The notes under the pieces: generated by a model
The model's database searches: none
The model's input: only the letters and a program-made list of their open reading frames with translations
What the model was told of the DNA's origin: nothing
Position numbers and translations under genes: made by a program
Origin: Bizionia saleffrena
GTDB lineage: Bacteria; Bacteroidota; Bacteroidia; Flavobacteriales; Flavobacteriaceae
Length of the DNA stretch: 64,000 nt
Assembly (NCBI RefSeq): GCF_008086175.1
Contig: NZ_VSKM01000001.1
Coordinates: 248,001 to 312,000 of the forward strand
Direction: 5' to 3'
Shown: positions 1 to 64,000 of the stretch, piece by piece
Position numbering within the stretch: the first letter of the stretch is position 1
How the letters are laid out: each line of letters begins with the position of its first letter

Positions 1-123
1 CTAGAGAATTCTGCATTACTAAAAGTGGCTGCATTCGTTTTTTTTACCAAATTGAGATAAACCATCGCAAGCAGCAAGGTTAACCAATGTTTAAATTTAG
101 GTTAACGCTACTTAAGCATATGG
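1..123. other. Left edge, no supported gene; short open frame running off the edge
   Basis: On the minus strand an open frame begins at an ATG at 63-65 and runs off the left edge. Its first residues (MVYLNLVKKTN) follow a hydrophobic run, so it could be the start of a small secreted or membrane protein, but too little is present to call it. A 9-bp inverted repeat (GCTACTTAA at 107-115, TTAAGTAGC at 124-132) overlaps the stop codon of the next gene and could be a weak terminator for it. Confidence 0.2.
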
Positions 124-1242
124 TTAAGTAGCGGGGTTTTGGTCTAAATTAATGCGAAGATTTTGTACTAAGGCGTAGGTAATTAGCTGCTCCTTACCTG
201 CATTCCCACTAATATTTAATATTTTTTTAACTTGATAAATATGGGTTTGAAATCCGTCGACACTAATGTTCATTATTTCTGCTATTTCACCATACGATTT
301 TGTGGTGCCGTAGTGTGCTAAGTACGCTAAAACTTCTTTTTGGCGTTCGGATAATACTGTTTTTTGAGCTTCACGTAGGCCTGTAATTTCCTTTTTTATC
401 GTTTTTATGGTATCTAAATGACTTTCGCTTGCTATTTCAAAGTGTTCTAACTTAGAATACAGTGCTTTATTTTCGGCAGTTAACCTATTAACCTGACTTT
501 CTTGTTGTTCATTTTCAGATAAAAATTTCCAACTATATAATAAGATCGAGAATAGAAATATGAATAAAAACTTAAACGAAATAGCAGTAATGGTCCCCAT
601 TAAAGACCAAAATTCCTGATCGACGATAGCAACAACACGGTCTTGTGGAATAATGCGTTGCAAAACCGCAATCATTATAAGTGTAAACAAGGCAAACGTT
701 GGCAAATACATAAACTGCATTTGTCTGCTTTTAAAAGCTTTATTTAATTCAAAGAATAACGATAATGCTACAAACACCGAAATAGGGATATCGATTAGCC
801 AAATAAAATTATTACTAATGGCACTATTGCTATATGATGCGGCCACAAACACAAAGGCAATCATTCCTAGAACTGCACAATATAATCCTACAAATTCTCG
901 GGTTGAAAAACGTTGCACCACCCTAACAATTAAACTCCGTTTTGAGTCGTGTTCTATAGATTGTAAAGACAACAAGATAAATAGGGAATTCGCTAACGAA
1001 ATAATCACCCCTAAATATATAAGGATTTTGTTTGACGTTTCCCAATTAAATAAGGTAATACACAACACGTTTATAAACGCACCCAATCCCCAAAAAAGGA
1101 TGGCTAACCCAAACCATTTTATACCTTCAATCTCTTCCTTATCCGTTCCACGACGCAATTCTTTTATAAAAATACGCTGAATAATGACAGCGGAAATTAA
1201 ACACACGATAGCGGTAACGTTATTTTCTATAAGGGGTAACAT
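124..1242 (-). CDS. Membrane-anchored LuxR-type HTH transcriptional regulator
   Basis: A 372-residue protein with about seven hydrophobic segments in residues 8-240, then a charged coiled-coil stretch (about 240-298), then a C-terminal LuxR-like helix-turn-helix (about 300-360: LSERQKEVLAYLA, then YGEIAEIMNISVDGFQTHIY). What is seen: a membrane sensor region joined by a coiled coil to a DNA-binding head. Inference: it senses a membrane or envelope signal and regulates transcription while membrane bound. Proteins of this design are common in Flavobacteria, but ligand and targets are unknown. It stands alone; the stop codon lies in a small inverted repeat. The 353 bp upstream separate it from a divergent outer-membrane protein gene, which is a possible but unproven target. 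Confidence 0.6.
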   Translation of the reverse strand: MLPLIENNVTAIVCLISAVIIQRIFIKELRRGTDKEEIEGIKWFGLAILFWGLGAFINVLCITLFNWETSNKILIYLGVIISLANSLFILLSLQSIEHDSKRSLIVRVVQRFSTREFVGLYCAVLGMIAFVFVAASYSNSAISNNFIWLIDIPISVFVALSLFFELNKAFKSRQMQFMYLPTFALFTLIMIAVLQRIIPQDRVVAIVDQEFWSLMGTITAISFKFLFIFLFSILLYSWKFLSENEQQESQVNRLTAENKALYSKLEHFEIASESHLDTIKTIKKEITGLREAQKTVLSERQKEVLAYLAHYGTTKSYGEIAEIMNISVDGFQTHIYQVKKILNISGNAGKEQLITYALVQNLRINLDQNPAT

Positions 1243-1595
1243 AACTATTGTTTTAAGCCGATAAAGATACTGCTAATTTTGGTGTCGCTTATACAATTAC
1301 CTCTTGCTATTAAAGTATCCGCTATATTGGCACATTTTTTTATTTTAAGTTAATTTTAAGAATAACCCACCTCCTTTCTTTTTAAATCAGGAAATATAAA
1401 GCCACCATTAACGCCTTATAAGTCTCTTACTATCAATCTAAAAACGCACTTTCCCTATTACTATTTAAAACAAACATTTTAATCATGCTGCGCTGGCGTT
1501 GTAAATATTTAACGCTATTTATGGATAACAGTACATAAGTGTGTTGCTAAAGTGTTTTATAATCTTTAAATTGCTTTGAATTAAAATCAAAAATT
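1243..1595. other. Divergent intergenic region without a gene
   Basis: This 353-bp AT-rich stretch separates two divergent genes and must hold both promoters. I see no convincing TTG / TAnnTTTG pair, no RNA gene and no repeat. Confidence 0.5.
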
Positions 1596-2453
1596 ATGAA
1601 ACAAAAAATAGTACTTTTAGCAGTGTTATTTATGAGCACAATGTCTTATGCTCAATTTGAAATATCTGCTAGTACAGGTTACGCAATGGGTAGTGCGGGT
1701 ATGAAATTAGGCGAAACGGTTACAGCCTCTGAAAGAGAAAACTCTTATGGCAGTTACGGTGAGGGCGCTAATGTTCAAATAAGGGGGACTTACTTTTTCA
1801 ACGATTCATTTGGGGCAGATATCGCTCTGGGGTATCTTCATGGTACGGACCAAACTATTTCTGAAGTGAATGTACCAGGTCAACAGGTAGATGCAGTTGC
1901 TAGAGCACGTGCTTTTGGAGCATCAGCTTCTATAGTTTACAAATTTACAAATAATCTTTACGGTCGTTTTGGAGCGTTAATTAAAGTTGGGGGTAAAACT
2001 GAAGCTGTAGTTAACCAAAGATCTACATTCTCTCCTGCAGAAGCAAATGCTCAAGGCCTACCAGAAGGTTCGTATTCTGAAACGGATTACGTAGAAGATT
2101 TTCACGGCCAATTTCCTTTAGGATTTGTTGGAGCGCTTGGGTATAAATTTGACTTAGGCAATAACTTTGGTTTATTTGTGGAAGCAGAATACTATGGTAT
2201 TAGCTTAAAACGTAAAGATTCTGAAATTACAGAGTTTAATACAGACATCAAATTACCAGACGGTACCGTTGCTCAAAGCGGATTTTACAGCTTAGATAAT
2301 TTACCAGCAGGCTATGTTAAAAAAACAACTTACGTAGATGAGTTATCGAATGACAACACTGATCCTTCTAAAAAATTAGCTGAAAAAGTACCTTATTCTT
2401 CTTTCGGAATTAATTTTGGTGTGACTTACAAATTCAACTCAGCAACAAAATAA
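1596..2453 (+). CDS. Outer-membrane beta-barrel protein (porin-like family)
   Basis: 285 residues with a clean signal peptide (MKQKIVLLAVLFMSTMSYAQ, cut after AQ). The mature part has alternating hydrophobic/polar strands rich in Gly and aromatic residues (GYAMGSAGMKLG, GFVGALGYKFDLGNNFGLF) and ends in the barrel-like strand FGINFGVTYKFN. This is the pattern of small OmpA/OmpW-like eight-strand barrels common in Bacteroidetes. No OmpA peptidoglycan-binding domain follows, so it is a barrel only. It is followed directly by a strong terminator and is probably monocistronic. Function beyond envelope structure cannot be read from sequence. Confidence 0.7.
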   Translation: MKQKIVLLAVLFMSTMSYAQFEISASTGYAMGSAGMKLGETVTASERENSYGSYGEGANVQIRGTYFFNDSFGADIALGYLHGTDQTISEVNVPGQQVDAVARARAFGASASIVYKFTNNLYGRFGALIKVGGKTEAVVNQRSTFSPAEANAQGLPEGSYSETDYVEDFHGQFPLGFVGALGYKFDLGNNFGLFVEAEYYGISLKRKDSEITEFNTDIKLPDGTVAQSGFYSLDNLPAGYVKKTTYVDELSNDNTDPSKKLAEKVPYSSFGINFGVTYKFNSATK

Positions 2454-2464
2454 AACAGTCTCTT

Positions 2465-2516
2465 AAAAAAAAAGCTGATAATTATGTTTTCCAACATTCT
2501 TATCAGCTTTTTTTTT
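2465..2516. terminator. Rho-independent terminator between convergent genes
   Basis: Inverted repeat AAAAAAAGCTGATAA / TTATCAGCTTTTTTT with a loop of about 20 nt. A-tract and T-tract on either side make it work in both directions, serving the barrel protein gene and the convergent phospholipase gene. Confidence 0.8.
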
Positions 2517-2531
2517 GTTTTTTAACGCCCC

Positions 2532-3392
2532 CTATTTCCTTTGTTTAAACCAATTAAACTCGTTACTTTTTATAACGTAACCTAAGCGAATTATACTTCG
2601 CGATTGTTGGTAATCTAATAAAGTTTCGGCCTGGCCCAAATACCATTCTAACATTATATATTGATTGGATAGATTACGTTTAAACGGATTATAATAAATA
2701 CGCGATCTCACAACTCCTTTGCCATTAAAATTTAAACCTTTACGCACCATCACCTCCGCATAAAGTTTATTCCTTTTTATTTCGTGGGAGATATTAATCT
2801 CTCCTAGCCCCACATATTCCAGCAAATCAGCATTATTTTCTTTATACATAAATGGCAGCCACACCTCAAAACTTGCGGTCGTATTTTTTAAAATAGTTGT
2901 GGTATAATTGGCCGTTAATCGGTTCCAACTTCTAGATGCTATACTATCTCTACCATTAGATTCGTGCTCCAGAGACAGTCCCAAAATACCTTGCAATTCA
3001 TTATTTTTATTGAATATAGCTTTACCAACGTCCACTGAAGGGTTAAAATTAATATCGCTAAACGGAAGCGACTCTTTGTAAATATCCCAAAAGGCCTTTT
3101 GCGTATAAGTTATAAATAAATAAGCGTCCCACGGCAGGGCGTCTCGAGAGATCATTTGTTTAAAACTTATTTGGTATTTTGCATTTGCCGTATTGCGGTC
3201 AATATGTTTATTGGTGGGCACACCCGAAATAAAGTAATTGTTTTTGTGAATAGAAAAATACGGTAGTTTACGTATGGAATCGTTATACTCTTCTTTCAAA
3301 ATAGACTGCGCACTACAAAGAGTAGATGAAAGCACAACTATTACTAGCGCAATAACAAAACGACTTGAGTGTTTAACTTTATTTTTTTTCAT
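2532..3392 (-). CDS. pldA: Outer-membrane phospholipase A (OMPLA family)
   Basis: 286 residues with an N-terminal signal peptide ending near CSAQ. The catalytic signature of the OMPLA family is visible: LEHESNGRDS gives H143 and S145, and RSWNR gives N157. The H-x-S-x11-N spacing matches the His/Ser/Asn triad of E. coli OMPLA (142/144/156). The rest is a series of amphipathic strands expected of a 12-strand barrel. Family knowledge: a Ca2+-dependent, normally dormant lipase of the outer membrane that hydrolyses phospholipids when lipid asymmetry is lost. The gene is convergent with the barrel protein and divergent from cas1, so there is no functional link to CRISPR. The symbol is assigned by family. 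Confidence 0.75.
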   Translation of the reverse strand: MKKNKVKHSSRFVIALVIVVLSSTLCSAQSILKEEYNDSIRKLPYFSIHKNNYFISGVPTNKHIDRNTANAKYQISFKQMISRDALPWDAYLFITYTQKAFWDIYKESLPFSDINFNPSVDVGKAIFNKNNELQGILGLSLEHESNGRDSIASRSWNRLTANYTTTILKNTTASFEVWLPFMYKENNADLLEYVGLGEINISHEIKRNKLYAEVMVRKGLNFNGKGVVRSRIYYNPFKRNLSNQYIMLEWYLGQAETLLDYQQSRSIIRLGYVIKSNEFNWFKQRK

Positions 3393-3770
3393 ATAATATG
3401 GAGACTGTTTTATTTATAATGCAGAAGTTTTTAAGTACTTATTTATTTTTCAAGCACTCTTTTTAGATAGTTATAACTATGCAAAAAATAACACAACAAA
3501 ACTATTGATTTAATCTAATGGAAAAAAATAAATTTTTATATACTTACACTACTTATATCACACCGTAAATTTATAATAACCACAACCACATTTAGTCCAT
3601 AAACGAGTAAAGAAGCGACAATTGCGATTTTACCATTATTAGAGACGACAGAGAAATGCCCTATGAGTACAACTGCTAGATTATCCTGAAACAGTCTTTC
3701 TATTATACACCGCATAAAATTTCTGTATTATACTTAGTATTGGTATATTACTGTATAAAAAATATCTTAT
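3393..3770. other. Intergenic region upstream of cas1
   Basis: 378 bp of very AT-rich DNA between divergent pldA and cas1. It must carry the cas1-cas2 promoter. I see no perfect TAnnTTTG box, no RNA gene and no CRISPR-like repeat. Confidence 0.5.
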
Positions 3771-4655
3771 ATGCTAAAAAAGACGGTATTAATTGAACGA
3801 AAAAGTAAAGTCTCATGTAAAAACCTTCAACTTATAATAAAAAACGAGACTCGAGAAGGCAGTATACCCATTGAAGACATTGGGTTTATAGTTATAGATA
3901 GCCCAGAAGTTTTTATTAGTATTCCCACCTTAAATTTACTCATTGCTAATAACGCTGCCGTTATAATATGCGACGCTTCTCATTTACCAAATGGTTTATT
4001 CTTAAATTTAAATAGCCACCACAAACAACAACAGCTTTTTAGACATCAAATTATGGCTAGTCTTCCCTTAAAAAAACAACTTTGGCAGCAAACAGTGATC
4101 GAGAAAATTAAAAACCAGGGATTTCTTTTAGAACAAATAACACAACAGAATAATAAATTCGATTTTATTGCAAGTAAAGTATTAAGCGGAGACACTAGTA
4201 ATATGGAAGGCGTTGCTGCTAACTTTTATTGGAAATCGTTTTTTGAGCAAGACTTTAAACGTGAGCGTTATGGTAATTACCCCAATAATTTTCTGAATTA
4301 TGGTTACGCTATTTTAAGAGCAGCAACAGCGAGAGCTTTGTCAGGAAGTGGATTATTAAACACCTTAGGCATACATCATAAAAACAAATATAATGCCTTT
4401 GCTTTGGCAGACGATATTATGGAACCCTTTAGACCAATAGTGGATGAAGCGGTCCATTTTATAATGGAACATTATGATGAGCAAGAGCTAACTACGGATA
4501 TTAAATCGGAACTACTAAAAACACTTACGCGAACCGTATTTTTTAAAAATGAAAAAAGCACAGTAATGGTAGGCTTGCAAAAAACAGCGAGTTCGTTGCA
4601 GCAATGCTATACCGGACATAGAAAAAAAATTAAGTTTCCACAGTTATGGAATTAA
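3771..4655 (+). CDS. cas1: Type II-C CRISPR-associated integrase Cas1
   Basis: 294 residues. Metal-binding residues typical of Cas1 are visible: E146 in NMEGVAANFYW, the His of GIHHKNKYNAF (H202/H203), and the acidic pair of LADDIMEPFRP (D214/D215, E218). With Cas2 it forms the complex that inserts new spacers at the leader end of the array. It overlaps cas2 by 10 bp, so the two are translationally coupled. No cas4 or csn2 is present, which fits subtype II-C. It is unusual that cas1-cas2 lie on one side of the array and cas9 on the other side and opposite strand, so the adaptation and effector genes are separate transcripts. Confidence 0.95.
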   Translation: MLKKTVLIERKSKVSCKNLQLIIKNETREGSIPIEDIGFIVIDSPEVFISIPTLNLLIANNAAVIICDASHLPNGLFLNLNSHHKQQQLFRHQIMASLPLKKQLWQQTVIEKIKNQGFLLEQITQQNNKFDFIASKVLSGDTSNMEGVAANFYWKSFFEQDFKRERYGNYPNNFLNYGYAILRAATARALSGSGLLNTLGIHHKNKYNAFALADDIMEPFRPIVDEAVHFIMEHYDEQELTTDIKSELLKTLTRTVFFKNEKSTVMVGLQKTASSLQQCYTGHRKKIKFPQLWN

Positions 4656-4975
4656 ACGCTTATAGAATTATGTGGTTATTTGTTTTTTTTGATTTACCTA
4701 CCGAGACTATTAAAGACAGACGTAATGCGTCAGGATTTAGAAAAAACCTTTTAAAAGACGGGTTTACAATGATGCAATATTCTGTATATATGCGACATTG
4801 CGCCAGTAGTGAAAGTGCTGATGTGCATGAAAAACGAATTAAACGCTTATTACCGCCGTTAGGTAAGGTTAGTATTTTGCGTATAACAGATAAACAGTTT
4901 GGAAACATTATGAATTTTTGGGGTAAAGCTGCAGTCTCTAAAGACCCTTTACCCACGCAACTGGAGTTGTTTTAA
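4646..4975 (+). CDS. cas2: CRISPR-associated Cas2
   Basis: 109 residues, the usual length. The N-terminal ferredoxin-fold strand MWLFVFFDLPT carries the conserved Asp (D16); MQYSVYMRHC and SILRITDKQFG are further family landmarks. The start at 4646 lies inside the end of cas1 (10-bp overlap) and gives the family-typical beginning MELNAYRIMW. It is the structural partner of Cas1 in the spacer integration complex. It is followed by the leader and the CRISPR array on the same strand. Confidence 0.95.
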   Translation: MELNAYRIMWLFVFFDLPTETIKDRRNASGFRKNLLKDGFTMMQYSVYMRHCASSESADVHEKRIKRLLPPLGKVSILRITDKQFGNIMNFWGKAAVSKDPLPTQLELF

Positions 4976-5352
4976 CGATTTATTTTTTTTTTCATTCTAG
5001 AACGATAATAGACATGAGACCGCTGTACTCTTAGAACCAAGAACAATACTTGATACTAACTAACAAACAGGATAAACTTTAAAAGAAAAAACACCTTCAA
5101 TATCTTCTCAAAATAATTTACTAAAAGCAAGATGTTATTTTAAAAAGTAAGAGACATCTTTTATTTTGAAAGGGGGCTAATAAAATTAAACTATTTTTAA
5201 TTATACACTACTATTTTTTAAAAAATAGCACTTAAAAAACTGTTTAAAACTAAAAAATGCCTCAAGAGTGCCTTATCAGAACAAAAAAGAAGCATTTTTT
5301 AAAACAATATCCTTACCTAAACAGCTTACTATAAGTCGATAACAAGCCGACT
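4976..5352 (+). promoter_or_regulatory. Leader-like AT-rich region between cas2 and the CRISPR array
   Basis: 377 bp with no gene and strong A/T bias, adjoining the end of the array where repeats are perfect. Two inverted repeats are visible: a palindrome CTATTTTTTAAAAAATAG near 5211-5228, and TAAAAAATGC (5251-5260) with GCATTTTTTA (5292-5301), 31 nt apart. The second could end transcripts arriving from the array (crRNA strand is minus) or from cas2. The leader role is inferred from position and from array polarity. Confidence 0.55.
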
Positions 5353-8346
5353 AATATCGTGTTTTCTAATCTTTAATCAAACCACAACTGTCTCAATGAG
5401 CAAGATAGAACGTGTTAGAATATCGTGTTTTCTAATCTTTAATCAAACCACAACCCAGTTGACACGAGATGTTCCTTTTTTGATAATATCGTGTTTTCTA
5501 ATCTTTAATCAAACCACAACATTCACCGTATCAGAGGGGTTGGCAACAGAATATCGTGTTTTCTAATCTTTAATCAAACCACAACACAACTTATACACAA
5601 CCTTTAGTAGAAAGAAATATCGTGTTTTCTAATCTTTAATCAAACCACAACACAATTCGCTTGACCTATTTCTGCTAAATTAATATCGTGTTTTCTAATC
5701 TTTAATCAAACCACAACGGTTAGAAGGAATGAAGATAAATCTTTAGAATATCGTGTTTTCTAATCTTTAATCAAACCACAACGCTGGAGTTTGAGGTAAC
5801 AGAAAGCAATCCAATATCGTGTTTTCTAATCTTTAATCAAACCACAACACGGGCAAACGGTTATAATGCGGCATTGGGAATATCGTGTTTTCTAATCTTT
5901 AATCAAACCACAACGATGACAAGTCTCATAAATAATGGGTTTTTAATATCGTGTTTTCTAATCTTTAATCAAACCACAACAACCGATGAACAAGTAATTC
6001 CATTATATAAAATATCGTGTTTTCTAATCTTTAATCAAACCACAACAACTCTACGCTTAATCCTGTTTTAGTTTTTAATATCGTGTTTTCTAATCTTTAA
6101 TCAAACCACAACACGAGGGGAATGTTAATATAATACGTGCTTAATATCGTGTTTTCTAATCTTTAATCAAACCACAACGCATCGGCCTTTATATTAATTA
6201 CTTTCTCGAATATCGTGTTTTCTAATCTTTAATCAAACCACAACCTTTTTGTTCAAGTGACTTTTCGTCGGCTTAATATCGTGTTTTCTAATCTTTAATC
6301 AAACCACAACCACCAGTAATCTTTATAAAGGAACATCTAAAATATCGTGTTTTCTAATCTTTAATCAAACCACAACGGAAGGTACGGCGAGTGCTGTTAA
6401 AGATGTAATATCGTGTTTTCTAATCTTTAATCAAACCACAACGCACAAATATAATGCAATTAATTACATTATAATATCGTGTTTTCTAATCTTTAATCAA
6501 ACCACAACAATAGCGATGATGACGAATACAAAGATGAAAATATCGTGTTTTCTAATCTTTAATCAAACCACAACAATTAACGCGTCTTTTTCGCTTAAGT
6601 GATTAATATCGTGTTTTCTAATCTTTAATCAAACCACAACAGGTACAGGAATTAGAGGTTGTGACCTCGGAATATCGTGTTTTCTAATCTTTAATCAAAC
6701 CACAACAGAAACCGCGCGTGATATAGCAGACATAAATATCGTGTTTTCTAATCTTTAATCAAACCACAACGTTAGGCGACAACTGTATGCTCTCGAATTA
6801 ATATCGTGTTTTCTAATCTTTAATCAAACCACAACGCAGCTAAACCATTAATGATATCCCATTGAATATCGTGTTTTCTAATCTTTAATCAAACCACAAC
6901 AATGGATGGGTGCTACTAGTGCTGAATTAAATATCGTGTTTTCTAATCTTTAATCAAACCACAACTATTATTATAATCAGCCATATCACCAATTAAATAT
7001 CGTGTTTTCTAATCTTTAATCAAACCACAACGCCGTGTTGGCTTCACCAAAGACAGCTATTAATATCGTGTTTTCTAATCTTTAATCAAACCACAACGCA
7101 AGTTAACCAAAGTGTTAGTGTTCGGTGAATATCGTGTTTTCTAATCTTTAATCAAACCACAACAGTTTGGTAGTCCTTTAATCCATAAGCAAGAATATCG
7201 TGTTTTCTAATCTTTAATCAAACCACAACGTTAATTGCATCGTGAACGCCCTCGAATAAATATCGTGTTTTCTAATCTTTAATCAAACCACAACAGAACA
7301 CGGGTTCTGGAATGCTTGAGATACAATATCGTGTTTTCTAATCTTTAATCAAACCACAACCATAATATCTAACTCTTTTTCAAAGATAAAAATATCGTGT
7401 TTTCTAATCTTTAATCAAACCACAACCGCATCGCCTTGCTCTACATCTCCCATAGGAATATCGTGTTTTCTAATCTTTAATCAAACCACAACGCACGTTG
7501 GTCCTTCGGGTTTAACGAGAATAATATCGTGTTTTCTAATCTTTAATCAAACCACAACCAATCGTCGTCGTACACCGTTAACAAAGAAATATCGTGTTTT
7601 CTAATCTTTAATCAAACCACAACATTTGCTAGGCGCGTTATAAAGCAGAGTAGAATATCGTGTTTTCTAATCTTTAATCAAACCACAACAATAAAAACAT
7701 TCGATAGTAACGCTAATATAATATCGTGTTTTCTAATCTTTAATCAAACCACAACCACACAGCGAAAATCGTTAAAAGGTATTAAATATCGTGTTTTCTA
7801 ATCTTTAATCAAACCACAACAGATAAGCCGTTCTCTGCGGTTGCCTGACAATATCGTGTTTTCTAATCTTTAATCAAACCACAACAACAATCAAACTTTA
7901 TATTAAAGGCTGGAGAATATCGTGTTTTCTAATCTTTAATCAAACCACAACTGCAAGTCGTCGTTAAGGTTACGCCACTTTAATATCGTGTTTTCTAATC
8001 TTTAATCAAACCACAACCATCTTGGTAATGTTGTTAAGTACGTTCTAAATATCGTGTTTTCTAATCTTTAATCAAACCACAACCGCACCGCTAGAATTTA
8101 AATCCCCAGTGATAATATCGTGTTTTCTAATCTTTAATCAAACCACAACGGTTCTGCGTTAACTTATGGAGAGCGTTATAATATCGTGTTTTCTAATCTT
8201 TAATCAAACCACAACTAGCGGCGTTGGCGCATTTAACCAGGCGTAATATCGTGTTTTCTAATCTTTAATCAAACCACAACAATAATGCCTTCTAGCGTAT
8301 CTACTTGCGAAATATCGTGTTTTCTAATCTTTAATCAAATCGACTG
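5353..8346 (-). CRISPR. Type II-C CRISPR array, 46 repeats and 45 spacers
   Basis: The 36-bp repeat (plus strand begins AATATCGTG and ends CAAACCACAAC) occurs from 5353 at a 64-66 bp period. I counted 45 complete identical copies and one degenerate last copy at 8311, which matches for 29 bases and then diverges. Spacers are 28-30 bp. The minus strand is the crRNA strand, because the reverse complement (GTTGTGGTTTGATTAAAG...) is what pairs with the tracrRNA anti-repeat near 13160. The degenerate copy marks the trailer at the right, so the oldest spacers are near cas9 and the newest near cas2. cas9 is read in the same direction as the crRNA and lies just upstream in transcription; the 110 bp between (8347-8456) show no strong terminator. 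Spacer targets cannot be found without a search. Confidence 0.97.
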
Positions 8347-8456
8347 CAAGAAGATTCACAAACAGTCCACTTAACATTGAGAAAGACATCTTTTCCGTAG
8401 TGGTTTAGATACTTAGGATAAAACGTATGTCAAAGAACTTTCTAATTATTTTAAAT

Positions 8457-11400
8457 TTAAATTAAAGAACCAATTTCAGTTAATTTCACTTTAATTGGAT
8501 TCATTTCTTTCCATTTCTTTAAGCTGCCAATTCTGACTTGCTCCTTTTTATTTTCTAAAGTGGAGGCTAAATGATGTCTAAAGGAATAATCTCCTTCAGA
8601 AATTTTTTGAACTCTAAACAAATGCTTGGTTAAAAAATCATAGTTCATTTTGCTATCATTGTACTCCTCATCTGTAAGCCCTAATAAAAACATATCATTT
8701 TCCTCTAAGGTGTTTATAATTCTGCCTTTATTGTATGTATTAGGCAGTTGATATATTGGTTGTTTTTGTTTTTGTCGCTCTACTACTTTCCAAAATGAAT
8801 TAATACATTCTTTCAATTCACCGTTTTCATCTTTATAAATTAAAATATGATGATTGTTCCTTGGATTTACATACTGATTTAATTCCTTAACTTTCTGCGC
8901 ATTAGACATTTCCTCCCTTACCCTTACTTTTTTTATTGGTACGGGTTCTCCATTTTTGTTTTTTAAAGTATAAAGTTGTTGAATATCTTTTTGAAATGAT
9001 TCTATTTGATTTGCAATAATCAATTCTTCTTCATCTGTACGAGATTTCTTTTTCTGTGTGAGCAATATCGTTATTTGCTTTTGCATTTTCACTTCTTCTA
9101 CTCTTGCATTAACAATGATTTTGCGAATCTCTAAATCAACTATCTTTTTTAGCTGGTTATCTTTTAGGTCGCTTACCTTCTTCCGAATATGATAACCTTT
9201 ACTTATTTCAAACGGCGCCTGTCTTTGTCCATAAATATTTTCTTTATGTAACTGTCCTCTAACCGCATCCCCAACACTTGTATATGTTTGTCCGTTTTTA
9301 ATGATGCGCTTTCTAACTTGTGTCAACACTTTTCTATTTTGTTTATGCGAGACTAAAATTTTCTCGGCTTTATTTTTTGCTGTAGTATGAAAATCCGTCC
9401 AAGGTTCTGGAAAATTTAGTTGTTCTTTTTCATATGGCAACCCTTTATATTTTGCTTCGCGTTGAGCATTATAGTCACTTAATTGTTGAAAATAACTTTG
9501 CTTTGATAAAGCAACAACCAAGGCATCTATTGCATGATGTCTATGATCACCCCTGTTTTTTTTAGGGTCGAATTTTATTTCTCCAGTATATTTATCAACC
9601 CAAATATTACCTTCTATCAAAGTCTGATTGTCTTCTAAGATTGGCTTTGGATTTTCAATAGCATTAAACTCATTTGGTTTCTCAACAATGTCGAACACCA
9701 CCCAATATTTCCCTGCTTTTTCCTTAGATTTAAAACGGTGATCTGTATCAACTTCTGAAACAAAAACTCCCTCACTATTGAGTGTACCTTCAATTCTTAT
9801 CTGGTTTAAATCAAACGCTGGCATTTCGTTAATAGCGCGGTTAAAATTAGCGTTATCTAAATCTACATCCAATAAAAGCCAATATTTACCATCTATTTTA
9901 TTGGTTTCACACTCGTAAATAAATGATGTAAAATAATTATCTTTCACTTCACCAAACAATAAAACTTGATTTCTCAATTTTTTTGGTTGTTTCTCTATTT
10001 CTGGTAAAACAAACTTTTTGTCTTTTATGGCTAGCTTCGCCCAATAAGAACCATTATCGAAATTTTTTGCGTTAATCATTCCAACACTATTATTCTTAAA
10101 CTTTTCACGATCTATTTTACCTCTTAAAACAAGTTCTTTTTCTGTACTTTCTGGACGCTCTTTAAAGATTCGAACCATCTTTGTTGGTTGCGATAGTTTT
10201 AGTTTAAGCCAATACTTTCCATTATTAAGTGCCCTGGTATCATAGGTTAAGTTAACATAGTCATCTATTGTTTTAAAAACGTCCTTATTTATTATTCCAG
10301 TTATCGTAGTCTCTCTAGGTTTCAGTGCAGGCTTTTTATTATATAACACAATTGTTGAAACGGCCTTATTATCTTCATCCATTACAACATAATGTGGATA
10401 GACTCTATCTTCTTTTATGTTATTGTTAGTAATATCCAAATCCATTACTGGTTGAAGTATATTGTTAAGTCCCCAAAGATGTCTTAATTCGGCTGTTAAA
10501 CTTCCAGGTAAAACACGCACATCATCGCATACTTGACTCATTATTTCTTTAGTCTTTTTACTAATGTAGCGCATGTCATTTAACTGTCTTTCTATAAAGC
10601 TACTTTGAACATCTGAGTCTTCAATTTTGATTTTTGAAGTGAAGCATTTTGCTTTATAATAAGGTAATAATTTATATGCTCTTTGTTCAATATCTTCCCA
10701 GCGCTCTGCTCCTCCCCAAAGTTTAGGGTCGTTATTCTTCTGATAAAATTGATAAGGTGTTAGTTTTCCTTTAAGTGTATTAAATTTTGAATCACATAAA
10801 GTTTTATTGGCAAAACTATCGTTTAAGGAAATACTTCTAGGTATAATGTGTTCTATCTGTATCTTATTTTCCGCTCCTAGCACATCACTTATATTAATTG
10901 AAGTATTTGTGTATGGGCAAACAGTAACAACTCCCCTGTCTTGCATCTCTTTATAAAGCAAAACTTTTTGAATATTGTTTCTATTATGCTTTAAACCATA
11001 CTCTGTCAGTAATTCTCTTGCAGCATCATTTTTTACTGTATTTTCGTTAATTCTGTTTGATTGTTCTTGTCTTCCTTTTTTACTGTTTTTGATATTACGC
11101 CCTAATTCCACTTGAATTCTATCAAACTGACCATGCTCTTTAATTAGTTGGTTGACTAATCTTCTGGTTTCATTAATACCTTGTTGCACTATAGGGTTTC
11201 TTAGGTTCTCAACAGGGTCAAGTTTTTCTTTAAGCGACTTTCTTTCGATATCTTGACTATGATGATATAATTTAATAAAACGTTTGTCGTCATTAACAAA
11301 ACCGAATTTATTTTCCACCAAATAAATTTTAATTTTCTCGATGGCTTCCCCTTCTTTATTTGATTTGTCTCTTATAATCTTTATAATGTCTTTTACTAAA

Positions 11401-13046
11401 ACATCTTCAGAATCTTTAAAATAGCTAATTAGATTTCCAAAAGCATTCATTACCCCTCCTAAAATAGTAGCATCACTCATTCGATACCCTTCTCTTAAAA
11501 ATGGCAGTATGTTTTTTACAGCTTTTAATGAAACATTAGAATAGCCTTCCTTTAAATTGATTTTCTTTACTTTATCATATAGCTTTTCATCTAAACCAAA
11601 ATCTGAAATCAACTTTTTTACTAAAATATCATTATCCTTAAAATCATAAAAACAATGCCATATTTTATTCTTATGATTTTCCCAAATCTCTTTTGGGAAC
11701 AATCCAGCCAAGTGCTTTGTTGTGTAATTACCAGGAACCTTTTGATCATCGCTATAATTCCATTTTTCATAAGGCATTTTTAGTTTTTTGGGAATTTCAG
11801 AAAAATCAAAATTACTATCCTTACAATTTATTAAGTCCAACACAATTAATCTTTGGATCCCATTTAACTTCTGCTTTTTACCATATTCAATATTGTTTAT
11901 ATACTGGTAAGCCCTAAATTCTTCATAGGTGGGATGAGAAAGATGACAAGGTGATTTTCCTTTCTGTAGATATACGCCTCCTTTTTCAACAGTGGGTTCA
12001 AATCTACATTTTGACAGCAATCCCTTTTGAGATCGCAATGGTCTTTGCCAAAACAGCAGACTATCTTCACTCTTATATCTTACTTTTCCTTCTTCGTCAT
12101 ATTCAATTTCTCCGCCAAAAAATTCTTTTAAAGGTAAAATAGATTTTGTTACTATTTTAAAAGTACTTTTTTCTGATTTCCCATTTTTAATTTCCTCAAT
12201 GTTAACATTCTCTTCCCCGTATTTTTTATACAGCTTTTCTATTTTCTTTTTATTTCTATTTGAACTCAAATTACCTTTCAAAAAAGTGAGTTTATTTTTT
12301 TCTCCAACCTTTCCTAATAACCCCAATTGCTTTGCTTGAATAGTCCAAATCTTATCAAATTCTTCAACATACATATCACGTAGGGTGTATCTCGCCCTAA
12401 CACGAAGCTCATTACCATTTTCGTCAGTAATCAATTTAAACGGTTCGCCTTCTACCGGATAAATTGAATTTAAAAAACTCCCCAGAGTACTGCCTACGAT
12501 ACTTTTTTGAGTTTGGTCAATACCAACCATTCCCTCTTTACCTTTGTATATTTTCCCTTCATCATTTCCTTTTCTATTACTTAAAAACCCCCTTCTTTGA
12601 ATAATGTGATACAAAACACGCCCCATCTCAAAAAGCGTTAAGTCTTTGTGTAATGCTTTGTTTCTTAAATAATATGGATTTTGTATATGCCATTCTATAT
12701 AAGATTTTGAATTAGGAGCTATACGTCCTATCTTACCTTTTGATTTATCCCATTTCGCCCAAATATCTAATTCGGCGTGTGACAACGGACACATGTTTAA
12801 ATCAATTAGAGTTCTTAGCAATTTTATTTTTCTTAAACGTTTCCGATAGAACTGCCTTCTTTGTTGTCTACTATTTCTTCTAGCTGCATTTTTTGACTCT
12901 TCCTTTTCGCCTGTACCAATAGTTTTTGCCACAACGCCCTCAGGGAATATTCTACTTCCCATTCCTGCAATCTCATTATTCTCATCGTATACTACTGCCC
13001 AACCAATCGAGTTGGTTCCTAAATCTAATCCTAAAATCTTCGCCAT
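8457..13046 (-). CDS. cas9: Type II-C Cas9 endonuclease, large form with tandem repeat insertion
   Basis: 1529 residues, among the larger Cas9 proteins. RuvC-I is ILGLDLGTNSIGWAV (D8); the Arg-rich bridge helix is about 54-76 (AARRNSRQQRRQFYRKR); RuvC-II is IQVELGRN (E647); HNH is about 705-760 with IEHIIPRS (H733) and FANK (N747); RuvC-III is HHAIDALVVAL (H1171, D1174). All catalytic residues are present. Between HNH and RuvC-III, roughly 900-1160, are four units of about 56 residues, each with a GxI/V...F segment and a G-K/S-YW strand at 943, 999, 1053 and 1112. The C-terminal about 350 residues should hold the wedge and PAM-interacting domains. It is divergent from the tracrRNA and collinear with the crRNA strand. 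Guided by crRNA:tracrRNA it cuts foreign DNA. Confidence 0.97.
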   Translation of the reverse strand: MAKILGLDLGTNSIGWAVVYDENNEIAGMGSRIFPEGVVAKTIGTGEKEESKNAARRNSRQQRRQFYRKRLRKIKLLRTLIDLNMCPLSHAELDIWAKWDKSKGKIGRIAPNSKSYIEWHIQNPYYLRNKALHKDLTLFEMGRVLYHIIQRRGFLSNRKGNDEGKIYKGKEGMVGIDQTQKSIVGSTLGSFLNSIYPVEGEPFKLITDENGNELRVRARYTLRDMYVEEFDKIWTIQAKQLGLLGKVGEKNKLTFLKGNLSSNRNKKKIEKLYKKYGEENVNIEEIKNGKSEKSTFKIVTKSILPLKEFFGGEIEYDEEGKVRYKSEDSLLFWQRPLRSQKGLLSKCRFEPTVEKGGVYLQKGKSPCHLSHPTYEEFRAYQYINNIEYGKKQKLNGIQRLIVLDLINCKDSNFDFSEIPKKLKMPYEKWNYSDDQKVPGNYTTKHLAGLFPKEIWENHKNKIWHCFYDFKDNDILVKKLISDFGLDEKLYDKVKKINLKEGYSNVSLKAVKNILPFLREGYRMSDATILGGVMNAFGNLISYFKDSEDVLVKDIIKIIRDKSNKEGEAIEKIKIYLVENKFGFVNDDKRFIKLYHHSQDIERKSLKEKLDPVENLRNPIVQQGINETRRLVNQLIKEHGQFDRIQVELGRNIKNSKKGRQEQSNRINENTVKNDAARELLTEYGLKHNRNNIQKVLLYKEMQDRGVVTVCPYTNTSINISDVLGAENKIQIEHIIPRSISLNDSFANKTLCDSKFNTLKGKLTPYQFYQKNNDPKLWGGAERWEDIEQRAYKLLPYYKAKCFTSKIKIEDSDVQSSFIERQLNDMRYISKKTKEIMSQVCDDVRVLPGSLTAELRHLWGLNNILQPVMDLDITNNNIKEDRVYPHYVVMDEDNKAVSTIVLYNKKPALKPRETTITGIINKDVFKTIDDYVNLTYDTRALNNGKYWLKLKLSQPTKMVRIFKERPESTEKELVLRGKIDREKFKNNSVGMINAKNFDNGSYWAKLAIKDKKFVLPEIEKQPKKLRNQVLLFGEVKDNYFTSFIYECETNKIDGKYWLLLDVDLDNANFNRAINEMPAFDLNQIRIEGTLNSEGVFVSEVDTDHRFKSKEKAGKYWVVFDIVEKPNEFNAIENPKPILEDNQTLIEGNIWVDKYTGEIKFDPKKNRGDHRHHAIDALVVALSKQSYFQQLSDYNAQREAKYKGLPYEKEQLNFPEPWTDFHTTAKNKAEKILVSHKQNRKVLTQVRKRIIKNGQTYTSVGDAVRGQLHKENIYGQRQAPFEISKGYHIRKKVSDLKDNQLKKIVDLEIRKIIVNARVEEVKMQKQITILLTQKKKSRTDEEELIIANQIESFQKDIQQLYTLKNKNGEPVPIKKVRVREEMSNAQKVKELNQYVNPRNNHHILIYKDENGELKECINSFWKVVERQKQKQPIYQLPNTYNKGRIINTLEENDMFLLGLTDEEYNDSKMNYDFLTKHLFRVQKISEGDYSFRHHLASTLENKKEQVRIGSLKKWKEMNPIKVKLTEIGSLI

Positions 13047-13115
13047 AAATACATTTTGTTATTTCGAACCCTAAAGCTACAAAAAACATAATTCTCCACA
13101 TTACGGTTTTCCACA

Positions 13116-13146
13116 TTGTATATTTAAAACTTATTCACTATATTTG
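13116..13146 (+). promoter_or_regulatory. tracrRNA promoter, Bacteroidetes type
   Basis: TTG at 13116-13118, a 20-bp spacer, and TATATTTG at 13139-13146, an exact match to the Bacteroidetes -7 consensus TAnnTTTG. The expected transcript start is about 13150-13155, immediately before the anti-repeat. Confidence 0.7.
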
Positions 13147-13149
13147 TAA

Positions 13150-13241
13150 CTGATTAAAATTTCTAATCTTTAATCTTATCACAATAAGGCTATATGCCGT
13201 AGATGAAAATCTTTAGTCCTGCTTCGGTAGGACTTTTTTTT
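13150..13241 (+). ncRNA. tracrRNA for Cas9
   Basis: The anti-repeat TTTCTAATCTTTAATC (13160-13175) is identical to 16 bases of the plus-strand repeat, so it pairs with the crRNA repeat; after a short mismatch TCACAA pairs again. Downstream are a small stem (GGC TATAT GCC, about 13188-13200) and a final hairpin AGTCCTGC TTCG GTAGGACT followed by eight or nine T (13215-13241), a strong Rho-independent terminator. The expected RNA is about 85-90 nt. It is read divergently from cas9. Confidence 0.85.
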
Positions 13242-13339
13242 GTTTAAAAGAATATTACAACCCCACCGCACAATTATTATTGTGGTAAAACACACAACAA
13301 CTCTCATTAAAATAATCCCTAAACTTCTATTATCACAAA

Positions 13340-14017
13340 CTAAAACAGTGTATACAGCGTAGTAACGATACTTCCTTTACCTTCTTTTAAAGTGATAGAT
13401 AACAATTGTTTTTCGGCTGTTATCTTTAAATTAAAGGGTGGAGCTAATACATTTAAACCACTATGTTTTTTCAGTCTAGTCCCTTGTCCCGAAATAATGT
13501 CTGTATTACATATAAAATCGCCATCGGGGAGATGTTCTGTTATAATAACATATTTAAAGCCGCTTAACTTACACAGTATATTTTGCACCTCTGCATTCGA
13601 TAAATGCTGGAGCACTTGTCGCAATAAAGCACAATCTCCCAAAGGCAATTCGTCTACGGCAATATCCAAACAGTAAAATTCTAAATTTTCTGCTTTAAAC
13701 TGTTTTTTATTATGCTCTATTAGGTCTGTTACAATATCTACCGCAGTATAGTTCTTGGTATACTTTACCAATTTTTTTCCCACATTAAAATCCCCGCAAC
13801 CCAAATCGCACACTACTATCGGACTTTCAAAAGCTGTTAAAAATGAGGTTACCGCATCTATATATGGATTTACTATTTCTGGCGCATGCGATCCTGCACC
13901 AGAATAGAAACTAGCACTATTACCACCCCAAAGTTTCATTTCGTAAACCTGCGCCATTGCCATTTTGGTTGGCCAGGCCGTCTTTATTTTTTTAGTCTCA
14001 CTCTCTTTCTTTTTCAT
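13340..14017 (-). CDS. Class I SAM-dependent methyltransferase
   Basis: 225 residues. Motif I of the Rossmann methyltransferase fold is clear at about 68-80 (VVCDLGCGDFNVG), followed by the acidic end of strand 2 (YTAVDIVTDLI) and a plausible motif IV region (DCALLRQVLQHLSN). The substrate cannot be deduced; the lack of a target-recognition domain or NPPY motif argues against a DNA methylase. It may act on a small molecule. It lies next to the tracrRNA on the opposite strand with no operon partner. Confidence 0.7.
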   Translation of the reverse strand: MKKKESETKKIKTAWPTKMAMAQVYEMKLWGGNSASFYSGAGSHAPEIVNPYIDAVTSFLTAFESPIVVCDLGCGDFNVGKKLVKYTKNYTAVDIVTDLIEHNKKQFKAENLEFYCLDIAVDELPLGDCALLRQVLQHLSNAEVQNILCKLSGFKYVIITEHLPDGDFICNTDIISGQGTRLKKHSGLNVLAPPFNLKITAEKQLLSITLKEGKGSIVTTLYTLF

Positions 14018-14173
14018 AAATACTTTAGCGTTATTTGTAAACTATAACGGTATAATTACGCGTTTATAAATGTAATATTAATACAATCTACTACATAATA
14101 TGCAATAAAGTATTATGAGGTTTAACCTCCTGTTTTATGCGTATTTTATAGCTTATAAAACTATGGTGATGCT

Positions 14174-14761
14174 TTGTTACAAACCTCAAGGTTGGTAAGC
14201 TTCCTATTTACTCGCCCCCCCCCTCAGCAACCCCTTTATCAGTATTTTGAAAAACGCACACTCTGCTTCATATCATTTTTAGCGCTCGTAGTAATTGGTC
14301 TTTTAGTTCCGCAGAATTTACAAATGCCAGTAAACGATGCTACCACTTCCGACTATAATTCGAAATCGTATTGGTGTTATCCTTGGAGGAAATCGGTAAC
14401 TCATAAAGGGGTGGATATTCTTGCTAAAAAGGGAACTAAGATTAGCGCTGCCACGTCAGGTCTTGTTTTATGTTCTGGCACAATAAGAATGGGTGAAAAT
14501 ATAGTGGTTATACTAGACCCCAAATGGCGTTTACATTATTACGCGCATCTAAACGATTTAAAAACAAGCACACTATCTATGGTTACCAAAAAACCAACCA
14601 TTGGATCCATTGGAACTAACGGAAATGCAGCCGGAAAATCACAACATTTACATTATGCAATAGCACCTATTATCCCTTATATTTGGCGCATAGATACGGA
14701 TAGACAAGGTTGGCGTAAAATGTTTTATTTAAATCCTATTGATTTTTTAAAAGGTACTTAA
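14174..14761 (+). CDS. M23-family metallopeptidase, membrane anchored
   Basis: About 195 residues: one transmembrane segment (about 30-47) then a lysostaphin-type M23 domain. Zn ligands and catalytic residues are visible: H77-x3-D81 in HKGVD, H121/H125 in HYYAH, and HLH at 158-160. Family role: cleavage of peptidoglycan cross-links in the periplasm. The start is doubtful: the long frame needs a TTG at 14174, rare in Bacteroidetes, and runs through nine C (14215-14223) that encode PPP. The next ATG (14324) would remove the membrane anchor. Either the C-run length has changed or the true start is non-canonical. Confidence 0.7.
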   Translation: MLQTSRLVSFLFTRPPPQQPLYQYFEKRTLCFISFLALVVIGLLVPQNLQMPVNDATTSDYNSKSYWCYPWRKSVTHKGVDILAKKGTKISAATSGLVLCSGTIRMGENIVVILDPKWRLHYYAHLNDLKTSTLSMVTKKPTIGSIGTNGNAAGKSQHLHYAIAPIIPYIWRIDTDRQGWRKMFYLNPIDFLKGT

Positions 14762-14839
14762 CACTACCATATTTGAAACCAAGAAATTCACAAGATTAAA
14801 TATAGAAAATGAACTCCTTTTAATTAGTTTAGCCTACTT

Positions 14840-15316
14840 ATGAAGTATTATTTACTCTTATTTTTATGTGTAACCAGCATTTCTATGCACGCGCAAAGTG
14901 TTTACAAAACACCTTCCGGCAAGAAATACCATTTATCATCGTGTAGAATGGTTGAAAACGTCTCGAAACAACTTTTAGGAGCGAACGACATTTCAAAATC
15001 CAACTTAGCGCCTTGCAAAATTTGTAAACCTTCCGTTTTATCTTATCGTTCGCGCACTTATTCCGCTTCAAACAAAGCGGTAGGACAATCGGAATCGGAG
15101 AGATGTAGAGGCTTTACTAAAAAAGGCTCCAGGTGCAAACACAACACCAGAATTGCAAACGGATATTGTTATCAGCATACAAAACAAAACAACTCTTCTT
15201 CTATTAAAGCTTCTAAATACCCCACTACAACTGCTACTTGTGGCGCGCGTACCCAAGCTGGCAACTCCTGTAAAAGAAAAGTAAAAAGCGGCGGACATTG
15301 CTATCAGCATCAATAA
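14840..15316 (+). CDS. Secreted Cys-rich protein with two CxxH-type zinc-like repeats (DUF5763-like)
   Basis: 158 residues with a signal peptide (MKYYLLLFLCVTSISMHAQ). Residues about 20-60 contain a short Cys unit (HLSSCRMV...APCKICKP) similar to metal-binding Ada-like segments. Two later units share the pattern C-x-(A/G)-x-T-x2-G-x2-C-(K)-x8-G-x-C-Y-Q-H: one around RCRGFTKKGSRCKHN...YCYQH, the second around TCGARTQAGNSCKRK...HCYQH at the C-terminus. Each unit offers three Cys and one His, so a structural metal site is likely. The function is unknown. It sits 78 bp after the M23 peptidase gene and may be co-transcribed. Confidence 0.6.
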   Translation: MKYYLLLFLCVTSISMHAQSVYKTPSGKKYHLSSCRMVENVSKQLLGANDISKSNLAPCKICKPSVLSYRSRTYSASNKAVGQSESERCRGFTKKGSRCKHNTRIANGYCYQHTKQNNSSSIKASKYPTTTATCGARTQAGNSCKRKVKSGGHCYQHQ

Positions 15317-15481
15317 AAAACACTTTTAATATCCTGAATTATAGTTGTTTAAGCTGAAAGAGAGAAAACTATCAGATTTTTCCTCAAATACAATAAGATT
15401 AAATCTAAAACCAACTGAAGCTATAAGGATTAAACCTAATTACTTATTTTTGCGCAATAATTAACGTACCACGAACACGCT

Positions 15482-16960
15482 ATGCCCAATAACACCCTTA
15501 CCATTCTATTTCTATCACTTTATGTTTTAGGAATAATTACTATTGGAATACGAAATAGGAAAAGTAAAAACAGCGAAGATTACTTTTTGGGTTCTCGAAA
15601 ATTACCGGCTTGGCTACTTGCCATTACATTTATTGCGTCTTGGTGGGGTGGTGGTTCCGCGATAGATTTGGTCGATCACGCCCACCAAAACGGATTGAGC
15701 TCTTTCTGGATTTACGGTGTTCCCGTGCTTATTGCCACCGCATTAATGTTTCTGTTTGCCAAAGGTATTAGAAATATTGGCAGTCTCTCGCAACCGCAGT
15801 TAATGAGGGAGCGCTACAACGATAATGTTGCCCTATTATTAACCGTATTTATTATTATCTTTATGGTAATCGCTTCCGCCATTCAAGTCATTGTTATCGG
15901 GAAGTTTTTTAATGCTTTTTTTAATATTTCTTACGAAATGGGCGCGCTAATAGGCACCGCAATCGTATTAACGTATTCTTTATTTGGTGGATTTCGAGGT
16001 GTTGTTATTACCGATTTCCTACAGTTTATTTTCTTTCTCTTTACAGGAATTTTTCTGTTTTATCTTACCTACACACAATCGGGAGGGATGGAAGCTGTAA
16101 AGTCTACTGCAATAGCCAACGGTAACACGGGCTACACTTCATTTTTTAATAAAGTATCAGATAATCTAGCTTATGTGATCACTTTTGGAACCTCGTGGAT
16201 GATTCAAGCGAATATTTGGCAACGTATTTCGGCAGCAAAAAAAGCCTCCGATGCAAAAAAAATGATGGTTATTAGCTTTTTGGCCTTTATCCCGCTATAC
16301 CTTATGGTTACTTACACAGGAATGTTTAGTAGTGTCATTTATGATACTGTTCCTCAAGTTGGTATTGTACCAGATCTTATTAGTAAAATAGAAAACCCAT
16401 TACTTAGTGCTCTGCTTTTTTTGGGTTTATGCTCGGCGATGATGTCTACGATGGACTCTTTAATTAACACGGGGGCCTTATCGCTTACTGTCGATATTCA
16501 TAAAAAATACATAAATCCCGAAGCCACAGAGAACCAAAGTGTAAAAATTGCGCGCTGGTCCACCTTAATAATGTGTACCATTGCATTATTTATTGCACTT
16601 AAAATTAAATCGGTATTAACCATTTCTTGGATTGGTTCCGACTTTCTTACTAGTGGGGCATTTGTACCTTTAATTTTCGGCTTTTTATGGGCTCGAGGAA
16701 CTGCAAAAGCCGCAACTATTTCTATGGTTTTCGGACTCTTATTCTCGACATACAACCTCTTGGTTGCTTTAGGTGTAGATTTGCCCGTCGCTTGGGACAT
16801 TGCATCAGCAAAACAAGCGATTATCGGACTTTCAGCATCGTTAATAGTGTACGTGGTTTGTAGTCTTTTTACAAGTCCCGATTTTGAAAGAAGCAGACGT
16901 TTTATTCAAAAAGCCAATATTTTAAACCGAAAAACAGTCGTATTGAAAAAGGATAATTAA
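15482..16960 (+). CDS. Sodium:solute symporter (SSS family)
   Basis: 492 residues with about 13 hydrophobic helices. The N-terminal region DYFLGSRKLPAWLLAITFIASWWGG is the typical SSS start, with further family segments TYSLFGGFRGVVITDFLQF and LCSAMMSTMDSLINTGALSLTVDI (Na+-site region). It moves an unknown solute with Na+ across the inner membrane. A -7-like box TATTTTTG lies at 15445-15452, about 30 bp before the start, but without a good TTG partner. It is monocistronic as far as seen. Confidence 0.85.
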   Translation: MPNNTLTILFLSLYVLGIITIGIRNRKSKNSEDYFLGSRKLPAWLLAITFIASWWGGGSAIDLVDHAHQNGLSSFWIYGVPVLIATALMFLFAKGIRNIGSLSQPQLMRERYNDNVALLLTVFIIIFMVIASAIQVIVIGKFFNAFFNISYEMGALIGTAIVLTYSLFGGFRGVVITDFLQFIFFLFTGIFLFYLTYTQSGGMEAVKSTAIANGNTGYTSFFNKVSDNLAYVITFGTSWMIQANIWQRISAAKKASDAKKMMVISFLAFIPLYLMVTYTGMFSSVIYDTVPQVGIVPDLISKIENPLLSALLFLGLCSAMMSTMDSLINTGALSLTVDIHKKYINPEATENQSVKIARWSTLIMCTIALFIALKIKSVLTISWIGSDFLTSGAFVPLIFGFLWARGTAKAATISMVFGLLFSTYNLLVALGVDLPVAWDIASAKQAIIGLSASLIVYVVCSLFTSPDFERSRRFIQKANILNRKTVVLKKDN

Positions 16961-16990
16961 TTTGTTTTCTTCGGAAGTAATCCTTCTAAT

Positions 16991-17470
16991 TTAGAGCGTA
17001 TTTACGACTATCTCCGGCTGAATTTCAATCGGAAAATTACAAGAATTAGCAATAAAACACAAGTGATGTGCTTTCTCGTGCAATTGTATCGCCAAGTCTT
17101 TTTTTGAAGCCTCTGTAATAGTTACTAATGGTTTTAAAATAGCGCGATTAAAGAACCCGCTTCCAGAAGGGTTAACTTTTAAAAAAGCTTCGGCATTATC
17201 GGTGTAGTGTATCACTTCAATACCATTTTGCGCACAAACATATAAATAAGACATCATATGACAAGAAACTAAAGCAGAAAGCAACAAATCTTCAGGATTG
17301 TAACACGAGTCGTCACCTCGAAACGCTTTGGCAGCAGAAACCGACAAATCTGGCTTAGAATCTGAAATATGAACACTATGATTCCGACTGAAAGTTCTTG
17401 GTTTACTAGTACTTTCTCCTTCTTTTAGTGTCCAAACTACGGTGGCTTTAAAAGTATGATTTAAATGCAT
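16991..17470 (-). CDS. OsmC-family protein
   Basis: 159 residues. The OsmC fold is indicated by YNPEDLLLSALVSCHMMSYLYVC, with the first conserved Cys in SCHMM, and the second Cys in FIANSCNFPIEI. Members reduce organic hydroperoxides through these two cysteines. It is convergent with the symporter gene (30-bp gap). A second, different OsmC paralogue lies at 61501-61923. Confidence 0.8.
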   Translation of the reverse strand: MHLNHTFKATVVWTLKEGESTSKPRTFSRNHSVHISDSKPDLSVSAAKAFRGDDSCYNPEDLLLSALVSCHMMSYLYVCAQNGIEVIHYTDNAEAFLKVNPSGSGFFNRAILKPLVTITEASKKDLAIQLHEKAHHLCFIANSCNFPIEIQPEIVVNTL

Positions 17471-17611
17471 ATTTATTTTTAAAGCTGAAGATAATGAAAT
17501 GCGCTGCCATAAAAGAGGTGTGCTCTTGTTAACGTCTTTGAAAAACCAAGATCAATAAAACAGATACTCTAGAACCCATAATTAAGACGTACTATAAAAG
17601 GTGTCTTCATA

Positions 17612-17872
17612 TCATTTCTCAGGATTTTTAGGACTATAATTTGAAATATTCCGATACCCTTTTTGATCTCTAATAATAGCATCGTGAAAAGAGCGCTGCC
17701 ATTTAAATGCACTAAAACCAGAAAGATGAATGTGTTTAGATGCCGATGTTTTAAAAGCACCGACTACACTTGACAACGATTTTATTTTAACCTCTTTTCC
17801 AGAAGCTTTCAAGCTGTCTATCTCTATAATAACGTGTACGTGATTTGGCATTACCACACTAGCGTGAAACAC
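17612..17872 (-). pseudogene. Remnant of a REP-associated tyrosine transposase (RAYT, Y1 family)
   Basis: The conserved HUH motif is present (VVMPNHVHVIIEI) followed by the family segment VGAFKTSASKHIH...KWQRSFHDAIIRD and YRNISNYSPKNPEK, which ends the protein. The N-terminal part is missing or out of frame: upstream of 17872 another frame reads on to a stop. Only about 87 of the usual 150-200 residues are in frame and no ATG precedes them. It is therefore a decayed copy. The AT/GA-rich repeats downstream may be associated debris. Confidence 0.7.
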
Positions 17873-18164
17873 AACATATTCCTATTGGGTTGGTAGCCAT
17901 TGCAAGCGTTCTAAAACTATTTTGCCATACGCCTTTAAGTACATTACGATATTAGATTTTTCAAATGAAGAAATATTCAAAACCTCAGCAAAACAACATA
18001 CTTTATCTTGCACACAGATCGTAACGCAATTAAATTATCTCGCTAATAATTATACGCTTCTAATCTATTCCGTTTTCTATTTTTCATATTCCATCCGTAA
18101 ATATAAGAAAATTCTGGATAGATTAAATTCGAGATTTCTGAAGCAATTTCGAGCGCAATTTCTA

Positions 18165-18230
<66 letters not shown>

Positions 18231-18340
18231 CTACGGAAAGCTCGCGAACTGTTCTATGCCATCGCGAGAATTATCACGAGAACCCAACGCAGCCCCACCA
18301 ACGACTCGCAGCAAAATATTCCATCAGAGAATTAAATCCA

Positions 18341-18372
18341 AAAAAAAAGACAGCCCTAAGGCTATCTTTTTA
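18341..18372 (-). terminator. Terminator of the icmF-like gene
   Basis: Read on the minus strand: AAAAGATAGCC, TTAG, GGCTGTCTTTTTTTT, one mismatch in the stem, then a long T-tract. It lies 34 bp beyond the stop codon. Confidence 0.8.
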
Positions 18373-18405
18373 ATAGTTATATGAGAAAATAAATCTCTAA
18401 TTTAA

Positions 18406-21400
18406 TTACATATTTCGTCTATACTGCCCTCCAACTTCGAATAGTGATGACGTGATTTCTCCAAGAGAACACACTTTACACACCTCCATTAAGGCTTCAA
18501 ATATATTCTCGTTATTAACCGCTCTATCTTGAAGGTCTTTTAATAACGCTGAAGTATCATTTGATTCTTGTAAATTACGAAGTGTGTTAATCTGAGATTC
18601 TTTCTCTTCTTCTGTAGCTCTAATAACTTCCGCTGGCACCACCGTTGGTGATCCTTTAGAACTTAGGAACGTATTTACACCAATAATTGGGAATTCGCCA
18701 TTATGTTTCAGTGTTTCATAATACAAACTTTCTTCTTGTATTTTACTACGTTGGTACATTGTTTCCATCGCCCCTAGAACACCACCACGCTCGGTAATTC
18801 TATCAAACTCTAATAAAACCGCTTCTTCCACTAAATCGGTTAACTCTTCAATAATGAAAGAGCCTTGAATTGGGTTTTCGTTCTTCGCTAAACCTAATTC
18901 TTTATTAATAATTAACTGAATAGCCATGGCACGACGCACAGACTCTTCTGTTGGCGTTGTAATCGCTTCATCGTAAGCATTTGTATGCAACGAGTTACAG
19001 TTGTCGTAAATTGCGTATAACGCTTGCAGTGTTGTACGAATATCGTTAAAATCAATCTCCTGAGCGTGCAAACTACGTCCAGACGTCTGGATATGATATT
19101 TAAGCATTTGTGCTCTTGCATTGGCGCCATATTTATGCTTCATAGCTTTAGCCCATATTTTACGAGCCACACGACCGATTACCGCATATTCTGGATCGAC
19201 ACCATTAGAGAAGAAAAACGATAAGTTTGGTCCGAATTTATTAATATCCATTCCGCGACTTAAATAATATTCCACGTAAGTAAAACCATTAGATAACGTC
19301 AATGCTAATTGTGTAATAGGATTGGCGCCAGCTTCGGCAATATGGTACCCAGAAATAGATACCGAATAGAAGTTACGCACATTATTCTCAATAAAATACT
19401 CTTGCACATCTCCCATTAATCGCAATGCGAATTCTGTAGAAAAAATACAAGTATTTTGTGCTTGATCTTCTTTTAAAATATCGGCTTGCACTGTACCACG
19501 AACTTGAGCGATAGTATTCTTTTTAATCTCTGCATAAACCTCTGCCGGTAACACTAAATCTCCGGTAACCCCTAAAAGCATCAAGCCTAAACCGTCGTTA
19601 GTTTCTGGTAATTCGCCGCGGTATTGCGGGCGTTCTTTACCTTTATATATTTCAGTTATTTTAGCTTCGACGTCTTCTTCTAATTCGTTTTCTTTAATAT
19701 AAAGCTCACATTGCTGATCGATAGCTGCATTCATAAAGAACCCTAATAACATAGGAGCTGGACCATTAATAGTCATACTCACCGATGTTAATACGTGTGC
19801 TAAATTAAATCCTGAATACAGTTTTTTAGCATCGTCCAAACAGCAAATACTAACCCCTGCATTTCCAATTTTACCATAAATATCCGGACGTAAATCGGGA
19901 TCGTTTCCGTACAGCGTTACACTATCGAAAGCGGTAGACAAGCGTTTTGCAGGTAAACCGGCACTTACATAGTGAAAACGGCGATTTGTACGTTCTGGCC
20001 CACCTTCTCCGGCAAACATACGTGCTGGATCTTCTCCCGTTCTTTTAAACGGGTATAATCCTGAAGTGTACGGGAATTCTCCTGGCACGTTTTCTTGTAA
20101 ACACCATCTTAGGATATCGCCCCAAGCCTGGTATTTAGGAAGCGCTATTTTTGGTATTTGTGTGTGTGATAGCGACTCTGTATGCGTTTCAATTTTTATC
20201 TCTTTATCACGAACTTTAAACGCATAAATAGGGTTTTTATATCTATTTACTTTATCGTTCCACCCGGTAATAATTTCCCAATTATAAGGATCTAAATTTA
20301 ATTTGACCCGGTCGAATTCTGCAATAAGTAATTTTACAAAATCTTTTGATTCTTCTGTTACCTCTTTATTAATCTCATCGTTAATTCCAGATTTATCTAA
20401 AACCGGTGCAGTACCGACCACAGACTGTATGGTTTTACATAAGCCGTAAAGTGTTTGTGCGACTTCAACTTGCGTATTCGCTGTTTTATCGTAGGCACGG
20501 TTGCTCTCGGCAATTTCAGAAAGGTAACGCGTACGACTCGGTGGAATTACAAATATTTTCTCACTCATTTCATGCGCCACCTCAAAAGTAGATTTCATTT
20601 CTGAGTCTGTTTTCTCCACTAACTTATCCATAATCGCTTTGTAAAGCGTGTTCATTCCTGGATCGTTAAATTGAGACGCAATAGTGCCATATACTGGTAA
20701 CTTATCTTGAGGGATATCCCAAAGATTATTGTTACGCATATATTGTTTTTTAACATCGCGAAGCGCATCTAGCGAACCGCGTTTGTCGAATTTATTAATC
20801 GCTACTAGATCGGCAAAATCTAGCATATCAATTTTTTCTAATTGCGTTGCGGCTCCAAATTCTGGAGTCATAACATATAAAGCAACGTCTGAGTGCTCCA
20901 TTATCTCGGTATCCGATTGCCCGATACCTGAGGTTTCTAATATAATTAAATCGTATTCTGCAGCTTTTAACACTTGTACTGCTTCGTTTACGTATTTTGA
21001 TAAGGCTAAGTTAGATTGACGCGTTGCCAAGCTACGCATATATACTCTCGGTGAATTAATGGCATTCATACGAATACGATCCCCTAAAAGAGCACCTCCA
21101 GTTTTACGTTTTGAAGGATCTACAGAAATCAACCCTACTGTTTTTTCTGGAAAATCTATTAAAAAACGGCGCACAAGTTCATCCACTAAACTCGATTTCC
21201 CTGACCCGCCGGTTCCCGTGATTCCTAGAACTGGTGTTTTAGAGGTTTTATTTTTAATATGAATTTTATCTAATGCGTCTTTTGCTACTTCCGGAAAGTT
21301 TTCAGCCGAAGAAATAACACGAGCAATGGCTTGTGAATTTTTCTCTGCTAATTTATCTACTTCATTATTTAAAACATCTCCAATAGCATAATCCGATAGT

Positions 21401-21837
21401 TGTACTAAATCGTTAATCATACCTTGAAGACCCATGGCACGACCATCGTCTGGCGAGTAAATTCGTTCAATACCGTAATCCATTAATTCTTTAATTTCTG
21501 AAGGCAAGATAACACCTCCACCACCTCCGAAAATTTTAATATGCTCTGCTCCCTTTTCTTTTAAAAGGTCGTACATATACTTAAAATACTCATTATGTCC
21601 TCCTTGGTACGACGTTAAGCAAATAGCATTTGCATCTTCTTGAATTGCTGTATTGACCACTTCTTCTACACTACGGTCATGACCTAAATGAATCACTTCT
21701 ACTCCTGTAGACTGAATAATACGACGCATAATATTTATGGAGGCATCGTGGCCATCAAATAAAGACGCTGCGGTTACTATTCTAACTTTATATTTTGGTT
21801 TGTATGGTGTTGCTTGTTTCATTGGTGTTATAATCAA
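18406..21837 (-). CDS. icmF: Fused B12-dependent acyl-CoA mutase with G-protein chaperone (IcmF type)
   Basis: 1143 residues with three parts in order. Cobalamin-binding domain about 18-150: DGHDAS (D28, H30 as lower axial ligand) and [11 protein letters not shown]. Then a MeaB-like GTPase with P-loop GTGGSGKSS (208-216) and [17 protein letters not shown]. Then the mutase barrel about 560-1100 ([46 protein letters not shown]). This is the order of IcmF, isobutyryl-CoA mutase fused to its G-protein, which interconverts isobutyryl- and butyryl-CoA or related substrates and keeps its own cofactor loaded. The substrate cannot be read by eye; methylmalonyl-CoA mutase is less likely because of the fusion. 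A -7-like TAAATTTG (minus) lies at 21852-21859. Confidence 0.85.
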
Positions 21838-22031
21838 AAATTAAGTAGGCGCAAATTTACGGAATATTAAAAAAATACAGGCTATTATCTTTAAATATCT
21901 AATGATAGGGCACACTATTGATTTGTAGAAGCACAAAATATGGCATTCGTTTTGTAATTTGTAATCCACAATTAATCGGTGTTATAAATAAATACCGTTT
22001 TGCAGTAAAAAGTAAAAACGGCTTTCAAGGC

Positions 22032-22083
22032 AAAAAAAGAACGATAAGCATCACTTTTATACAGATAGCTTATCGTCTTTTTT
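22032..22083 (-). terminator. Terminator of the catalase gene
   Basis: Inverted repeat CGATAAGC / GCTTATCG flanked by A-tract and T-tract, loop about 18 nt. It lies about 22 bp past the catalase stop on the minus strand. Confidence 0.75.
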
Positions 22084-22104
22084 ATAAATAAAAAATATTT
22101 TGCT

Positions 22105-23586
22105 CTATTGTCTTAGCAAGCTTGGGTCTATAGTAACTCCTAAACCTTTAGCTACTCCCATTCCTAATTCTACATTTGCTCTAAACCAGTGGCATAATTG
22201 TCTATTAATAATTTCATCTTTTTTATCGCCCTCAATACCACTCATAGCCCCCACAATATTACTAATTGTATTGGCTTTTTGTTCTGGCGTAAATATTCTA
22301 AACAAATCTCCAGGCTGTGTATAATGATCATTATCATTCTCGTTTCCATCAAAATACCCTACTAAATTACTTTCTAACGCATAGTTAATACCTTTTGCCT
22401 GGTCATCGACTTCAATATCATCAAAACTATTTGGGAAGTAATTTGGAGCGCTTCCCCCATTTCCATCACTACGCATTGCGCCATCTCTATGGTAATTATT
22501 AACCATAAATGGGCATTTATTTACTGGTAAAGCATCAAAATTAACGCCTATTCTATAACGGTGCGCATCGGCGTAAGACAATATTCGACCTTGTAACATT
22601 TTGTCTGGAGAAAACCCTATTCCATCCACTAAATTAGAAGGTGCAAAAGCAGATTGTTCTACGTGAGCAAAATAATTATCGGGATTTTCATTGAGTTCTA
22701 TCACCCCTACATCTTGTAACGGATAGTCGTTATGCGACCATACTTTTGTAACATCGAAAGGGTTCCATTTAAACGTTTTTGCCTCCTCTAAAGTCATTAC
22801 TTGAATTTTTAATGCATACTTTGGAAAATTCTTTTCATCTATAGATTTTACTAAATCACGCTGAGCGTGGTCGGGATCTATTCCTCGCATTTCGGTCGCT
22901 TCAGCATCGGTAAAATTCTCGATACCTTGCATCGTTTTGTAATGAAACTTAACATACACTCGTTCGTTATCGGCATTAATCATAGAAAAAGCATGGCTTC
23001 CGTAGCCATTCATATGTCTAAAGGTTTTTGGTGTTCCTCTATCGCTCATTAAAATTAAAACCTGGTGCAAACTTTCTGGATTTAGCGACCAGTAATCCCA
23101 TACCATTGTTGCCGATTTACAATTTGTATAAGGATCTCTTTTTTGTGTATGGATAAAATCTGGAAATTTTTTAGCATCTTTTATAAAAAACACAGGAGTA
23201 TTATTCCCTACTAAATCCCAGTTTCCGGCTTCGGTATAAAACTTTAAAGCAAAACCTCTTGGATCTCTCTCTGCATCTGCCGACCCCTTTTCGCCACCTA
23301 CAGTAGAGAAACGCGTAAACATTTTAGTCTGCTTCCCAATTTCTGAGAATATTTTTGCTCGGGTATATTTTGTAATGTCGTGTGTTACCGTAAACGTTCC
23401 ATAAGCGCCAGAACCTTTTGCGTGTACAACACGTTCCGGAATGCGCTCTCTATTAAAATGCGCTAATTTTTCCTGTAAAAAATAATCTTGCAATAAAAGA
23501 GGCCCTCTCTCTCCTACGCTTTGAGAATCTTCATAATTATTTACAGGCGTACCTGCTTGTGTGGTAAGTGTTTTTTTAGTCGACAT
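22105..23586 (-). CDS. katA: Monofunctional haem catalase
   Basis: About 493 residues, typical of clade 3 small-subunit catalases. The distal His is in RVVHAKGSGAYG (H57 if counted from an upstream ATG), the distal Asn in DLVGNNTPVFF, and the proximal haem Tyr in GRILSYADAHRYR. RFSTVGGEKGSADAERDPRGFA is the family core. It converts H2O2 to water and oxygen. I prefer the ATG at 23586 (MSTKKTLTTQ) over one two codons upstream. A TAGATTTG -7-like box (minus) is at 23629-23636. The symbol is by family and subclass is not proven. Confidence 0.93.
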   Translation of the reverse strand: MSTKKTLTTQAGTPVNNYEDSQSVGERGPLLLQDYFLQEKLAHFNRERIPERVVHAKGSGAYGTFTVTHDITKYTRAKIFSEIGKQTKMFTRFSTVGGEKGSADAERDPRGFALKFYTEAGNWDLVGNNTPVFFIKDAKKFPDFIHTQKRDPYTNCKSATMVWDYWSLNPESLHQVLILMSDRGTPKTFRHMNGYGSHAFSMINADNERVYVKFHYKTMQGIENFTDAEATEMRGIDPDHAQRDLVKSIDEKNFPKYALKIQVMTLEEAKTFKWNPFDVTKVWSHNDYPLQDVGVIELNENPDNYFAHVEQSAFAPSNLVDGIGFSPDKMLQGRILSYADAHRYRIGVNFDALPVNKCPFMVNNYHRDGAMRSDGNGGSAPNYFPNSFDDIEVDDQAKGINYALESNLVGYFDGNENDNDHYTQPGDLFRIFTPEQKANTISNIVGAMSGIEGDKKDEIINRQLCHWFRANVELGMGVAKGLGVTIDPSLLRQ

Positions 23587-23778
23587 AATCAATTATATAT
23601 TAGTTACTAGTGTTTAATTTATTGATTGCAAATCTAATTAAACACTGTAAAACTAATCTATAATTATAATTGATTGACTGTATTCAATAATAACAATAAA
23701 CTATCGTAAAAGAATTATTCATACCTAAAAACTATCCTTTTTACATTAATTTTGAATGGACATATAAAACTATATATA

Positions 23779-24489
23779 ATGAAAAGAGGACTTATTATTT
23801 GCATCGCGCTATTTACCTTAAATTCTTGTGCAGAATTACAACAGGTGGTTAACCAATATCCGCAACAAACTGGTGGCATTTTAAGTAACACAGATATTGC
23901 TGCCGGTTTGCGCCAAGCTTTAGATTTAGGAATTGATAAGCAAGTCTCTAAACTAACGTTAGAAAACGGTTATTATAATAATGACTTAGTAAAGATTCTA
24001 TTACCAGAAGAATTGCAGAAAGTCGATAAAGCTTTGCGCGATATTGGTTTAGATAACCTTGCAGATGAAGGACTAAAAGTTTTAAATAGAGCGGCTGAAG
24101 ACGCTGTTGGTGAAGCGACCCCAATTTTTATTACTGCTGTAAAAGGCATCACATTTAACGATGCCAAAACTATTTTATTAGGTAATGATACTGCTGCAAC
24201 ACTCTATCTAACTAGTAAAACACAGACTGAATTATACAACAAGTTTAACCCTATCATTAAAAAATCTTTTAGTAAAGTAGGTGCCGATAAAATTTGGGCA
24301 AACTTAATTAATAAGTACAATAGCATTCCTTTTACAAGCACTGTTAATCCTGATTTAACCGATTATGTCACTAATGAAGCTTTACGGGGCGTTTATAAAA
24401 TGATTGCTATTGAGGAACAAGACATTAGAAATAAAGTTGGATCTAGAACTACAAGCTTGTTAAAACGTGTTTTTGCACTACAAGATTAG
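23779..24489 (+). CDS. DUF4197 lipoprotein
   Basis: About 236 residues when started at the ATG at 23779, which gives a lipoprotein signal (MKRGLIICIALFTLNSCAEL, lipobox Cys at 17). The longer frame start at 23752 adds nine residues before the signal and is less likely. The body matches DUF4197: GLRQALDLGIDKQVSKL, LLPEELQKV, AEDAVGEATPIF and KIWANLINKYN. A helical periplasmic or outer-membrane lipoprotein of unknown function. It is followed by a perfect terminator. Confidence 0.75.
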   Translation: MKRGLIICIALFTLNSCAELQQVVNQYPQQTGGILSNTDIAAGLRQALDLGIDKQVSKLTLENGYYNNDLVKILLPEELQKVDKALRDIGLDNLADEGLKVLNRAAEDAVGEATPIFITAVKGITFNDAKTILLGNDTAATLYLTSKTQTELYNKFNPIIKKSFSKVGADKIWANLINKYNSIPFTSTVNPDLTDYVTNEALRGVYKMIAIEEQDIRNKVGSRTTSLLKRVFALQD

Positions 24490-24572
24490 CGTAACAATTA
24501 TCACTATTCGATTACAATAATTTGAAGTATTAAGATTCTCTTTCGAAACAAAGTAATTAGTACGTTAGTTTA

Positions 24573-24626
24573 CAAAACCAAAAAAAAACCAACTCTCTAA
24601 ATAAGATTGGTTTTTTTTTGGTTTTG
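24573..24626. terminator. Terminator with a perfect 20-bp inverted repeat
   Basis: CAAAACC, nine A, CCAA at 24573-24592 is mirrored exactly at 24607-24626 with a 14-nt loop. The long T-run on either strand lets it act in both directions. It follows the DUF4197 gene. Confidence 0.75.
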
Positions 24627-24744
24627 TATATTCTTAAAACGGAGTCTGTTAAAGTTTCATTGACCCTTTAAATTAGAGTAAGGCGGAGTACATTATTATT
24701 CAATATTTTACGTATATTTATGAACGTGAATTCCCTAAAGATAG

Positions 24745-24948
24745 TTGATAATGAAACAAAAGAACATTTCTAAAAATCGAATAAAACTCGACTTAAGATA
24801 TAATCAATTAATGGAGCAGGCTTATAATTTACGCCAAACAGACCACGCAATGAGCGATGTCTCTGAGTTTAGAGCCTTAAAAACGCTTAATAAACTGAAT
24901 CGTTTAGAGTTTTTAGCTCGAGGAGAAAGCTCACAACCTATTTCTTAG
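24745..24948 (+). CDS. Small helical protein, Lacal_2735-like
   Basis: 67 residues (or 65 from the next ATG at 24751). The sequence YNQLMEQAYNLRQTDHAMSDVSEFRALKTLNKL resembles the short Flavobacterial family annotated as Lacal_2735 (a helical hairpin with a KTNR/S..D pattern), but only by general pattern. No signal peptide and no known function. Its end overlaps the convergent gene by 18 bp. Confidence 0.5.
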   Translation: MIMKQKNISKNRIKLDLRYNQLMEQAYNLRQTDHAMSDVSEFRALKTLNKLNRLEFLARGESSQPIS

Positions 24949-25695
24949 CGTTCTAAAATAATCGAATGCACCAATTAATCGGGATCCGTACCAAGAGAAA
25001 TACTCTCCATCTACAAACACTGTTTTTGAGTGATGAGAAAATCGGCCCAATTCAAAAGCATGCTCATCTTTAAACGGATACGGCTCGCTAGAAAGTAATA
25101 CCAAATCTGGATCGCCTTGTTGTTGTAATTTATTTATTTCGACCTCTGGATAGCGTTCTAAATTAGCATAAATATTTTTGAAGTTATTAAGTTCCAATAA
25201 ATGGTTTATAAAGGTGTTATTAGCAGCTACCATCCAGGGCTCCCTCCAAATAAAATAGGCCACTTTTAACACTGGTTTATCTTTTATAAACTCTTTGAAC
25301 TCGTTTAAATTATATTCAATTTTAACACTGATTTTTAGCGCTTCCGTGCGTTTATTAAATAAAACACCGTATTCTTTAACCAATGCTATTGTGTCTTCAA
25401 GAGTGTACAATTCTGAAACGTGAACTTTGCAGATTTCGGAGCACGCTTCCACGATCTCTTTCGTGTTTTCCTCTTTATTACAAAGAATAATATCAGGCTT
25501 AAGTGCTTTTATTTTTTCAATTTTAATTTGTTTCGTTCCGCCAACACTCTTTTTTGTGTTTTTAAAGTGAATAGGGTGCACACAGAATTTAGTAATGCCC
25601 ACAATATTATCTTCTAAACCTAAATCGTATAACAATTCCGTTTGGGACGGTACCAAAGAAACGATACGTATTGGTGTTTGTTTTACTATAATCAT
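24931..25695 (-). CDS. Helical-backbone metal-receptor (BtuF/FhuD-like) binding protein
   Basis: 254 residues. IRIVSLVPSQTELLYDLG is the family start, followed by VGGTKQIKIEKIKALKPDIILCNKEEN and later VLLSSEPYPF. This is the class III substrate-binding fold used by cobalamin, haem and siderophore ABC importers. No signal peptide or lipobox is visible, so either the protein is cytoplasmic or it has a non-transport role. No permease or ATPase genes lie nearby. Its ligand could be cobalamin, as a B12 enzyme is encoded 3 kb away, but that is only proximity. Confidence 0.7.
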   Translation of the reverse strand: MIIVKQTPIRIVSLVPSQTELLYDLGLEDNIVGITKFCVHPIHFKNTKKSVGGTKQIKIEKIKALKPDIILCNKEENTKEIVEACSEICKVHVSELYTLEDTIALVKEYGVLFNKRTEALKISVKIEYNLNEFKEFIKDKPVLKVAYFIWREPWMVAANNTFINHLLELNNFKNIYANLERYPEVEINKLQQQGDPDLVLLSSEPYPFKDEHAFELGRFSHHSKTVFVDGEYFSWYGSRLIGAFDYFRTLRNRL

Positions 25696-25726
25696 AACCT
25701 CCGTTTAAAAAATTAGCTTCTCATTT

Positions 25727-26548
25727 CTAGGAAAGCGTCAATAAAACAGCTTCCATTTCTTGTTGTAATTGTAGCGCTTTACTTGCTGCTTCAGAAGCAA
25801 AATCTTTGTCATTTGAAGCGTAAATAATCCCACGAGACGAATTTATAAGCAAACCGACTTGGTCGTTCATACCGTATTTACAAACGTCCTGCAAGTTTCC
25901 GCCTTGAGCGCCAACACCAGGAACGAGTAGAAAACTATGGGGCACTATTTTTCTAATATCTGTAAAATATTCGGCCTTGGTTGCCCCAACTACATACATT
26001 AAACGCTCTGAATTCTCCCATTGTTTAGAGGTTTCCAAGACGTGTTTGTACAACGCTTTATCGTCAATTTTTTGAGTCTGAAAATCGAAAGCTCCTGTAT
26101 TTGATGTTAGTGCCAACATAATAGTGTGCTTATTGTTAAAAGCTAGAAACGGTTCGATAGAATCTTTACCCATATAAGGAGCGACCGTAACACTATCGAA
26201 GGCTAAATCCTCGAAAAAAGCCTTAGCATACATCGTACTTGTATTACCAATATCGCCACGTTTCGCATCAGCGATTGTAAAAATCTCCGGATAATTATCA
26301 TTTAAGTATTCTATCGTTTTCTGTAACGCTTTCCATCCTTTTAAACCGTAAGCTTCATAAAAAGCAGTGTTGGGCTTATAAGCGACACACAAATGGTGAG
26401 TAGCCTGTATTATGGCTTTATTAAATTCGAAAATAGGATCTTCTAGTTCTAATAAATGTTTAGGAATTTTATCTAAATCGACATCTAATCCAATACATAG
26501 AAACGAGTTTTTTTTGCGTATTTCGCTAGTGAGTTGTTGTGTAGTCAT
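25727..26548 (-). CDS. pyrF: Orotidine 5'-phosphate decarboxylase
   Basis: About 273 residues. The catalytic signature [11 protein letters not shown] is present, along with [14 protein letters not shown] at the start and [12 protein letters not shown] at the phosphate-binding loop. Length and motif place it in the longer type-2 OMP decarboxylase group. It catalyses the last step of UMP synthesis. I favour the ATG at 26548 (MTTQQLTSE); an upstream ATG at 26563 would add five residues. A palindrome (26599-26620) lies upstream. Confidence 0.92.
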
Positions 26549-26598
26549 TACCGATTTCCCCAAAAACAGGGTGTTTTTTATCTGTTTATTTTTGAAGT

Positions 26599-26620
26599 AA
26601 GCATAGGTAAATCTATGCTT
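26599..26620. promoter_or_regulatory. Palindrome upstream of pyrF
   Basis: AAGCATAG, 6-nt centre, CTATGCTT: a perfect 8-bp dyad about 50 bp before the pyrF start and just beyond the prfA terminator. It could be an operator or an RNA hairpin in the pyrF leader. There is no further evidence. Confidence 0.4.
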
Positions 26621-26630
26621 ATATGTTATT

Positions 26631-26655
26631 AAAAAAGCCTCAAAATAGAGGCTTT
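26631..26655 (-). terminator. Terminator of prfA
   Basis: On the minus strand AAAGCCTC, TATTTT, GAGGCTTTTTT: a 7-8-bp stem with six T, located directly after the prfA stop codon. Confidence 0.85.
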
Positions 26656-26659
26656 AGTA

Positions 26660-27736
26660 TTAAATTGTATTGCTATTAGCTTTCAGTTTCTGAGTGTTTT
26701 CAGCTAACATTAATTCGTCTAGAATTTTTTGTATGTCTCCATTTACGATGTTAGACAGATCGTAAAGTGTTAAACCAATTCTATGATCGGTAACACGACC
26801 TTGCGAGTAATTGTAGGTTCTAATTTTAGCACTACGATCCCCAGAAGTTACCATTGTACCACGCAAAGCGGAGTCTTCTTCTTGTTTTTTTGCTAATTCC
26901 ATATCGTAAAGTCTAGAACGTAATACTTTAAACGCCTTTTCTTTATTTTTATGTTGCGATTTTTGATCCTGACATTGCGCCACTAAACCAGTAGGAATAT
27001 GTGTTAAACGCACCGCAGAATATGTTGTATTTACTGATTGTCCTCCTGGGCCAGAAGAACAGAAAAAATCTACACGAACATCTTTCGGATTAATCTCTAC
27101 ATCAAATTCTTCAGCTTCCGGGAATACCATTACTGTTGCTGCACTAGTATGAACACGACCTTGTGTTTCTGTTTGTGGTACACGCTGTACACGGTGCACA
27201 CCAGCTTCAAACTTTAATATCCCGTAGACGTCGTTTCCAGTAACTTCAAACTGAATCTCTTTAAAACCACCATTTGTTCCTTCACTATAATCTACTGTAC
27301 TTACGGTCCAACCTCTACTTTCACAGTACTTTGAGTACATTCTAAACAAGTCTCCAGCAAAAATACTTGCTTCATCTCCTCCAGTTCCTGCACGTAATTC
27401 AACCACAGCATTCTTAGAATCCTGAGGATCTTTAGGGATTAATAACACTTTAATTTCTTCATCTAATGCAGGAATTCCTTCTTTAGCTTCGTCGTATTGC
27501 ATTTTAGCCATCTCTACCATTTCAGGATCACTACTTTCGGAAATAATGGCCTCCGCTTCAGCTAAATTACCATTCAATTCTAAATACTGCTCACGCTTAT
27601 CCATTAGGAGACGCAAATCTTTATATTCTCTAGTAAGTTCTACATAACGTTTTTGATTTGAAATAATATCCGGTTGAATAATTAAATCACTAACCTCATC
27701 AAAACGCTGCTTTACTATTTGTAATTTCTCTAACAT
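26660..27736 (-). CDS. prfA: Peptide chain release factor 1
   Basis: 358 residues, standard length. [10 protein letters not shown] holds the GGQ peptidyl-tRNA hydrolysis motif. [18 protein letters not shown] is the RF1 stop-codon recognition region (PxT as PQT). [21 protein letters not shown] is also RF-1 class. It terminates translation at UAA and UAG. A good promoter precedes it and a terminator follows it, so it is monocistronic. Confidence 0.95.
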
Positions 27737-27755
27737 TTAAATTTCTATTGTGTAA

Positions 27756-27784
27756 CAAAAATACGATAATTTATTAATTCGCAA
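27756..27784 (-). promoter_or_regulatory. prfA promoter
   Basis: On the minus strand TTG (complement of 27782-27784), an 18-bp spacer, then TATTTTTG (complement of 27756-27763). The start codon is about 20 bp downstream. Confidence 0.6.
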
Positions 27785-27911
27785 TATGTATTAGGTATTT
27801 AGAGTTTGAAAAATATTCATCTCTTATTTATTTTACTTACTCTACGCTACCGTGATTTAAAACAGTTTTATTAACTAGAATACTTTTGGAAACCGTTATA
27901 TTTTTGAATTT

Positions 27912-28628
27912 TTATTTCGCTTTCTCTTCTAAAAAAGATTCGTCTTCAAAAACAACTTCTTCCCCAAAATCTAAAATTGAATACCAAACTAACATAGAAG
28001 TGCCTAATAGATAAAAAATACGATTTGGAAAATAGAAGATTTCGAAGTCTAAATAATAGGCAATCAACACAAAGATATCCGATAAGAATAATCCTAAAAC
28101 AAAGTATACACATAGTGTAGATTGTAAAGAGTAATATCTAAAATTATAGATACTCACTAAAATTAGCATAAAAATAATAGCAATCCCATAAATATAAAAT
28201 AGCAGTTTATGAATAATACCACTGAGCTTAAAATCTACCACATCGATAATTGTTACTAACATAATAGTCAGTGCTGTTAAACTAACTGCAACCACTCGAA
28301 ATAAGCCTTTTTTAGTTTTAATTTTATTAATTTTAAGAAATATGTGAAGCGAAATAAAACTATAACCAATGATAATAGACAAAAGGGTAAGGTTTTTATT
28401 TATAATGTTTTCAAAGTTCAACATTAATATATCTCCAAGTATTAAAAATAAAAATGCTATTAGTAATTTCTTATTTTTAAAACCTCTGTACGCTAAAAAG
28501 AAACACAGTAATACTAAATTACTAATTAAGCACGCTCTTCTACTAACATCTAACCCATAAAATTGAATGACGTAAATATTCATTAAAAATAACACTATAG
28601 TTATCGCAAATAAAAGATATTTCTTCAA
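27912..28628 (-). CDS. YhhN/TMEM86-like membrane protein (lysoplasmalogenase family)
   Basis: 238 residues with about eight hydrophobic helices and a charged acidic C-tail. The family landmarks LGDILML (GD motif, about residue 66) and GLFLSDIFVLIAYYL (SD motif near the C-terminus), plus a lone His in SLHIFLKI, fit YhhN. Characterised relatives hydrolyse the vinyl-ether bond of lysoplasmalogens; whether that holds in this organism is unknown. Identification is by motif pattern and is moderate. Confidence 0.55.
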   Translation of the reverse strand: MKKYLLFAITIVLFLMNIYVIQFYGLDVSRRACLISNLVLLCFFLAYRGFKNKKLLIAFLFLILGDILMLNFENIINKNLTLLSIIIGYSFISLHIFLKINKIKTKKGLFRVVAVSLTALTIMLVTIIDVVDFKLSGIIHKLLFYIYGIAIIFMLILVSIYNFRYYSLQSTLCVYFVLGLFLSDIFVLIAYYLDFEIFYFPNRIFYLLGTSMLVWYSILDFGEEVVFEDESFLEEKAK

Positions 28629-28726
28629 ATCTTAATGTTTGAAGGAAAGTACAAACAAAGAGTTAAAAAGCGCTTATTTTAATATAAATATTCTAAAATC
28701 TTATAGAAAGCGTAATTATAACTGTT

Positions 28727-29698
28727 TTAAAAATCGAAAATAACCCCTACACCAAGAATCTGTTTCCATTGCATTTTTGGCCCCTTCTCTACTTGCATGC
28801 CATCGATTTCTTGGTAAGTACTAATATCATCATCGTAGATAAGATGCGAACCTAAAGCCGTTTTTACGTAATCATTGACTTTAAAATTAACCAAAAGCTC
28901 CCAGTTTACATCTACATTCCCAAAGCTATTTACATAGTCTGTATACAATTCTATTAGACTTTTAAAGTCAATATTTTCGAATAAATTAGTCTCGTAAGCA
29001 CTCGTTATTAAAATCCCAAGTTCCGACCGCACACGTTCTCCCTCTCTAATAGTATTCCCATTATCGTCGTAAACTGCTGGCTCCACTCCAAAAGACCCTG
29101 CATTAGATAAATCGCGATCTAATACAATGGTACCTTTATACGTTAATGGCGATAAGTATAGCGACATTTTCTCTATATTTTTACCGTACTCTGCGCCCGC
29201 ACCAACAAAGCTATAACCAGGTGCCATAAATTTAGAAATGGGATTATCGCGATTGGGGTAACTATACCCGTGGAGAAATTGTGATTTGAAATTAAATCGT
29301 GCTGAATAATACCAGTTAGACAATGTGTCTTTCTGATAACCAAATTTAGAAGAAATCTCTAAAACATCGTCTGTTTTGCGCAGTTTTTGAGACTCTTGTT
29401 TATTGCCGCCCAATCTAATAACAGCTCTATTTTTCCAGGTAATTTTATCTTTCTTGTAATCTAAATTGGTTATAAAACCACTTAAAGCCGAAATAGAATT
29501 ACTCCCTCCTGCATTCCAGTTTACAAAGGTTACTTCACTTAAATCCAGACCCACTTTATTTTTATTAGTCCACGTTTTAATTGAATCTTTTTGAACTATA
29601 GAATCTTGTTCTTGCTCACTTTTAACAGTAATAATGTTTTCTTGAGCACCTACATTTATGCTAATACATAGCGTAAGTAATAAAATAAAAACTCTCAT
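28727..29698 (-). CDS. DUF3078 outer-membrane protein
   Basis: About 323 residues when started at the ATG giving the signal peptide MRVFILLLTLCISINVGAQ. The mature part begins with the family segment KVGLDLSEVTFVNWNAGGSNS, then alternating strands (ITWKNRAVIRLGG, NWYYSARFNFKSQF, APGYSFVGAGAEYG) and a barrel-type C-terminus (QILGVGVIFDF). DUF3078 proteins are Bacteroidetes beta-barrels of unknown role. It begins within a few bases of the end of purM and is probably read through from it. Confidence 0.75.
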   Translation of the reverse strand: MRVFILLLTLCISINVGAQENIITVKSEQEQDSIVQKDSIKTWTNKNKVGLDLSEVTFVNWNAGGSNSISALSGFITNLDYKKDKITWKNRAVIRLGGNKQESQKLRKTDDVLEISSKFGYQKDTLSNWYYSARFNFKSQFLHGYSYPNRDNPISKFMAPGYSFVGAGAEYGKNIEKMSLYLSPLTYKGTIVLDRDLSNAGSFGVEPAVYDDNGNTIREGERVRSELGILITSAYETNLFENIDFKSLIELYTDYVNSFGNVDVNWELLVNFKVNDYVKTALGSHLIYDDDISTYQEIDGMQVEKGPKMQWKQILGVGVIFDF

Positions 29699-29719
29699 AC
29701 GACAATAAAATATTTGCAT

Positions 29720-30898
29720 TTAATAGGTAAACGTACCAAATTCACTTTTAATTGTAAGCTTTTTATCTTCGGAAGCTTCCACGCGCCCAACAATCTGAGC
29801 ATTAACATTATAACTTTTAGATATTTCTATAATTTCGGTTGCAACCTCTGGACTAACATACAATTCCATTCTGTGCCCACAGTTAAACACTTGGTACATT
29901 TCTTTCCAATCCGTTTTAGATTGTTCTTGTATTAATTTAAAAAGCGGTGGTACGGGGAATAAATTATCTTTTACAATATGAAATTGATCTACAAAATGAA
30001 GAATTTTTGTTTGTGCACCACCCGAGCAGTGAATCATTCCATGAACATCTTCACTTGTATATTTCGACAATATATTTTTAATAATGGGCGCGTACGTTCG
30101 CGTCGCAGATAACACTAATTTTCCGGCATCTATTGGCGAATCTTCAACAGTATCTGTTAACATCATTTGTCCGGAATACACTAAATCACTTGGTACTGCG
30201 GCATCAAAGCTTTCCGGGTATTTCTTAGCTAAATAGTTATGAAACACATCATGTCTGGCCGACGTTAGCCCGTTGCTTCCCATTCCTCCGTTATACTCTT
30301 TTTCGTAAGATGCTTGTCCGAAACTCTCCAATCCAACGATAACGTCACCCGCTTTTATATTAGCATTATCAATAACATCGCTACGTTTCATTCTGGCTGT
30401 AACTGTAGAATCTACGATAATAGTTCTTACCAAGTCACCAACATCGGCAGTTTCACCACCAGTAGAGTGGATTGTAACCCCGAAGGTTTTTAATTCTTCA
30501 ATGAGTTCTTCCGTTCCGTTAATAATTGCTGAAAGCACTTCCCCTGGAATCAAATTTTTATTTCTCCCAATGGTAGACGACAGCATAATATTATCGGTAG
30601 CACCGACACAAAGCAAGTCGTCAATATTCATTATTAAAGCATCTTGCGCAATACCTTTCCAGACAGAGATATCGCCTGTTTCTTTCCAGTACATATAGGC
30701 TAAGGCACTTTTGGTACCTGCTCCATCGGCGTGCATTATTAAGCAATAATCGTCGTCGTTGGTTAAATAATCGGGAACGATTTTACAGAATGCTTTAGGA
30801 AACAATCCTTTATCGATATTTTTTATGGCATTATGAACATCTTCTTTTGAAGCTGACACTCCTCTTTGACTGTAACGTTTACTTATTTCAGAACTCAT
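29720..30898 (-). CDS. purM: Phosphoribosylformylglycinamidine cyclo-ligase (AIR synthetase)
   Basis: About 392 residues from the ATG at 30898, giving MSSEISKRYSQRGVSASKEDV; the 15 codons upstream are not typical. Family regions are MHADGAGTKSALAYMYWKETG, HSTGGETADVGDLVRT and GMIHCSGGAQTKILHF. It forms aminoimidazole ribonucleotide in purine synthesis. The long form is the one common in Bacteroidetes. A promoter with exact -7 box precedes it. Confidence 0.88.
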   Translation of the reverse strand: MSSEISKRYSQRGVSASKEDVHNAIKNIDKGLFPKAFCKIVPDYLTNDDDYCLIMHADGAGTKSALAYMYWKETGDISVWKGIAQDALIMNIDDLLCVGATDNIMLSSTIGRNKNLIPGEVLSAIINGTEELIEELKTFGVTIHSTGGETADVGDLVRTIIVDSTVTARMKRSDVIDNANIKAGDVIVGLESFGQASYEKEYNGGMGSNGLTSARHDVFHNYLAKKYPESFDAAVPSDLVYSGQMMLTDTVEDSPIDAGKLVLSATRTYAPIIKNILSKYTSEDVHGMIHCSGGAQTKILHFVDQFHIVKDNLFPVPPLFKLIQEQSKTDWKEMYQVFNCGHRMELYVSPEVATEIIEISKSYNVNAQIVGRVEASEDKKLTIKSEFGTFTY

Positions 30899-30915
30899 AG
30901 TATGTTGTTGAATTG

Positions 30916-30945
30916 CAAATATATTTATAAATAAAAAGCACACAA
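30916..30945 (-). promoter_or_regulatory. purM promoter
   Basis: On the minus strand TTG (complement of 30943-30945), 19-bp spacer, TATATTTG (complement of 30916-30923). It partly overlaps the upstream gene's terminator stem. The start codon is 18 bp downstream. Confidence 0.65.
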
Positions 30946-30962
30946 GTATATTGTGTGCTTTT
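30934..30962 (-). terminator. Terminator ending the curli operon
   Basis: AAAAGCACACAA / TTGTGTGCTTTT with a 5-nt loop, a 12-bp perfect stem with T-tract on the minus strand. It follows the last curli-linked gene. Confidence 0.85.
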
Positions 30963-30989
30963 AGGTTTAAATTGTGAAAAAAGTGGCTT

Positions 30990-32513
30990 TTATTTCCAGT
31001 CGGGCATAGAACCCGCGCTAAATAATTGCTTTTCTTCTATTGTGGTATCAAACTGTAATTTAAAAACACTAGGAATAGCTCCTATATTATTACCAACTCT
31101 AGTAAAAATAACAGCACCTTCATTCGGCGCGTATTTTACATCTAAATCGTTTTCACCTAGTGCCGCATCTGTTGATAGTTGAGCCCCAACCATTGATGGT
31201 ATATCGAAAACAAACATACGACTCTCAAAAATTCGATAATTTAGATTTTCGCTTCCAGAAACATCGCGCGTATAAACCACTCTTTGCCCATTTGCAGTAA
31301 TATCTATACCGCCTAAAGCGCCAGGCACCCCTTGCGTTACAATCGTCTCTTCTGTATTTAAAGATAATCGATAGGTAAAAATTCTTGCATTGTACCCACT
31401 ATAATCATTCGTTTTTATAAGCAATAAATCGGTATCGAATGCGGCCTCTTCCACTTCCGTTATGAAAGATCCATCAGTTGTTTGATACATTAGAACCGTA
31501 CCGCTTCCATCTGCATTTACTCTGTACAACTTATCGAGGTTCGGGTAATATAACTGACTCCCGTTTTGTGCCCAGCAAAAATCGGCCTCATCTATTCTAA
31601 ATCCATTAACTGGGATTACTGAAGTTATCTGTGTTTTATTTCCACCACCAGTGTCCATAGTGAAAATCTGTGTATTCCCTCCCACATTTCGTAGATACGC
31701 AACTTTATTAATTACGGGGTTTGAACGAGGTCTAAAGCTATTATTCGCAGCACTCGTCAACTTTAACACACTAATATCAGCTTCTGATTCGTTACCATTT
31801 AGGCCATCTTCATTGCCGGAATAAATAACACTATTTCCTTCCTCTCTCTTAACAAAAAAGTAAGGATTGTTAGGTAAAGCAATTGTTGTAAACTGACTGA
31901 TTTGAGAGACCACATCGTCATTAACGCCATCATTTACTTTTACTTGCCAGAAATACGTTGTTGCTAAATCCAAGTTAGATGCTAAATAAAAAGTGTCTTG
32001 AGCAGTTTCATAAAGTTCTATATTGTTTGTTGCACCATTTCTCAACTCCAGTATGTAACTTAAATCATCATCTGTATCTGGATCAGACGATTCCCAAGTA
32101 AATTGTACCTCGAAAGGAACGTCTGTTTGTAAATCTTCAGGAAACACTAAAACTGGCACACTAGGTGGTTGGTTATTCGCGTTACTTAAGGCTAACTCAA
32201 ATGCTACTACAGCTACTGTATTCTCCAACACTGCAACCGACTCAAAAGCTGTGACATAGCCCGCTAACTCAGCTTGAACAGCGTACGTATTTACTACCGC
32301 ATTCTCAATCATAAAGTTTCCTTCCTCGTCGGTGAAAACAGTACTAGACACAGGATTGGTTGATACTTTTACGTTCTCTAAGGGTGCATTGGTTCCTTTT
32401 GCCACAACTTTACCGTTGATTGTTCCAATGCGATCACCATCTATTTGTTCTTCACTACATGTTGTAAATACTAGTAACAAAAGTGGTAAGAATACTAAGG
32501 TTTTTAACTGTTT
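30990..32513 (-). CDS. Lipoprotein with carboxypeptidase-like, Fn3-like and beta-propeller domains
   Basis: About 507 residues from the ATG at 32513, which begins a lipoprotein signal (MKQLKTLVFLPLLLLVFTTC). After the Cys comes a carboxypeptidase-regulatory-like domain (about 30-110: GTINGKVVAKGTNAPLENV...FMIENAVVNTYAVQAELAGY), then an Fn3-like region (PPSVPVLVFPEDLQTDVPFEVQFTWES), then WD/TolB-like blades (KVAYLRNVGGNTQIFTMDTGG, ADFCWAQNGSQLYYPNLDKLYRVNADGSG). It lies 19 bp after csgG and shares the curli operon. Inference: a surface or periplasmic accessory of the curli machine. It is not a standard Csg protein. Confidence 0.7.
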   Translation of the reverse strand, partial: KQLKTLVFLPLLLLVFTTCSEEQIDGDRIGTINGKVVAKGTNAPLENVKVSTNPVSSTVFTDEEGNFMIENAVVNTYAVQAELAGYVTAFESVAVLENTVAVVAFELALSNANNQPPSVPVLVFPEDLQTDVPFEVQFTWESSDPDTDDDLSYILELRNGATNNIELYETAQDTFYLASNLDLATTYFWQVKVNDGVNDDVVSQISQFTTIALPNNPYFFVKREEGNSVIYSGNEDGLNGNESEADISVLKLTSAANNSFRPRSNPVINKVAYLRNVGGNTQIFTMDTGGGNKTQITSVIPVNGFRIDEADFCWAQNGSQLYYPNLDKLYRVNADGSGTVLMYQTTDGSFITEVEEAAFDTDLLLIKTNDYSGYNARIFTYRLSLNTEETIVTQGVPGALGGIDITANGQRVVYTRDVSGSENLNYRIFESRMFVFDIPSMVGAQLSTDAALGENDLDVKYAPNEGAVIFTRVGNNIGAIPSVFKLQFDTTIEEKQLFSAGSMPDWK

Positions 32514-32532
32514 CATCATCACATCTTTTATA

Positions 32533-34026
32533 TTAGTTACTATCATTGCTTACCGGTTTTAATTCACTTTCATTTGTTTCTTCTTTATAAAAACTTTTCT
32601 CAATATTATTCCTTTTTATTCTTCTTAATTCTTTTTTACGTGCTCTTTTTTCTTGTTTTTTAGGATCGTTATTTCCTAAATAAAAATTTAAACCAACTCC
32701 TGCTCGTAGATACATATCATCTCTTTCCCCTCTAACAACACCGTCCAAATCATCGCTAAACACAAAATTATTATCTAAAAATAGGGAAATACCAAGATTA
32801 TTTAGAGCTAGATACTCAAGACCTCCGCCAAAAAACAATTTGGGGTGGATGCCATTAAAATCGTTAGAAATATTTGTTCCCGCGCCCGCAAAAACAAAAG
32901 GCGATAATTTATCGAATGGTAAAATAGTGTATTCTAAATTTGCATCTAAAGCATAAAAACTCTGATTAAAGATATTCTCGTTAGCGAGATTAAATCTGTT
33001 AAGGTTTAAGTTTAAATTAAAATGATTATTGAGATAGCGCTTATATCCTATTCTCGAATTTAACTTCCATTGAGAATTCACGTAGTCTCCGTTAATAAGC
33101 GCACCCCCCAAAGACAATTGAATGGCACTAATTGGCCGTCTCTTATAAAGTTTACGGTTATAAAGATCCGTTAATTTAGAGTCATCTAATTCTGCTACAT
33201 AGTTTTCGACTAATTCTTTGTCTATTTCCGGTCCGGCTTTAGTAGACCAATAGCCATCTTTAATACCTTCAAGTATTAAATCATGAACTGCTTTCTCCAC
33301 GGCATCTTTTACAGCTAACTGAACGGGCTCATTTCGAGTAAATCCAGTCTCGGCTTCTAGTAGTCTTTGAAACTTTACAAAGCGAAACAAGCTAACATCT
33401 ACCGCTTGAGATAAAATCGTTTTCGAAACATAGATGGTCTTCAAAATCTCTCCATTACTCGTAGAAACAGCTCTTAAATAGACCGTAATACGATCTTGTC
33501 TATACTTGGCGGAACCTCCAACACCAAAATAACGCGCTCCTGCACCACCTGTAATAATATTTGTATCATAAGAGACTATTCCACCCTCAAGCATTAATCC
33601 CGCATAAAGCAATGGCGGCAATGGCGGCTCGTTAGGATTCAATCCTTTAATATATTCTTGTTTTGTGTTTCTAATAATATTTCTTTCGGTAGAAAGATTA
33701 CTTAAGTTTTCTCTTTCAATAGGTACAAACCATCCCGAATCTCCTAAAGCTTTTATTAAAATTGTGGTTGCTCCTTGAGTCACAGCTGTACTAAACGTAC
33801 TTCCGTTTTCTACGGCTTTATATTGACCTGTTTGATCACTAAAGTTATACACCGCAACCTCTACAGGTGTTTTTGCCGGAGGTAAATCTAGAAGAATGTT
33901 AGTAGACTTCGAATCTTCTCCTATCCTAGCAGCTTCTTGAGTAAATGGCTGATTGAAGTATGTTCCACAAGAACACATTAGCATACAAATAGATAAGTAG
34001 GCAATACATTTGTGATTAGTTAGCAT
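32533..34026 (-). CDS. csgG: Curli secretion pore CsgG with extra C-terminal barrel-like domain
   Basis: 497 residues. Lipoprotein signal with lipobox MCSCGTYF (Cys20). Residues about 30-280 match CsgG: ILLDLPPAKTPVEVAVYNFSDQTGQY, GWFVPIERENLSNLSTERNIIR, GLMLEGGIVSYDTNIITGGAGARYFGVG, YRQDRITVYLRAVSTSNGEI. Residues about 300-460 add a predicted outer-membrane strand region (GYKRYLNNHFNLNLNLNRF, AGAGTNISNDFNG, FFGGGLEYLALNNLGISLFLDNNF), absent from E. coli CsgG (about 277 residues). It forms the outer-membrane channel for curlin export. Confidence 0.9.
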   Translation of the reverse strand: MLTNHKCIAYLSICMLMCSCGTYFNQPFTQEAARIGEDSKSTNILLDLPPAKTPVEVAVYNFSDQTGQYKAVENGSTFSTAVTQGATTILIKALGDSGWFVPIERENLSNLSTERNIIRNTKQEYIKGLNPNEPPLPPLLYAGLMLEGGIVSYDTNIITGGAGARYFGVGGSAKYRQDRITVYLRAVSTSNGEILKTIYVSKTILSQAVDVSLFRFVKFQRLLEAETGFTRNEPVQLAVKDAVEKAVHDLILEGIKDGYWSTKAGPEIDKELVENYVAELDDSKLTDLYNRKLYKRRPISAIQLSLGGALINGDYVNSQWKLNSRIGYKRYLNNHFNLNLNLNRFNLANENIFNQSFYALDANLEYTILPFDKLSPFVFAGAGTNISNDFNGIHPKLFFGGGLEYLALNNLGISLFLDNNFVFSDDLDGVVRGERDDMYLRAGVGLNFYLGNNDPKKQEKRARKKELRRIKRNNIEKSFYKEETNESELKPVSNDSN

Positions 34027-34043
34027 AGAATATTATTCTTAAA

Positions 34044-34454
34044 TTATGGATTTGGAACAATTACTTGGGTTTGCTCACCATTTGAGGTGTCTAAAATATT
34101 AATAACTAAGCCTTCGTCAGACTCAAAAACCTCAACATTTAGAGTTCCAAAAGTAAAGGTTCCTTCTTCATCGAAATTCCCAACAGCTTGGACTTGTTGC
34201 GCCAGTAGCACTCTCGAAATCTGACTTAACACTTGTTGATTTAGTCTATTTCCAAATTGATCCAACTCAGATTGCTGAGTGCTTTCTGCTCTTGGCGCTG
34301 TAAAACCATTTTGAGCAGATGCAGAACTAAGTAACCAATTATAATTAAAGGTGTCTCCTCCAAATGCAGGATTTAAAGGCTTATAACTAAACTGCTGAGA
34401 GAACGAGCACATTATTACACCAAAAAATAGCAGGATAAACAGTTTGAATTTCAT
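34044..34454 (-). CDS. csgF: Curli assembly factor CsgF
   Basis: 136 residues with a signal peptide (LFILLFFGVIMCSFSQQ). The mature N-terminus FSYKPLNPAFGGDTFNYNWLLSSA is the CsgF hallmark, the region that docks in the CsgG pore. At the surface CsgF helps anchor the nucleator. It is separated by 2 bp from csgE and 17 bp from csgG, within one operon. Confidence 0.93.
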   Translation of the reverse strand: MKFKLFILLFFGVIMCSFSQQFSYKPLNPAFGGDTFNYNWLLSSASAQNGFTAPRAESTQQSELDQFGNRLNQQVLSQISRVLLAQQVQAVGNFDEEGTFTFGTLNVEVFESDEGLVINILDTSNGEQTQVIVPNP

Positions 34455-34456
34455 AA

Positions 34457-35263
34457 TTAATAGCGTTTTAATGACTCTTTTTGTTGTGCTAATTGCTGTA
34501 AATACATAATACTTCTATCTAAAGCTCTATCTGCCATATCTTTTAAAAACTCTTTTTGTGGTCTTGAAAAAAACTGCCAAACGAGCTGACCATCTACTTT
34601 CACTGATATTCTTGTGCTACGTCGTTGTCCTGGCACTTCTTCTATAAGAATATTCTTTCCTGTCTTAATTTGTTTATTATAATACTCTGAATAAAAATAC
34701 CTATAGAAATCTCTTCCCGGTTTCGTCAATGTTTTTTGAAGAACTAGTCCATTTAAAAAAAAGCCATCTTTTGCTGAAGTATCTTGATCTTCAGGCTGTT
34801 CTTTTACATTTACCTTTTGTTCATTATCCAACTCAATCTTCAAACCTCCTTGTCCATCATTATAAACCACTAGGCGATCCTTTCCTATCGCTCCTTGATT
34901 TTTATCTGAGGATTCTAATGGATAGATTAAAAGTAAGAGAATAGATTTATCATCGGAGTTATTATTTATTGTTACTGAAGATAGTATTTTTTTTTCATTT
35001 CCTTTTAAAAAGAAACGATTAGCCTGTGAAGTTTTCGATGAATTGTTATTTCCATCGACTTTAAACACCATAAATTCATATCGCAAACTAAAATCTGAAA
35101 AGTCTAAGTTTTCAGCTGTTGCTGTAAAGGTTACAAATTCACTTGTTCTTTCAATATTAATTTGAGCTTTAACTTCTTGATTATATATTTCTTGCGCCAA
35201 CAAGCTTGTTGACAACATAAAAAAAACAATCAAAGAGCACACGCTCTTAATCACCATTTTCAT
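34457..35263 (-). CDS. csgE: Curli chaperone/gating factor CsgE
   Basis: About 268 residues from the ATG at 35263, which starts a signal peptide (MKMVIKSVCSLIVFFM...LLAQ). A longer frame upstream overlaps csgB and is unlikely. The C-terminal about 110 residues match CsgE (GRDFYRYFYSEYYN, ILIEEVPGQRRSTRISVKVDG, VWQFFSRPQKEFLKDMADRAL). The N-terminal about 130-residue part (FSLRYEFMVFKVDGNNNSSK...) is an added domain compared with E. coli CsgE (129 residues). In the periplasm it guides curlins to the CsgG channel. Confidence 0.85.
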   Translation of the reverse strand: MKMVIKSVCSLIVFFMLSTSLLAQEIYNQEVKAQINIERTSEFVTFTATAENLDFSDFSLRYEFMVFKVDGNNNSSKTSQANRFFLKGNEKKILSSVTINNNSDDKSILLLLIYPLESSDKNQGAIGKDRLVVYNDGQGGLKIELDNEQKVNVKEQPEDQDTSAKDGFFLNGLVLQKTLTKPGRDFYRYFYSEYYNKQIKTGKNILIEEVPGQRRSTRISVKVDGQLVWQFFSRPQKEFLKDMADRALDRSIMYLQQLAQQKESLKRY

Positions 35264-35273
35264 TGTGCTACTA

Positions 35274-35816
35274 TTATTCGAAACTCCTAATAATAATTGT
35301 AGGAGAAGCGTCAGTTTGAGTAAATTTAATATTTTTTGTGATTTCATTACTTCCAAAACGTTCGAATTTTAAATTATCACCATTCTGAATTAAATCTAAG
35401 GAAATTTCTGCATTTCGATCTAAAACATAATCTTTAATGTTATTATTATTTCCTATTTGCTTTAAATCTGCAACTACCTTATTAACTTCATAATCTAACT
35501 GCACCTTATTTAAATCTCCGTTTTGAGCAATTCTAATTTCACTAGCATTAGATGTAACATCTGCCGCTATGGTATTATAAGCGCCTATCTGAGTAACAAA
35601 CACTGAATTACCCTGAACTATTGATAATTTAGGATTAACAGTTGTAGTAAAAAAGGAGCTAAAAATCTCTGGGGAGACATTTTCTCCATTTAACTTTGTT
35701 ACCGTGGTTTCACTTTCTGTATTTTCTTTATTATAGTTTTGACAAAAACTTATTTGAAAAACAGTCATGAATAAAACAGAAGCAAAAACTACTTTTAAAT
35801 TTATTGTTGTTTTCAT
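35274..35816 (-). CDS. csgB: Curlin-repeat protein, CsgB-like nucleator
   Basis: 180 residues with a signal peptide (ending near ISFCQN). It has irregular curlin-type repeats: VFVTQIGAYNTI, IRIAQNGDLNKV, LKQIGNNNNIKDY and LDLIQNGDNLKF. Its repeats are fewer and less regular than in the neighbouring CsgA, fitting a nucleator rather than main fibre subunit. It lies between csgA and csgE, and 10 bp before csgE. Confidence 0.75.
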   Translation of the reverse strand: MKTTINLKVVFASVLFMTVFQISFCQNYNKENTESETTVTKLNGENVSPEIFSSFFTTTVNPKLSIVQGNSVFVTQIGAYNTIAADVTSNASEIRIAQNGDLNKVQLDYEVNKVVADLKQIGNNNNIKDYVLDRNAEISLDLIQNGDNLKFERFGSNEITKNIKFTQTDASPTIIIRSFE

Positions 35817-35830
35817 TGTTATTTATTTTA

Positions 35831-35872
35831 AAAAAAAAGAGGGCAACCTGCTATATAGTGCACCCTCTTTTA
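35831..35872 (-). terminator. Intra-operon terminator between csgA and csgB
   Basis: On the minus strand AAAAGAGGGTGC...GCCCTCTTTTTTTTT: a stem of about 9 bp with nine T, between the csgA stop and the csgB start. It is expected to let most transcripts stop after csgA, giving excess fibre subunit over machinery. Confidence 0.75.
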
Positions 35873-35931
35873 ATATTAGATTATTTTAATATTTCAACTT
35901 TTTATTATTAATAAAAAACTGAAATTAGATA

Positions 35932-37443
35932 TTAACATCCATCACATGGTGCATCAATATTAAATGTTGGTACTGGAACTGGACAGCTAGGGTCTAATTC
36001 TGTCTCAAAACCACAATCTATACCATCTGTTGCAAAGTTACCGTTAGGACCTAATTGCAATACATCAATTACGTTGTTACCGTTAGACCAAGCATCATTT
36101 AAGTTCTGCTCAGCTACATAGCTTTGTCCATCTCTTTGAACAATTAAGATTTGGTTATCGTGACCTCTTTGAGCACTTGTTACAGCGTTCTTATCACCCA
36201 TTTGCCATGTATTTAATAAATTAGCAGTTCCTCTTTGTGTCGCCATTGCATAGTTTTTATCACCATGTTGTTCTTGTCTAGCTTTGTTGTCATTACCTAA
36301 TTGAACTAATCCAGCCTCGTTCTTGTCACCATCTTGACGTTGTTTCGCATAGTTATTACCACCTGCTGAAGTACCCCAATTGTTTTGAACAATTAAAGCA
36401 TCGTTATTGTCACCGTCAACATCTTGCTCTGCATAATTACCGTCTGTTGGAGCATCTGCACCGAATTGGAAAATTGATGATTGATTAGATTCACCATTTT
36501 GATTTTGAATAGCTAATGCATTGTAAGAACCTGGACCGTTAAAAGTTCCAACTCCAACAACAGCATCAAGAGCAGATACATCTCCGTAAAGAGCTGTCGC
36601 ATCTTGAGCAATCGCACCGTCATTACCAACTGTACCCTGATTAATAAAAGCCTCGTTAGCATTCGCACCACCACCACTTGCAGTATTCACTTGCGTTTGA
36701 TGAGACTCATTACCGTTACCAGTCTGAGTTGAAGCAGATCTATTACTAGCACCGGCACCACTTTGTGTTACATGACTCTCGTTAAAGTCTCCATACTGCT
36801 CTACTAAAGCTGAATGACCACTAGAGTTATTAGGCCCTGCATTTTGGTTAATGTTAGCTTTGTTGTTATCTCCTTCTTGAACAGTTCTAGCCTCACTGTT
36901 ATCGTAAGTCTGTAGAGTTAACGCCTTGTTGTTAGCCCCATCTTGCTCAATCGAAGCGTAATTTTTCTCCGCTTGTTGTCCAGTACCTTGACGTATTTTA
37001 GCTCTGTTGTTTTCAGACACACCTAAAGTACCTTCTTTTAAACCTTGTTGAGTCACAGCGTGGTTTTTATCACCTTCTTGCTGAGTCGTCGATTGGTTAT
37101 TTGTACCTAGCTGTTTAACCATAGCAGCATTTTTGACACCACTAGTAGCTTGAACAGCTCCTGTTTGCCAAATACGTGCAGCGTTGTTACCTGTACCTAA
37201 TCCATTATCTTGTTCAGTATATACAGATTGTTTAGTCCCAGCTTGACGAACCCATACTTTGTTGTCATTACCATTTTGGTAAGATTCCCCAGCATTCGCT
37301 GATGAAGGTGCTTGTGATAAAGGTGTTGCGATAGTCGGACTAATCGCACTTCCATCCTTGTTATCTAACATGGTAGATGGATTCTGGGCCATCATAGCGC
37401 CCGTAAATAATAGTGCCGAAGCACAAAGAATTACTTTTTTCAT
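35932..37443 (-). CDS. csgA: Major curlin CsgA-like fibre protein
   Basis: 503 residues with a signal peptide (MKKVILCASALLFTGAMMAQ). The body is made of about 20 units of the pattern Q-x-G-x2-N-x-A-x3-Q (for example QQEGDKNHAVTQQG, QEGDNNKANINQ, EQHGDKNYAMATQRG), the curlin repeat that stacks as a beta-solenoid amyloid. E. coli CsgA has five, so this subunit is about three times longer. The last 30 residues leave the repeat and contain four Cys (DCGFETELDPSC, ending PCDGC), absent from enterobacterial CsgA. It is the extracellular fibre of biofilm matrix. First gene of the operon. Confidence 0.88.
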   Translation of the reverse strand: MKKVILCASALLFTGAMMAQNPSTMLDNKDGSAISPTIATPLSQAPSSANAGESYQNGNDNKVWVRQAGTKQSVYTEQDNGLGTGNNAARIWQTGAVQATSGVKNAAMVKQLGTNNQSTTQQEGDKNHAVTQQGLKEGTLGVSENNRAKIRQGTGQQAEKNYASIEQDGANNKALTLQTYDNSEARTVQEGDNNKANINQNAGPNNSSGHSALVEQYGDFNESHVTQSGAGASNRSASTQTGNGNESHQTQVNTASGGGANANEAFINQGTVGNDGAIAQDATALYGDVSALDAVVGVGTFNGPGSYNALAIQNQNGESNQSSIFQFGADAPTDGNYAEQDVDGDNNDALIVQNNWGTSAGGNNYAKQRQDGDKNEAGLVQLGNDNKARQEQHGDKNYAMATQRGTANLLNTWQMGDKNAVTSAQRGHDNQILIVQRDGQSYVAEQNLNDAWSNGNNVIDVLQLGPNGNFATDGIDCGFETELDPSCPVPVPTFNIDAPCDGC

Positions 37444-37610
37444 AATTAAATATATTGATTAATAGCATTGTAAAGATATGTTTTATTTTCAATGAAACAT
37501 ATTAGCTAACGTAAAAACCAAGCTTTTTAACACTTTATTCGACTACTAGAGTCCAAAAATCGTTAAAGCGCATTTTTGTGTAAGAAAAAAGCTACTAATT
37601 TGTTGTGACA

Positions 37611-37638
37611 CAAAAAAGGCTTCGATTTCTCGAAGCCC
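37611..37638 (-). terminator. Terminator of the type III glutamine synthetase gene
   Basis: On the minus strand GGGCTTCGA, GAAA, TCGAAGCCTTTTTTT: an 8-bp stem, tetraloop and seven T, 27 bp after the stop. Confidence 0.85.
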
Positions 37639-37664
37639 TATATACACTGTCTTTATACGTATAT

Positions 37665-39851
37665 CTACGTAGTAAAGAGTAATTCTCTATATTTAGTTAA
37701 TGGCCAAAGTTCGTCGTCCACCAACAATTCTAATTTATCACAATGATACCTAATTTCATCTAACATTGGTTTCACCTCATTACAGTATACGGTAGCCTTT
37801 GTTTCTAAATCTTCAATAGTATTGGCGTCTTTACGTTTATTAATCATTTTGGTAACTGTTGTATTAATAACGTCTACGTGCTCCGAAATATCTTCAATCA
37901 ATTCTAATTGCGCGTGTGCCACCCTTTTAAAATCGGCTTCATATATCGCTTTTAAACCTTGCACATTACTAATTAACGTATTTTGATACTTAATAGCGGT
38001 TGGTACAACATGATTTCTAGCTAAATCGCCTAGAACACGTCCTTCAATTTGAACACGTAAAATATAGTCTTCCATTTCTATATCGTAACGCGATTGTACC
38101 TCAACACAATTCATAACCCCAACACTCTTGTACAACGCGATGGTTTTCTCAGATATTTTAGCTTTTAAGGCTTCCGGTGTTGTTTTATTATTACTTAACC
38201 CTCTTCTAGCCGCTTCTTTTTCCCAAGCTTCACCATAACCATTACCCTCAAAAAGAATATTAGATGATTTTTTAATATACTCTCGTAATATATTAAAGAT
38301 TGCTTCATCTTTCTTCAATTCTTTTTTAGAGATTAGCGCATCCACTTCACTTTTAAAATCCACTAATTGTTTTGCTACTATAGAATTAATTACAGTCATT
38401 GGGTTAGCACAATTTGCTAAAGACCCTACGGCTCTAAATTCAAACTTATTACCTGTAAATGCAAATGGAGAGGTACGGTTTCTATCTGTGTTATCTAATA
38501 GAATCTCTGGTATTTTACCAACCACGTTTAATTTAAGATCTGTTTTTTCTTTTGGAGATAATTTACCATTGGTAACGTTTTCTAATTCCTTTAAAACGCT
38601 GGTTAATTGCTCTCCTATAAATATCGATATTATTGCTGGCGGTGCTTCATTCGCTCCCAAACGATGATCGTTACTCGCCGAAGCAATTGTTGCTCTTACT
38701 AATTCTTCGTTATCGTGTACTGCTTTTATTGTATTTATAAAAAAGGTTAAAAACTGAAGATTACTCATTGGCGTTTTACCGGGACTTAATAAATTAACTC
38801 CTGTGTTTGTACTTAAACTCCAATTGTTGTGTTTTCCAGATCCGTTTACGCCTTTAAATGGCTTCTCGTGGAAGAGCACTTTAAAGTTATGACGCTCTGC
38901 AACTTTGTTCATAACATCCATTAATAATGAATTATGATCGACTGCTAAATTTGCTTCTTCATATATAGGTGCTAATTCAAACTGATTTGGCGCAACTTCA
39001 TTGTGTCGTGTCTTTAAAGGAATCCCCAATAACATACATTCTATCTCCAAGTCTCGCATATAAGCGTTTGCACGTGATGGAATGGTTCCAAAATAATGAT
39101 CGTCTAATTGCTGACCTTTGGCCGAAGAATGCCCTAATACGGTTCTTCCGGTTAATAAAATATCTGGTCTCGATGACACTAAAGCACTATCTATTAAAAA
39201 ATATTCCTGCTCCCAGCCTAGAGACGCATTTACCTTTTTAACATTTTTATCAAAATATTTACACACGGCCACCGAAGCATTGTCAATAGCAGCCAATGCA
39301 CGCAATAACGGTGTTTTATTATCTAAAGCTTCCCCTGTATAAGACACAAAAACGGTGGGTACATACATAGTAGTGCCAAAAATAAATGCTGGAGATGTGG
39401 GATCCCAGGCACTGTAACCTCTAGCTTCAAAAGTGTTTCTAATCCCCCCATTTGGAAAACTAGATGCGTCTGGCTCTTGCTGCACTAGCTGACTACCTCC
39501 TAATTTCTCGATTGCACCACCATCATCAATAGTTTCAAAAAAGGCGTCGTGCTTTTCTGCAGTCGTACCTGTTAAAGGCTGAAACCAGTGTGAGTAATGC
39601 GTAACCCCTTTTGATAAAGCCCAATCTTTCATAGATTGCGCTATTTGATTGGCTATATTTCTATCTATTTTCGTCCCTTTCTCAATAGCACTATTTACAC
39701 TGTCAAACGCATCTTTTGTCAGTGATTGGCGCATCGTTTCTTTATTAAATACGTTTTCTCCAAATAACTCAGAGCGCCGTTTTCCTTCTATAATTTCAAC
39801 CGGTTTTCGATTTAAAGTTTCTTTAATTGCAAAAAAGCGTAATGTAGACAT
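37665..39851 (-). CDS. glnN: Glutamine synthetase type III
   Basis: 728 residues, the usual GSIII length (GSI and GSII are about 450 and 350). Landmarks are GYSAWDPTSPAFIF, LGWEQEYFLID, LLMDVMNKVAERHNFKVLFHEKPF, GSGKHNNWSLSTN and NRTSPFAFTGNKFEFRAVGS. It condenses glutamate and ammonia using ATP in the cytoplasm. It is divergent from a GSII gene with 184 bp between. Confidence 0.95.
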   Translation of the reverse strand: MSTLRFFAIKETLNRKPVEIIEGKRRSELFGENVFNKETMRQSLTKDAFDSVNSAIEKGTKIDRNIANQIAQSMKDWALSKGVTHYSHWFQPLTGTTAEKHDAFFETIDDGGAIEKLGGSQLVQQEPDASSFPNGGIRNTFEARGYSAWDPTSPAFIFGTTMYVPTVFVSYTGEALDNKTPLLRALAAIDNASVAVCKYFDKNVKKVNASLGWEQEYFLIDSALVSSRPDILLTGRTVLGHSSAKGQQLDDHYFGTIPSRANAYMRDLEIECMLLGIPLKTRHNEVAPNQFELAPIYEEANLAVDHNSLLMDVMNKVAERHNFKVLFHEKPFKGVNGSGKHNNWSLSTNTGVNLLSPGKTPMSNLQFLTFFINTIKAVHDNEELVRATIASASNDHRLGANEAPPAIISIFIGEQLTSVLKELENVTNGKLSPKEKTDLKLNVVGKIPEILLDNTDRNRTSPFAFTGNKFEFRAVGSLANCANPMTVINSIVAKQLVDFKSEVDALISKKELKKDEAIFNILREYIKKSSNILFEGNGYGEAWEKEAARRGLSNNKTTPEALKAKISEKTIALYKSVGVMNCVEVQSRYDIEMEDYILRVQIEGRVLGDLARNHVVPTAIKYQNTLISNVQGLKAIYEADFKRVAHAQLELIEDISEHVDVINTTVTKMINKRKDANTIEDLETKATVYCNEVKPMLDEIRYHCDKLELLVDDELWPLTKYRELLFTT

Positions 39852-40035
39852 AGATTCTATTTATTTTTTTACAAATATATAAAAAAAATGATTTTATCTG
39901 ACAGTTTTTATTTTCACCCCTATAAAATTTAGGGGTAAAACCCTATTTAATCAGAAAAACGAACTTTTAATTGTGTTTTTTCATAGTTAAAACCAAAATC
40001 GCATATATTTGCAGCCTTAAATGATAATACTATAA

Positions 40036-41055
40036 ATGATGAGTAAATCTAAATTAGAATACATCTGGCTCGATGGTTACGAGCCTACTCAGAATATGAG
40101 AAGCAAAACTAAAGTAGAAGATAACTTTAGTGGAAAATTAGAAGACTGCCCCTTATGGTCTTTTGATGGCAGCTCTACCCGGCAAGCTGAAGGCACCGCG
40201 TCTGACTGCTTATTAAAGCCGATTGCTATTTACCCAGACCCCGCACGAAAAGAGGGTTATTTAGTAATGACAGAAGTTTTAAATCCTGACGGCACCCCTC
40301 ATATTTCTAATGGTAGAGCACTAATAGATGACAACGAAAACGATTTCTGGTTTGGTTTTGAACAAGAATACTTTATAATGGACAGAAAAACGCTGTTACC
40401 ACTTGGTTTTCCAATTGGAGGCTACCCTGCACCTCAAGGTATGTATTACTGCTCGGTAGGTGGCAGAAATACGCACGGTAGAAATGTCGTTGAAGAACAC
40501 GCTGATTTATGTATTGCTGCGGGTTTGAACTTTGAAGGTATTAATCAAGAGGTGGCTTCTGGACAATGGGAATTTCAATTATTTGCTAAAGGTGCAAAAA
40601 AAGCTGGAGATGAAATTTGGATAGCGCGCTATTTACTAGATCGTTTAACCGAAAAATATGGTTACTATATAGAGTACCACCCAAAACCACTTGGTGACAC
40701 CGATTGGAATGGCTCTGGAATGCACGCTAATTTCTCTAACCACACACTGCGTACTTGTGGAAGCAGAGAGACTTACGAAAAAATATGTGAAGCATTTAGG
40801 CCCGTTGTAAAAGAACATATTGCTGTCTATGGTGAGTTTAACGAACAACGTTTAACAGGAAAACACGAAACGGCTTCTATTGACGATTTTAGTTATGGCA
40901 TTTCAGATCGTGGCGCTTCAATACGAATTCCAATTATTACGGTTCAAAATGGCTGGAAAGGATGGCTTGAAGATAGAAGGCCCGCTTCTAATGGTGATCC
41001 TTATAAAATTGCAGGACGCATTATAAAAACAGTAACTTCTGCGAACATTACATAA
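40036..41055 (+). CDS. Glutamine synthetase type II (eukaryotic-like beta-grasp GS)
   Basis: 339 residues. Landmarks: LEYIWLDGYEPTQNMRSKTK, PLWSFDGSSTRQAEG, FGFEQEYFIMDR, GSGMHANFSNHTLR and SIRIPIITVQNGWKGWLEDRRPASNGDPY. These are GSII features, a form usual in eukaryotes and some bacteria. A TATATTTG -7-like box lies at 40004-40011. The protein starts at the ATG at 40036 (MMSK) or one codon later. Same reaction as the divergent GSIII; the two could be used under different nitrogen conditions. Confidence 0.92.
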   Translation: MMSKSKLEYIWLDGYEPTQNMRSKTKVEDNFSGKLEDCPLWSFDGSSTRQAEGTASDCLLKPIAIYPDPARKEGYLVMTEVLNPDGTPHISNGRALIDDNENDFWFGFEQEYFIMDRKTLLPLGFPIGGYPAPQGMYYCSVGGRNTHGRNVVEEHADLCIAAGLNFEGINQEVASGQWEFQLFAKGAKKAGDEIWIARYLLDRLTEKYGYYIEYHPKPLGDTDWNGSGMHANFSNHTLRTCGSRETYEKICEAFRPVVKEHIAVYGEFNEQRLTGKHETASIDDFSYGISDRGASIRIPIITVQNGWKGWLEDRRPASNGDPYKIAGRIIKTVTSANIT

Positions 41056-41076
41056 TTTACAGATTGATAATTCCGC

Positions 41077-41112
41077 AAAAAAGGCTTTCAACATACCATT
41101 GAAAGCCTTTTT
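41077..41112. terminator. Bidirectional terminator between GSII and exchanger genes
   Basis: AAAAAAGGCTTTCAA / TTGAAAGCCTTTTTT, loop about 6 nt. It serves the plus-strand GSII gene and the convergent exchanger gene. Confidence 0.88.
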
Positions 41113-41135
41113 TGTTACTATAATACTATTAATTT

Positions 41136-42092
41136 TTATACAAAAGCAAGATAGATAAATGCGATATACGCTACGACCAGAAACAATCCTTTATAGCGAC
41201 TAATTTCTAAGCGCTTCGGAATCGCAATTAAAAGGATTAAAATAGCAGAGAAGCCAATCATCCAAAAGATATCGCTATTAAGTATTTTGGCATCCGTAAT
41301 TGGAATTTCTTTTATAATTGCTGTAACTCCTAAAACGGAGCCAATATTAAAGATATTAGAGCCAATTAAATTTCCTAAAGAGATTGCTTTCTCTTGTTTC
41401 GCAGCTGCAATTACAGAAGCTGCCAACTCCGGCACGCTAGTACCAATTGCGATAACTGTTACCGCTATAACGGCATCGCTAACACCTATGGCAGCTGCTA
41501 ATTCTTTTGCCCCATCGACTAACCAAACAGAACCAAAATAGAGGGCTAAGGCCCCTAAAATTAACCAGGCAAAAACCTTTCTATTACTAACCATTGCCAA
41601 AGCCTCGTCTACCTCCTCAGGAATTTCAGTTTTTGAAGCTTTATTTACTTTTCTAGAATCGCGAACAAGCACAACTAAAAACACCATTAAACCTACCAAT
41701 AAAATCACCCCTTCCATTCGAGATAACAAGTTATCGTTGTACATAAAGTAATATAAAACGACAGAAAAAATCATCATTGCAGGCCAGGTTAGTCTGTAAA
41801 ATGTTCTATCTACCGTCATTGCCCCAATCACTGCAGTAATACCGAGCACTAATCCTATATTAGCAATATTAGACCCCACCACATTATTAATAGCAATGGC
41901 TGGTGACCCTGATAACGCCGCGTTTAAACTTACTAATAATTCTGGTGCAGAGGTTGCAAAGGACACCACCGTCATACCAATAACCAATTTAGAAATACTA
42001 AACTTGAGAGACAGGCCTACTGATGCTTTTACTAAGAAGTCACCCCCAATTACAAGTAGTATTAGTCCTGAAATCACCCAAAATATGCTCAT
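41136..42092 (-). CDS. Calcium/sodium antiporter (CaCA family)
   Basis: 318 residues with about ten hydrophobic helices and the two inverted alpha-repeats of the family: GMTVVSFATSAPELLVSL near residue 40 and VIAIGTSVPELAASVIAA near residue 210, plus NVVGSNIANIGLVLG and NLIGSNIFNIGSVLG. It exchanges Ca2+ for Na+ at the inner membrane. It is divergent from the blaI-type gene. Confidence 0.9.
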   Translation of the reverse strand: MSIFWVISGLILLVIGGDFLVKASVGLSLKFSISKLVIGMTVVSFATSAPELLVSLNAALSGSPAIAINNVVGSNIANIGLVLGITAVIGAMTVDRTFYRLTWPAMMIFSVVLYYFMYNDNLLSRMEGVILLVGLMVFLVVLVRDSRKVNKASKTEIPEEVDEALAMVSNRKVFAWLILGALALYFGSVWLVDGAKELAAAIGVSDAVIAVTVIAIGTSVPELAASVIAAAKQEKAISLGNLIGSNIFNIGSVLGVTAIIKEIPITDAKILNSDIFWMIGFSAILILLIAIPKRLEISRYKGLFLVVAYIAFIYLAFV

Positions 42093-42187
42093 TGTTCTAT
42101 TTTTTCAGCGAAGATACTATAAGATTTAATAAGGACTATTTAGACCTGATTATTTTATTAACGACAATTAATAAAAACGACCAAACC

Positions 42188-42248
42188 AGTTATGTAACTA
42201 TAAAAATAGTTGTGTAACTAGAATTATAGTTTTATGTTTGTAACTATA
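42188..42248 (+). promoter_or_regulatory. Promoter and operator cluster of the BlaI/M56 operon
   Basis: Three related dyads: AGTTATGTAACTA (42188-42200), TAGTTGTGTAACTA (42207-42220) and TATAGT...TAACTATA (42225-42248). Within them lies TTG (42210-42212), 20-bp spacer, TATGTTTG (42233-42240), a consensus promoter. The repressor sites therefore overlap the -33 box and surround the -7 box. This also shows that an ATG at 42234 is part of the -7 box and not the gene start. Confidence 0.75.
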
Positions 42249-42260
42249 AACCAAAAAACT

Positions 42261-42620
42261 ATGCAAAAACTAACTAATAAAGAGGAAGAAATAATGCACA
42301 TATTATGGGCCTTAGAAAAAGCATTTGTAAAAGAAGTTCTAGCAGAAATAAAAGACGAAAAACCACATTATAACACACTTTCTACTATTATTAGAAATCT
42401 AGAAGAAAAAGAATATGTTGCTTATAACGCCTATGGAAAAACCCACCAATACTACCCTATTATTTCGAAAGAAGCGTATAAAAAACGTTTTATGACAACC
42501 GCCATAGAAAATTACTTTAACAGCTCGTATAAAAATATGGTATCCTTTTTTGCTAAAGAAGAAAAAATTAGTGTAGACGAGCTTAAGGAAATTATTGATT
42601 TAATTGAAAATAAAAAATAA
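42261..42620 (+). CDS. BlaI/MecI-family transcriptional repressor
   Basis: 119 residues from the ATG at 42261 (MQKLTNKEEEIMHILW). The winged helix is typical: KEEEIMHILWALEKAFVKEV, then YNTLSTIIRNLEEKEYVAY. Family role: a dimeric repressor removed by proteolysis when its partner membrane peptidase senses a signal. The gene is followed 2 bp later by an M56 peptidase gene, the classical pairing. The promoter dyads upstream indicate autoregulation. Confidence 0.88.
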   Translation: MQKLTNKEEEIMHILWALEKAFVKEVLAEIKDEKPHYNTLSTIIRNLEEKEYVAYNAYGKTHQYYPIISKEAYKKRFMTTAIENYFNSSYKNMVSFFAKEEKISVDELKEIIDLIENKK

Positions 42621-42622
42621 TT

Positions 42623-44446
42623 ATGGACTACATCGTTAAAGCAAACGTTCTACTAATTATTTTCATTCTGTGTTACAAGCTATTTTTACAGAATGACACT
42701 TTCTATCAAGCCAATCGTTTCTTTTTATTCTTTGGATTAGTTTTATCGTTAACCACGCCTTTTATAATTATCCCCATTGATGTTGAAATGATTGCTAATA
42801 CTAATGGTCTTCATTTTGCAGCATTTAACACCTTGTCACAAGAGACTGAATCCGTTTCTAAAGCCTTTAGTTTTTTTACCATTTTAAAATGGATCTACAG
42901 TGCAGGAGTGCTTTTCTTTTTAATTCAATTCTTAATTGAATTAGTTTCGGTATTCAAAATTATTAAAACGCATAACACACTAAAAGAAGAGGGATTCACT
43001 TTCATTAAAACAGATAATAACTATACTGCTTTTTCATTCTTTAAATATATTGTTTACAATCCAAATCACTTTAAAAACCAAGAGCTTACTTCCATTTTAC
43101 TACACGAAAAAATTCATGCGAAACACTGTCATTCTATAGATGTTTTATTTGTTAAACTTATTTCTATCTTCTTTTGGTTTAATCCTATGGTTTGGGTTTA
43201 CAAAAAACTTTTGCATCAAAATTTAGAATTTATTGCCGACGATATAACGGCTTCTCAAATCGAAAATACTTCCAGTTATCAAAACTTACTATTAAAAACC
43301 TTTTTGTCTAATCCGCAATTAACGGTGGTTAATACTTTTTATAATTCATCAATCAAAAAACGAATCATTATGTTACAAAAATCAAAATCAAATCCAGTTA
43401 GCGCTTTTAAATTCGCCATTGTTTTACCTTTTTTAGCTCTTTTTTTAATGAGTTTTAATACTGAAGACGTTTATGTGCTTTCAAAAACAGATCAGACTAC
43501 AAAACTATTAAGCGATCAAAAGGAATTTTTAGTCACTCCCAACACTTCGGATGATGAACTCTCTATCATCGAGGATTACTTTAAACCAACAGAAAGAATA
43601 TTAAAATTCAAAACCGTAAAAAGGAATACTAATAATGAAATAACACATTTAATTTTAGCTAGCAGAAGTCCTTCAAACAAGACACTTATAGACCATCTGA
43701 ATATGAGTGATGATGCTTCAAAAGAGCCTATCAAATCGTTCAAATTAGCATTAAGCGATGACGGCAAAGGAATAAAATTCGCTAGTTTATTGCCTGGGGG
43801 AATTGAAGAGTTAATTATAACAGAAAAGGTGACTGTAACAAAGTTTAGTCCTAACAACGAGAAACAAGAAACAAGCAGTACTGAAAAGAAAGAAAAAAAG
43901 GAAATCATCACCTATTATTTGGAAAACAAAGGCGATGATTTAAAATTAGACTCAAAGAAAGAAGAAAACACAAACTATACCTTTAAAATAAACACCGCAA
44001 AACACCTCAGTAAAAAGAGCAAAGTGAAAATTACTGAAACAGGAGAAACACCTTTATATATAATAGATGACAAAGAAGAGACTAAGGAAAAGGCAGACCA
44101 CCTAAACGCAGAACTAATTGATTCAATTAATATTTTAAAAGGAAAACAAGCACTTACGAAATATGGCGATAAAGGTATAAATGGCGTTGTCATTATCACC
44201 ACCAAAACGTATGCGAACAAAAAAAATGCAAGCGTATTTATAACGTCATCGAAAACAGAAATCACTCCGAAAGACATTAAAGCGCCACTCTTAATTTTTA
44301 TTAATGACAAAGAAAGTACTCAAGAGCAACTAGACGCGATAAACCCTAATTCTATTGAAAGCGTAAACGTACTAAAAAAAGAAAAAGCATTATCTCTTTA
44401 TGGTAAAAAAGGAAAAAACGGCGCTATTATAGTTAAAACAAAATAA
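42623..44446 (+). CDS. M56-family (BlaR1-like) membrane metallopeptidase with two C-terminal plug-like repeats
   Basis: 607 residues. Transmembrane helices at about 5-20, 33-52, 85-110 and 265-285 surround a zinc peptidase motif HEKIH (about residue 171), as in BlaR1/MecR1. Instead of a penicillin-binding sensor, the C-terminal part is a charged low-complexity stretch (about 400-480) and two repeats of about 60 residues, each ending in GDKGINGVVIITTK or GKKGKNGAIIVKTK. These resemble the plug segment of TonB-dependent receptors. Role: signal-dependent cleavage leading to loss of the BlaI repressor. The ligand is unknown. Confidence 0.82.
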   Translation: MDYIVKANVLLIIFILCYKLFLQNDTFYQANRFFLFFGLVLSLTTPFIIIPIDVEMIANTNGLHFAAFNTLSQETESVSKAFSFFTILKWIYSAGVLFFLIQFLIELVSVFKIIKTHNTLKEEGFTFIKTDNNYTAFSFFKYIVYNPNHFKNQELTSILLHEKIHAKHCHSIDVLFVKLISIFFWFNPMVWVYKKLLHQNLEFIADDITASQIENTSSYQNLLLKTFLSNPQLTVVNTFYNSSIKKRIIMLQKSKSNPVSAFKFAIVLPFLALFLMSFNTEDVYVLSKTDQTTKLLSDQKEFLVTPNTSDDELSIIEDYFKPTERILKFKTVKRNTNNEITHLILASRSPSNKTLIDHLNMSDDASKEPIKSFKLALSDDGKGIKFASLLPGGIEELIITEKVTVTKFSPNNEKQETSSTEKKEKKEIITYYLENKGDDLKLDSKKEENTNYTFKINTAKHLSKKSKVKITETGETPLYIIDDKEETKEKADHLNAELIDSINILKGKQALTKYGDKGINGVVIITTKTYANKKNASVFITSSKTEITPKDIKAPLLIFINDKESTQEQLDAINPNSIESVNVLKKEKALSLYGKKGKNGAIIVKTK

Positions 44447-44483
44447 GATAATAGTCTAAAGCCATACTTTTAACCAACTAAAG

Positions 44484-44515
44484 AAAGCCCAAACATTTAA
44501 AAGGTTTGGGCTTTT
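44484..44515. terminator. Terminator between M56 and endonuclease genes
   Basis: AAAGCCCAAAC / GTTTGGGCTTTT, loop of 9 nt, between convergent genes. Confidence 0.85.
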
Positions 44516-44534
44516 ACATTGCTTTCTTAAATAA

Positions 44535-46523
44535 CTATTTCACTATAAGCTTCTTTATTACCGAATTAGTTTCAGCATCTATTTTTATTACATAAATACC
44601 CGCAGGTAAATTGAGCTCTAAATAGGTATTGCCAGAATAGTTTTTGGACGCTATTTTTCGGCCTTGAGCTGTAAAAACAGACAGCATATACTTGTTTTTA
44701 ATTCCAGCAATATAGACTCCATTGGTTGCAGGATTTGGATACATTTTTACACTTATAGAAGTAAAACTATCTACAGTTAACGTTGCGTTCCAAACATCTC
44801 CGCTATTATCTCCCCAAATATATTCGACTAAATCTGGATGATCTATAAATGGATTTCGGTTGATTTGCCACGTGTAAACGACGTTATTTCTATTCATTTC
44901 AAAATCGTCTGGCGGATCATTTCTGTGCCAGTCTAAAAGTGTTGCTAAATCCCCCATTTGCCCTGTTACCGAAGGATAGCCGTTAACCACCTCTAGGCCA
45001 TTATAACGCAGCGCTAAAAACAAAACGCTCCGCGCCACATCGCCTTTAAAACTACTTAAATTCCCTGAAGGGCCATTGTATTGTCCGTAATGCTGATTCC
45101 CTCGACTACTATTTTCCGGACCATCGGCAGCACGTAAAGCATGTGCATCGGAATTAGCGTGACGCAATGAATCTGCATTAGTAATCCAATATACATCTTT
45201 ACCATCGGCAATCTCATCCAAATCGATACTTCCGAAACCGCCTAAAGATCGCGGAAACGTATGTTCTCTATTCCATTTACCAGTACTACTACCCAGCACT
45301 TGATAATCTAATTTTGGTCTTCCTTGCTCTCTGTAAACCAACCAGACCTCATTACTATTTGCTGGATTCACGTCGGCTTCTTTTAATATTTCGATAACAT
45401 CTGTATACGTTTGAGCCCGCACCGTTGATTGGTCTGCAACTATATTTTGTAACGCCTGACGTAAATCTACGCCCGAGAAACCGTTTGCACTATCATAATA
45501 CCCATCAGGTTGTGTGCTTTGCACAATTAAAGGATTTGGTATTGGGTTTGGATATGGGCTAGCCGTTGGACTACCATAATTAGCAATAGTAAAATCGTTA
45601 TCTACAACGCGCCGCAACATATAATTATTGGCAATATATGGCAGTTGAAGGTCTAAAAAACGCACTACAAGTTCCTCATCACCTTCATCTAAAGTGTCTT
45701 CTATAATCGTCAGTGGCACACTGACTGTCGTTTGGCCATTTAGCATAGTTACGGTTGTGTTTCCTGTAAAATCGGAAACATCAAAAGTGCCATTATCTAA
45801 AGAAAAACTAAAGGTTAGATCGCCATCGATAGCCGTTTCGGTAGTAAAAACAATAGTGATACCATCGCCTTCGTTATACTGCTCTTGCGCTGTAGAAATG
45901 GTAATTGGGTTATGCACATTTCCTGAATTATCATTTAACACGCGAGGAGTTGGTACACCGATTGCATAGCTTATGCCATCGTTATTTAACTGAATAGAAT
46001 TCGTATTATTACTAGCGCCTTCACTTACCTGGATCGTTTCACCTAAAAGCGCTAAAAGCCCATTGTCGTCTGCATCATTTGTACTGTAAACCAAAACATC
46101 AATTAAATTAATTGTGGTTGCAAGCGTACCCTCTATAAAATCGTCCATTTGTGCTTGGTAAATCGCCACGGCATCGGCGCCATTTTGAATAACGTTAGGC
46201 GGAATAATTAACTGAGGAAGAGGTGTAACCGTCTCACTCCCTATTAAAAGCAATCCGTTATCATCGGTGATACTTCCGTTTAAATCAATTCTGAAATAGC
46301 TAGAATCGCCTCCCGAATTCGAACCATTAAACAACACAATAATATAGCCGTCTAAAGAAAAATTGGGTACAATCTCTAAACTTGACGGATTGATAGACTT
46401 AATTTCTATAAACTCCTTATCGTCCAAACCCGTATTATCGCAGTCTAATTCGTTAATTACGAGTTGCGCTATTCCATATTGTGACCATAGCAGTAAAAGA
46501 AATAGAAGCGCATTTTTTTTCAT
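44535..46523 (-). CDS. Secreted endonuclease I with lamin-tail and Calx-beta domains and T9SS sorting tail
   Basis: 662 residues. Signal peptide MKKNALLFLLLLWSQYGIAQ. Then a lamin-tail-like domain (about 21-200, LVINELDCDNTGLDDKEFIEI), a Calx-beta domain (about 210-300, SLDNGTFDVSDF), endonuclease I (about 340-580) with the catalytic segment WNREHTFPRSLGG and the Mg2+ region SLRHANSDAHALR, and a C-terminal sorting domain (about 590-662, KMYPNPATNGVYI...LPAGIYVIKI) of type IX secretion. Role inferred: extracellular nuclease that digests DNA for nutrients or matrix turnover. Confidence 0.88.
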   Translation of the reverse strand: MKKNALLFLLLLWSQYGIAQLVINELDCDNTGLDDKEFIEIKSINPSSLEIVPNFSLDGYIIVLFNGSNSGGDSSYFRIDLNGSITDDNGLLLIGSETVTPLPQLIIPPNVIQNGADAVAIYQAQMDDFIEGTLATTINLIDVLVYSTNDADDNGLLALLGETIQVSEGASNNTNSIQLNNDGISYAIGVPTPRVLNDNSGNVHNPITISTAQEQYNEGDGITIVFTTETAIDGDLTFSFSLDNGTFDVSDFTGNTTVTMLNGQTTVSVPLTIIEDTLDEGDEELVVRFLDLQLPYIANNYMLRRVVDNDFTIANYGSPTASPYPNPIPNPLIVQSTQPDGYYDSANGFSGVDLRQALQNIVADQSTVRAQTYTDVIEILKEADVNPANSNEVWLVYREQGRPKLDYQVLGSSTGKWNREHTFPRSLGGFGSIDLDEIADGKDVYWITNADSLRHANSDAHALRAADGPENSSRGNQHYGQYNGPSGNLSSFKGDVARSVLFLALRYNGLEVVNGYPSVTGQMGDLATLLDWHRNDPPDDFEMNRNNVVYTWQINRNPFIDHPDLVEYIWGDNSGDVWNATLTVDSFTSISVKMYPNPATNGVYIAGIKNKYMLSVFTAQGRKIASKNYSGNTYLELNLPAGIYVIKIDAETNSVIKKLIVK

Positions 46524-47045
46524 AATTAAATGTATTACAAGGTTAATTAAAAGGCCTATGTCTTTTACTTTAAATAGCGTAACCCATAGACTTATAACGG
46601 TTTAGTAATATACTCAATTATTGGCAATACTAGAAAAACACTTTTTTTACACTTTTTTGAAATGATAAGTCGTCAGTTATTAAAAACACCATAAAAGAAA
46701 GGTACGGCAAAAGCACTGTTCTCTATACTTAAATTAATAAAAGGCCTTATTGAAACGCTCTATCTTTTAAATATAACCGAAAAGATTTATAATTTCGGCT
46801 TATTGCTCTTGTCTTTGCAAGAGCTGATGAGCGATAAAAACCAATTAACTAACAATAGTAAAACAGAAATAAATGATTAGATTGTGTTACAATTATATCG
46901 AAAATGGCTTAAAACACACTCTAAAAATGAATTTAGAAGACATTTTGCACTATTTAAAAGCTAATAGATGATTGCAAGGGAATAATTAATACTATAATTT
47001 CACCACTAAATTAACACCACCAACGCGTAATACCGTATTGCAACT
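46524..47045. other. Intergenic region without a gene
   Basis: 522 bp of AT-rich DNA between a minus-strand gene and a short plus-strand gene. I see no RNA gene or repeat in it. Confidence 0.5.
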
Positions 47046-47198
47046 ATGAGGAAAACACTATTTAAACTACTTGCAAAAATTAATAAAAGCGTATTGCCGA
47101 GCTACACTAAAAAGCGCCTAGATTTAAGCAAAGCTACTAAATTACAGATGGTTATAATGGGATGGAAAGTCTACGTCACTAAGAACGCTTTAGATTAA
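47046..47198 (+). CDS. Short basic protein of the family often labelled SsrA-binding protein
   Basis: 50 residues starting MRKTLFKLLAKINKSVLPSY, then a region rich in Lys and a C-terminus ...KVYVTKNALD. Flavobacterial genomes carry a conserved 45-50-residue protein of this pattern near tRNA-type genes, often given the name SsrA-binding protein although it lacks the SmpB fold length. Too short for standard calling. It lies 93 bp before tRNA-Arg. Function unknown. Confidence 0.55.
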   Translation: MRKTLFKLLAKINKSVLPSYTKKRLDLSKATKLQMVIMGWKVYVTKNALD

Positions 47199-47220
47199 AT
47201 AAAATAATCTTACTTTTCTA

Positions 47221-47251
47221 TTGAAAGTTCTATAAAAAAGTAATACATTTG
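47221..47251 (+). promoter_or_regulatory. tRNA-Arg promoter
   Basis: TTG (47221-47223), 20-bp spacer, TACATTTG (47244-47251), an exact -7 match. The tRNA begins about 40 bp downstream. Confidence 0.7.
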
Positions 47252-47291
47252 CACCCGAAACAAGCTATTTATGGCATTATTGTTTCAAAAT

Positions 47292-47368
47292 GGCCTCGTG
47301 GCGCAACTGAATAGCGCACTTGATTACGGCTCAAGAGGTTACTGGTTTGAATCCAGTCGAGGTCACCA
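47292..47368 (+). tRNA. tRNA-Arg (anticodon ACG)
   Basis: Acceptor GGCCTCG pairs with CGAGGTC (one G-U); D-stem GCGC/GCGC; anticodon stem CTTGA/TCAAG around loop TTACGGC, anticodon ACG; T-stem ACTGG/CCAGT with TTTGAAT loop; CCA is encoded. The 3' 49 bp are repeated at 55389-55437, so the gene has been the target of integration; the sequence from about 47318 on was contributed by the element or is identical in both. Confidence 0.95.
47318..47366 (+). other. attL: 49-bp direct repeat within tRNA-Arg
   Basis: The stretch from ACTTGATTACGGC (anticodon arm) to GAGGTCAC is identical to 55389-55437. The tRNA stays intact at this end. Confidence 0.92.
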
Positions 47369-47370
47369 GT

Positions 47371-47413
47371 AAAACCAGTACTTAACAGAGTTTTTGTTAG
47401 TACTGGTTTTTTT
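47371..47413 (+). terminator. Terminator after tRNA-Arg
   Basis: AAAACCAGTACTTAAC / GTTAGTACTGGTTTT followed by T-run. A similar hairpin with different stem bases lies after attR. Confidence 0.85.
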
Positions 47414-47414
47414 A

Positions 47415-47438
47415 TTTTCACACTATTTTCACACTTTT
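47415..47438 (+). repeat. Left copy of the 24-bp element-end repeat (candidate integrase arm site)
   Basis: Two TTTTCACACT units at an 11-bp period. The same 24 bases recur exactly at 55257-55280, just inside the other end. In lambda-type integration, arm sites lie inside the att core and are bound by the N-terminal domain of the recombinase. Confidence 0.65.
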
Positions 47439-47545
47439 TCAGAATTAAGGTAGTTTTAAAACATAGTATTAATCATTCTTTCTCAACTATAATTTCTTAT
47501 TTTTATATTTAATTGTTTTTATTTGTTATCTAAATTATAAGAAAT

Positions 47546-47845
47546 ATGAAATTATTTTTAATTGGACTTATATTTTTATTATCCTTTTCTTGTACTAATC
47601 AAGGAATAGATATTCATTTTAACGATAAATCAGCAAAGAAGATTGTTTATACTCAATGTGAAAGAATGAGTACAGAACTTTGCGAGAAGTTTAAAAGAGA
47701 ATATAGGGAAGTACTTTTTCTTAGTGTCCGTGGTCAACAAGGAGATGTTGCAATAATTAGTAATTATGAAAAATCTAAAGAAAATGTTACGATACAAGAC
47801 ATTTTAAATAGAGCCATTAATTTAAGTAAAAATGACTCATTGTAA
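47546..47845 (+). CDS. Small lipoprotein cargo gene
   Basis: 99 residues with a lipoprotein signal (MKLFLIGLIFLLSFSCTNQG, Cys16). The mature part KKIVYTQCERMSTELCEKFKREY has two Cys and is predicted mostly helical. I do not recognise a family. It is the first gene inside the left end of the element and on the opposite strand to the replication genes, so it is probable cargo (morphology). Confidence 0.6.
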   Translation: MKLFLIGLIFLLSFSCTNQGIDIHFNDKSAKKIVYTQCERMSTELCEKFKREYREVLFLSVRGQQGDVAIISNYEKSKENVTIQDILNRAINLSKNDSL

Positions 47846-48098
47846 ATTGTGATTTTTTAATATGAATACTTGTCGAGAAAGACTCCAGTTTTGAAACTGT
47901 TTATATTTGTGATTGTATTTAGTTTTACATTATAAACTACCTCAAAGAAATACATACCAGTAGCGTATATTAAACAATGCTCTTTTATTTATGCATAAGT
48001 ATCTAAATGAATTCCTTTCTAATTGAATATGTGCATTCTCTCGCTCTAATCGAGTAAGTTAAACTCGTATAGCTTCATTGTTTAAGAAGATTATGATT

Positions 48099-48731
48099 TT
48101 ATAATGCTGTTTTAGTTATTACTTTATAGTACAATTGATTATAATAGATTTCATCTCCAACATTGTAATCATCTTCCAATACTATTGTTTGAGTATCTGT
48201 TCCTACTTTAGGTTTGACATCTAAAATTTCGTAGGTGTTATTCTGAGGATTAGAAACAAACAGATTAGGGTGGTTGGAAAGATTGACATTACTTTCGGAG
48301 TATGTAAATTTCGTTGGTTGTGAAGTGTATCTGTTTTCTAAAAATACTCTTTGCCTTTTGTTATTCTCCCATTGAGGTTGTAAATTAACAAAATTAATAT
48401 AATTTACGTGGGAATATACATTTGATGGGGATGGTTGAGTAACGCTAATTATTTGAGCTATCTCAACCTGTATAGAGAAGCCATTTAAATAATCTTTGTT
48501 TAAATCAATCTCTAAAGTGTCTATTGCATAACTTCTCGATTTAGATGTTCCGACAAAAGCAGGTATGACGTTTGAATATGCTTCTACTTTACCGCCTATT
48601 GATTTTTTAATGTCGTAATGATAACCTGTTGTAATTTCAATTCCATTTCCATTTTCATTGTTTACTTGTTCGTCATTTGAAGAGCAGTTAAAAAGTAGAA
48701 TGGAAATTATTAATGTAGCAATTATTTTCAT
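48099..48731 (-). CDS. Lipoprotein of unknown function, element cargo
   Basis: About 210 residues from the ATG at 48731, giving the lipoprotein signal MKIIATLIISILLFNCSSNDEQ. A longer frame upstream (to 48884) is rejected because it places 51 non-signal residues before the lipobox. Mature sequence is beta-rich (YHYDIKKSIGGKVEAYS, SRSYAIDTLEIDLNK). No family recognised. Confidence 0.65.
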   Translation of the reverse strand: MKIIATLIISILLFNCSSNDEQVNNENGNGIEITTGYHYDIKKSIGGKVEAYSNVIPAFVGTSKSRSYAIDTLEIDLNKDYLNGFSIQVEIAQIISVTQPSPSNVYSHVNYINFVNLQPQWENNKRQRVFLENRYTSQPTKFTYSESNVNLSNHPNLFVSNPQNNTYEILDVKPKVGTDTQTIVLEDDYNVGDEIYYNQLYYKVITKTAL

Positions 48732-49002
48732 AATGTTTAGTTTTTTAAATAAATTAATTTGTTTGCGATGTTGTTGTTTTTTGTTAATTAAAAAGGTTTG
48801 ATTTTTTTTAGTTATTGTCTTTAGTGAAATTCCATAAAAAGTTAAAAAATAAAACTTTTGGAAAGTGCTGTCTGCAGTTCTCACAAAACAAAGGTTTTTT
48901 ATCGTGTTCTCGCATTCCTAAATCATAAGCGCAACTTTAACAAAATTCAGCCATTATAGATACTGGTTAAAGGTTGAAGTAAATATAAGTTTTTTTTTTA
49001 AA

Positions 49003-49030
49003 CCTACATTTACTACACTATCTACATTAA
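49003..49030. repeat. Left iteron cluster (three 9-bp units)
   Basis: Read on the minus strand: TAATGTAGA, TAGTGTAGT, AAATGTAGG, three units with period 9. It is inverted relative to the cluster at 53895-53919 and touches the stop codon of the 49027-49608 gene. Confidence 0.6.
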
Positions 49031-49608
49031 TTTATTTTAATATCCATAACAGAAACTCTTTCAGCTTTAGCAATTTTAGCAATTAAACTTAAGTAACGTT
49101 TAGTAGGTTTGCCTTTATACGTTTTTTTAAAGTGCTTAGAATAAAGTTCTTCATAAAGTCTATCTAATTCAAAACAAGCGCCGTAAACCTTATCCAATCG
49201 CCGAAAATATTTACTATAAGTTTGCTTTGTATACAGACCACCTTTAATAGCTGTTCTGTGAATGAACTTACCTTGTATTAAATGTAATATCCTGCATCTT
49301 TTTCCAGTATAAGGACAAATAAAATACCAAATTTCGCCTTTACCTAAGTTAGAATGTGTAGAAACTAAACTAATATTAATATCATAAACCTCATCATTGC
49401 TTTTGTAATTAAGGTTTAAATATTGAAAGTCGCCAGTAATTACAACTTTGATAGTTAAACTACTTGTAACTTCATTGAAACTGTTACGCCACCTAATTAC
49501 TCCACTTTTTGTTTGACCACGTTTTAAATATTTCCATTTTGTCAAGTTCGTGATGCTAATATTTCTTAATTCGTCAAATAACGTTGGAAATGTATATTGT
49601 TTTGGCAT
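49027..49608 (-). CDS. Unknown element protein with CPYTGKRCR motif
   Basis: 193 residues. Seen: a centre with WYFICPYTGKRCRILHL (a Cys pair four residues apart) followed by basic helices (KYFRRLDKVYGACFELDRLYEEL) and Lys-rich end. Similar proteins occur in Bacteroidetes phages and integrative elements as hypothetical proteins. It is the last gene of the replication operon, 18 bp after the primase-like gene. A nucleic-acid-binding role is plausible only. Confidence 0.55.
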   Translation of the reverse strand: MPKQYTFPTLFDELRNISITNLTKWKYLKRGQTKSGVIRWRNSFNEVTSSLTIKVVITGDFQYLNLNYKSNDEVYDINISLVSTHSNLGKGEIWYFICPYTGKRCRILHLIQGKFIHRTAIKGGLYTKQTYSKYFRRLDKVYGACFELDRLYEELYSKHFKKTYKGKPTKRYLSLIAKIAKAERVSVMDIKIN

Positions 49609-49626
49609 AGTGTAGAATTTTGAAAC

Positions 49627-50562
49627 CTAAATCTCTAAGGAACGTTTTATATTAATTAAATAATCTGCGAGGTCTAAACCTTGCTCTATCTCTTCGTCTG
49701 TGGCATTATCTTTTAATAAGGTAGAGATTCTAAATGTTGCTAATTTTGTTAGAGTTTGGATCTGGTTATTCCATAAATCAAAACAGTTTAAATCAGGAAA
49801 CAAAACCACGTTGCGCCCTTTTAAACATCTTGTTTTGGCTTCATTCAGATTATTAACAGAACCGCAAGCCAACCAAATAAACTCAGGTAGGAATACACTT
49901 GAGAGTATTGCTGTTTTTTCGCTCTCTACTATTGCAACTGGTTTACTTGTATCTTCTTTTAATAGATGCTCTCCAAAATAGCATTGCTCCAAATTAAACG
50001 GCTCAAGCCTTAAAGCCTTATGCACCCAATTAATATAATTATAAGGCTCTTTAATTCTTTTGCCGTTAATAGAATTGTAAAGCATAATTTTTCCACTTCT
50101 TATTCTGCTGTTATTATCTACTTGCCAAAATACAGTTGCACCATTCCAAAACTTAGAAGTGCCAATATTATATTTTTCTACTAATTCCTGAGCCGTTTCA
50201 TCATTCCAAATGTTAGACAGAAACTCAACAAAATTATTTTGGCTTTTACTGACTTTGCTCTTTTGCATTAGTTCAGCATCAATAAAATTTGTTTTAGTTT
50301 TTGGTACTGGCTTGAATTGATTAATACGATTGTTCCCTGTTGAAGTTTTAAATGAAATATTATTATCTTGAAAATATTGCTTTGGCTTATAATGATAACC
50401 GCATTTTATTAATCTATTACAGCAACCAACGGCATCATTTAAATGCTCGTTGGTATGTAAATCAATATACTTGGTAAACACGTTGTTTTTATTGCAGTTA
50501 GGACAGCGGAAGCGTGTTTTCATTCCCTTGTAAGGTTCTAATGTGTATCTGAGTTCTTTCAT
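49627..50562 (-). CDS. DUF6371-like primase-related protein (Zn ribbon plus toprim-like)
   Basis: 311 residues. An N-terminal Zn-ribbon: CPNC (20-23) and CCNRLIKCGYHYKPKQYF (47-64). A toprim-like core follows at about 205-260 (PVAIVESEKTAILSS with E213, and NVVLFPDLNCFD with D257). This is the arrangement of DNA-primase-like proteins of Bacteroidetes mobile elements annotated as DUF6371. It probably initiates DNA synthesis together with the P4-type helicase encoded 4 bp upstream. Confidence 0.65.
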   Translation of the reverse strand: MKELRYTLEPYKGMKTRFRCPNCNKNNVFTKYIDLHTNEHLNDAVGCCNRLIKCGYHYKPKQYFQDNNISFKTSTGNNRINQFKPVPKTKTNFIDAELMQKSKVSKSQNNFVEFLSNIWNDETAQELVEKYNIGTSKFWNGATVFWQVDNNSRIRSGKIMLYNSINGKRIKEPYNYINWVHKALRLEPFNLEQCYFGEHLLKEDTSKPVAIVESEKTAILSSVFLPEFIWLACGSVNNLNEAKTRCLKGRNVVLFPDLNCFDLWNNQIQTLTKLATFRISTLLKDNATDEEIEQGLDLADYLINIKRSLEI

Positions 50563-50566
50563 AGTG

Positions 50567-52060
50567 CTAAAAGTCTGTTTCGTTCACGTCTTCACTTTTA
50601 CGCTCTATAAAGACAGCATTTCCATAACTTTTTCGCCTTACTATAAAATCATTCTTTTTTAACCTGCTTGAAAATGTACGTAGAGAACATAAGCCGTAAC
50701 CACTATCTAAACAGTAACTTTTATACTCAGCGTAAAGGTCTTTTAGTGGTCTGTCATCTGCAACCGATTTTTGGTAATTCTCGTCATCAATAAACATTAG
50801 TACGCTGTCGCTTTCCTTTTGATATTGTAGAATTTCATTTTGTACAATTTGACTATCTGTAAAGTTTTTGTTTTGTAACAGCTGAGTTAAGCCATTTAAA
50901 ACCCAGTTAAAGACTCCAGATAGCTCAGTTTGAATTATACGTTTAGCAAGGTCTACATCTTTTTTTTTATCAGGTATGGCTACTCTAAAAGGTAGAATTA
51001 TAAACCTACGAAAAAACGCTCTTGTATTTTCAGTTTCTTTTGGCAACTCATTACAATTAAACATAAAGCGTGCATAATCTGTAATTATCTGAGTATTTTT
51101 ATACAATAACCTCGCTTCTACTGGTTCGCCTGAGATGAGAAGCTTAAAAACATTGCTTTCTAATTTCCCATTAATTTCCGAGCCGTAATTAAGTAACTTA
51201 TTAACTAATTGCGCTCTTGAGTTTCCATTCTCAGCTGTTAAGGATTGTAAAGAGTAGTTTGCTACATTTTGACTTCCTAATAATGCCATAAGCACATCAA
51301 ACAAAACACTTTTTCCATTTTGACCTGTACCATATAGTAGTAATACTTTTTCAAGCTTTAAAACGCTATTCTTTACAAAAATGTAACCTAAATACTCAGC
51401 AAGTATATTTTGTAATTCCTGCTCAGGCAGAACCTCATCTAAAAACTTTTTAAACTGGGGTGCTGTTGCTTCGCTATCGTAATCAAAAGGTAATTGATAG
51501 GTCAAAAAATCTGACTTCTTAAACGCTCTTAAAATCTGTTTCTTTTGTGATATTTCAAACGTGCCATTGTTTAGATTTATTAAAGTAGTTCCGCTGTTTG
51601 GCTTAATTTCTTGAAGCCCTGCATCTGCTAAAAATTGCTTATACAGTTCTTCTTTAAATAAGTGGTGCTTAGCATCAAATTTATCTACACTCATTTTTAG
51701 TGCTGTACTACCTAAAAAATCCTTAAAGGCTTCTTCTTCTACACTTTCCCAGTACTCAGAATTGAACAAATAAATAAAGTCACTCTTACGGCATAAACTA
51801 AAACCATTATCGTTTACAGTTTTTAGAAGTATCTCAATACAAGCAACTAAAAAATGTTTCTTTTGTAGTTTGTCTTTGTCGTTATCCAGTCTGCAATATT
51901 CTCTAAAATTTACTGGCTCTACATTTTTAAGCATCTCAGCTAATATATTAGCAACTGAGTTTTGTTTTAAGTTTTCTTTGTCCATTTGCACGGCTTCTAA
52001 TAGTGTTTCTGTTTCCTTTAATACCTCATCAATACCAATACTTATTTTTTCTATTTTCAT
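50567..52060 (-). CDS. P4-type primase/SF3 helicase
   Basis: 497 residues. N-terminal D5_N-like region (about 50-200), then SF3 helicase: Walker A GTGQNGKS (244-251), SEINGK (acid-type Walker B region) and FMFNCNELP (sensor 1), RAFFRRFIILPFRV (Arg finger and C-terminus). It is the replicative helicase of P4-like satellites and many plasmids. Together with the following primase-like gene it can replicate an excised circle. The iteron clusters are candidate binding sites. Confidence 0.82.
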   Translation of the reverse strand: MKIEKISIGIDEVLKETETLLEAVQMDKENLKQNSVANILAEMLKNVEPVNFREYCRLDNDKDKLQKKHFLVACIEILLKTVNDNGFSLCRKSDFIYLFNSEYWESVEEEAFKDFLGSTALKMSVDKFDAKHHLFKEELYKQFLADAGLQEIKPNSGTTLINLNNGTFEISQKKQILRAFKKSDFLTYQLPFDYDSEATAPQFKKFLDEVLPEQELQNILAEYLGYIFVKNSVLKLEKVLLLYGTGQNGKSVLFDVLMALLGSQNVANYSLQSLTAENGNSRAQLVNKLLNYGSEINGKLESNVFKLLISGEPVEARLLYKNTQIITDYARFMFNCNELPKETENTRAFFRRFIILPFRVAIPDKKKDVDLAKRIIQTELSGVFNWVLNGLTQLLQNKNFTDSQIVQNEILQYQKESDSVLMFIDDENYQKSVADDRPLKDLYAEYKSYCLDSGYGLCSLRTFSSRLKKNDFIVRRKSYGNAVFIERKSEDVNETDF

Positions 52061-52063
52061 CGC

Positions 52064-52486
52064 CTAAAACAAGTTTAATTGGTTTGACTGTGGCAATAAC
52101 TCTAAATCGTTCCAACCATTAGAGTTAGTAGAAACGAATTGTACGTTATTAGAGCCAGTAGTCGGACATTTTCCGACCATCACAACTTTTAATAGTTTTC
52201 TTTTTTCGCAGTATGACTTAACTTCACATAAGTATTTGTGTGGTATCCCTGTAATTTTAGAAACCGTCGCTACTGTTGTGGTATGTTTTTTTAGATAATT
52301 ATAGAAACGGTTTCTATATTCTAATCTAAACACATTCGCTAAATATGGTAAACTAAAACTATTACAAATCTTAGGTTGTTCTAAAACATCAATGTATTTT
52401 GATTGTGCAACAAACGCTTTTAATTGCTCTATTTTTTCGTTATCTTGCTCTTGTCTTATGTTAGAGCTGTTATCTTGTTTACTCAT
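52064..52486 (-). CDS. Small element protein with helix-turn-helix-like segment
   Basis: 140 residues. The middle is helical and basic: RNRFYNYLKKHTTTVATVSKITGIPHKYLCEVKSYCEKRK, resembling a DNA-binding HTH with short turn. It lies 3 bp before the primase/helicase gene and overlaps the HTH gene by one base. Related proteins are common hypothetical members of Bacteroidetes elements. Confidence 0.55.
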   Translation of the reverse strand: MSKQDNSSNIRQEQDNEKIEQLKAFVAQSKYIDVLEQPKICNSFSLPYLANVFRLEYRNRFYNYLKKHTTTVATVSKITGIPHKYLCEVKSYCEKRKLLKVVMVGKCPTTGSNNVQFVSTNSNGWNDLELLPQSNQLNLF

Positions 52487-52827
52487 TATTTCAGCTCTTT
52501 ATTTTTGTTAGACAAATACTTATCTGTTTCAGCTTTCAACTCGTTTAGAGTTTTTTGCTTTCCAGTTTTTATCCAATCTTCAATAATTTCAGATTTGAAA
52601 AAATAAAGTCGATTACCTTTTTTATGATAGGGTATCTCATTTCGTTGCACGTAGCCATAGAGAGTAGGCACGCTTAAGTTTGTTAACTCAGCAACTTCTC
52701 TAATTGTTAAAGGGTTGTTTTGCGTCTGTGGTTTAGCCGTGGTAAGTATTAAGGCTTTTAATTCCCTCACTTCGATTGTGAGTGTTGCAACTACATTAGG
52801 TAATTGCTCAAATTTTAGTGCTTCCAT
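52486..52827 (-). CDS. MerR-like HTH protein (excisionase type)
   Basis: 113 residues. The motif LTIREVAELTNLSVPTLYGY with NEIPYHKKGNRLYFFKSEIIEDW is the standard short winged HTH used by excisionases and Bacteroidetes helix-turn-helix domain proteins. In an integrative element it normally controls integrase direction or replication. It shares its end base with the next gene. Confidence 0.75.
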   Translation of the reverse strand: MEALKFEQLPNVVATLTIEVRELKALILTTAKPQTQNNPLTIREVAELTNLSVPTLYGYVQRNEIPYHKKGNRLYFFKSEIIEDWIKTGKQKTLNELKAETDKYLSNKNKELK

Positions 52828-52936
52828 TACAATGTTATTTAAATATTTATGTAATGGTATAAGTTTATTACTGAGCTAAAAACAGTCAAAGGGTTTTAGG
52901 TTTCTTTTTAGGCTTGTTAGGTCGGTTTTAAGGTTT

Positions 52937-53884
52937 TTACTTAGCAAAATCAGTGTAGTCATTTTCGTTAAACCCATGAAAAGCTTGATTTAAAATATTA
53001 AAATATTTACGTTTAATCTTTGTTTGATTAGATTCTACTTTTCTATTATAGAAGTAAAAATTATAAAATATTTTTCTGACTGTTTTCTTTGTGATTCCTT
53101 GGCAATTAAAATCTTGTTTAATTGGTTTTTTATCAATAAATACAGATTTTATAAAAATTAAAAGTTGTTCTTGAGTCAGATAGAACTCATTATTTTTGTT
53201 TGTTGTTTTAGTTAATACATTAAAGTGATTATAAACATCTGTAATCTTAATTTTTGGAATAAGGTTGTTTTGAAGGTCTTCTAAATCTTTATTAGATAAA
53301 TTGTATTTTCTGTTATCTTTAGTTGGGCTTGACTTAATCTTAAATTCATTTTTTTTACTCTCAGCTTCTTTTTTTAAAGAATTTTTCAAAAAACCCATAG
53401 CAAAATAAAACGACAAAAAAGCAAAGGGAAAGACTCTTTTTCTCATTTTCTTATAGTCTTCAAAGCTGTCCATTCTCTTTAAAATAGGATTAAATGCTTT
53501 ATACGTTGGAACCTCCCAATTATTGTTGTGGTATTGAAGTGACGCTAACTCATTAAAAGTTTCCTCTAATTCCATATTTTCAAAAACTTCCATTTCAAAA
53601 AGGGCGACTTTAACTCTCTCTGTTTCGAAATCATTTGTTAATTCCGCTAAGTAGTTCAAAATTTCTATATTAGAATATTCTCTTTTGTATTCATTATTTA
53701 ATTCGTGAATAAATCTTTTTAATTCCAAATTATCAATTTCATTGGCGAGCTTTTTCAGTTCGTGGATAGTGCCTTTTATTTCATGATCATAGTTTATCAG
53801 GATGGTATGCTGTTCAATTTCCGCTAAACCGCTAATTTTCGCTAAAAAATCTGAGAAACTTATGTTGTTCGGGTTTAATATCAT
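52937..53884 (-). CDS. Unknown element protein (C-terminal basic, helical)
   Basis: About 315 residues from the ATG at 53884 (MILNPNNISFSDFLAKI). The N-terminal half is acidic and helical (LAELTNDFETERVKVALFEMEVFENME); the C-terminal half is basic with many Lys and Tyr (FYNFYFYNRKVESNQTKIKRKYF). I recognise no family. It is the first gene of the replication operon. The right-hand iteron cluster sits at 11-35 bp before its start, so it could be autoregulated by the iteron-binding protein. Confidence 0.6.
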   Translation of the reverse strand: MILNPNNISFSDFLAKISGLAEIEQHTILINYDHEIKGTIHELKKLANEIDNLELKRFIHELNNEYKREYSNIEILNYLAELTNDFETERVKVALFEMEVFENMELEETFNELASLQYHNNNWEVPTYKAFNPILKRMDSFEDYKKMRKRVFPFAFLSFYFAMGFLKNSLKKEAESKKNEFKIKSSPTKDNRKYNLSNKDLEDLQNNLIPKIKITDVYNHFNVLTKTTNKNNEFYLTQEQLLIFIKSVFIDKKPIKQDFNCQGITKKTVRKIFYNFYFYNRKVESNQTKIKRKYFNILNQAFHGFNENDYTDFAK

Positions 53885-53894
53885 AACTTTTTTT

Positions 53895-53919
53895 ATGTAG
53901 TTAATGTAGTAAATGTAGG
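53895..53919. repeat. Right iteron cluster (three 9-bp units)
   Basis: ATGTAGTTA, ATGTAGTAA, ATGTAGGTC, period 9, inverted relative to the left cluster at 49003-49030 and about 4.9 kb from it. Each cluster ends in the same AAATGTAGG unit. Confidence 0.65.
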
Positions 53920-53967
53920 TCAGAATAAAAACAAAATATCGCAAGTAAAATAAAGAGTTGTTTTTTT

Positions 53968-55227
53968 TTAAAAATCAAGCAAGCTATTAGCAAATTCTTT
54001 TTTTGCATCATCTTCAAAACCTGCAAAATAATTCTTTGTTACGCTGAGGTCACTATGATTTAAGGCTTCGCTTATAAACTCCATAGATGCGCCTTTACGA
54101 AGTGAATTAGTAGCGAATGAGTGTCTTGCCCAATAGGTGCTTAAATCGTTCGGCAAATCGTTTGCTTTAGCTACTCTTTTAATATGGTCGTTAATGTAGC
54201 GAGTGAAGTTTTTAATCTTTTTGTATTGTGCTAAACTATCATCTTTAATATCAATAATACTAAACACAAAACCGCTTTTAACTTCATTACCATAATCTGC
54301 AATTACTTGCTTTGTGAAGTCGGTTAAGAATATTGTAATAGTTGTTTTTTCTGCTGTCTTATCAAATGTTTTTGCTCTATAATAAGAAAACTTATCATCT
54401 TTAATATCTGAGTATTTTAGTAGTGCTACATCTTTTAAATTCATTCCATTACAAACGTAACTAAAAAACCAAAACGCTTTTGCTTTGGCTTCATTTTCAT
54501 TTTTGACCTCAGCATTAAATAAAACTTTTAATTGAGTAGAAGTTAAAGCTTTCTTTACTTTCTTAGTTTTAGGTATTTTATACTTCCCCGCTTTTTTAAG
54601 TCCAAAAGGATAAACCTCTTTATTAATATCATTACTTGCAATAGCATTGTTAAAAACCACTCTCAAGGTTCTTGTATAAATTGAGATTGTAGTGTAGCTT
54701 TTACCTTTAGAAACCATAAAACTTTCATAATCGTTTAACCAGTCTGCTGTGATAGTTTCAAAAGTCAACTTATCTATTGCGCATTTTTTCTCATTCTCGC
54801 TAAATTCTTTAAATGAATTAAGAGTGTATTTGTAACTTTCAGCCGTTCCGATTTTACCTCTTTTAATATTCTCTTTTATTACTTCTTCAAAATGATACTG
54901 AACGTTGTTTTTATCTGAGGACTTTCTAAAGAGTTTCATTTCAAACTTTTTAAAATCAAAGACTGTCATTTGTTCAGCAACTACATTTGCTCTTTTCTCA
55001 ATATCCTGAAGCTTAAAAAGTATTTCTTTATTCTTACCTCTTAATTTTTTGTTTTCTGCATTTATCCAAATGGTATCAAATTCTTCTTGAGTTAAATCTA
55101 TTCCAGTAGTAAAGTATCTTACTTTTTTAATATTATTGAGTTTGTTGTAAACTCTTAGTTTAATATTAAACTTTCCGTTTTCTTTTGCTCGCCTTTTTTC
55201 AAAGTAAATAGATATTATGTAACTCAT
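53968..55227 (-). CDS. int: Tyrosine recombinase (integrase) of the element
   Basis: About 419 residues from the ATG at 55227; the longer frame upstream overlaps the arm repeat. The N-terminal part is arm-type (about 1-100), then SAM-like core DNA-binding and catalytic domains. Catalytic pattern: the usual first Arg position is within CNGMNLKD (Asn here), the second is YWAR (Tyr replaces His of HxxR, Arg present), then His in LNHSD and Tyr in VTKNYFAGF. A Bacteroidetes integrase family with this NGMN form exists, so it may be active. It lies next to attR and is read toward the inside. Confidence 0.85.
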   Translation of the reverse strand: MSYIISIYFEKRRAKENGKFNIKLRVYNKLNNIKKVRYFTTGIDLTQEEFDTIWINAENKKLRGKNKEILFKLQDIEKRANVVAEQMTVFDFKKFEMKLFRKSSDKNNVQYHFEEVIKENIKRGKIGTAESYKYTLNSFKEFSENEKKCAIDKLTFETITADWLNDYESFMVSKGKSYTTISIYTRTLRVVFNNAIASNDINKEVYPFGLKKAGKYKIPKTKKVKKALTSTQLKVLFNAEVKNENEAKAKAFWFFSYVCNGMNLKDVALLKYSDIKDDKFSYYRAKTFDKTAEKTTITIFLTDFTKQVIADYGNEVKSGFVFSIIDIKDDSLAQYKKIKNFTRYINDHIKRVAKANDLPNDLSTYWARHSFATNSLRKGASMEFISEALNHSDLSVTKNYFAGFEDDAKKEFANSLLDF

Positions 55228-55256
55228 TGTCTTATTGTTTAAAACAAAGATAATCG

Positions 55257-55280
55257 TTTTCACACTATTTTCACACTTTT
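55257..55280 (+). repeat. Right copy of the 24-bp element-end repeat
   Basis: Identical to 47415-47438. It lies 29 bp upstream of the integrase start and 109 bp inside attR, so binding could both assist recombination and regulate int. Confidence 0.65.
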
Positions 55281-55388
55281 AATATTAATAAACAAGTAAC
55301 AGATATTAATAAAAAGCATTACATTTGCATTATATTAAGGCTTTAAGGCTTGTTTAGTAATGAACGAATAACTAACAAATAAGCAAAT

Positions 55389-55437
55389 ACTTGATTACGG
55401 CTCAAGAGGTTACTGGTTTGAATCCAGTCGAGGTCAC
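55389..55437 (+). other. attR: 49-bp copy of the tRNA-Arg 3' part
   Basis: Identical to 47318-47366. No acceptor 5' half is present, so this is not a functional tRNA. The following hairpin and poly-T resemble the original tRNA terminator. Confidence 0.93.
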
Positions 55438-55441
55438 TACT

Positions 55442-55484
55442 AAAACCAACATTTACAAAGCTTTTGTAAATGTTGGTTTTTTTA
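55442..55484 (+). terminator. Terminator-like hairpin after attR
   Basis: AAAACCAACATTTACAAA / TTTGTAAATGTTGGTTTT and T-run. Probably the terminator of the original tRNA gene before integration. Confidence 0.8.
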
Positions 55485-55753
55485 TTTTCACACGATTTGC
55501 CCACAATACCCGATTTAATTAGAGTTTTTGCAATGAATAATATCTCCGAATTCATTTAAAGGTTTAACCTCTACACCTCTCCTATTTTTTAGAACCATAG
55601 CTCTATTAGCTCAAACTTTAATTAGTTTACAGCAACTACACCTTGTGCCTTCTGTTAGCTAACTCGGAAAGCAAATAGTTATTTACGGTAAACCATAATG
55701 GCAACTCAATATATATTCCTATTTTTAAAGATTAAATAAACCTATAGCTATTA

Positions 55754-58700
55754 ATGTCATTATTTCAAACCTCAGTATTAAAGCAACATTTAAGTTTACA
55801 AGATCAAGATGTTATTGCTAAAGCCTACAAAAAATATACTAAGTATTTCTTAAACCCAACCATTCAAGAAAATATACGTGGATCTAAAGAAGAAGAATAT
55901 CAAGGTATATTTCTAACAGAGCTATTTGTAAATATATTGGGTTACACATTAAAACCTAATGCAGACTTTAATTTAGTAGCAGAATATAAAAACCAAAACA
56001 ACGCACGTAAAGCAGATGGCGCAATATTAAATAACGATGTTGCCATTGGTGTAATAGAATTAAAAGGAACAAACACTAAAGATTTAGAGAGCATACGTAA
56101 ACAAGCATTCGATTATAAAGCCAATCAAAAAGGATGCGTATATGTAATAACCTCAAACTTCGAGAAACTACGTTTTTATATAAACGATGCTACAGAGTTT
56201 GAAGAGTTTAACCTTTTCGAATTATCTCCAGAGCGTTTCGCCTTATTTTATTTATGCCTACAAAAAGACAATGTTTTAAATAATAATCCCTTAAAAATAA
56301 AGGAAGCGTCTGTAGTTGTAGAAGAACAGATTACTAAGCAATTTTATAAAGATTATTCTTTATTTAAAAGAGAGCTATTTAGAGATTTAGTAAAACGTAA
56401 TGTAAAAAGAATTAAAACTGAAGCGTTATCGCGTGCAAACCAATCGCAGTTAACAGAAGTAGAAAACGAAGACGAAAAAGCAGAACAGCTTAAACTAGAA
56501 AAAAATGTTAAACTAACATTATTCAAAAAGTCTCAAAAACTAATAGACCGTTACCTCTTTATATTCTTTGCAGAAGATCGTGGATTGTTACCACCAAACA
56601 GCACACAGCAAATATTAGACAAATGGAAAGATGATGTAGCTTTTGGCGACGATAGACCGCTTTACATACTCTTTAAACAATACTTTAATTTCTTAGATCA
56701 AGGAAGAAAAGGCACAACTAGTAGAGCCGAAATATACGCCTACAATGGTGGTTTGTTTAAAGAAGACAAAGTGTTAGATAGCTTAGAAATAGACAACCAA
56801 TTACTTTACAAACACACCAAACAATTAGCAGCTTACGATTTTGAAAGCCAAGTAGATGTTAATATTCTTGGGCATATTTTTGAAAACTCACTAAACGAAA
56901 TTGAAAGCGTTAATGCCGAAATTGAAGGTGGCGATTTTGATAAACAAACATCCAAACGAAAAAAAGATGGCGTATTCTACACCCCAAAATACATTACCAA
57001 ATACATAGTAGAAAATACAATAGGTAAACTTTGCGACGAAAAGAAAATTGAACTCGATTTTAAAGAAGAAGAATATTTTAAAGGCAGAAAAAACAGAAAT
57101 AAAGCAACTATTACAAATTTAGTTGTAATACTAGATACTTATAGAGATTGGTTGCTACAACTAACTATTTGCGATCCTGCTTGTGGTTCTGGTGCTTTCC
57201 TTAACCAAGCATTAGACTTCTTAATAAAAGAACACACCTATATAGATGAGTTAAAAACAAAAGTATTAGGTGGTGGTTTACAGTTTCCAGATATAGAAAA
57301 CACCATCTTAGAAAACAATATTTATGGTGTAGACCTTAATGAAGAATCTGTAGAAATTGCCAAACTATCCTTATGGCTACGTACAGCACAACCACGACGT
57401 AAATTAAACGATTTAAGTAGTAATATTAAATGTGGTAATAGTTTAATAGATAGTAAAGCCGTTGCAGGCGATAAAGCCTTTAATTGGGAAGAACAATTTC
57501 CTAAAGTATTTGAAAAAGGTGGTTTTGATGTGATTATTGGGAATCCGCCTTATGTTTTTACTCGTGGAAATACTCATTTTGAATTAATGAACGAATACAT
57601 ATGGAAAAGGTATGTGTATAATTCGGGGAAAATTAATTTATATAGCGTATTTATGGAGCTATCTATGAATTGTTTGTTGAAGGAAAATGGATATTTAGGA
57701 TTTATTACACCTGAAACTTTTATTAGAACAAGTACTTATCAAGATATTAGGAATTTTTTAATTGAAAGTAAGTTAATTAATGAAGTTCATATATACGGTA
57801 TGGGTGTTTTTGAGAATGTTACAGCTGAAACCGTCACGTTAATAGTTCAAAATAAGTATGTAAATAACAATAAAGTTTATTTTTATAAATATGATGATTT
57901 AGAAAATAAGTCTGTTTTTCAAGAAGAACAGTTTTCATTTAGGGAAACACCGCAAAATAGATTCTTATATGGAAGTGATTCTGGTGAAAAACAAATTTTT
58001 GATAAAATGAAATTGAACTCAAATTTTGTTTTAGGTGATGTTATAGACGTAAGAAATGGGATTGCTACGAAGTCAGGAAAAAATAGTTTTATTTCAGATA
58101 ATAAAGTTAATGATGATTATAAAAAGTTGTTAGAATCACCTGATTTGTCAAGGTATGGTTTCATTTGGCCAAATAAATATATTAATTATAATCCTGAGGT
58201 ATTACATCGACCAAGAAAAGAAGAAACTTTTTTAGCTGATAAGATATTACTTCAGAGAGTGTCATCTAGATTGATTTGCTCTTTAGATGTTGATTCATTT
58301 TACACATTTAATTCTATAAATAATTTAGTCGTAAAAGATGATAATGTTACTTTGAATTATATATTGGGTATTCTAAATTCTAAGCTAATGGACTTTTTTT
58401 ATCGTAAAAACTATTCTTTAGATGCAGGTTTTACAATAACAGTTACTAAAGCAAATTTAGACTCACTTCCGATTGTTATTATAGATTCAAAACTGTTTGA
58501 AGATAGCGTAAGTAATATAGTTGAAAGTAATAGAGGTAAGAATAAATTAAATTTAAAATTTCAAAAATATCTTCAAGGGAAATTCAGTTTAGAAAAACTA
58601 TCAAAAAAACTACAGAACTGGTACGAGTTAGAGTTTGGAGACTTCATAAAAGAGTTAAACAAAGCCATAAAAGCAAATAACAAACTACGTATAAAAGAAG

Positions 58701-58888
58701 ATTTACAAGAAGTAACAGAACTAACCAAAAAAGACGAGTTTGAGTGGTTAGACCTTTTTGAAGAAAACAAGCAAAAAGCACAAGCGCTACAAACCCAAAT
58801 TAACCAAACTGATAAAGAAATAGACCAAATGGTTTATGAGTTGTATGGGTTGACTGAGGATGAAATTGTAATAGTTGAAAACTCTTAA
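55754..58888 (+). CDS. Type IIG-like restriction endonuclease-methylase fusion
   Basis: 1044 residues. N-terminal PD-(D/E)XK-like nuclease: KADGAI (D88) and VIELKG (E102, K104). Middle: GVFYTPKYI (406-414, motif X), CDPACGSGAFL (473-483, motif I), YGVDLNEESV, and GNPPYVF (596-602, motif IV of N6-adenine methylases). C-terminal about 300 residues form the target-recognition region. One protein both modifies and cuts, as in Eco57I-like enzymes. It is followed by two tightly linked genes. It lies outside the tRNA element, just beyond attR. Confidence 0.88.
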   Translation: MSLFQTSVLKQHLSLQDQDVIAKAYKKYTKYFLNPTIQENIRGSKEEEYQGIFLTELFVNILGYTLKPNADFNLVAEYKNQNNARKADGAILNNDVAIGVIELKGTNTKDLESIRKQAFDYKANQKGCVYVITSNFEKLRFYINDATEFEEFNLFELSPERFALFYLCLQKDNVLNNNPLKIKEASVVVEEQITKQFYKDYSLFKRELFRDLVKRNVKRIKTEALSRANQSQLTEVENEDEKAEQLKLEKNVKLTLFKKSQKLIDRYLFIFFAEDRGLLPPNSTQQILDKWKDDVAFGDDRPLYILFKQYFNFLDQGRKGTTSRAEIYAYNGGLFKEDKVLDSLEIDNQLLYKHTKQLAAYDFESQVDVNILGHIFENSLNEIESVNAEIEGGDFDKQTSKRKKDGVFYTPKYITKYIVENTIGKLCDEKKIELDFKEEEYFKGRKNRNKATITNLVVILDTYRDWLLQLTICDPACGSGAFLNQALDFLIKEHTYIDELKTKVLGGGLQFPDIENTILENNIYGVDLNEESVEIAKLSLWLRTAQPRRKLNDLSSNIKCGNSLIDSKAVAGDKAFNWEEQFPKVFEKGGFDVIIGNPPYVFTRGNTHFELMNEYIWKRYVYNSGKINLYSVFMELSMNCLLKENGYLGFITPETFIRTSTYQDIRNFLIESKLINEVHIYGMGVFENVTAETVTLIVQNKYVNNNKVYFYKYDDLENKSVFQEEQFSFRETPQNRFLYGSDSGEKQIFDKMKLNSNFVLGDVIDVRNGIATKSGKNSFISDNKVNDDYKKLLESPDLSRYGFIWPNKYINYNPEVLHRPRKEETFLADKILLQRVSSRLICSLDVDSFYTFNSINNLVVKDDNVTLNYILGILNSKLMDFFYRKNYSLDAGFTITVTKANLDSLPIVIIDSKLFEDSVSNIVESNRGKNKLNLKFQKYLQGKFSLEKLSKKLQNWYELEFGDFIKELNKAIKANNKLRIKEDLQEVTELTKKDEFEWLDLFEENKQKAQALQTQINQTDKEIDQMVYELYGLTEDEIVIVENS

Positions 58889-58890
58889 CT

Positions 58891-59442
58891 ATGAATACAA
58901 ATACATTTAGAGGTGTTTTAGACTACCTAACTTTAACAAAAAAAAGCACTACTATTAACTCTTGGTTGTTGGGTATAAATTCTGCAATTCTCTTATTTCT
59001 TATAAATAATTTATTACAACCTACAGATGTTTTTAAGTTATTAGTTACAAGTAACATATATTTTAAAATTGTCTATTTTATATTATTTATCTGGCTATCC
59101 TTAAATGTGATTGTTTTAATAATGTATTCATACAGAGAAAAAGTGTTATCCTTAACAATTGAAGATAAATATTATAGGTTAAAGTCATTTATCTCATATA
59201 TGGATAATATTAAAAAAATTTCTGAAGAAGAATTACTAGACACCGATATGTTCAAGGTTTCTGAGCTCACAGTTAGTGAAAGTACAAGAGTTGTTTTAGA
59301 TGAATATGTAGGTGAGATAATTCGTTATTCTCAGTCAATATTAAAATGGTCTAACAAAAGACTTTTAATTTATAAGTTTATAATACTTGCCTCAATCCCA
59401 TTGCTAATCGCTTGTTTAATTGTAGCCTTTAGTTATTTGTAA
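58891..59442 (+). CDS. Membrane protein linked to the restriction gene
   Basis: 183 residues. Hydrophobic segments at about 22-42 and 57-82, and at about 157-182, separated by a charged helical region (about 85-150) with a YSQSILKWSNKR segment just before the last helix. The 2-bp gap from the restriction gene shows one operon. The design (N-terminal helix pair, cytosolic helices, C-terminal helix) recalls small membrane effectors of anti-phage systems such as Pycsar or SLATT proteins, but no cyclase gene is present, so this is only a resemblance. Confidence 0.6.
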   Translation: MNTNTFRGVLDYLTLTKKSTTINSWLLGINSAILLFLINNLLQPTDVFKLLVTSNIYFKIVYFILFIWLSLNVIVLIMYSYREKVLSLTIEDKYYRLKSFISYMDNIKKISEEELLDTDMFKVSELTVSESTRVVLDEYVGEIIRYSQSILKWSNKRLLIYKFIILASIPLLIACLIVAFSYL

Positions 59443-59457
59443 TACACAGTTAATTTT

Positions 59458-59817
59458 ATGAAGAAAGTAGAAAAATATGATTTTGAATTAAACCTTGAGT
59501 TTGAAGGAGCTAAAAATCCATCAGAAGCATTTAGTCAATTATCTAGTTTTTACGATAAGCTATTAGCTTTTGACAAGCATATAGTATATAATATATCTGT
59601 TGACGCTAAAATGGAGTATGACTTAGTTGATATTCAATTTGAGTCTATCCTAACAAAAATAAAGCAAGTATTTGTAAATGTGCCGGATGATGTATTAAAA
59701 GATGTGCTAAATCCTACTGCTTGGATCGGTCATTTATTAGTCTATATTAAACATAGAACATTAAAAGCTGTAGAAAATAAGAAAAAAACATTTAATAGGT
59801 TGAAGAAAAGAAGATGA
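59458..59817 (+). CDS. Unknown small protein of the restriction operon
   Basis: 119 residues, starting MKKVEKYDFELNLEFEGAK, acidic to basic, ending in a Lys/Arg tail (KKKTFNRLKKRR). No signal peptide or membrane helix apart from a weak hydrophobic stretch WIGHLLVYIK. Not recognised. It lies 15 bp after the membrane gene and ends before a strong terminator, so the three genes form one transcript. Confidence 0.55.
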   Translation: MKKVEKYDFELNLEFEGAKNPSEAFSQLSSFYDKLLAFDKHIVYNISVDAKMEYDLVDIQFESILTKIKQVFVNVPDDVLKDVLNPTAWIGHLLVYIKHRTLKAVENKKKTFNRLKKRR

Positions 59818-59860
59818 AAAAACAAAAATATAGAGTGTAAATCTTTTTTTGTTCAGAAAT

Positions 59861-59899
59861 AAAAGGTCCGTAATGTTGAAACATTACGGACCTTTTTTT
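59861..59899 (+). terminator. Strong terminator of the restriction operon
   Basis: AAAAGGTCCGTAATGTT, GAA, ACATTACGGACCTTTTTTT: a 15-16-bp near-perfect stem with seven T. Confidence 0.92.
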
Positions 59900-60120
59900 A
59901 AAAGCGATTTTTGTCAAGTAAAATTTTAATCGTGCAAACTTTTCTCGTTTTATACCGAAAATTTCAAAGCGCTAATATTTATCATTTTATGATGAAACAA
60001 ACTAGCATAGATTTCAGCCTAAATAGCATAATAATCGTAAAAGTTATATACATCCAAATTTATAATGGTAGTGACCATACCCTTAATTTGAGTACGCTTT
60101 TGGCAGTAAAAACTACTTGC

Positions 60121-60507
60121 TTAAACTCTATGCACAACGTTCCTTAGTTTTTGGGTCACGTCTGTCGCTAATTGTTCTAATTTGTTGTTTTCAATAGCCA
60201 TCATAGAGGCTTTAGGATTTACAGCTGCCACTTCAATCTTGCCTTCGCTTTTTTCTTGAACAATAACATTACAAGGCAGCATAGTGCCCACTTTATCCTC
60301 TGCCTGTAAAGCTTTGTGCGCATACTCTGGATTACAGGCTCCGAGAATACTATATTTTCTAAAATCAATATCCAGCTTGTTTTTTAAAGTGTTTTTGATG
60401 TCTATTTCAGTCAATACGCCAAATCCTTCTTTTTTAAGTTCGTCCTTTACTTTTAACACAACGTCTTCAAAAGTGCCCGTTACTGTTTTACTAATGTGAT
60501 ATTTCAT
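60121..60507 (-). CDS. DUF302 protein
   Basis: About 128 residues from the ATG at 60507 (MKYHISKTVTG); an upstream start adds 18 residues outside the family. Matches DUF302: FEDVVLKVKDELKKEGFGVLTEIDI, YSILGACNPEYAHKALQ, LLPCNVIVQEK-like region (MLPCNVIV). Found with stress or metal genes in many bacteria; the biochemical role is unknown. Divergent from dps with about 366 bp between. Confidence 0.8.
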   Translation of the reverse strand: MKYHISKTVTGTFEDVVLKVKDELKKEGFGVLTEIDIKNTLKNKLDIDFRKYSILGACNPEYAHKALQAEDKVGTMLPCNVIVQEKSEGKIEVAAVNPKASMMAIENNKLEQLATDVTQKLRNVVHRV

Positions 60508-60873
60508 AGTTATATATTTTAAAGTTTCCCATAATTGCAGAAATCGTTTGCTTGATTTCACTTGTAATATACCGCCTAATTTAAAGGATTAAAATGACTA
60601 AGGTCAGTCTATAAGTAGACGACTGAAATATTCTAAATTCTAAACTGATCCTAGGTATCACATTTTATTTGTATCATACTTATGTTTGAGCCAAATTGTG
60701 CTGTCAAGCTAAAAATTTTGTTACTTCAGAATATTATGAGATAAAATTATAATTTCAAACTTGAATGTGTTAAAGTCTAAATGCTAAAAAAATAAAAAAC
60801 ACCATTGTGACTGACCTGCGTCATTCCTAATTGTAAAAGTTGTGTCTATGTTTACTTCAAAATAAAAAAAAAC
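60508..60873. other. Intergenic region between DUF302 and dps
   Basis: 366 bp, no gene. Contains AGGTCAGT and TGACTGACCT (inverted, about 200 bp apart), otherwise nothing distinct. Promoters for both divergent genes must lie here. Confidence 0.45.
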
Positions 60874-61341
60874 ATGGAAAATTTAGTAGGAATAGACAGA
60901 GAAAAAGCAGTAAAACTAGTTGTTAAACTAAATATGTTATTGGCAGATTACGAAGTGTTCTATCAAAACCTGAGAGGGCTGCATTGGAATATAAAAGGCA
61001 AGGAATTTTTTGAATTGCATAAGAAATTTGAAGAATTGTATAAAGATGCTTTTGAAAAAATAGATGAGATTGCGGAACGTATCCAAACACTTGAAGGGGT
61101 TCCATTACATACTTATACCGATTTTCTGGAAATGTCCGATATTAAAGAAGAAAAGAATATTATTAACGGGCCTAAAGGTATTGAAATTGTTGTGAGCAAT
61201 TTCAGCATCTTGGTCAAAAAAGAACGTAGTATTCTTTCTCAGGCCGCCGATGCAGAAGATGAAGGCACCGTTAGCTTAATGAGCGAATACATTTCTGAAA
61301 CAGAGAAAACGTTGTGGATGCTGAACTCTTACTTAACGTAA
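60874..61341 (+). CDS. dps: Dps-family ferritin-like DNA-protection protein
   Basis: 155 residues. The Dps ferroxidase ligands are visible with the standard spacing: H37 (GLHWNI), H49 (ELHKKF), D64 and E68 (EKIDEIAERI), i.e. 12, 15 and 4 residues apart. It forms a dodecameric shell that binds Fe2+ and uses H2O2, protecting DNA. It lies in a stress cluster with DUF302 and OsmC. Confidence 0.93.
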   Translation: MENLVGIDREKAVKLVVKLNMLLADYEVFYQNLRGLHWNIKGKEFFELHKKFEELYKDAFEKIDEIAERIQTLEGVPLHTYTDFLEMSDIKEEKNIINGPKGIEIVVSNFSILVKKERSILSQAADAEDEGTVSLMSEYISETEKTLWMLNSYLT

Positions 61342-61500
61342 TCTCTTGACATAGCTAATACCATTTTTACTATTAATTTAGTGAATAACCTCGTATGCAA
61401 GCCAACCTAAATATGTGTTTAAGGGAAGGTTTTAGGCTTGTATGCGAAGTTTTAAATATGAGTTAATTAAAAAAACAAAAACGGATAAAACAGATATAGT

Positions 61501-61923
61501 ATGGCCGAAATTATAGCGAAGATTGGAAAAGAAAAATATGAAACCACCTTAACTGCCGGAAAGCATAAAATTATAGCCGATGAACCATTAACAGTCGGCA
61601 AAGATAAAGGACCAACACCCTATGATCTTTTATTGATGGCTTTGGGTAGTTGTGTAGCAATGACCCTTAGAATGTACGCCGATCGTAAAAAATGGGATTT
61701 GCAAGAGGTACAGGTGGTTCTAAATCAAAATAGAGCCCACGCAAAAGATTGTGGCGATTGTGAATCTAAGGAAGGCTTTGTGCATACTATAAAAAAAGAA
61801 ATAAAATTGGTTGGCAATTTAGATGATACACAGCGTTTACGCTTAATCGAAATTTCGGATAGATGTCCTGTTAACAAAACACTTTTAGGAGAAATTAAGA
61901 TTACAACAACCGAGTTGACTTAG
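61501..61923 (+). CDS. OsmC-family peroxide reductase
   Basis: 140 residues. GPTPYDLLLMALGSCVAMTLRMYA holds the first conserved Cys and DRCPVNKTL the second. Additional CGDC and HAKDCGDCESKE Cys are noted in the middle. Belongs to the YhfA-like/OsmC branch. Situated 159 bp after dps. Confidence 0.87.
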   Translation: MAEIIAKIGKEKYETTLTAGKHKIIADEPLTVGKDKGPTPYDLLLMALGSCVAMTLRMYADRKKWDLQEVQVVLNQNRAHAKDCGDCESKEGFVHTIKKEIKLVGNLDDTQRLRLIEISDRCPVNKTLLGEIKITTTELT

Positions 61924-62039
61924 AAGTCATTTAGACGTATTGTTTGGAACCGAGATATTAAGATGAAAAATGTGAAAATCGTAGGTAAAAGAAAAAGTCT
62001 GAAAGACTTCATAATATAAGATCTTACTAACCCTTCTTT

Positions 62040-62440
62040 TTAATATAATTTCCCAGCTTTCATAGATTTACACATCTTTTCAACTGGATATATATGAATA
62101 TTATCTAAAATGAATTGATATCTTATAAGTCGCTCTTGGAGATTTGATATTAAGAGGAGAAAACATCGTTTTCGGGTTATTTGCTCTCCGCCTTTTTTAA
62201 GATGTCACGCTCCATTGTTACATTCTTTAATTCTTTCTTTAGCGCTTTGAGTTCTTGAGTTTCAAGAGATAATTCCTTCTTTTTTGAAAAATCTCCGGAT
62301 TTCAACTTGTATTTGCGTTTCCAACGTCCAACGATACTCAGACTTAAACCTTAATCCTTACTAACTTGTTTTGTCTTAATGCCAGAATTTAATAGTTCTA
62401 CTATCATAACTTTAAATTCATTATCATCCTTTTTTAACAT
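62040..62440 (-). pseudogene. Decayed IS3-family transposase (OrfA plus OrfB fragment)
   Basis: OrfA starts at 62440 (MLKKDDNEFKVMIVELLNSG) and is interrupted by an in-frame TAA about 29 codons in (QVSKD*GLSLSIV), where relatives read through. It continues to MERDILKK near the point of programmed frameshift. A remnant of OrfB (YPVEKMCKSMKAGKLY) follows in another frame and ends at a stop near 62040. So the element is dead. An AAGTGTCTACCTTTAATG end-like segment is near 62475-62495. Confidence 0.7.
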
Positions 62441-62509
62441 AAATCAACTATAAGTTCATAACCTGATAAAAAACGTCACATTAAAGGTAGACACTTGTTT
62501 TATAGGGGG

Positions 62510-62637
62510 CAATACATTACCCTTTGCGACTTACTAATGCTTCTAGGCGTTACCCCAGCGCATAAGGGACTTGCACCCTCTAGATTAATTACTTACTTTG
62601 CTGTAAGTTAAAGATGCCCATACTGGCCACACACACA
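62510..62637 (-). mobile_element. Group II intron 5' fragment (domain I part), truncated by IS3 remnant
   Basis: On the minus strand it begins GTGTGTGTGGCC at 62637 (group II introns begin GUGYG) and contains AGGGTGCAAGTCCCT, a hairpin typical of domain I, then GTAACGCCTAGAAGC. It has no reverse-transcriptase gene. It stops where the IS3-type sequence begins. Assignment is by pattern. Confidence 0.45.
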
Positions 62638-62817
62638 ACGTATAAAAAAAATTGCTTGATCACTGCCGACTTACGTAACTCCTCACGGATTTTCTATTTG
62701 GTTTTCACTTGCTTACTTTAGTGCTTAACCACGCCAATAAACATACACAAGTACGTTATGCACAAACTAAAAACCGAACTTGACATTAAAATTGAATAAC
62801 CAAAAAAGATAAATATT

Positions 62818-63585
62818 ATGAAAAAAGCTACTTTACTATTAACACTTCTACTTATCTCAACTTTTGGATTTTCTCAAAATAAGGGAATCGCCGAAAGTCA
62901 AATGGTGCTTGATTCTAATTCAATTGACATAATAGTAAAAGACCAAGATAATAAACCAATACCAATCCCTGAAAAGGGTACTTTGATTGACCAAATGAAT
63001 AAATTGGAACTTGAATATATGAATTTAAAAGCAAATGAAGTTCAGAATAGTTTTGCCAAACAAGATTTATCTAAACTGAAAACAAAAGAAGAGGTTTTTC
63101 AAATGTATATTGCTTACTTAGAAAAAAGTATACAATCTGATAGCAATGAAACACCTAAAACAAAAACTAAAGATCACGATCTATTAAAACATTTCCGGGT
63201 TCCAAGAGCTAAAATAAAAAACAATATAGATGAAGCATTTGTGAGAAGGTTTAGTTCTTTAAAAGAATTTCCAGAAAGTAATCGACCCTTAAGAAAAATT
63301 GGAAAAGACTCTTTGATTGACCAAGTGAATAACTCTGAATTTGAATATCTGAATTTAAAAGCAAATGACATTCAAAATAGTTTTGCCAAACAAGATTTAT
63401 CTAAACTGAAAACAAAGGAGGAAATTTACAAAGCATATAGCGCTTACTTGAAAAAGAAAATTAAGGAAGAAAAAACAAAAATAAAGAAAGCGATTTATTA
63501 TGGTTCAGCAAGAAGCAATAAGCAAACAATAAAGGCTAACGATCAAAATATTAACACTTCTAGGCCGAATAAAAAGGAACAATAA
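62818..63585 (+). CDS. Secreted protein with an internal duplication, flanked by intron ends
   Basis: 255 residues with a signal peptide (MKKATLLLTLLLISTFGFSQ). Two near-identical segments of about 50 residues: about 58-108 (LIDQMNKLELEYMNLKANE... NSFAKQDLSKLKTKEE) and about 161-211 (LIDQVNNSEFEYLNLKAND... NSFAKQDLSKLKTKEE). DNA is also nearly identical in that segment, so the duplication is recent. No family recognised. Lys-rich, mostly helical. Confidence 0.65.
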   Translation: MKKATLLLTLLLISTFGFSQNKGIAESQMVLDSNSIDIIVKDQDNKPIPIPEKGTLIDQMNKLELEYMNLKANEVQNSFAKQDLSKLKTKEEVFQMYIAYLEKSIQSDSNETPKTKTKDHDLLKHFRVPRAKIKNNIDEAFVRRFSSLKEFPESNRPLRKIGKDSLIDQVNNSEFEYLNLKANDIQNSFAKQDLSKLKTKEEIYKAYSAYLKKKIKEEKTKIKKAIYYGSARSNKQTIKANDQNINTSRPNKKEQ

Positions 63586-63597
63586 AGTCAGTGCATA

Positions 63598-63676
63598 ATC
63601 GAATAAACGGGTGACCATCGAGTAATAGCCAGCGCGCCTCTCACACCACATACGTACGGGTCTTATATGCGGCGAT
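63598..63676 (-). mobile_element. Group II intron 3' fragment (domains V-VI)
   Basis: On the minus strand CCGCATA...CCGTACGTATGTGG forms a domain V-like hairpin, followed by GTGTGAGAGGCGCGCTGGC and a 3' end resembling the ...YTCGAT end of group II introns near 63598. The remaining intron would lie to the right, but no reverse transcriptase is seen up to 64000. Assignment is by motif, moderate. Confidence 0.45.
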
Positions 63677-64000
63677 AATAATCACTACATACCCTAAGAG
63701 CATCGCAAAATCTAACCATCTACCTCAAAACACCAACAAGTATTTACACCCAAAATAGATGCTTTTTCTTCTTTAAATAACAACTCCCCCACATTTACAC
63801 CTTTTACAATAAAAAGGAATAAGTTATTTATATATTGGATGCGCTATTAGTTTATCGTATTTTATACTCATTGTGTACTTTTAGTAATTGTTATTAATAA
63901 CTTTTTGAATAGAGAATTAACATCTATAAAACTCATAAAAAAATTGGTTTTATGCTCACATAACTGAGTTACCAACAAGCTAAAAAACGAATTAATTACC
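63677..64000. other. Right edge, no gene seen
   Basis: 324 bp of AT-rich sequence with no open frame of note. A few short direct T/A tracts only. Confidence 0.45.

Follow-up and report, generated by a model that had tools for sequence, protein, structure and literature searches.

A four-unit β-repeat arm within the RuvC domain of a type II-C Cas9 from Bizionia saleffrena

What does a Cas9 do with some 280 additional residues placed inside its RuvC nuclease domain? The question is raised by a CRISPR locus of Bizionia saleffrena that lies in the stretch of DNA analysed here (64,000 nucleotides, hereafter the window). Its cas9 gene (8457..13046, minus strand) encodes 1529 amino acids; the product matches TIGR01865 with 482.6 bits (cutoff 100) and carries Pfam RuvC_III and HNH_4 matches, the former split into two stretches. 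The neighbouring genes are cas1 (3771..4655, plus strand; PF01867, E 2.1e-25) and cas2 (4646..4975, plus strand; PF09827, E 4.6e-19), followed by a CRISPR array at 5353..8346, with no strand assigned, that contains 46 copies of a 36-nucleotide repeat (GTTGTGGTTTGATTAAAGATTAGAAAACACGATATT in the minus-strand reading). A putative tracrRNA, predicted at about 13161..13241 on the plus strand with approximate ends and divergent from cas9, combines an anti-repeat, hairpins and a T-run terminator and matches no Rfam family at E 0.1. Beyond it, upstream of cas9, a gene at 13340-14017 encodes a methyltransferase domain. Between cas1 and cas9 the window's ORF list contains, cas2 aside, no sense ORF of at least 80 amino acids; the locus is compact and by its gene content appears to be of type II-C make-up. 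The catalytic residues D8, E647, H733 and D1174 (the last, in RuvC-III, encoded at 9525..9527 on the minus strand) are all retained, as a first-pass annotation of the DNA had stated. The protein has the make-up of a type II-C Cas9 to which an uncharacterized repeat arm has been added; a literature search, with most subscription papers outside its coverage, found no description of a four-unit Cas9 array. In the following, array-bearing and array-less refer to this protein array and not to the CRISPR repeats.

The insert, flanked within RuvC by the WGL helix and RuvC-III, consists of four tandem β units of about 56 residues, delimited by motif, profile comparison and model. Unit 1 (residues 908-965; 10152..10325), unit 2 (966-1019; 9990..10151), unit 3 (1020-1078; 9813..9989) and unit 4 (1079-1137; 9636..9812), all on the minus strand, contain a GKYW motif at residues 943, 1053 and 1112 or, in unit 2, GSYW at 999, the very positions proposed in the first-pass annotation. 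The internal self-similarity that this proposal entailed is strong. The best internal Smith–Waterman alignment of residues 900-1160 scores 137, a value reached by none of 60 shuffled sequences (mean 31.6, s.d. 4.8, maximum 45). Comparison of unit profiles, each a ten-sequence alignment obtained by cutting ten aligned inserts into units, matched all six pairs with E values, per single comparison, of 3.5e-12 to 1.6e-5 and probabilities of 79-97.6%, units 3 and 4 and units 1 and 2 giving the strongest matches. None of the DNA repeat families listed for the window has two copies within the array, so the duplication of the units is old.

The β region extends beyond the four units: in the model it begins at about residue 883 (window position 10400), with a pair of predicted strands ahead of unit 1 and another behind unit 4. 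These flanking pairs look like half-units, which would give a layout of half, four, half over residues 883-1160. The proposed C-terminal half-unit U0c (residues 883-907; 10326..10400, minus strand) has its boundaries and homology assigned by eye and is absent from the match list of the unit HMM; the proposed N-terminal half-unit leading into RuvC-III, U5n (1138-1160; 9567..9635, minus strand), is matched at E 0.56 and has nine positions that are invariant across 12 array-bearing Cas9s. An array of about 900-1160 ending in a fifth half-unit had been suggested before; its start is here moved to about 883, and the terminal half-unit is retained by eye and on its strand pattern, its sequence support being weak. 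Across the same 12 sequences unit 3 is the most conserved (0.73, compared with 0.64-0.67 for the rest), and its invariant positions include F1031, S1041, Y1044 and D1052. Taken over the 12 arrays, net charge ranges from −13 to +8 with a median of −8, and only one array is positive; unit 4 is net negative in every one, and only units 1 and 2 are mildly basic, in most of the sequences.

Modelled alone, the array is all-β with a similar strand order occurring four times (pLDDT 89.0, pTM 0.73). Together with its status as an insertion relative to array-less Cas9s, this upholds the earlier description of a repeated β module between HNH and RuvC-III. A model of residues 601-1529 (929 residues) has a pTM of 0.37 and does not fix the position of the arm. 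A Foldseek search with the array model returned no match at E ≤ 0.001 in the PDB or BFVD, the best probability being 0.72 at E 0.67. The top VIA rows have Z scores of 4.3-5.0 and sequence identities to the array of 6-7%, and include CysA (Z 5.0, 88 residues, r.m.s.d. 3.9) and ModG (Z 4.4, 101 residues, r.m.s.d. 4.4); we take these CysA-type ABC-ATPase and ModG domains to be tandem OB folds of the MOP/TOBE type. The rows at Z 3-4 are presumably smaller OB-type domains of nucleic-acid proteins, and some of the higher rows are bound to single-stranded DNA or RNA according to their entry titles. Unrelated folds such as viral spikes appear at Z 2. We regard 'OB-like' as a lead from modelling, since Z scores in this range may reflect a common arrangement alone. 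A β-propeller with a split closing blade was considered on account of the end halves; none stood out among the Foldseek and VIA matches listed, and a Kelch entry gave a TM score of 0.09.

ThermoCas9 (PDB code 9ar4) can be aligned as far as query residue 862 and then again from 1163, its own residue being 711 at either point; for GeoCas9 (PDB code 8jtj) the alignment breaks off at query residue 862 (its residue 711) and continues at 1160 (its residue 708). Taken alone, the second pieces are weak (i-E 0.89 and 0.11, respectively). The distance from the first residue of LRxxWGL to the HHA motif is 21 residues in the array-less Cas9s of loci L005-L008, 76 in that of L004 and 311-317 in the array-bearing proteins. 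Among 33 distinct Cas9 segments the long form is confined to the array clade and L004 is intermediate (112 residues from the RQLND motif, compared with 57-58), with a fixed 90-residue stretch taken in the 14 segments in which this motif was not found.

On its far side the array runs into the junction PKKNRGD (residues 1161-1167; 9546..9566, minus strand), which by spacing and only approximately maps to the loop of SpCas9 that holds K974 and R976. As PKKNRxD it is the best-conserved stretch, with a mean major-residue frequency of 0.92 in 12 sequences. K1162 and N1164/R1165 precede D1174 by 12 and 10/9 residues, respectively, and K974 and R976 are equally spaced before D986 of SpCas9 if no gap is assumed. 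When the 601-1529 model is aligned by VIA with chains of SpCas9 type, the alignments stop at about residue 848, equivalent to 960 in those chains, which fits a position of the array next to this loop. In one reported model, K974 and R976 bond to the non-target strand, and the effect of K974A and R976A is reported to be limited to cutting of that strand (PMC5680257). To the approximation that such mapping permits, the array would directly precede the loop of RuvC by which SpCas9 holds the non-target strand. Multiple alignment reveals another insertion specific to the clade, at residues 240-301 in the REC part (12144..12329, minus strand): 60-62 of its 62 columns are filled in all nine aligned array-bearing Cas9s, compared with six of 62 in all seven others. 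It could be a contact surface.

Twelve distinct array-bearing Cas9s were collected, that of the window included, after removal of the copies L032 (of L002), L036 (of L003) and L062 (of L033). Every one of them has four units, with no sign of the variation between species that had been raised as a possibility, and 45 of their 48 unit motifs read GxYW, the other three GxYY. A whole-Cas9 search at order level matched 83 of 395 genomes and, among the matches listed, three (the window's own included) cover the whole protein without a break. The insert alone, used as query, gave hits in three of 395 genomes of the phylum (one of them, in G163, weak at E 3.3e-4, interrupted by an internal stop and not counted), two of 349 of the family and four of 329 of the genus of G261, these samples overlapping one another. 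A scan of genome contigs yielded nine loci from 32 pattern-matched stretches; it used six patterns, one of them an array peptide, and finds only close relatives, so that it is biased towards array carriers and could have missed other unit numbers. The named sources are Gelidibacter, Flavobacterium and metagenome-assembled genomes labelled Flavobacteriaceae, Flavobacteriales, Bacteroidetes and, in two cases, Bacteroidales.

None of 47 pattern matches in viral contigs was confirmed as containing array units, and in 48 plasmid records the Cas9 query was covered to at most 35% among the 15 matches listed. The array sequence finds nothing in the PDB at E 1, its best Pfam match (E 0.004) falls below the cutoff and the unit HMM reaches E 0.18 at best on the other ORFs scanned. 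The interval from cas9 to the CRISPR array in array-bearing L035 (11924-13249) contains three toxin genes, one ParE-like and two YoeB-like; for Flavobacterium columnare, PMC8092290 reports a ParDE pair, likewise predicted, at the corresponding position. In L039 a small GIY-YIG ORF (8538-8798) follows cas9 and precedes cas1- and cas2-sized ORFs.

In a tree of 40 units from ten Cas9s, built on few columns and accompanied by a program warning on long branches, the units form one group per position, arranged as ((U1,U2),(U3,U4)) with support of 95/92. Because the units group by position, the array is old and fixed. A tree of 26 Cas9s, built after removal of the array, puts the 12 array-bearing proteins on one side of a single branch (support 100/100) and groups eight array-less ones together; L004 has no firm place in it (61/39). 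This fits a single origin of the array followed by freezing of its number at four; a possible alternative history is that the sister Cas9s lost it. Four units are found down to 49% identity, and each of them has invariant residues. The array evolves with ω of about 0.13 (NG86) in the pairs L003/L033, L002/L035 and L035/L037, where other parts of Cas9 give 0.03-0.21; dS is about 0.8-1.0 for the L002/L035 and L035/L037 arrays and is saturated for the window and L031, so that no ω is given there. Between the window and L031 identity is 67% in the array, 74% in PI, 79% in REC and 84-87% in the catalytic parts.

The Cas9 of L004, otherwise array-less, has a 69-residue spacer (residues 771-839) between WGL and HHALDA. 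When this was aligned with unbroken stretches of the array, none of 300 shuffles scored as high for U3, U2c+U3n or U3c+U4n, two did for U1 and for U1c+U2n, 11 for U4c+U5n and 37 for U0c+U1n; with 200 shuffles the counts were 16 for U2 and 21 for U4. Some of the example alignments cover the spacer only in part, and L004 is not among the matches of the unit HMM. That the spacer represents a one-module form of the array is, on these alignments, suggestive only. Homology of the spacer to the spliced half-units U0c+U5n is not supported (score 10.7 compared with 11.4 for shuffled sequences, 178 of 300 as high).

The guide RNA parts were compared between array-bearing and array-less loci, the tracrRNA in an alignment of 16 loci that omits L038, where the terminator pattern is missing. 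The tracrRNA cores of array-less loci agree with that of the window at 71 of 72 positions (L007, L008), 69/72 (L044), 68/72 (L005, L006), 60/76 (L045), 59/76 (L043) and 54/75 (L004); those of array-bearing loci range from 72/72 (L031) down to 53/75 (L039). Among the CRISPR repeats, all 36 positions of the window's repeat are matched in array-less L063 and L064 and 35 of them in L065, L066 and L068, and identical variants occur across the divide, array-bearing L035 sharing its repeat with array-less L066 and L031 with L068. The repeats of array-less L067 and L069 (the L004 locus) are distant (23/36 and 22/36), no CRISPR array was found in L070 (best site 25/36), and L038 and L039, the array carriers from Bacteroidales, have repeats unlike that of the window. 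Judged from these sequences, the guide parts track bacterial lineage or locus and not the arm. The 36-nucleotide repeat that PMC5395568 gives for F. columnare ATCC 49512 is identical to that of the window; the form of its Cas9 cannot be told from this, because array-less Cas9s carry that repeat too. L035 and L066, one array-bearing and the other array-less, share not only a repeat variant but also near-identical sequence around the tracrRNA, which looks like an exchange of cas9 in place. Such in situ exchange is described for Flavobacteriales (PMC12669027) and for F. psychrophilum (PMC10309648).

These comparisons bear directly on the function of the arm, for which the guide RNA was one candidate partner named in the first-pass annotation. 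Insertions that contact guide RNA do exist in Cas9 proteins, and the guide varies within the array clade, the repeats and tracrRNA of L038 and L039 being unlike those of the window. Binding of the guide scaffold by the arm is nevertheless very improbable, since array-less sisters have near-identical tracrRNA cores and repeats (cores at 68-71 of 72 positions, as high as 71/72 in L007 and L008, and two repeats, those of L063 and L064, at 36/36); an adaptation of the arm to a different scaffold is for its part unlikely. Even less credit is due to the array as a neutral, functionless remnant. The existence of array-less sisters and its place among the faster-evolving parts of the protein would suit such a remnant, but not the ω of 0.13 in three pairs, the invariant residues in each unit or a unit number that stays constant as identity falls to 49%. 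We tentatively favour, with somewhat less than even confidence, an accessory arm whose action follows guide loading and is most likely directed at target DNA near the exit of the non-target strand from RuvC. It would be an ordered arm of four homologous β units, probably with a half-unit closing it at either side of its base, and would have arisen by duplication in a single lineage of II-C Cas9s, inside RuvC and just before the non-target-strand loop. Working once the guide is loaded, it may contact the displaced strand or the flanking duplex at this exit and so tune R-loop stability or non-target-strand cutting; both the contact and its effect are what we infer here. The function is placed downstream of guide binding because array-less Cas9s share nearly the same tracrRNA and in part the same repeats. 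Of the guide/target contacts envisaged earlier, that with target DNA is the one favoured, because the arm adjoins the RuvC non-target-strand loop. The site of insertion speaks for it, as do the fixed number and positional grouping of the units, the ω of 0.13 in three pairs, the conserved junction and the OB-type domains among the higher VIA rows. Against it stand the net charge, whose median of −8 argues against a simple DNA clamp, the weakness of the fold matches and the persistence of array-less Cas9s, which makes the arm dispensable for basic function.

The main rival is a surface for protein docking (another Cas9 copy, Cas1–Cas2 or a host protein) or a shield against anti-CRISPRs over HNH and RuvC, which we hold to be possible though on balance unlikely. 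A neutral to acidic array would suit protein contacts, as would its faster divergence relative to the catalytic parts (67% compared with 84-87%, window and L031) and the precedent of CbCas9, a large relative with solved complexes with its partner PcrIIC1. No accessory gene common to the few loci examined (the window, L035, L039 and L061) is evident, L061 containing one ORF without a Pfam match, and a constant unit number with an ω of 0.13 gives no sign of an arms race. More doubtful is a variant of DNA contact in which a string of OB-like units in RuvC captures the displaced non-target strand, having grown from a one-module insert like that of L004. The arm might instead bind nothing else and act as a mechanical brake or spacer that limits movement of HNH or REC, perhaps through REC 240-301. 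It departs from RuvC soon after the HNH region, and both insertions occur together in all nine aligned array-bearing Cas9s and are both missing from the seven others, the partial spacer of L004 excepted; as both belong to one clade, however, their co-occurrence may be a single event, and we consider such a role improbable.

Whichever of these applies, it is RuvC that gained a 280-residue repeat arm, at the mouth for the non-target strand, and not the recognition or PAM-reading parts of the enzyme. Nature offers array-bearing and array-less Cas9s with nearly the same guide parts, so that one guide may serve both, and a shared guide could allow a clean measurement of what the arm does to cutting, fidelity or inhibitor resistance. 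Domains next to RuvC are, moreover, naturally tolerated at the base of the arm.

Among known systems, Nme1Cas9, GeoCas9 and ThermoCas9 have the same order of RuvC-II, HNH and RuvC-III as the window Cas9. Nme1Cas9 (PDB code 6jdv) matches the 601-1529 model with a Z score of 14.8 over 426 residues (r.m.s.d. 14.6), and the alignments with GeoCas9 and ThermoCas9 show no insertion, the residues that flank the array lying next to each other. The best VIA rows for the array itself, the ABC-ATPase (CysA) and ModG domains, have weak scores and no sequence match. The array-less sister II-C Cas9s (L005-L008 and L043-L045; 1122-1154 amino acids) are far shorter than the 1529 residues of the window protein, and the REC insertion 240-301 is missing in the six that were aligned; those of L005-L008 are 57-58% identical to it over approximately residues 1-240 and 39-41% over approximately 324-865. 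The nearest solved sequence is CbCas9 (PDB sequence search, E 1.3e-48; 1442 amino acids; PDB codes 8iyq, 8wmh, 8wmm, 8wmn and 8wr4), a large Cas9 like that of the window, for which entry titles record complexes with the partner PcrIIC1. At the site of the array, however, CbCas9 has 41 residues (chain 983 to 1025) where the window Cas9 runs from 865 to 1162; it has no array, and its domain layout at this site is a different one.
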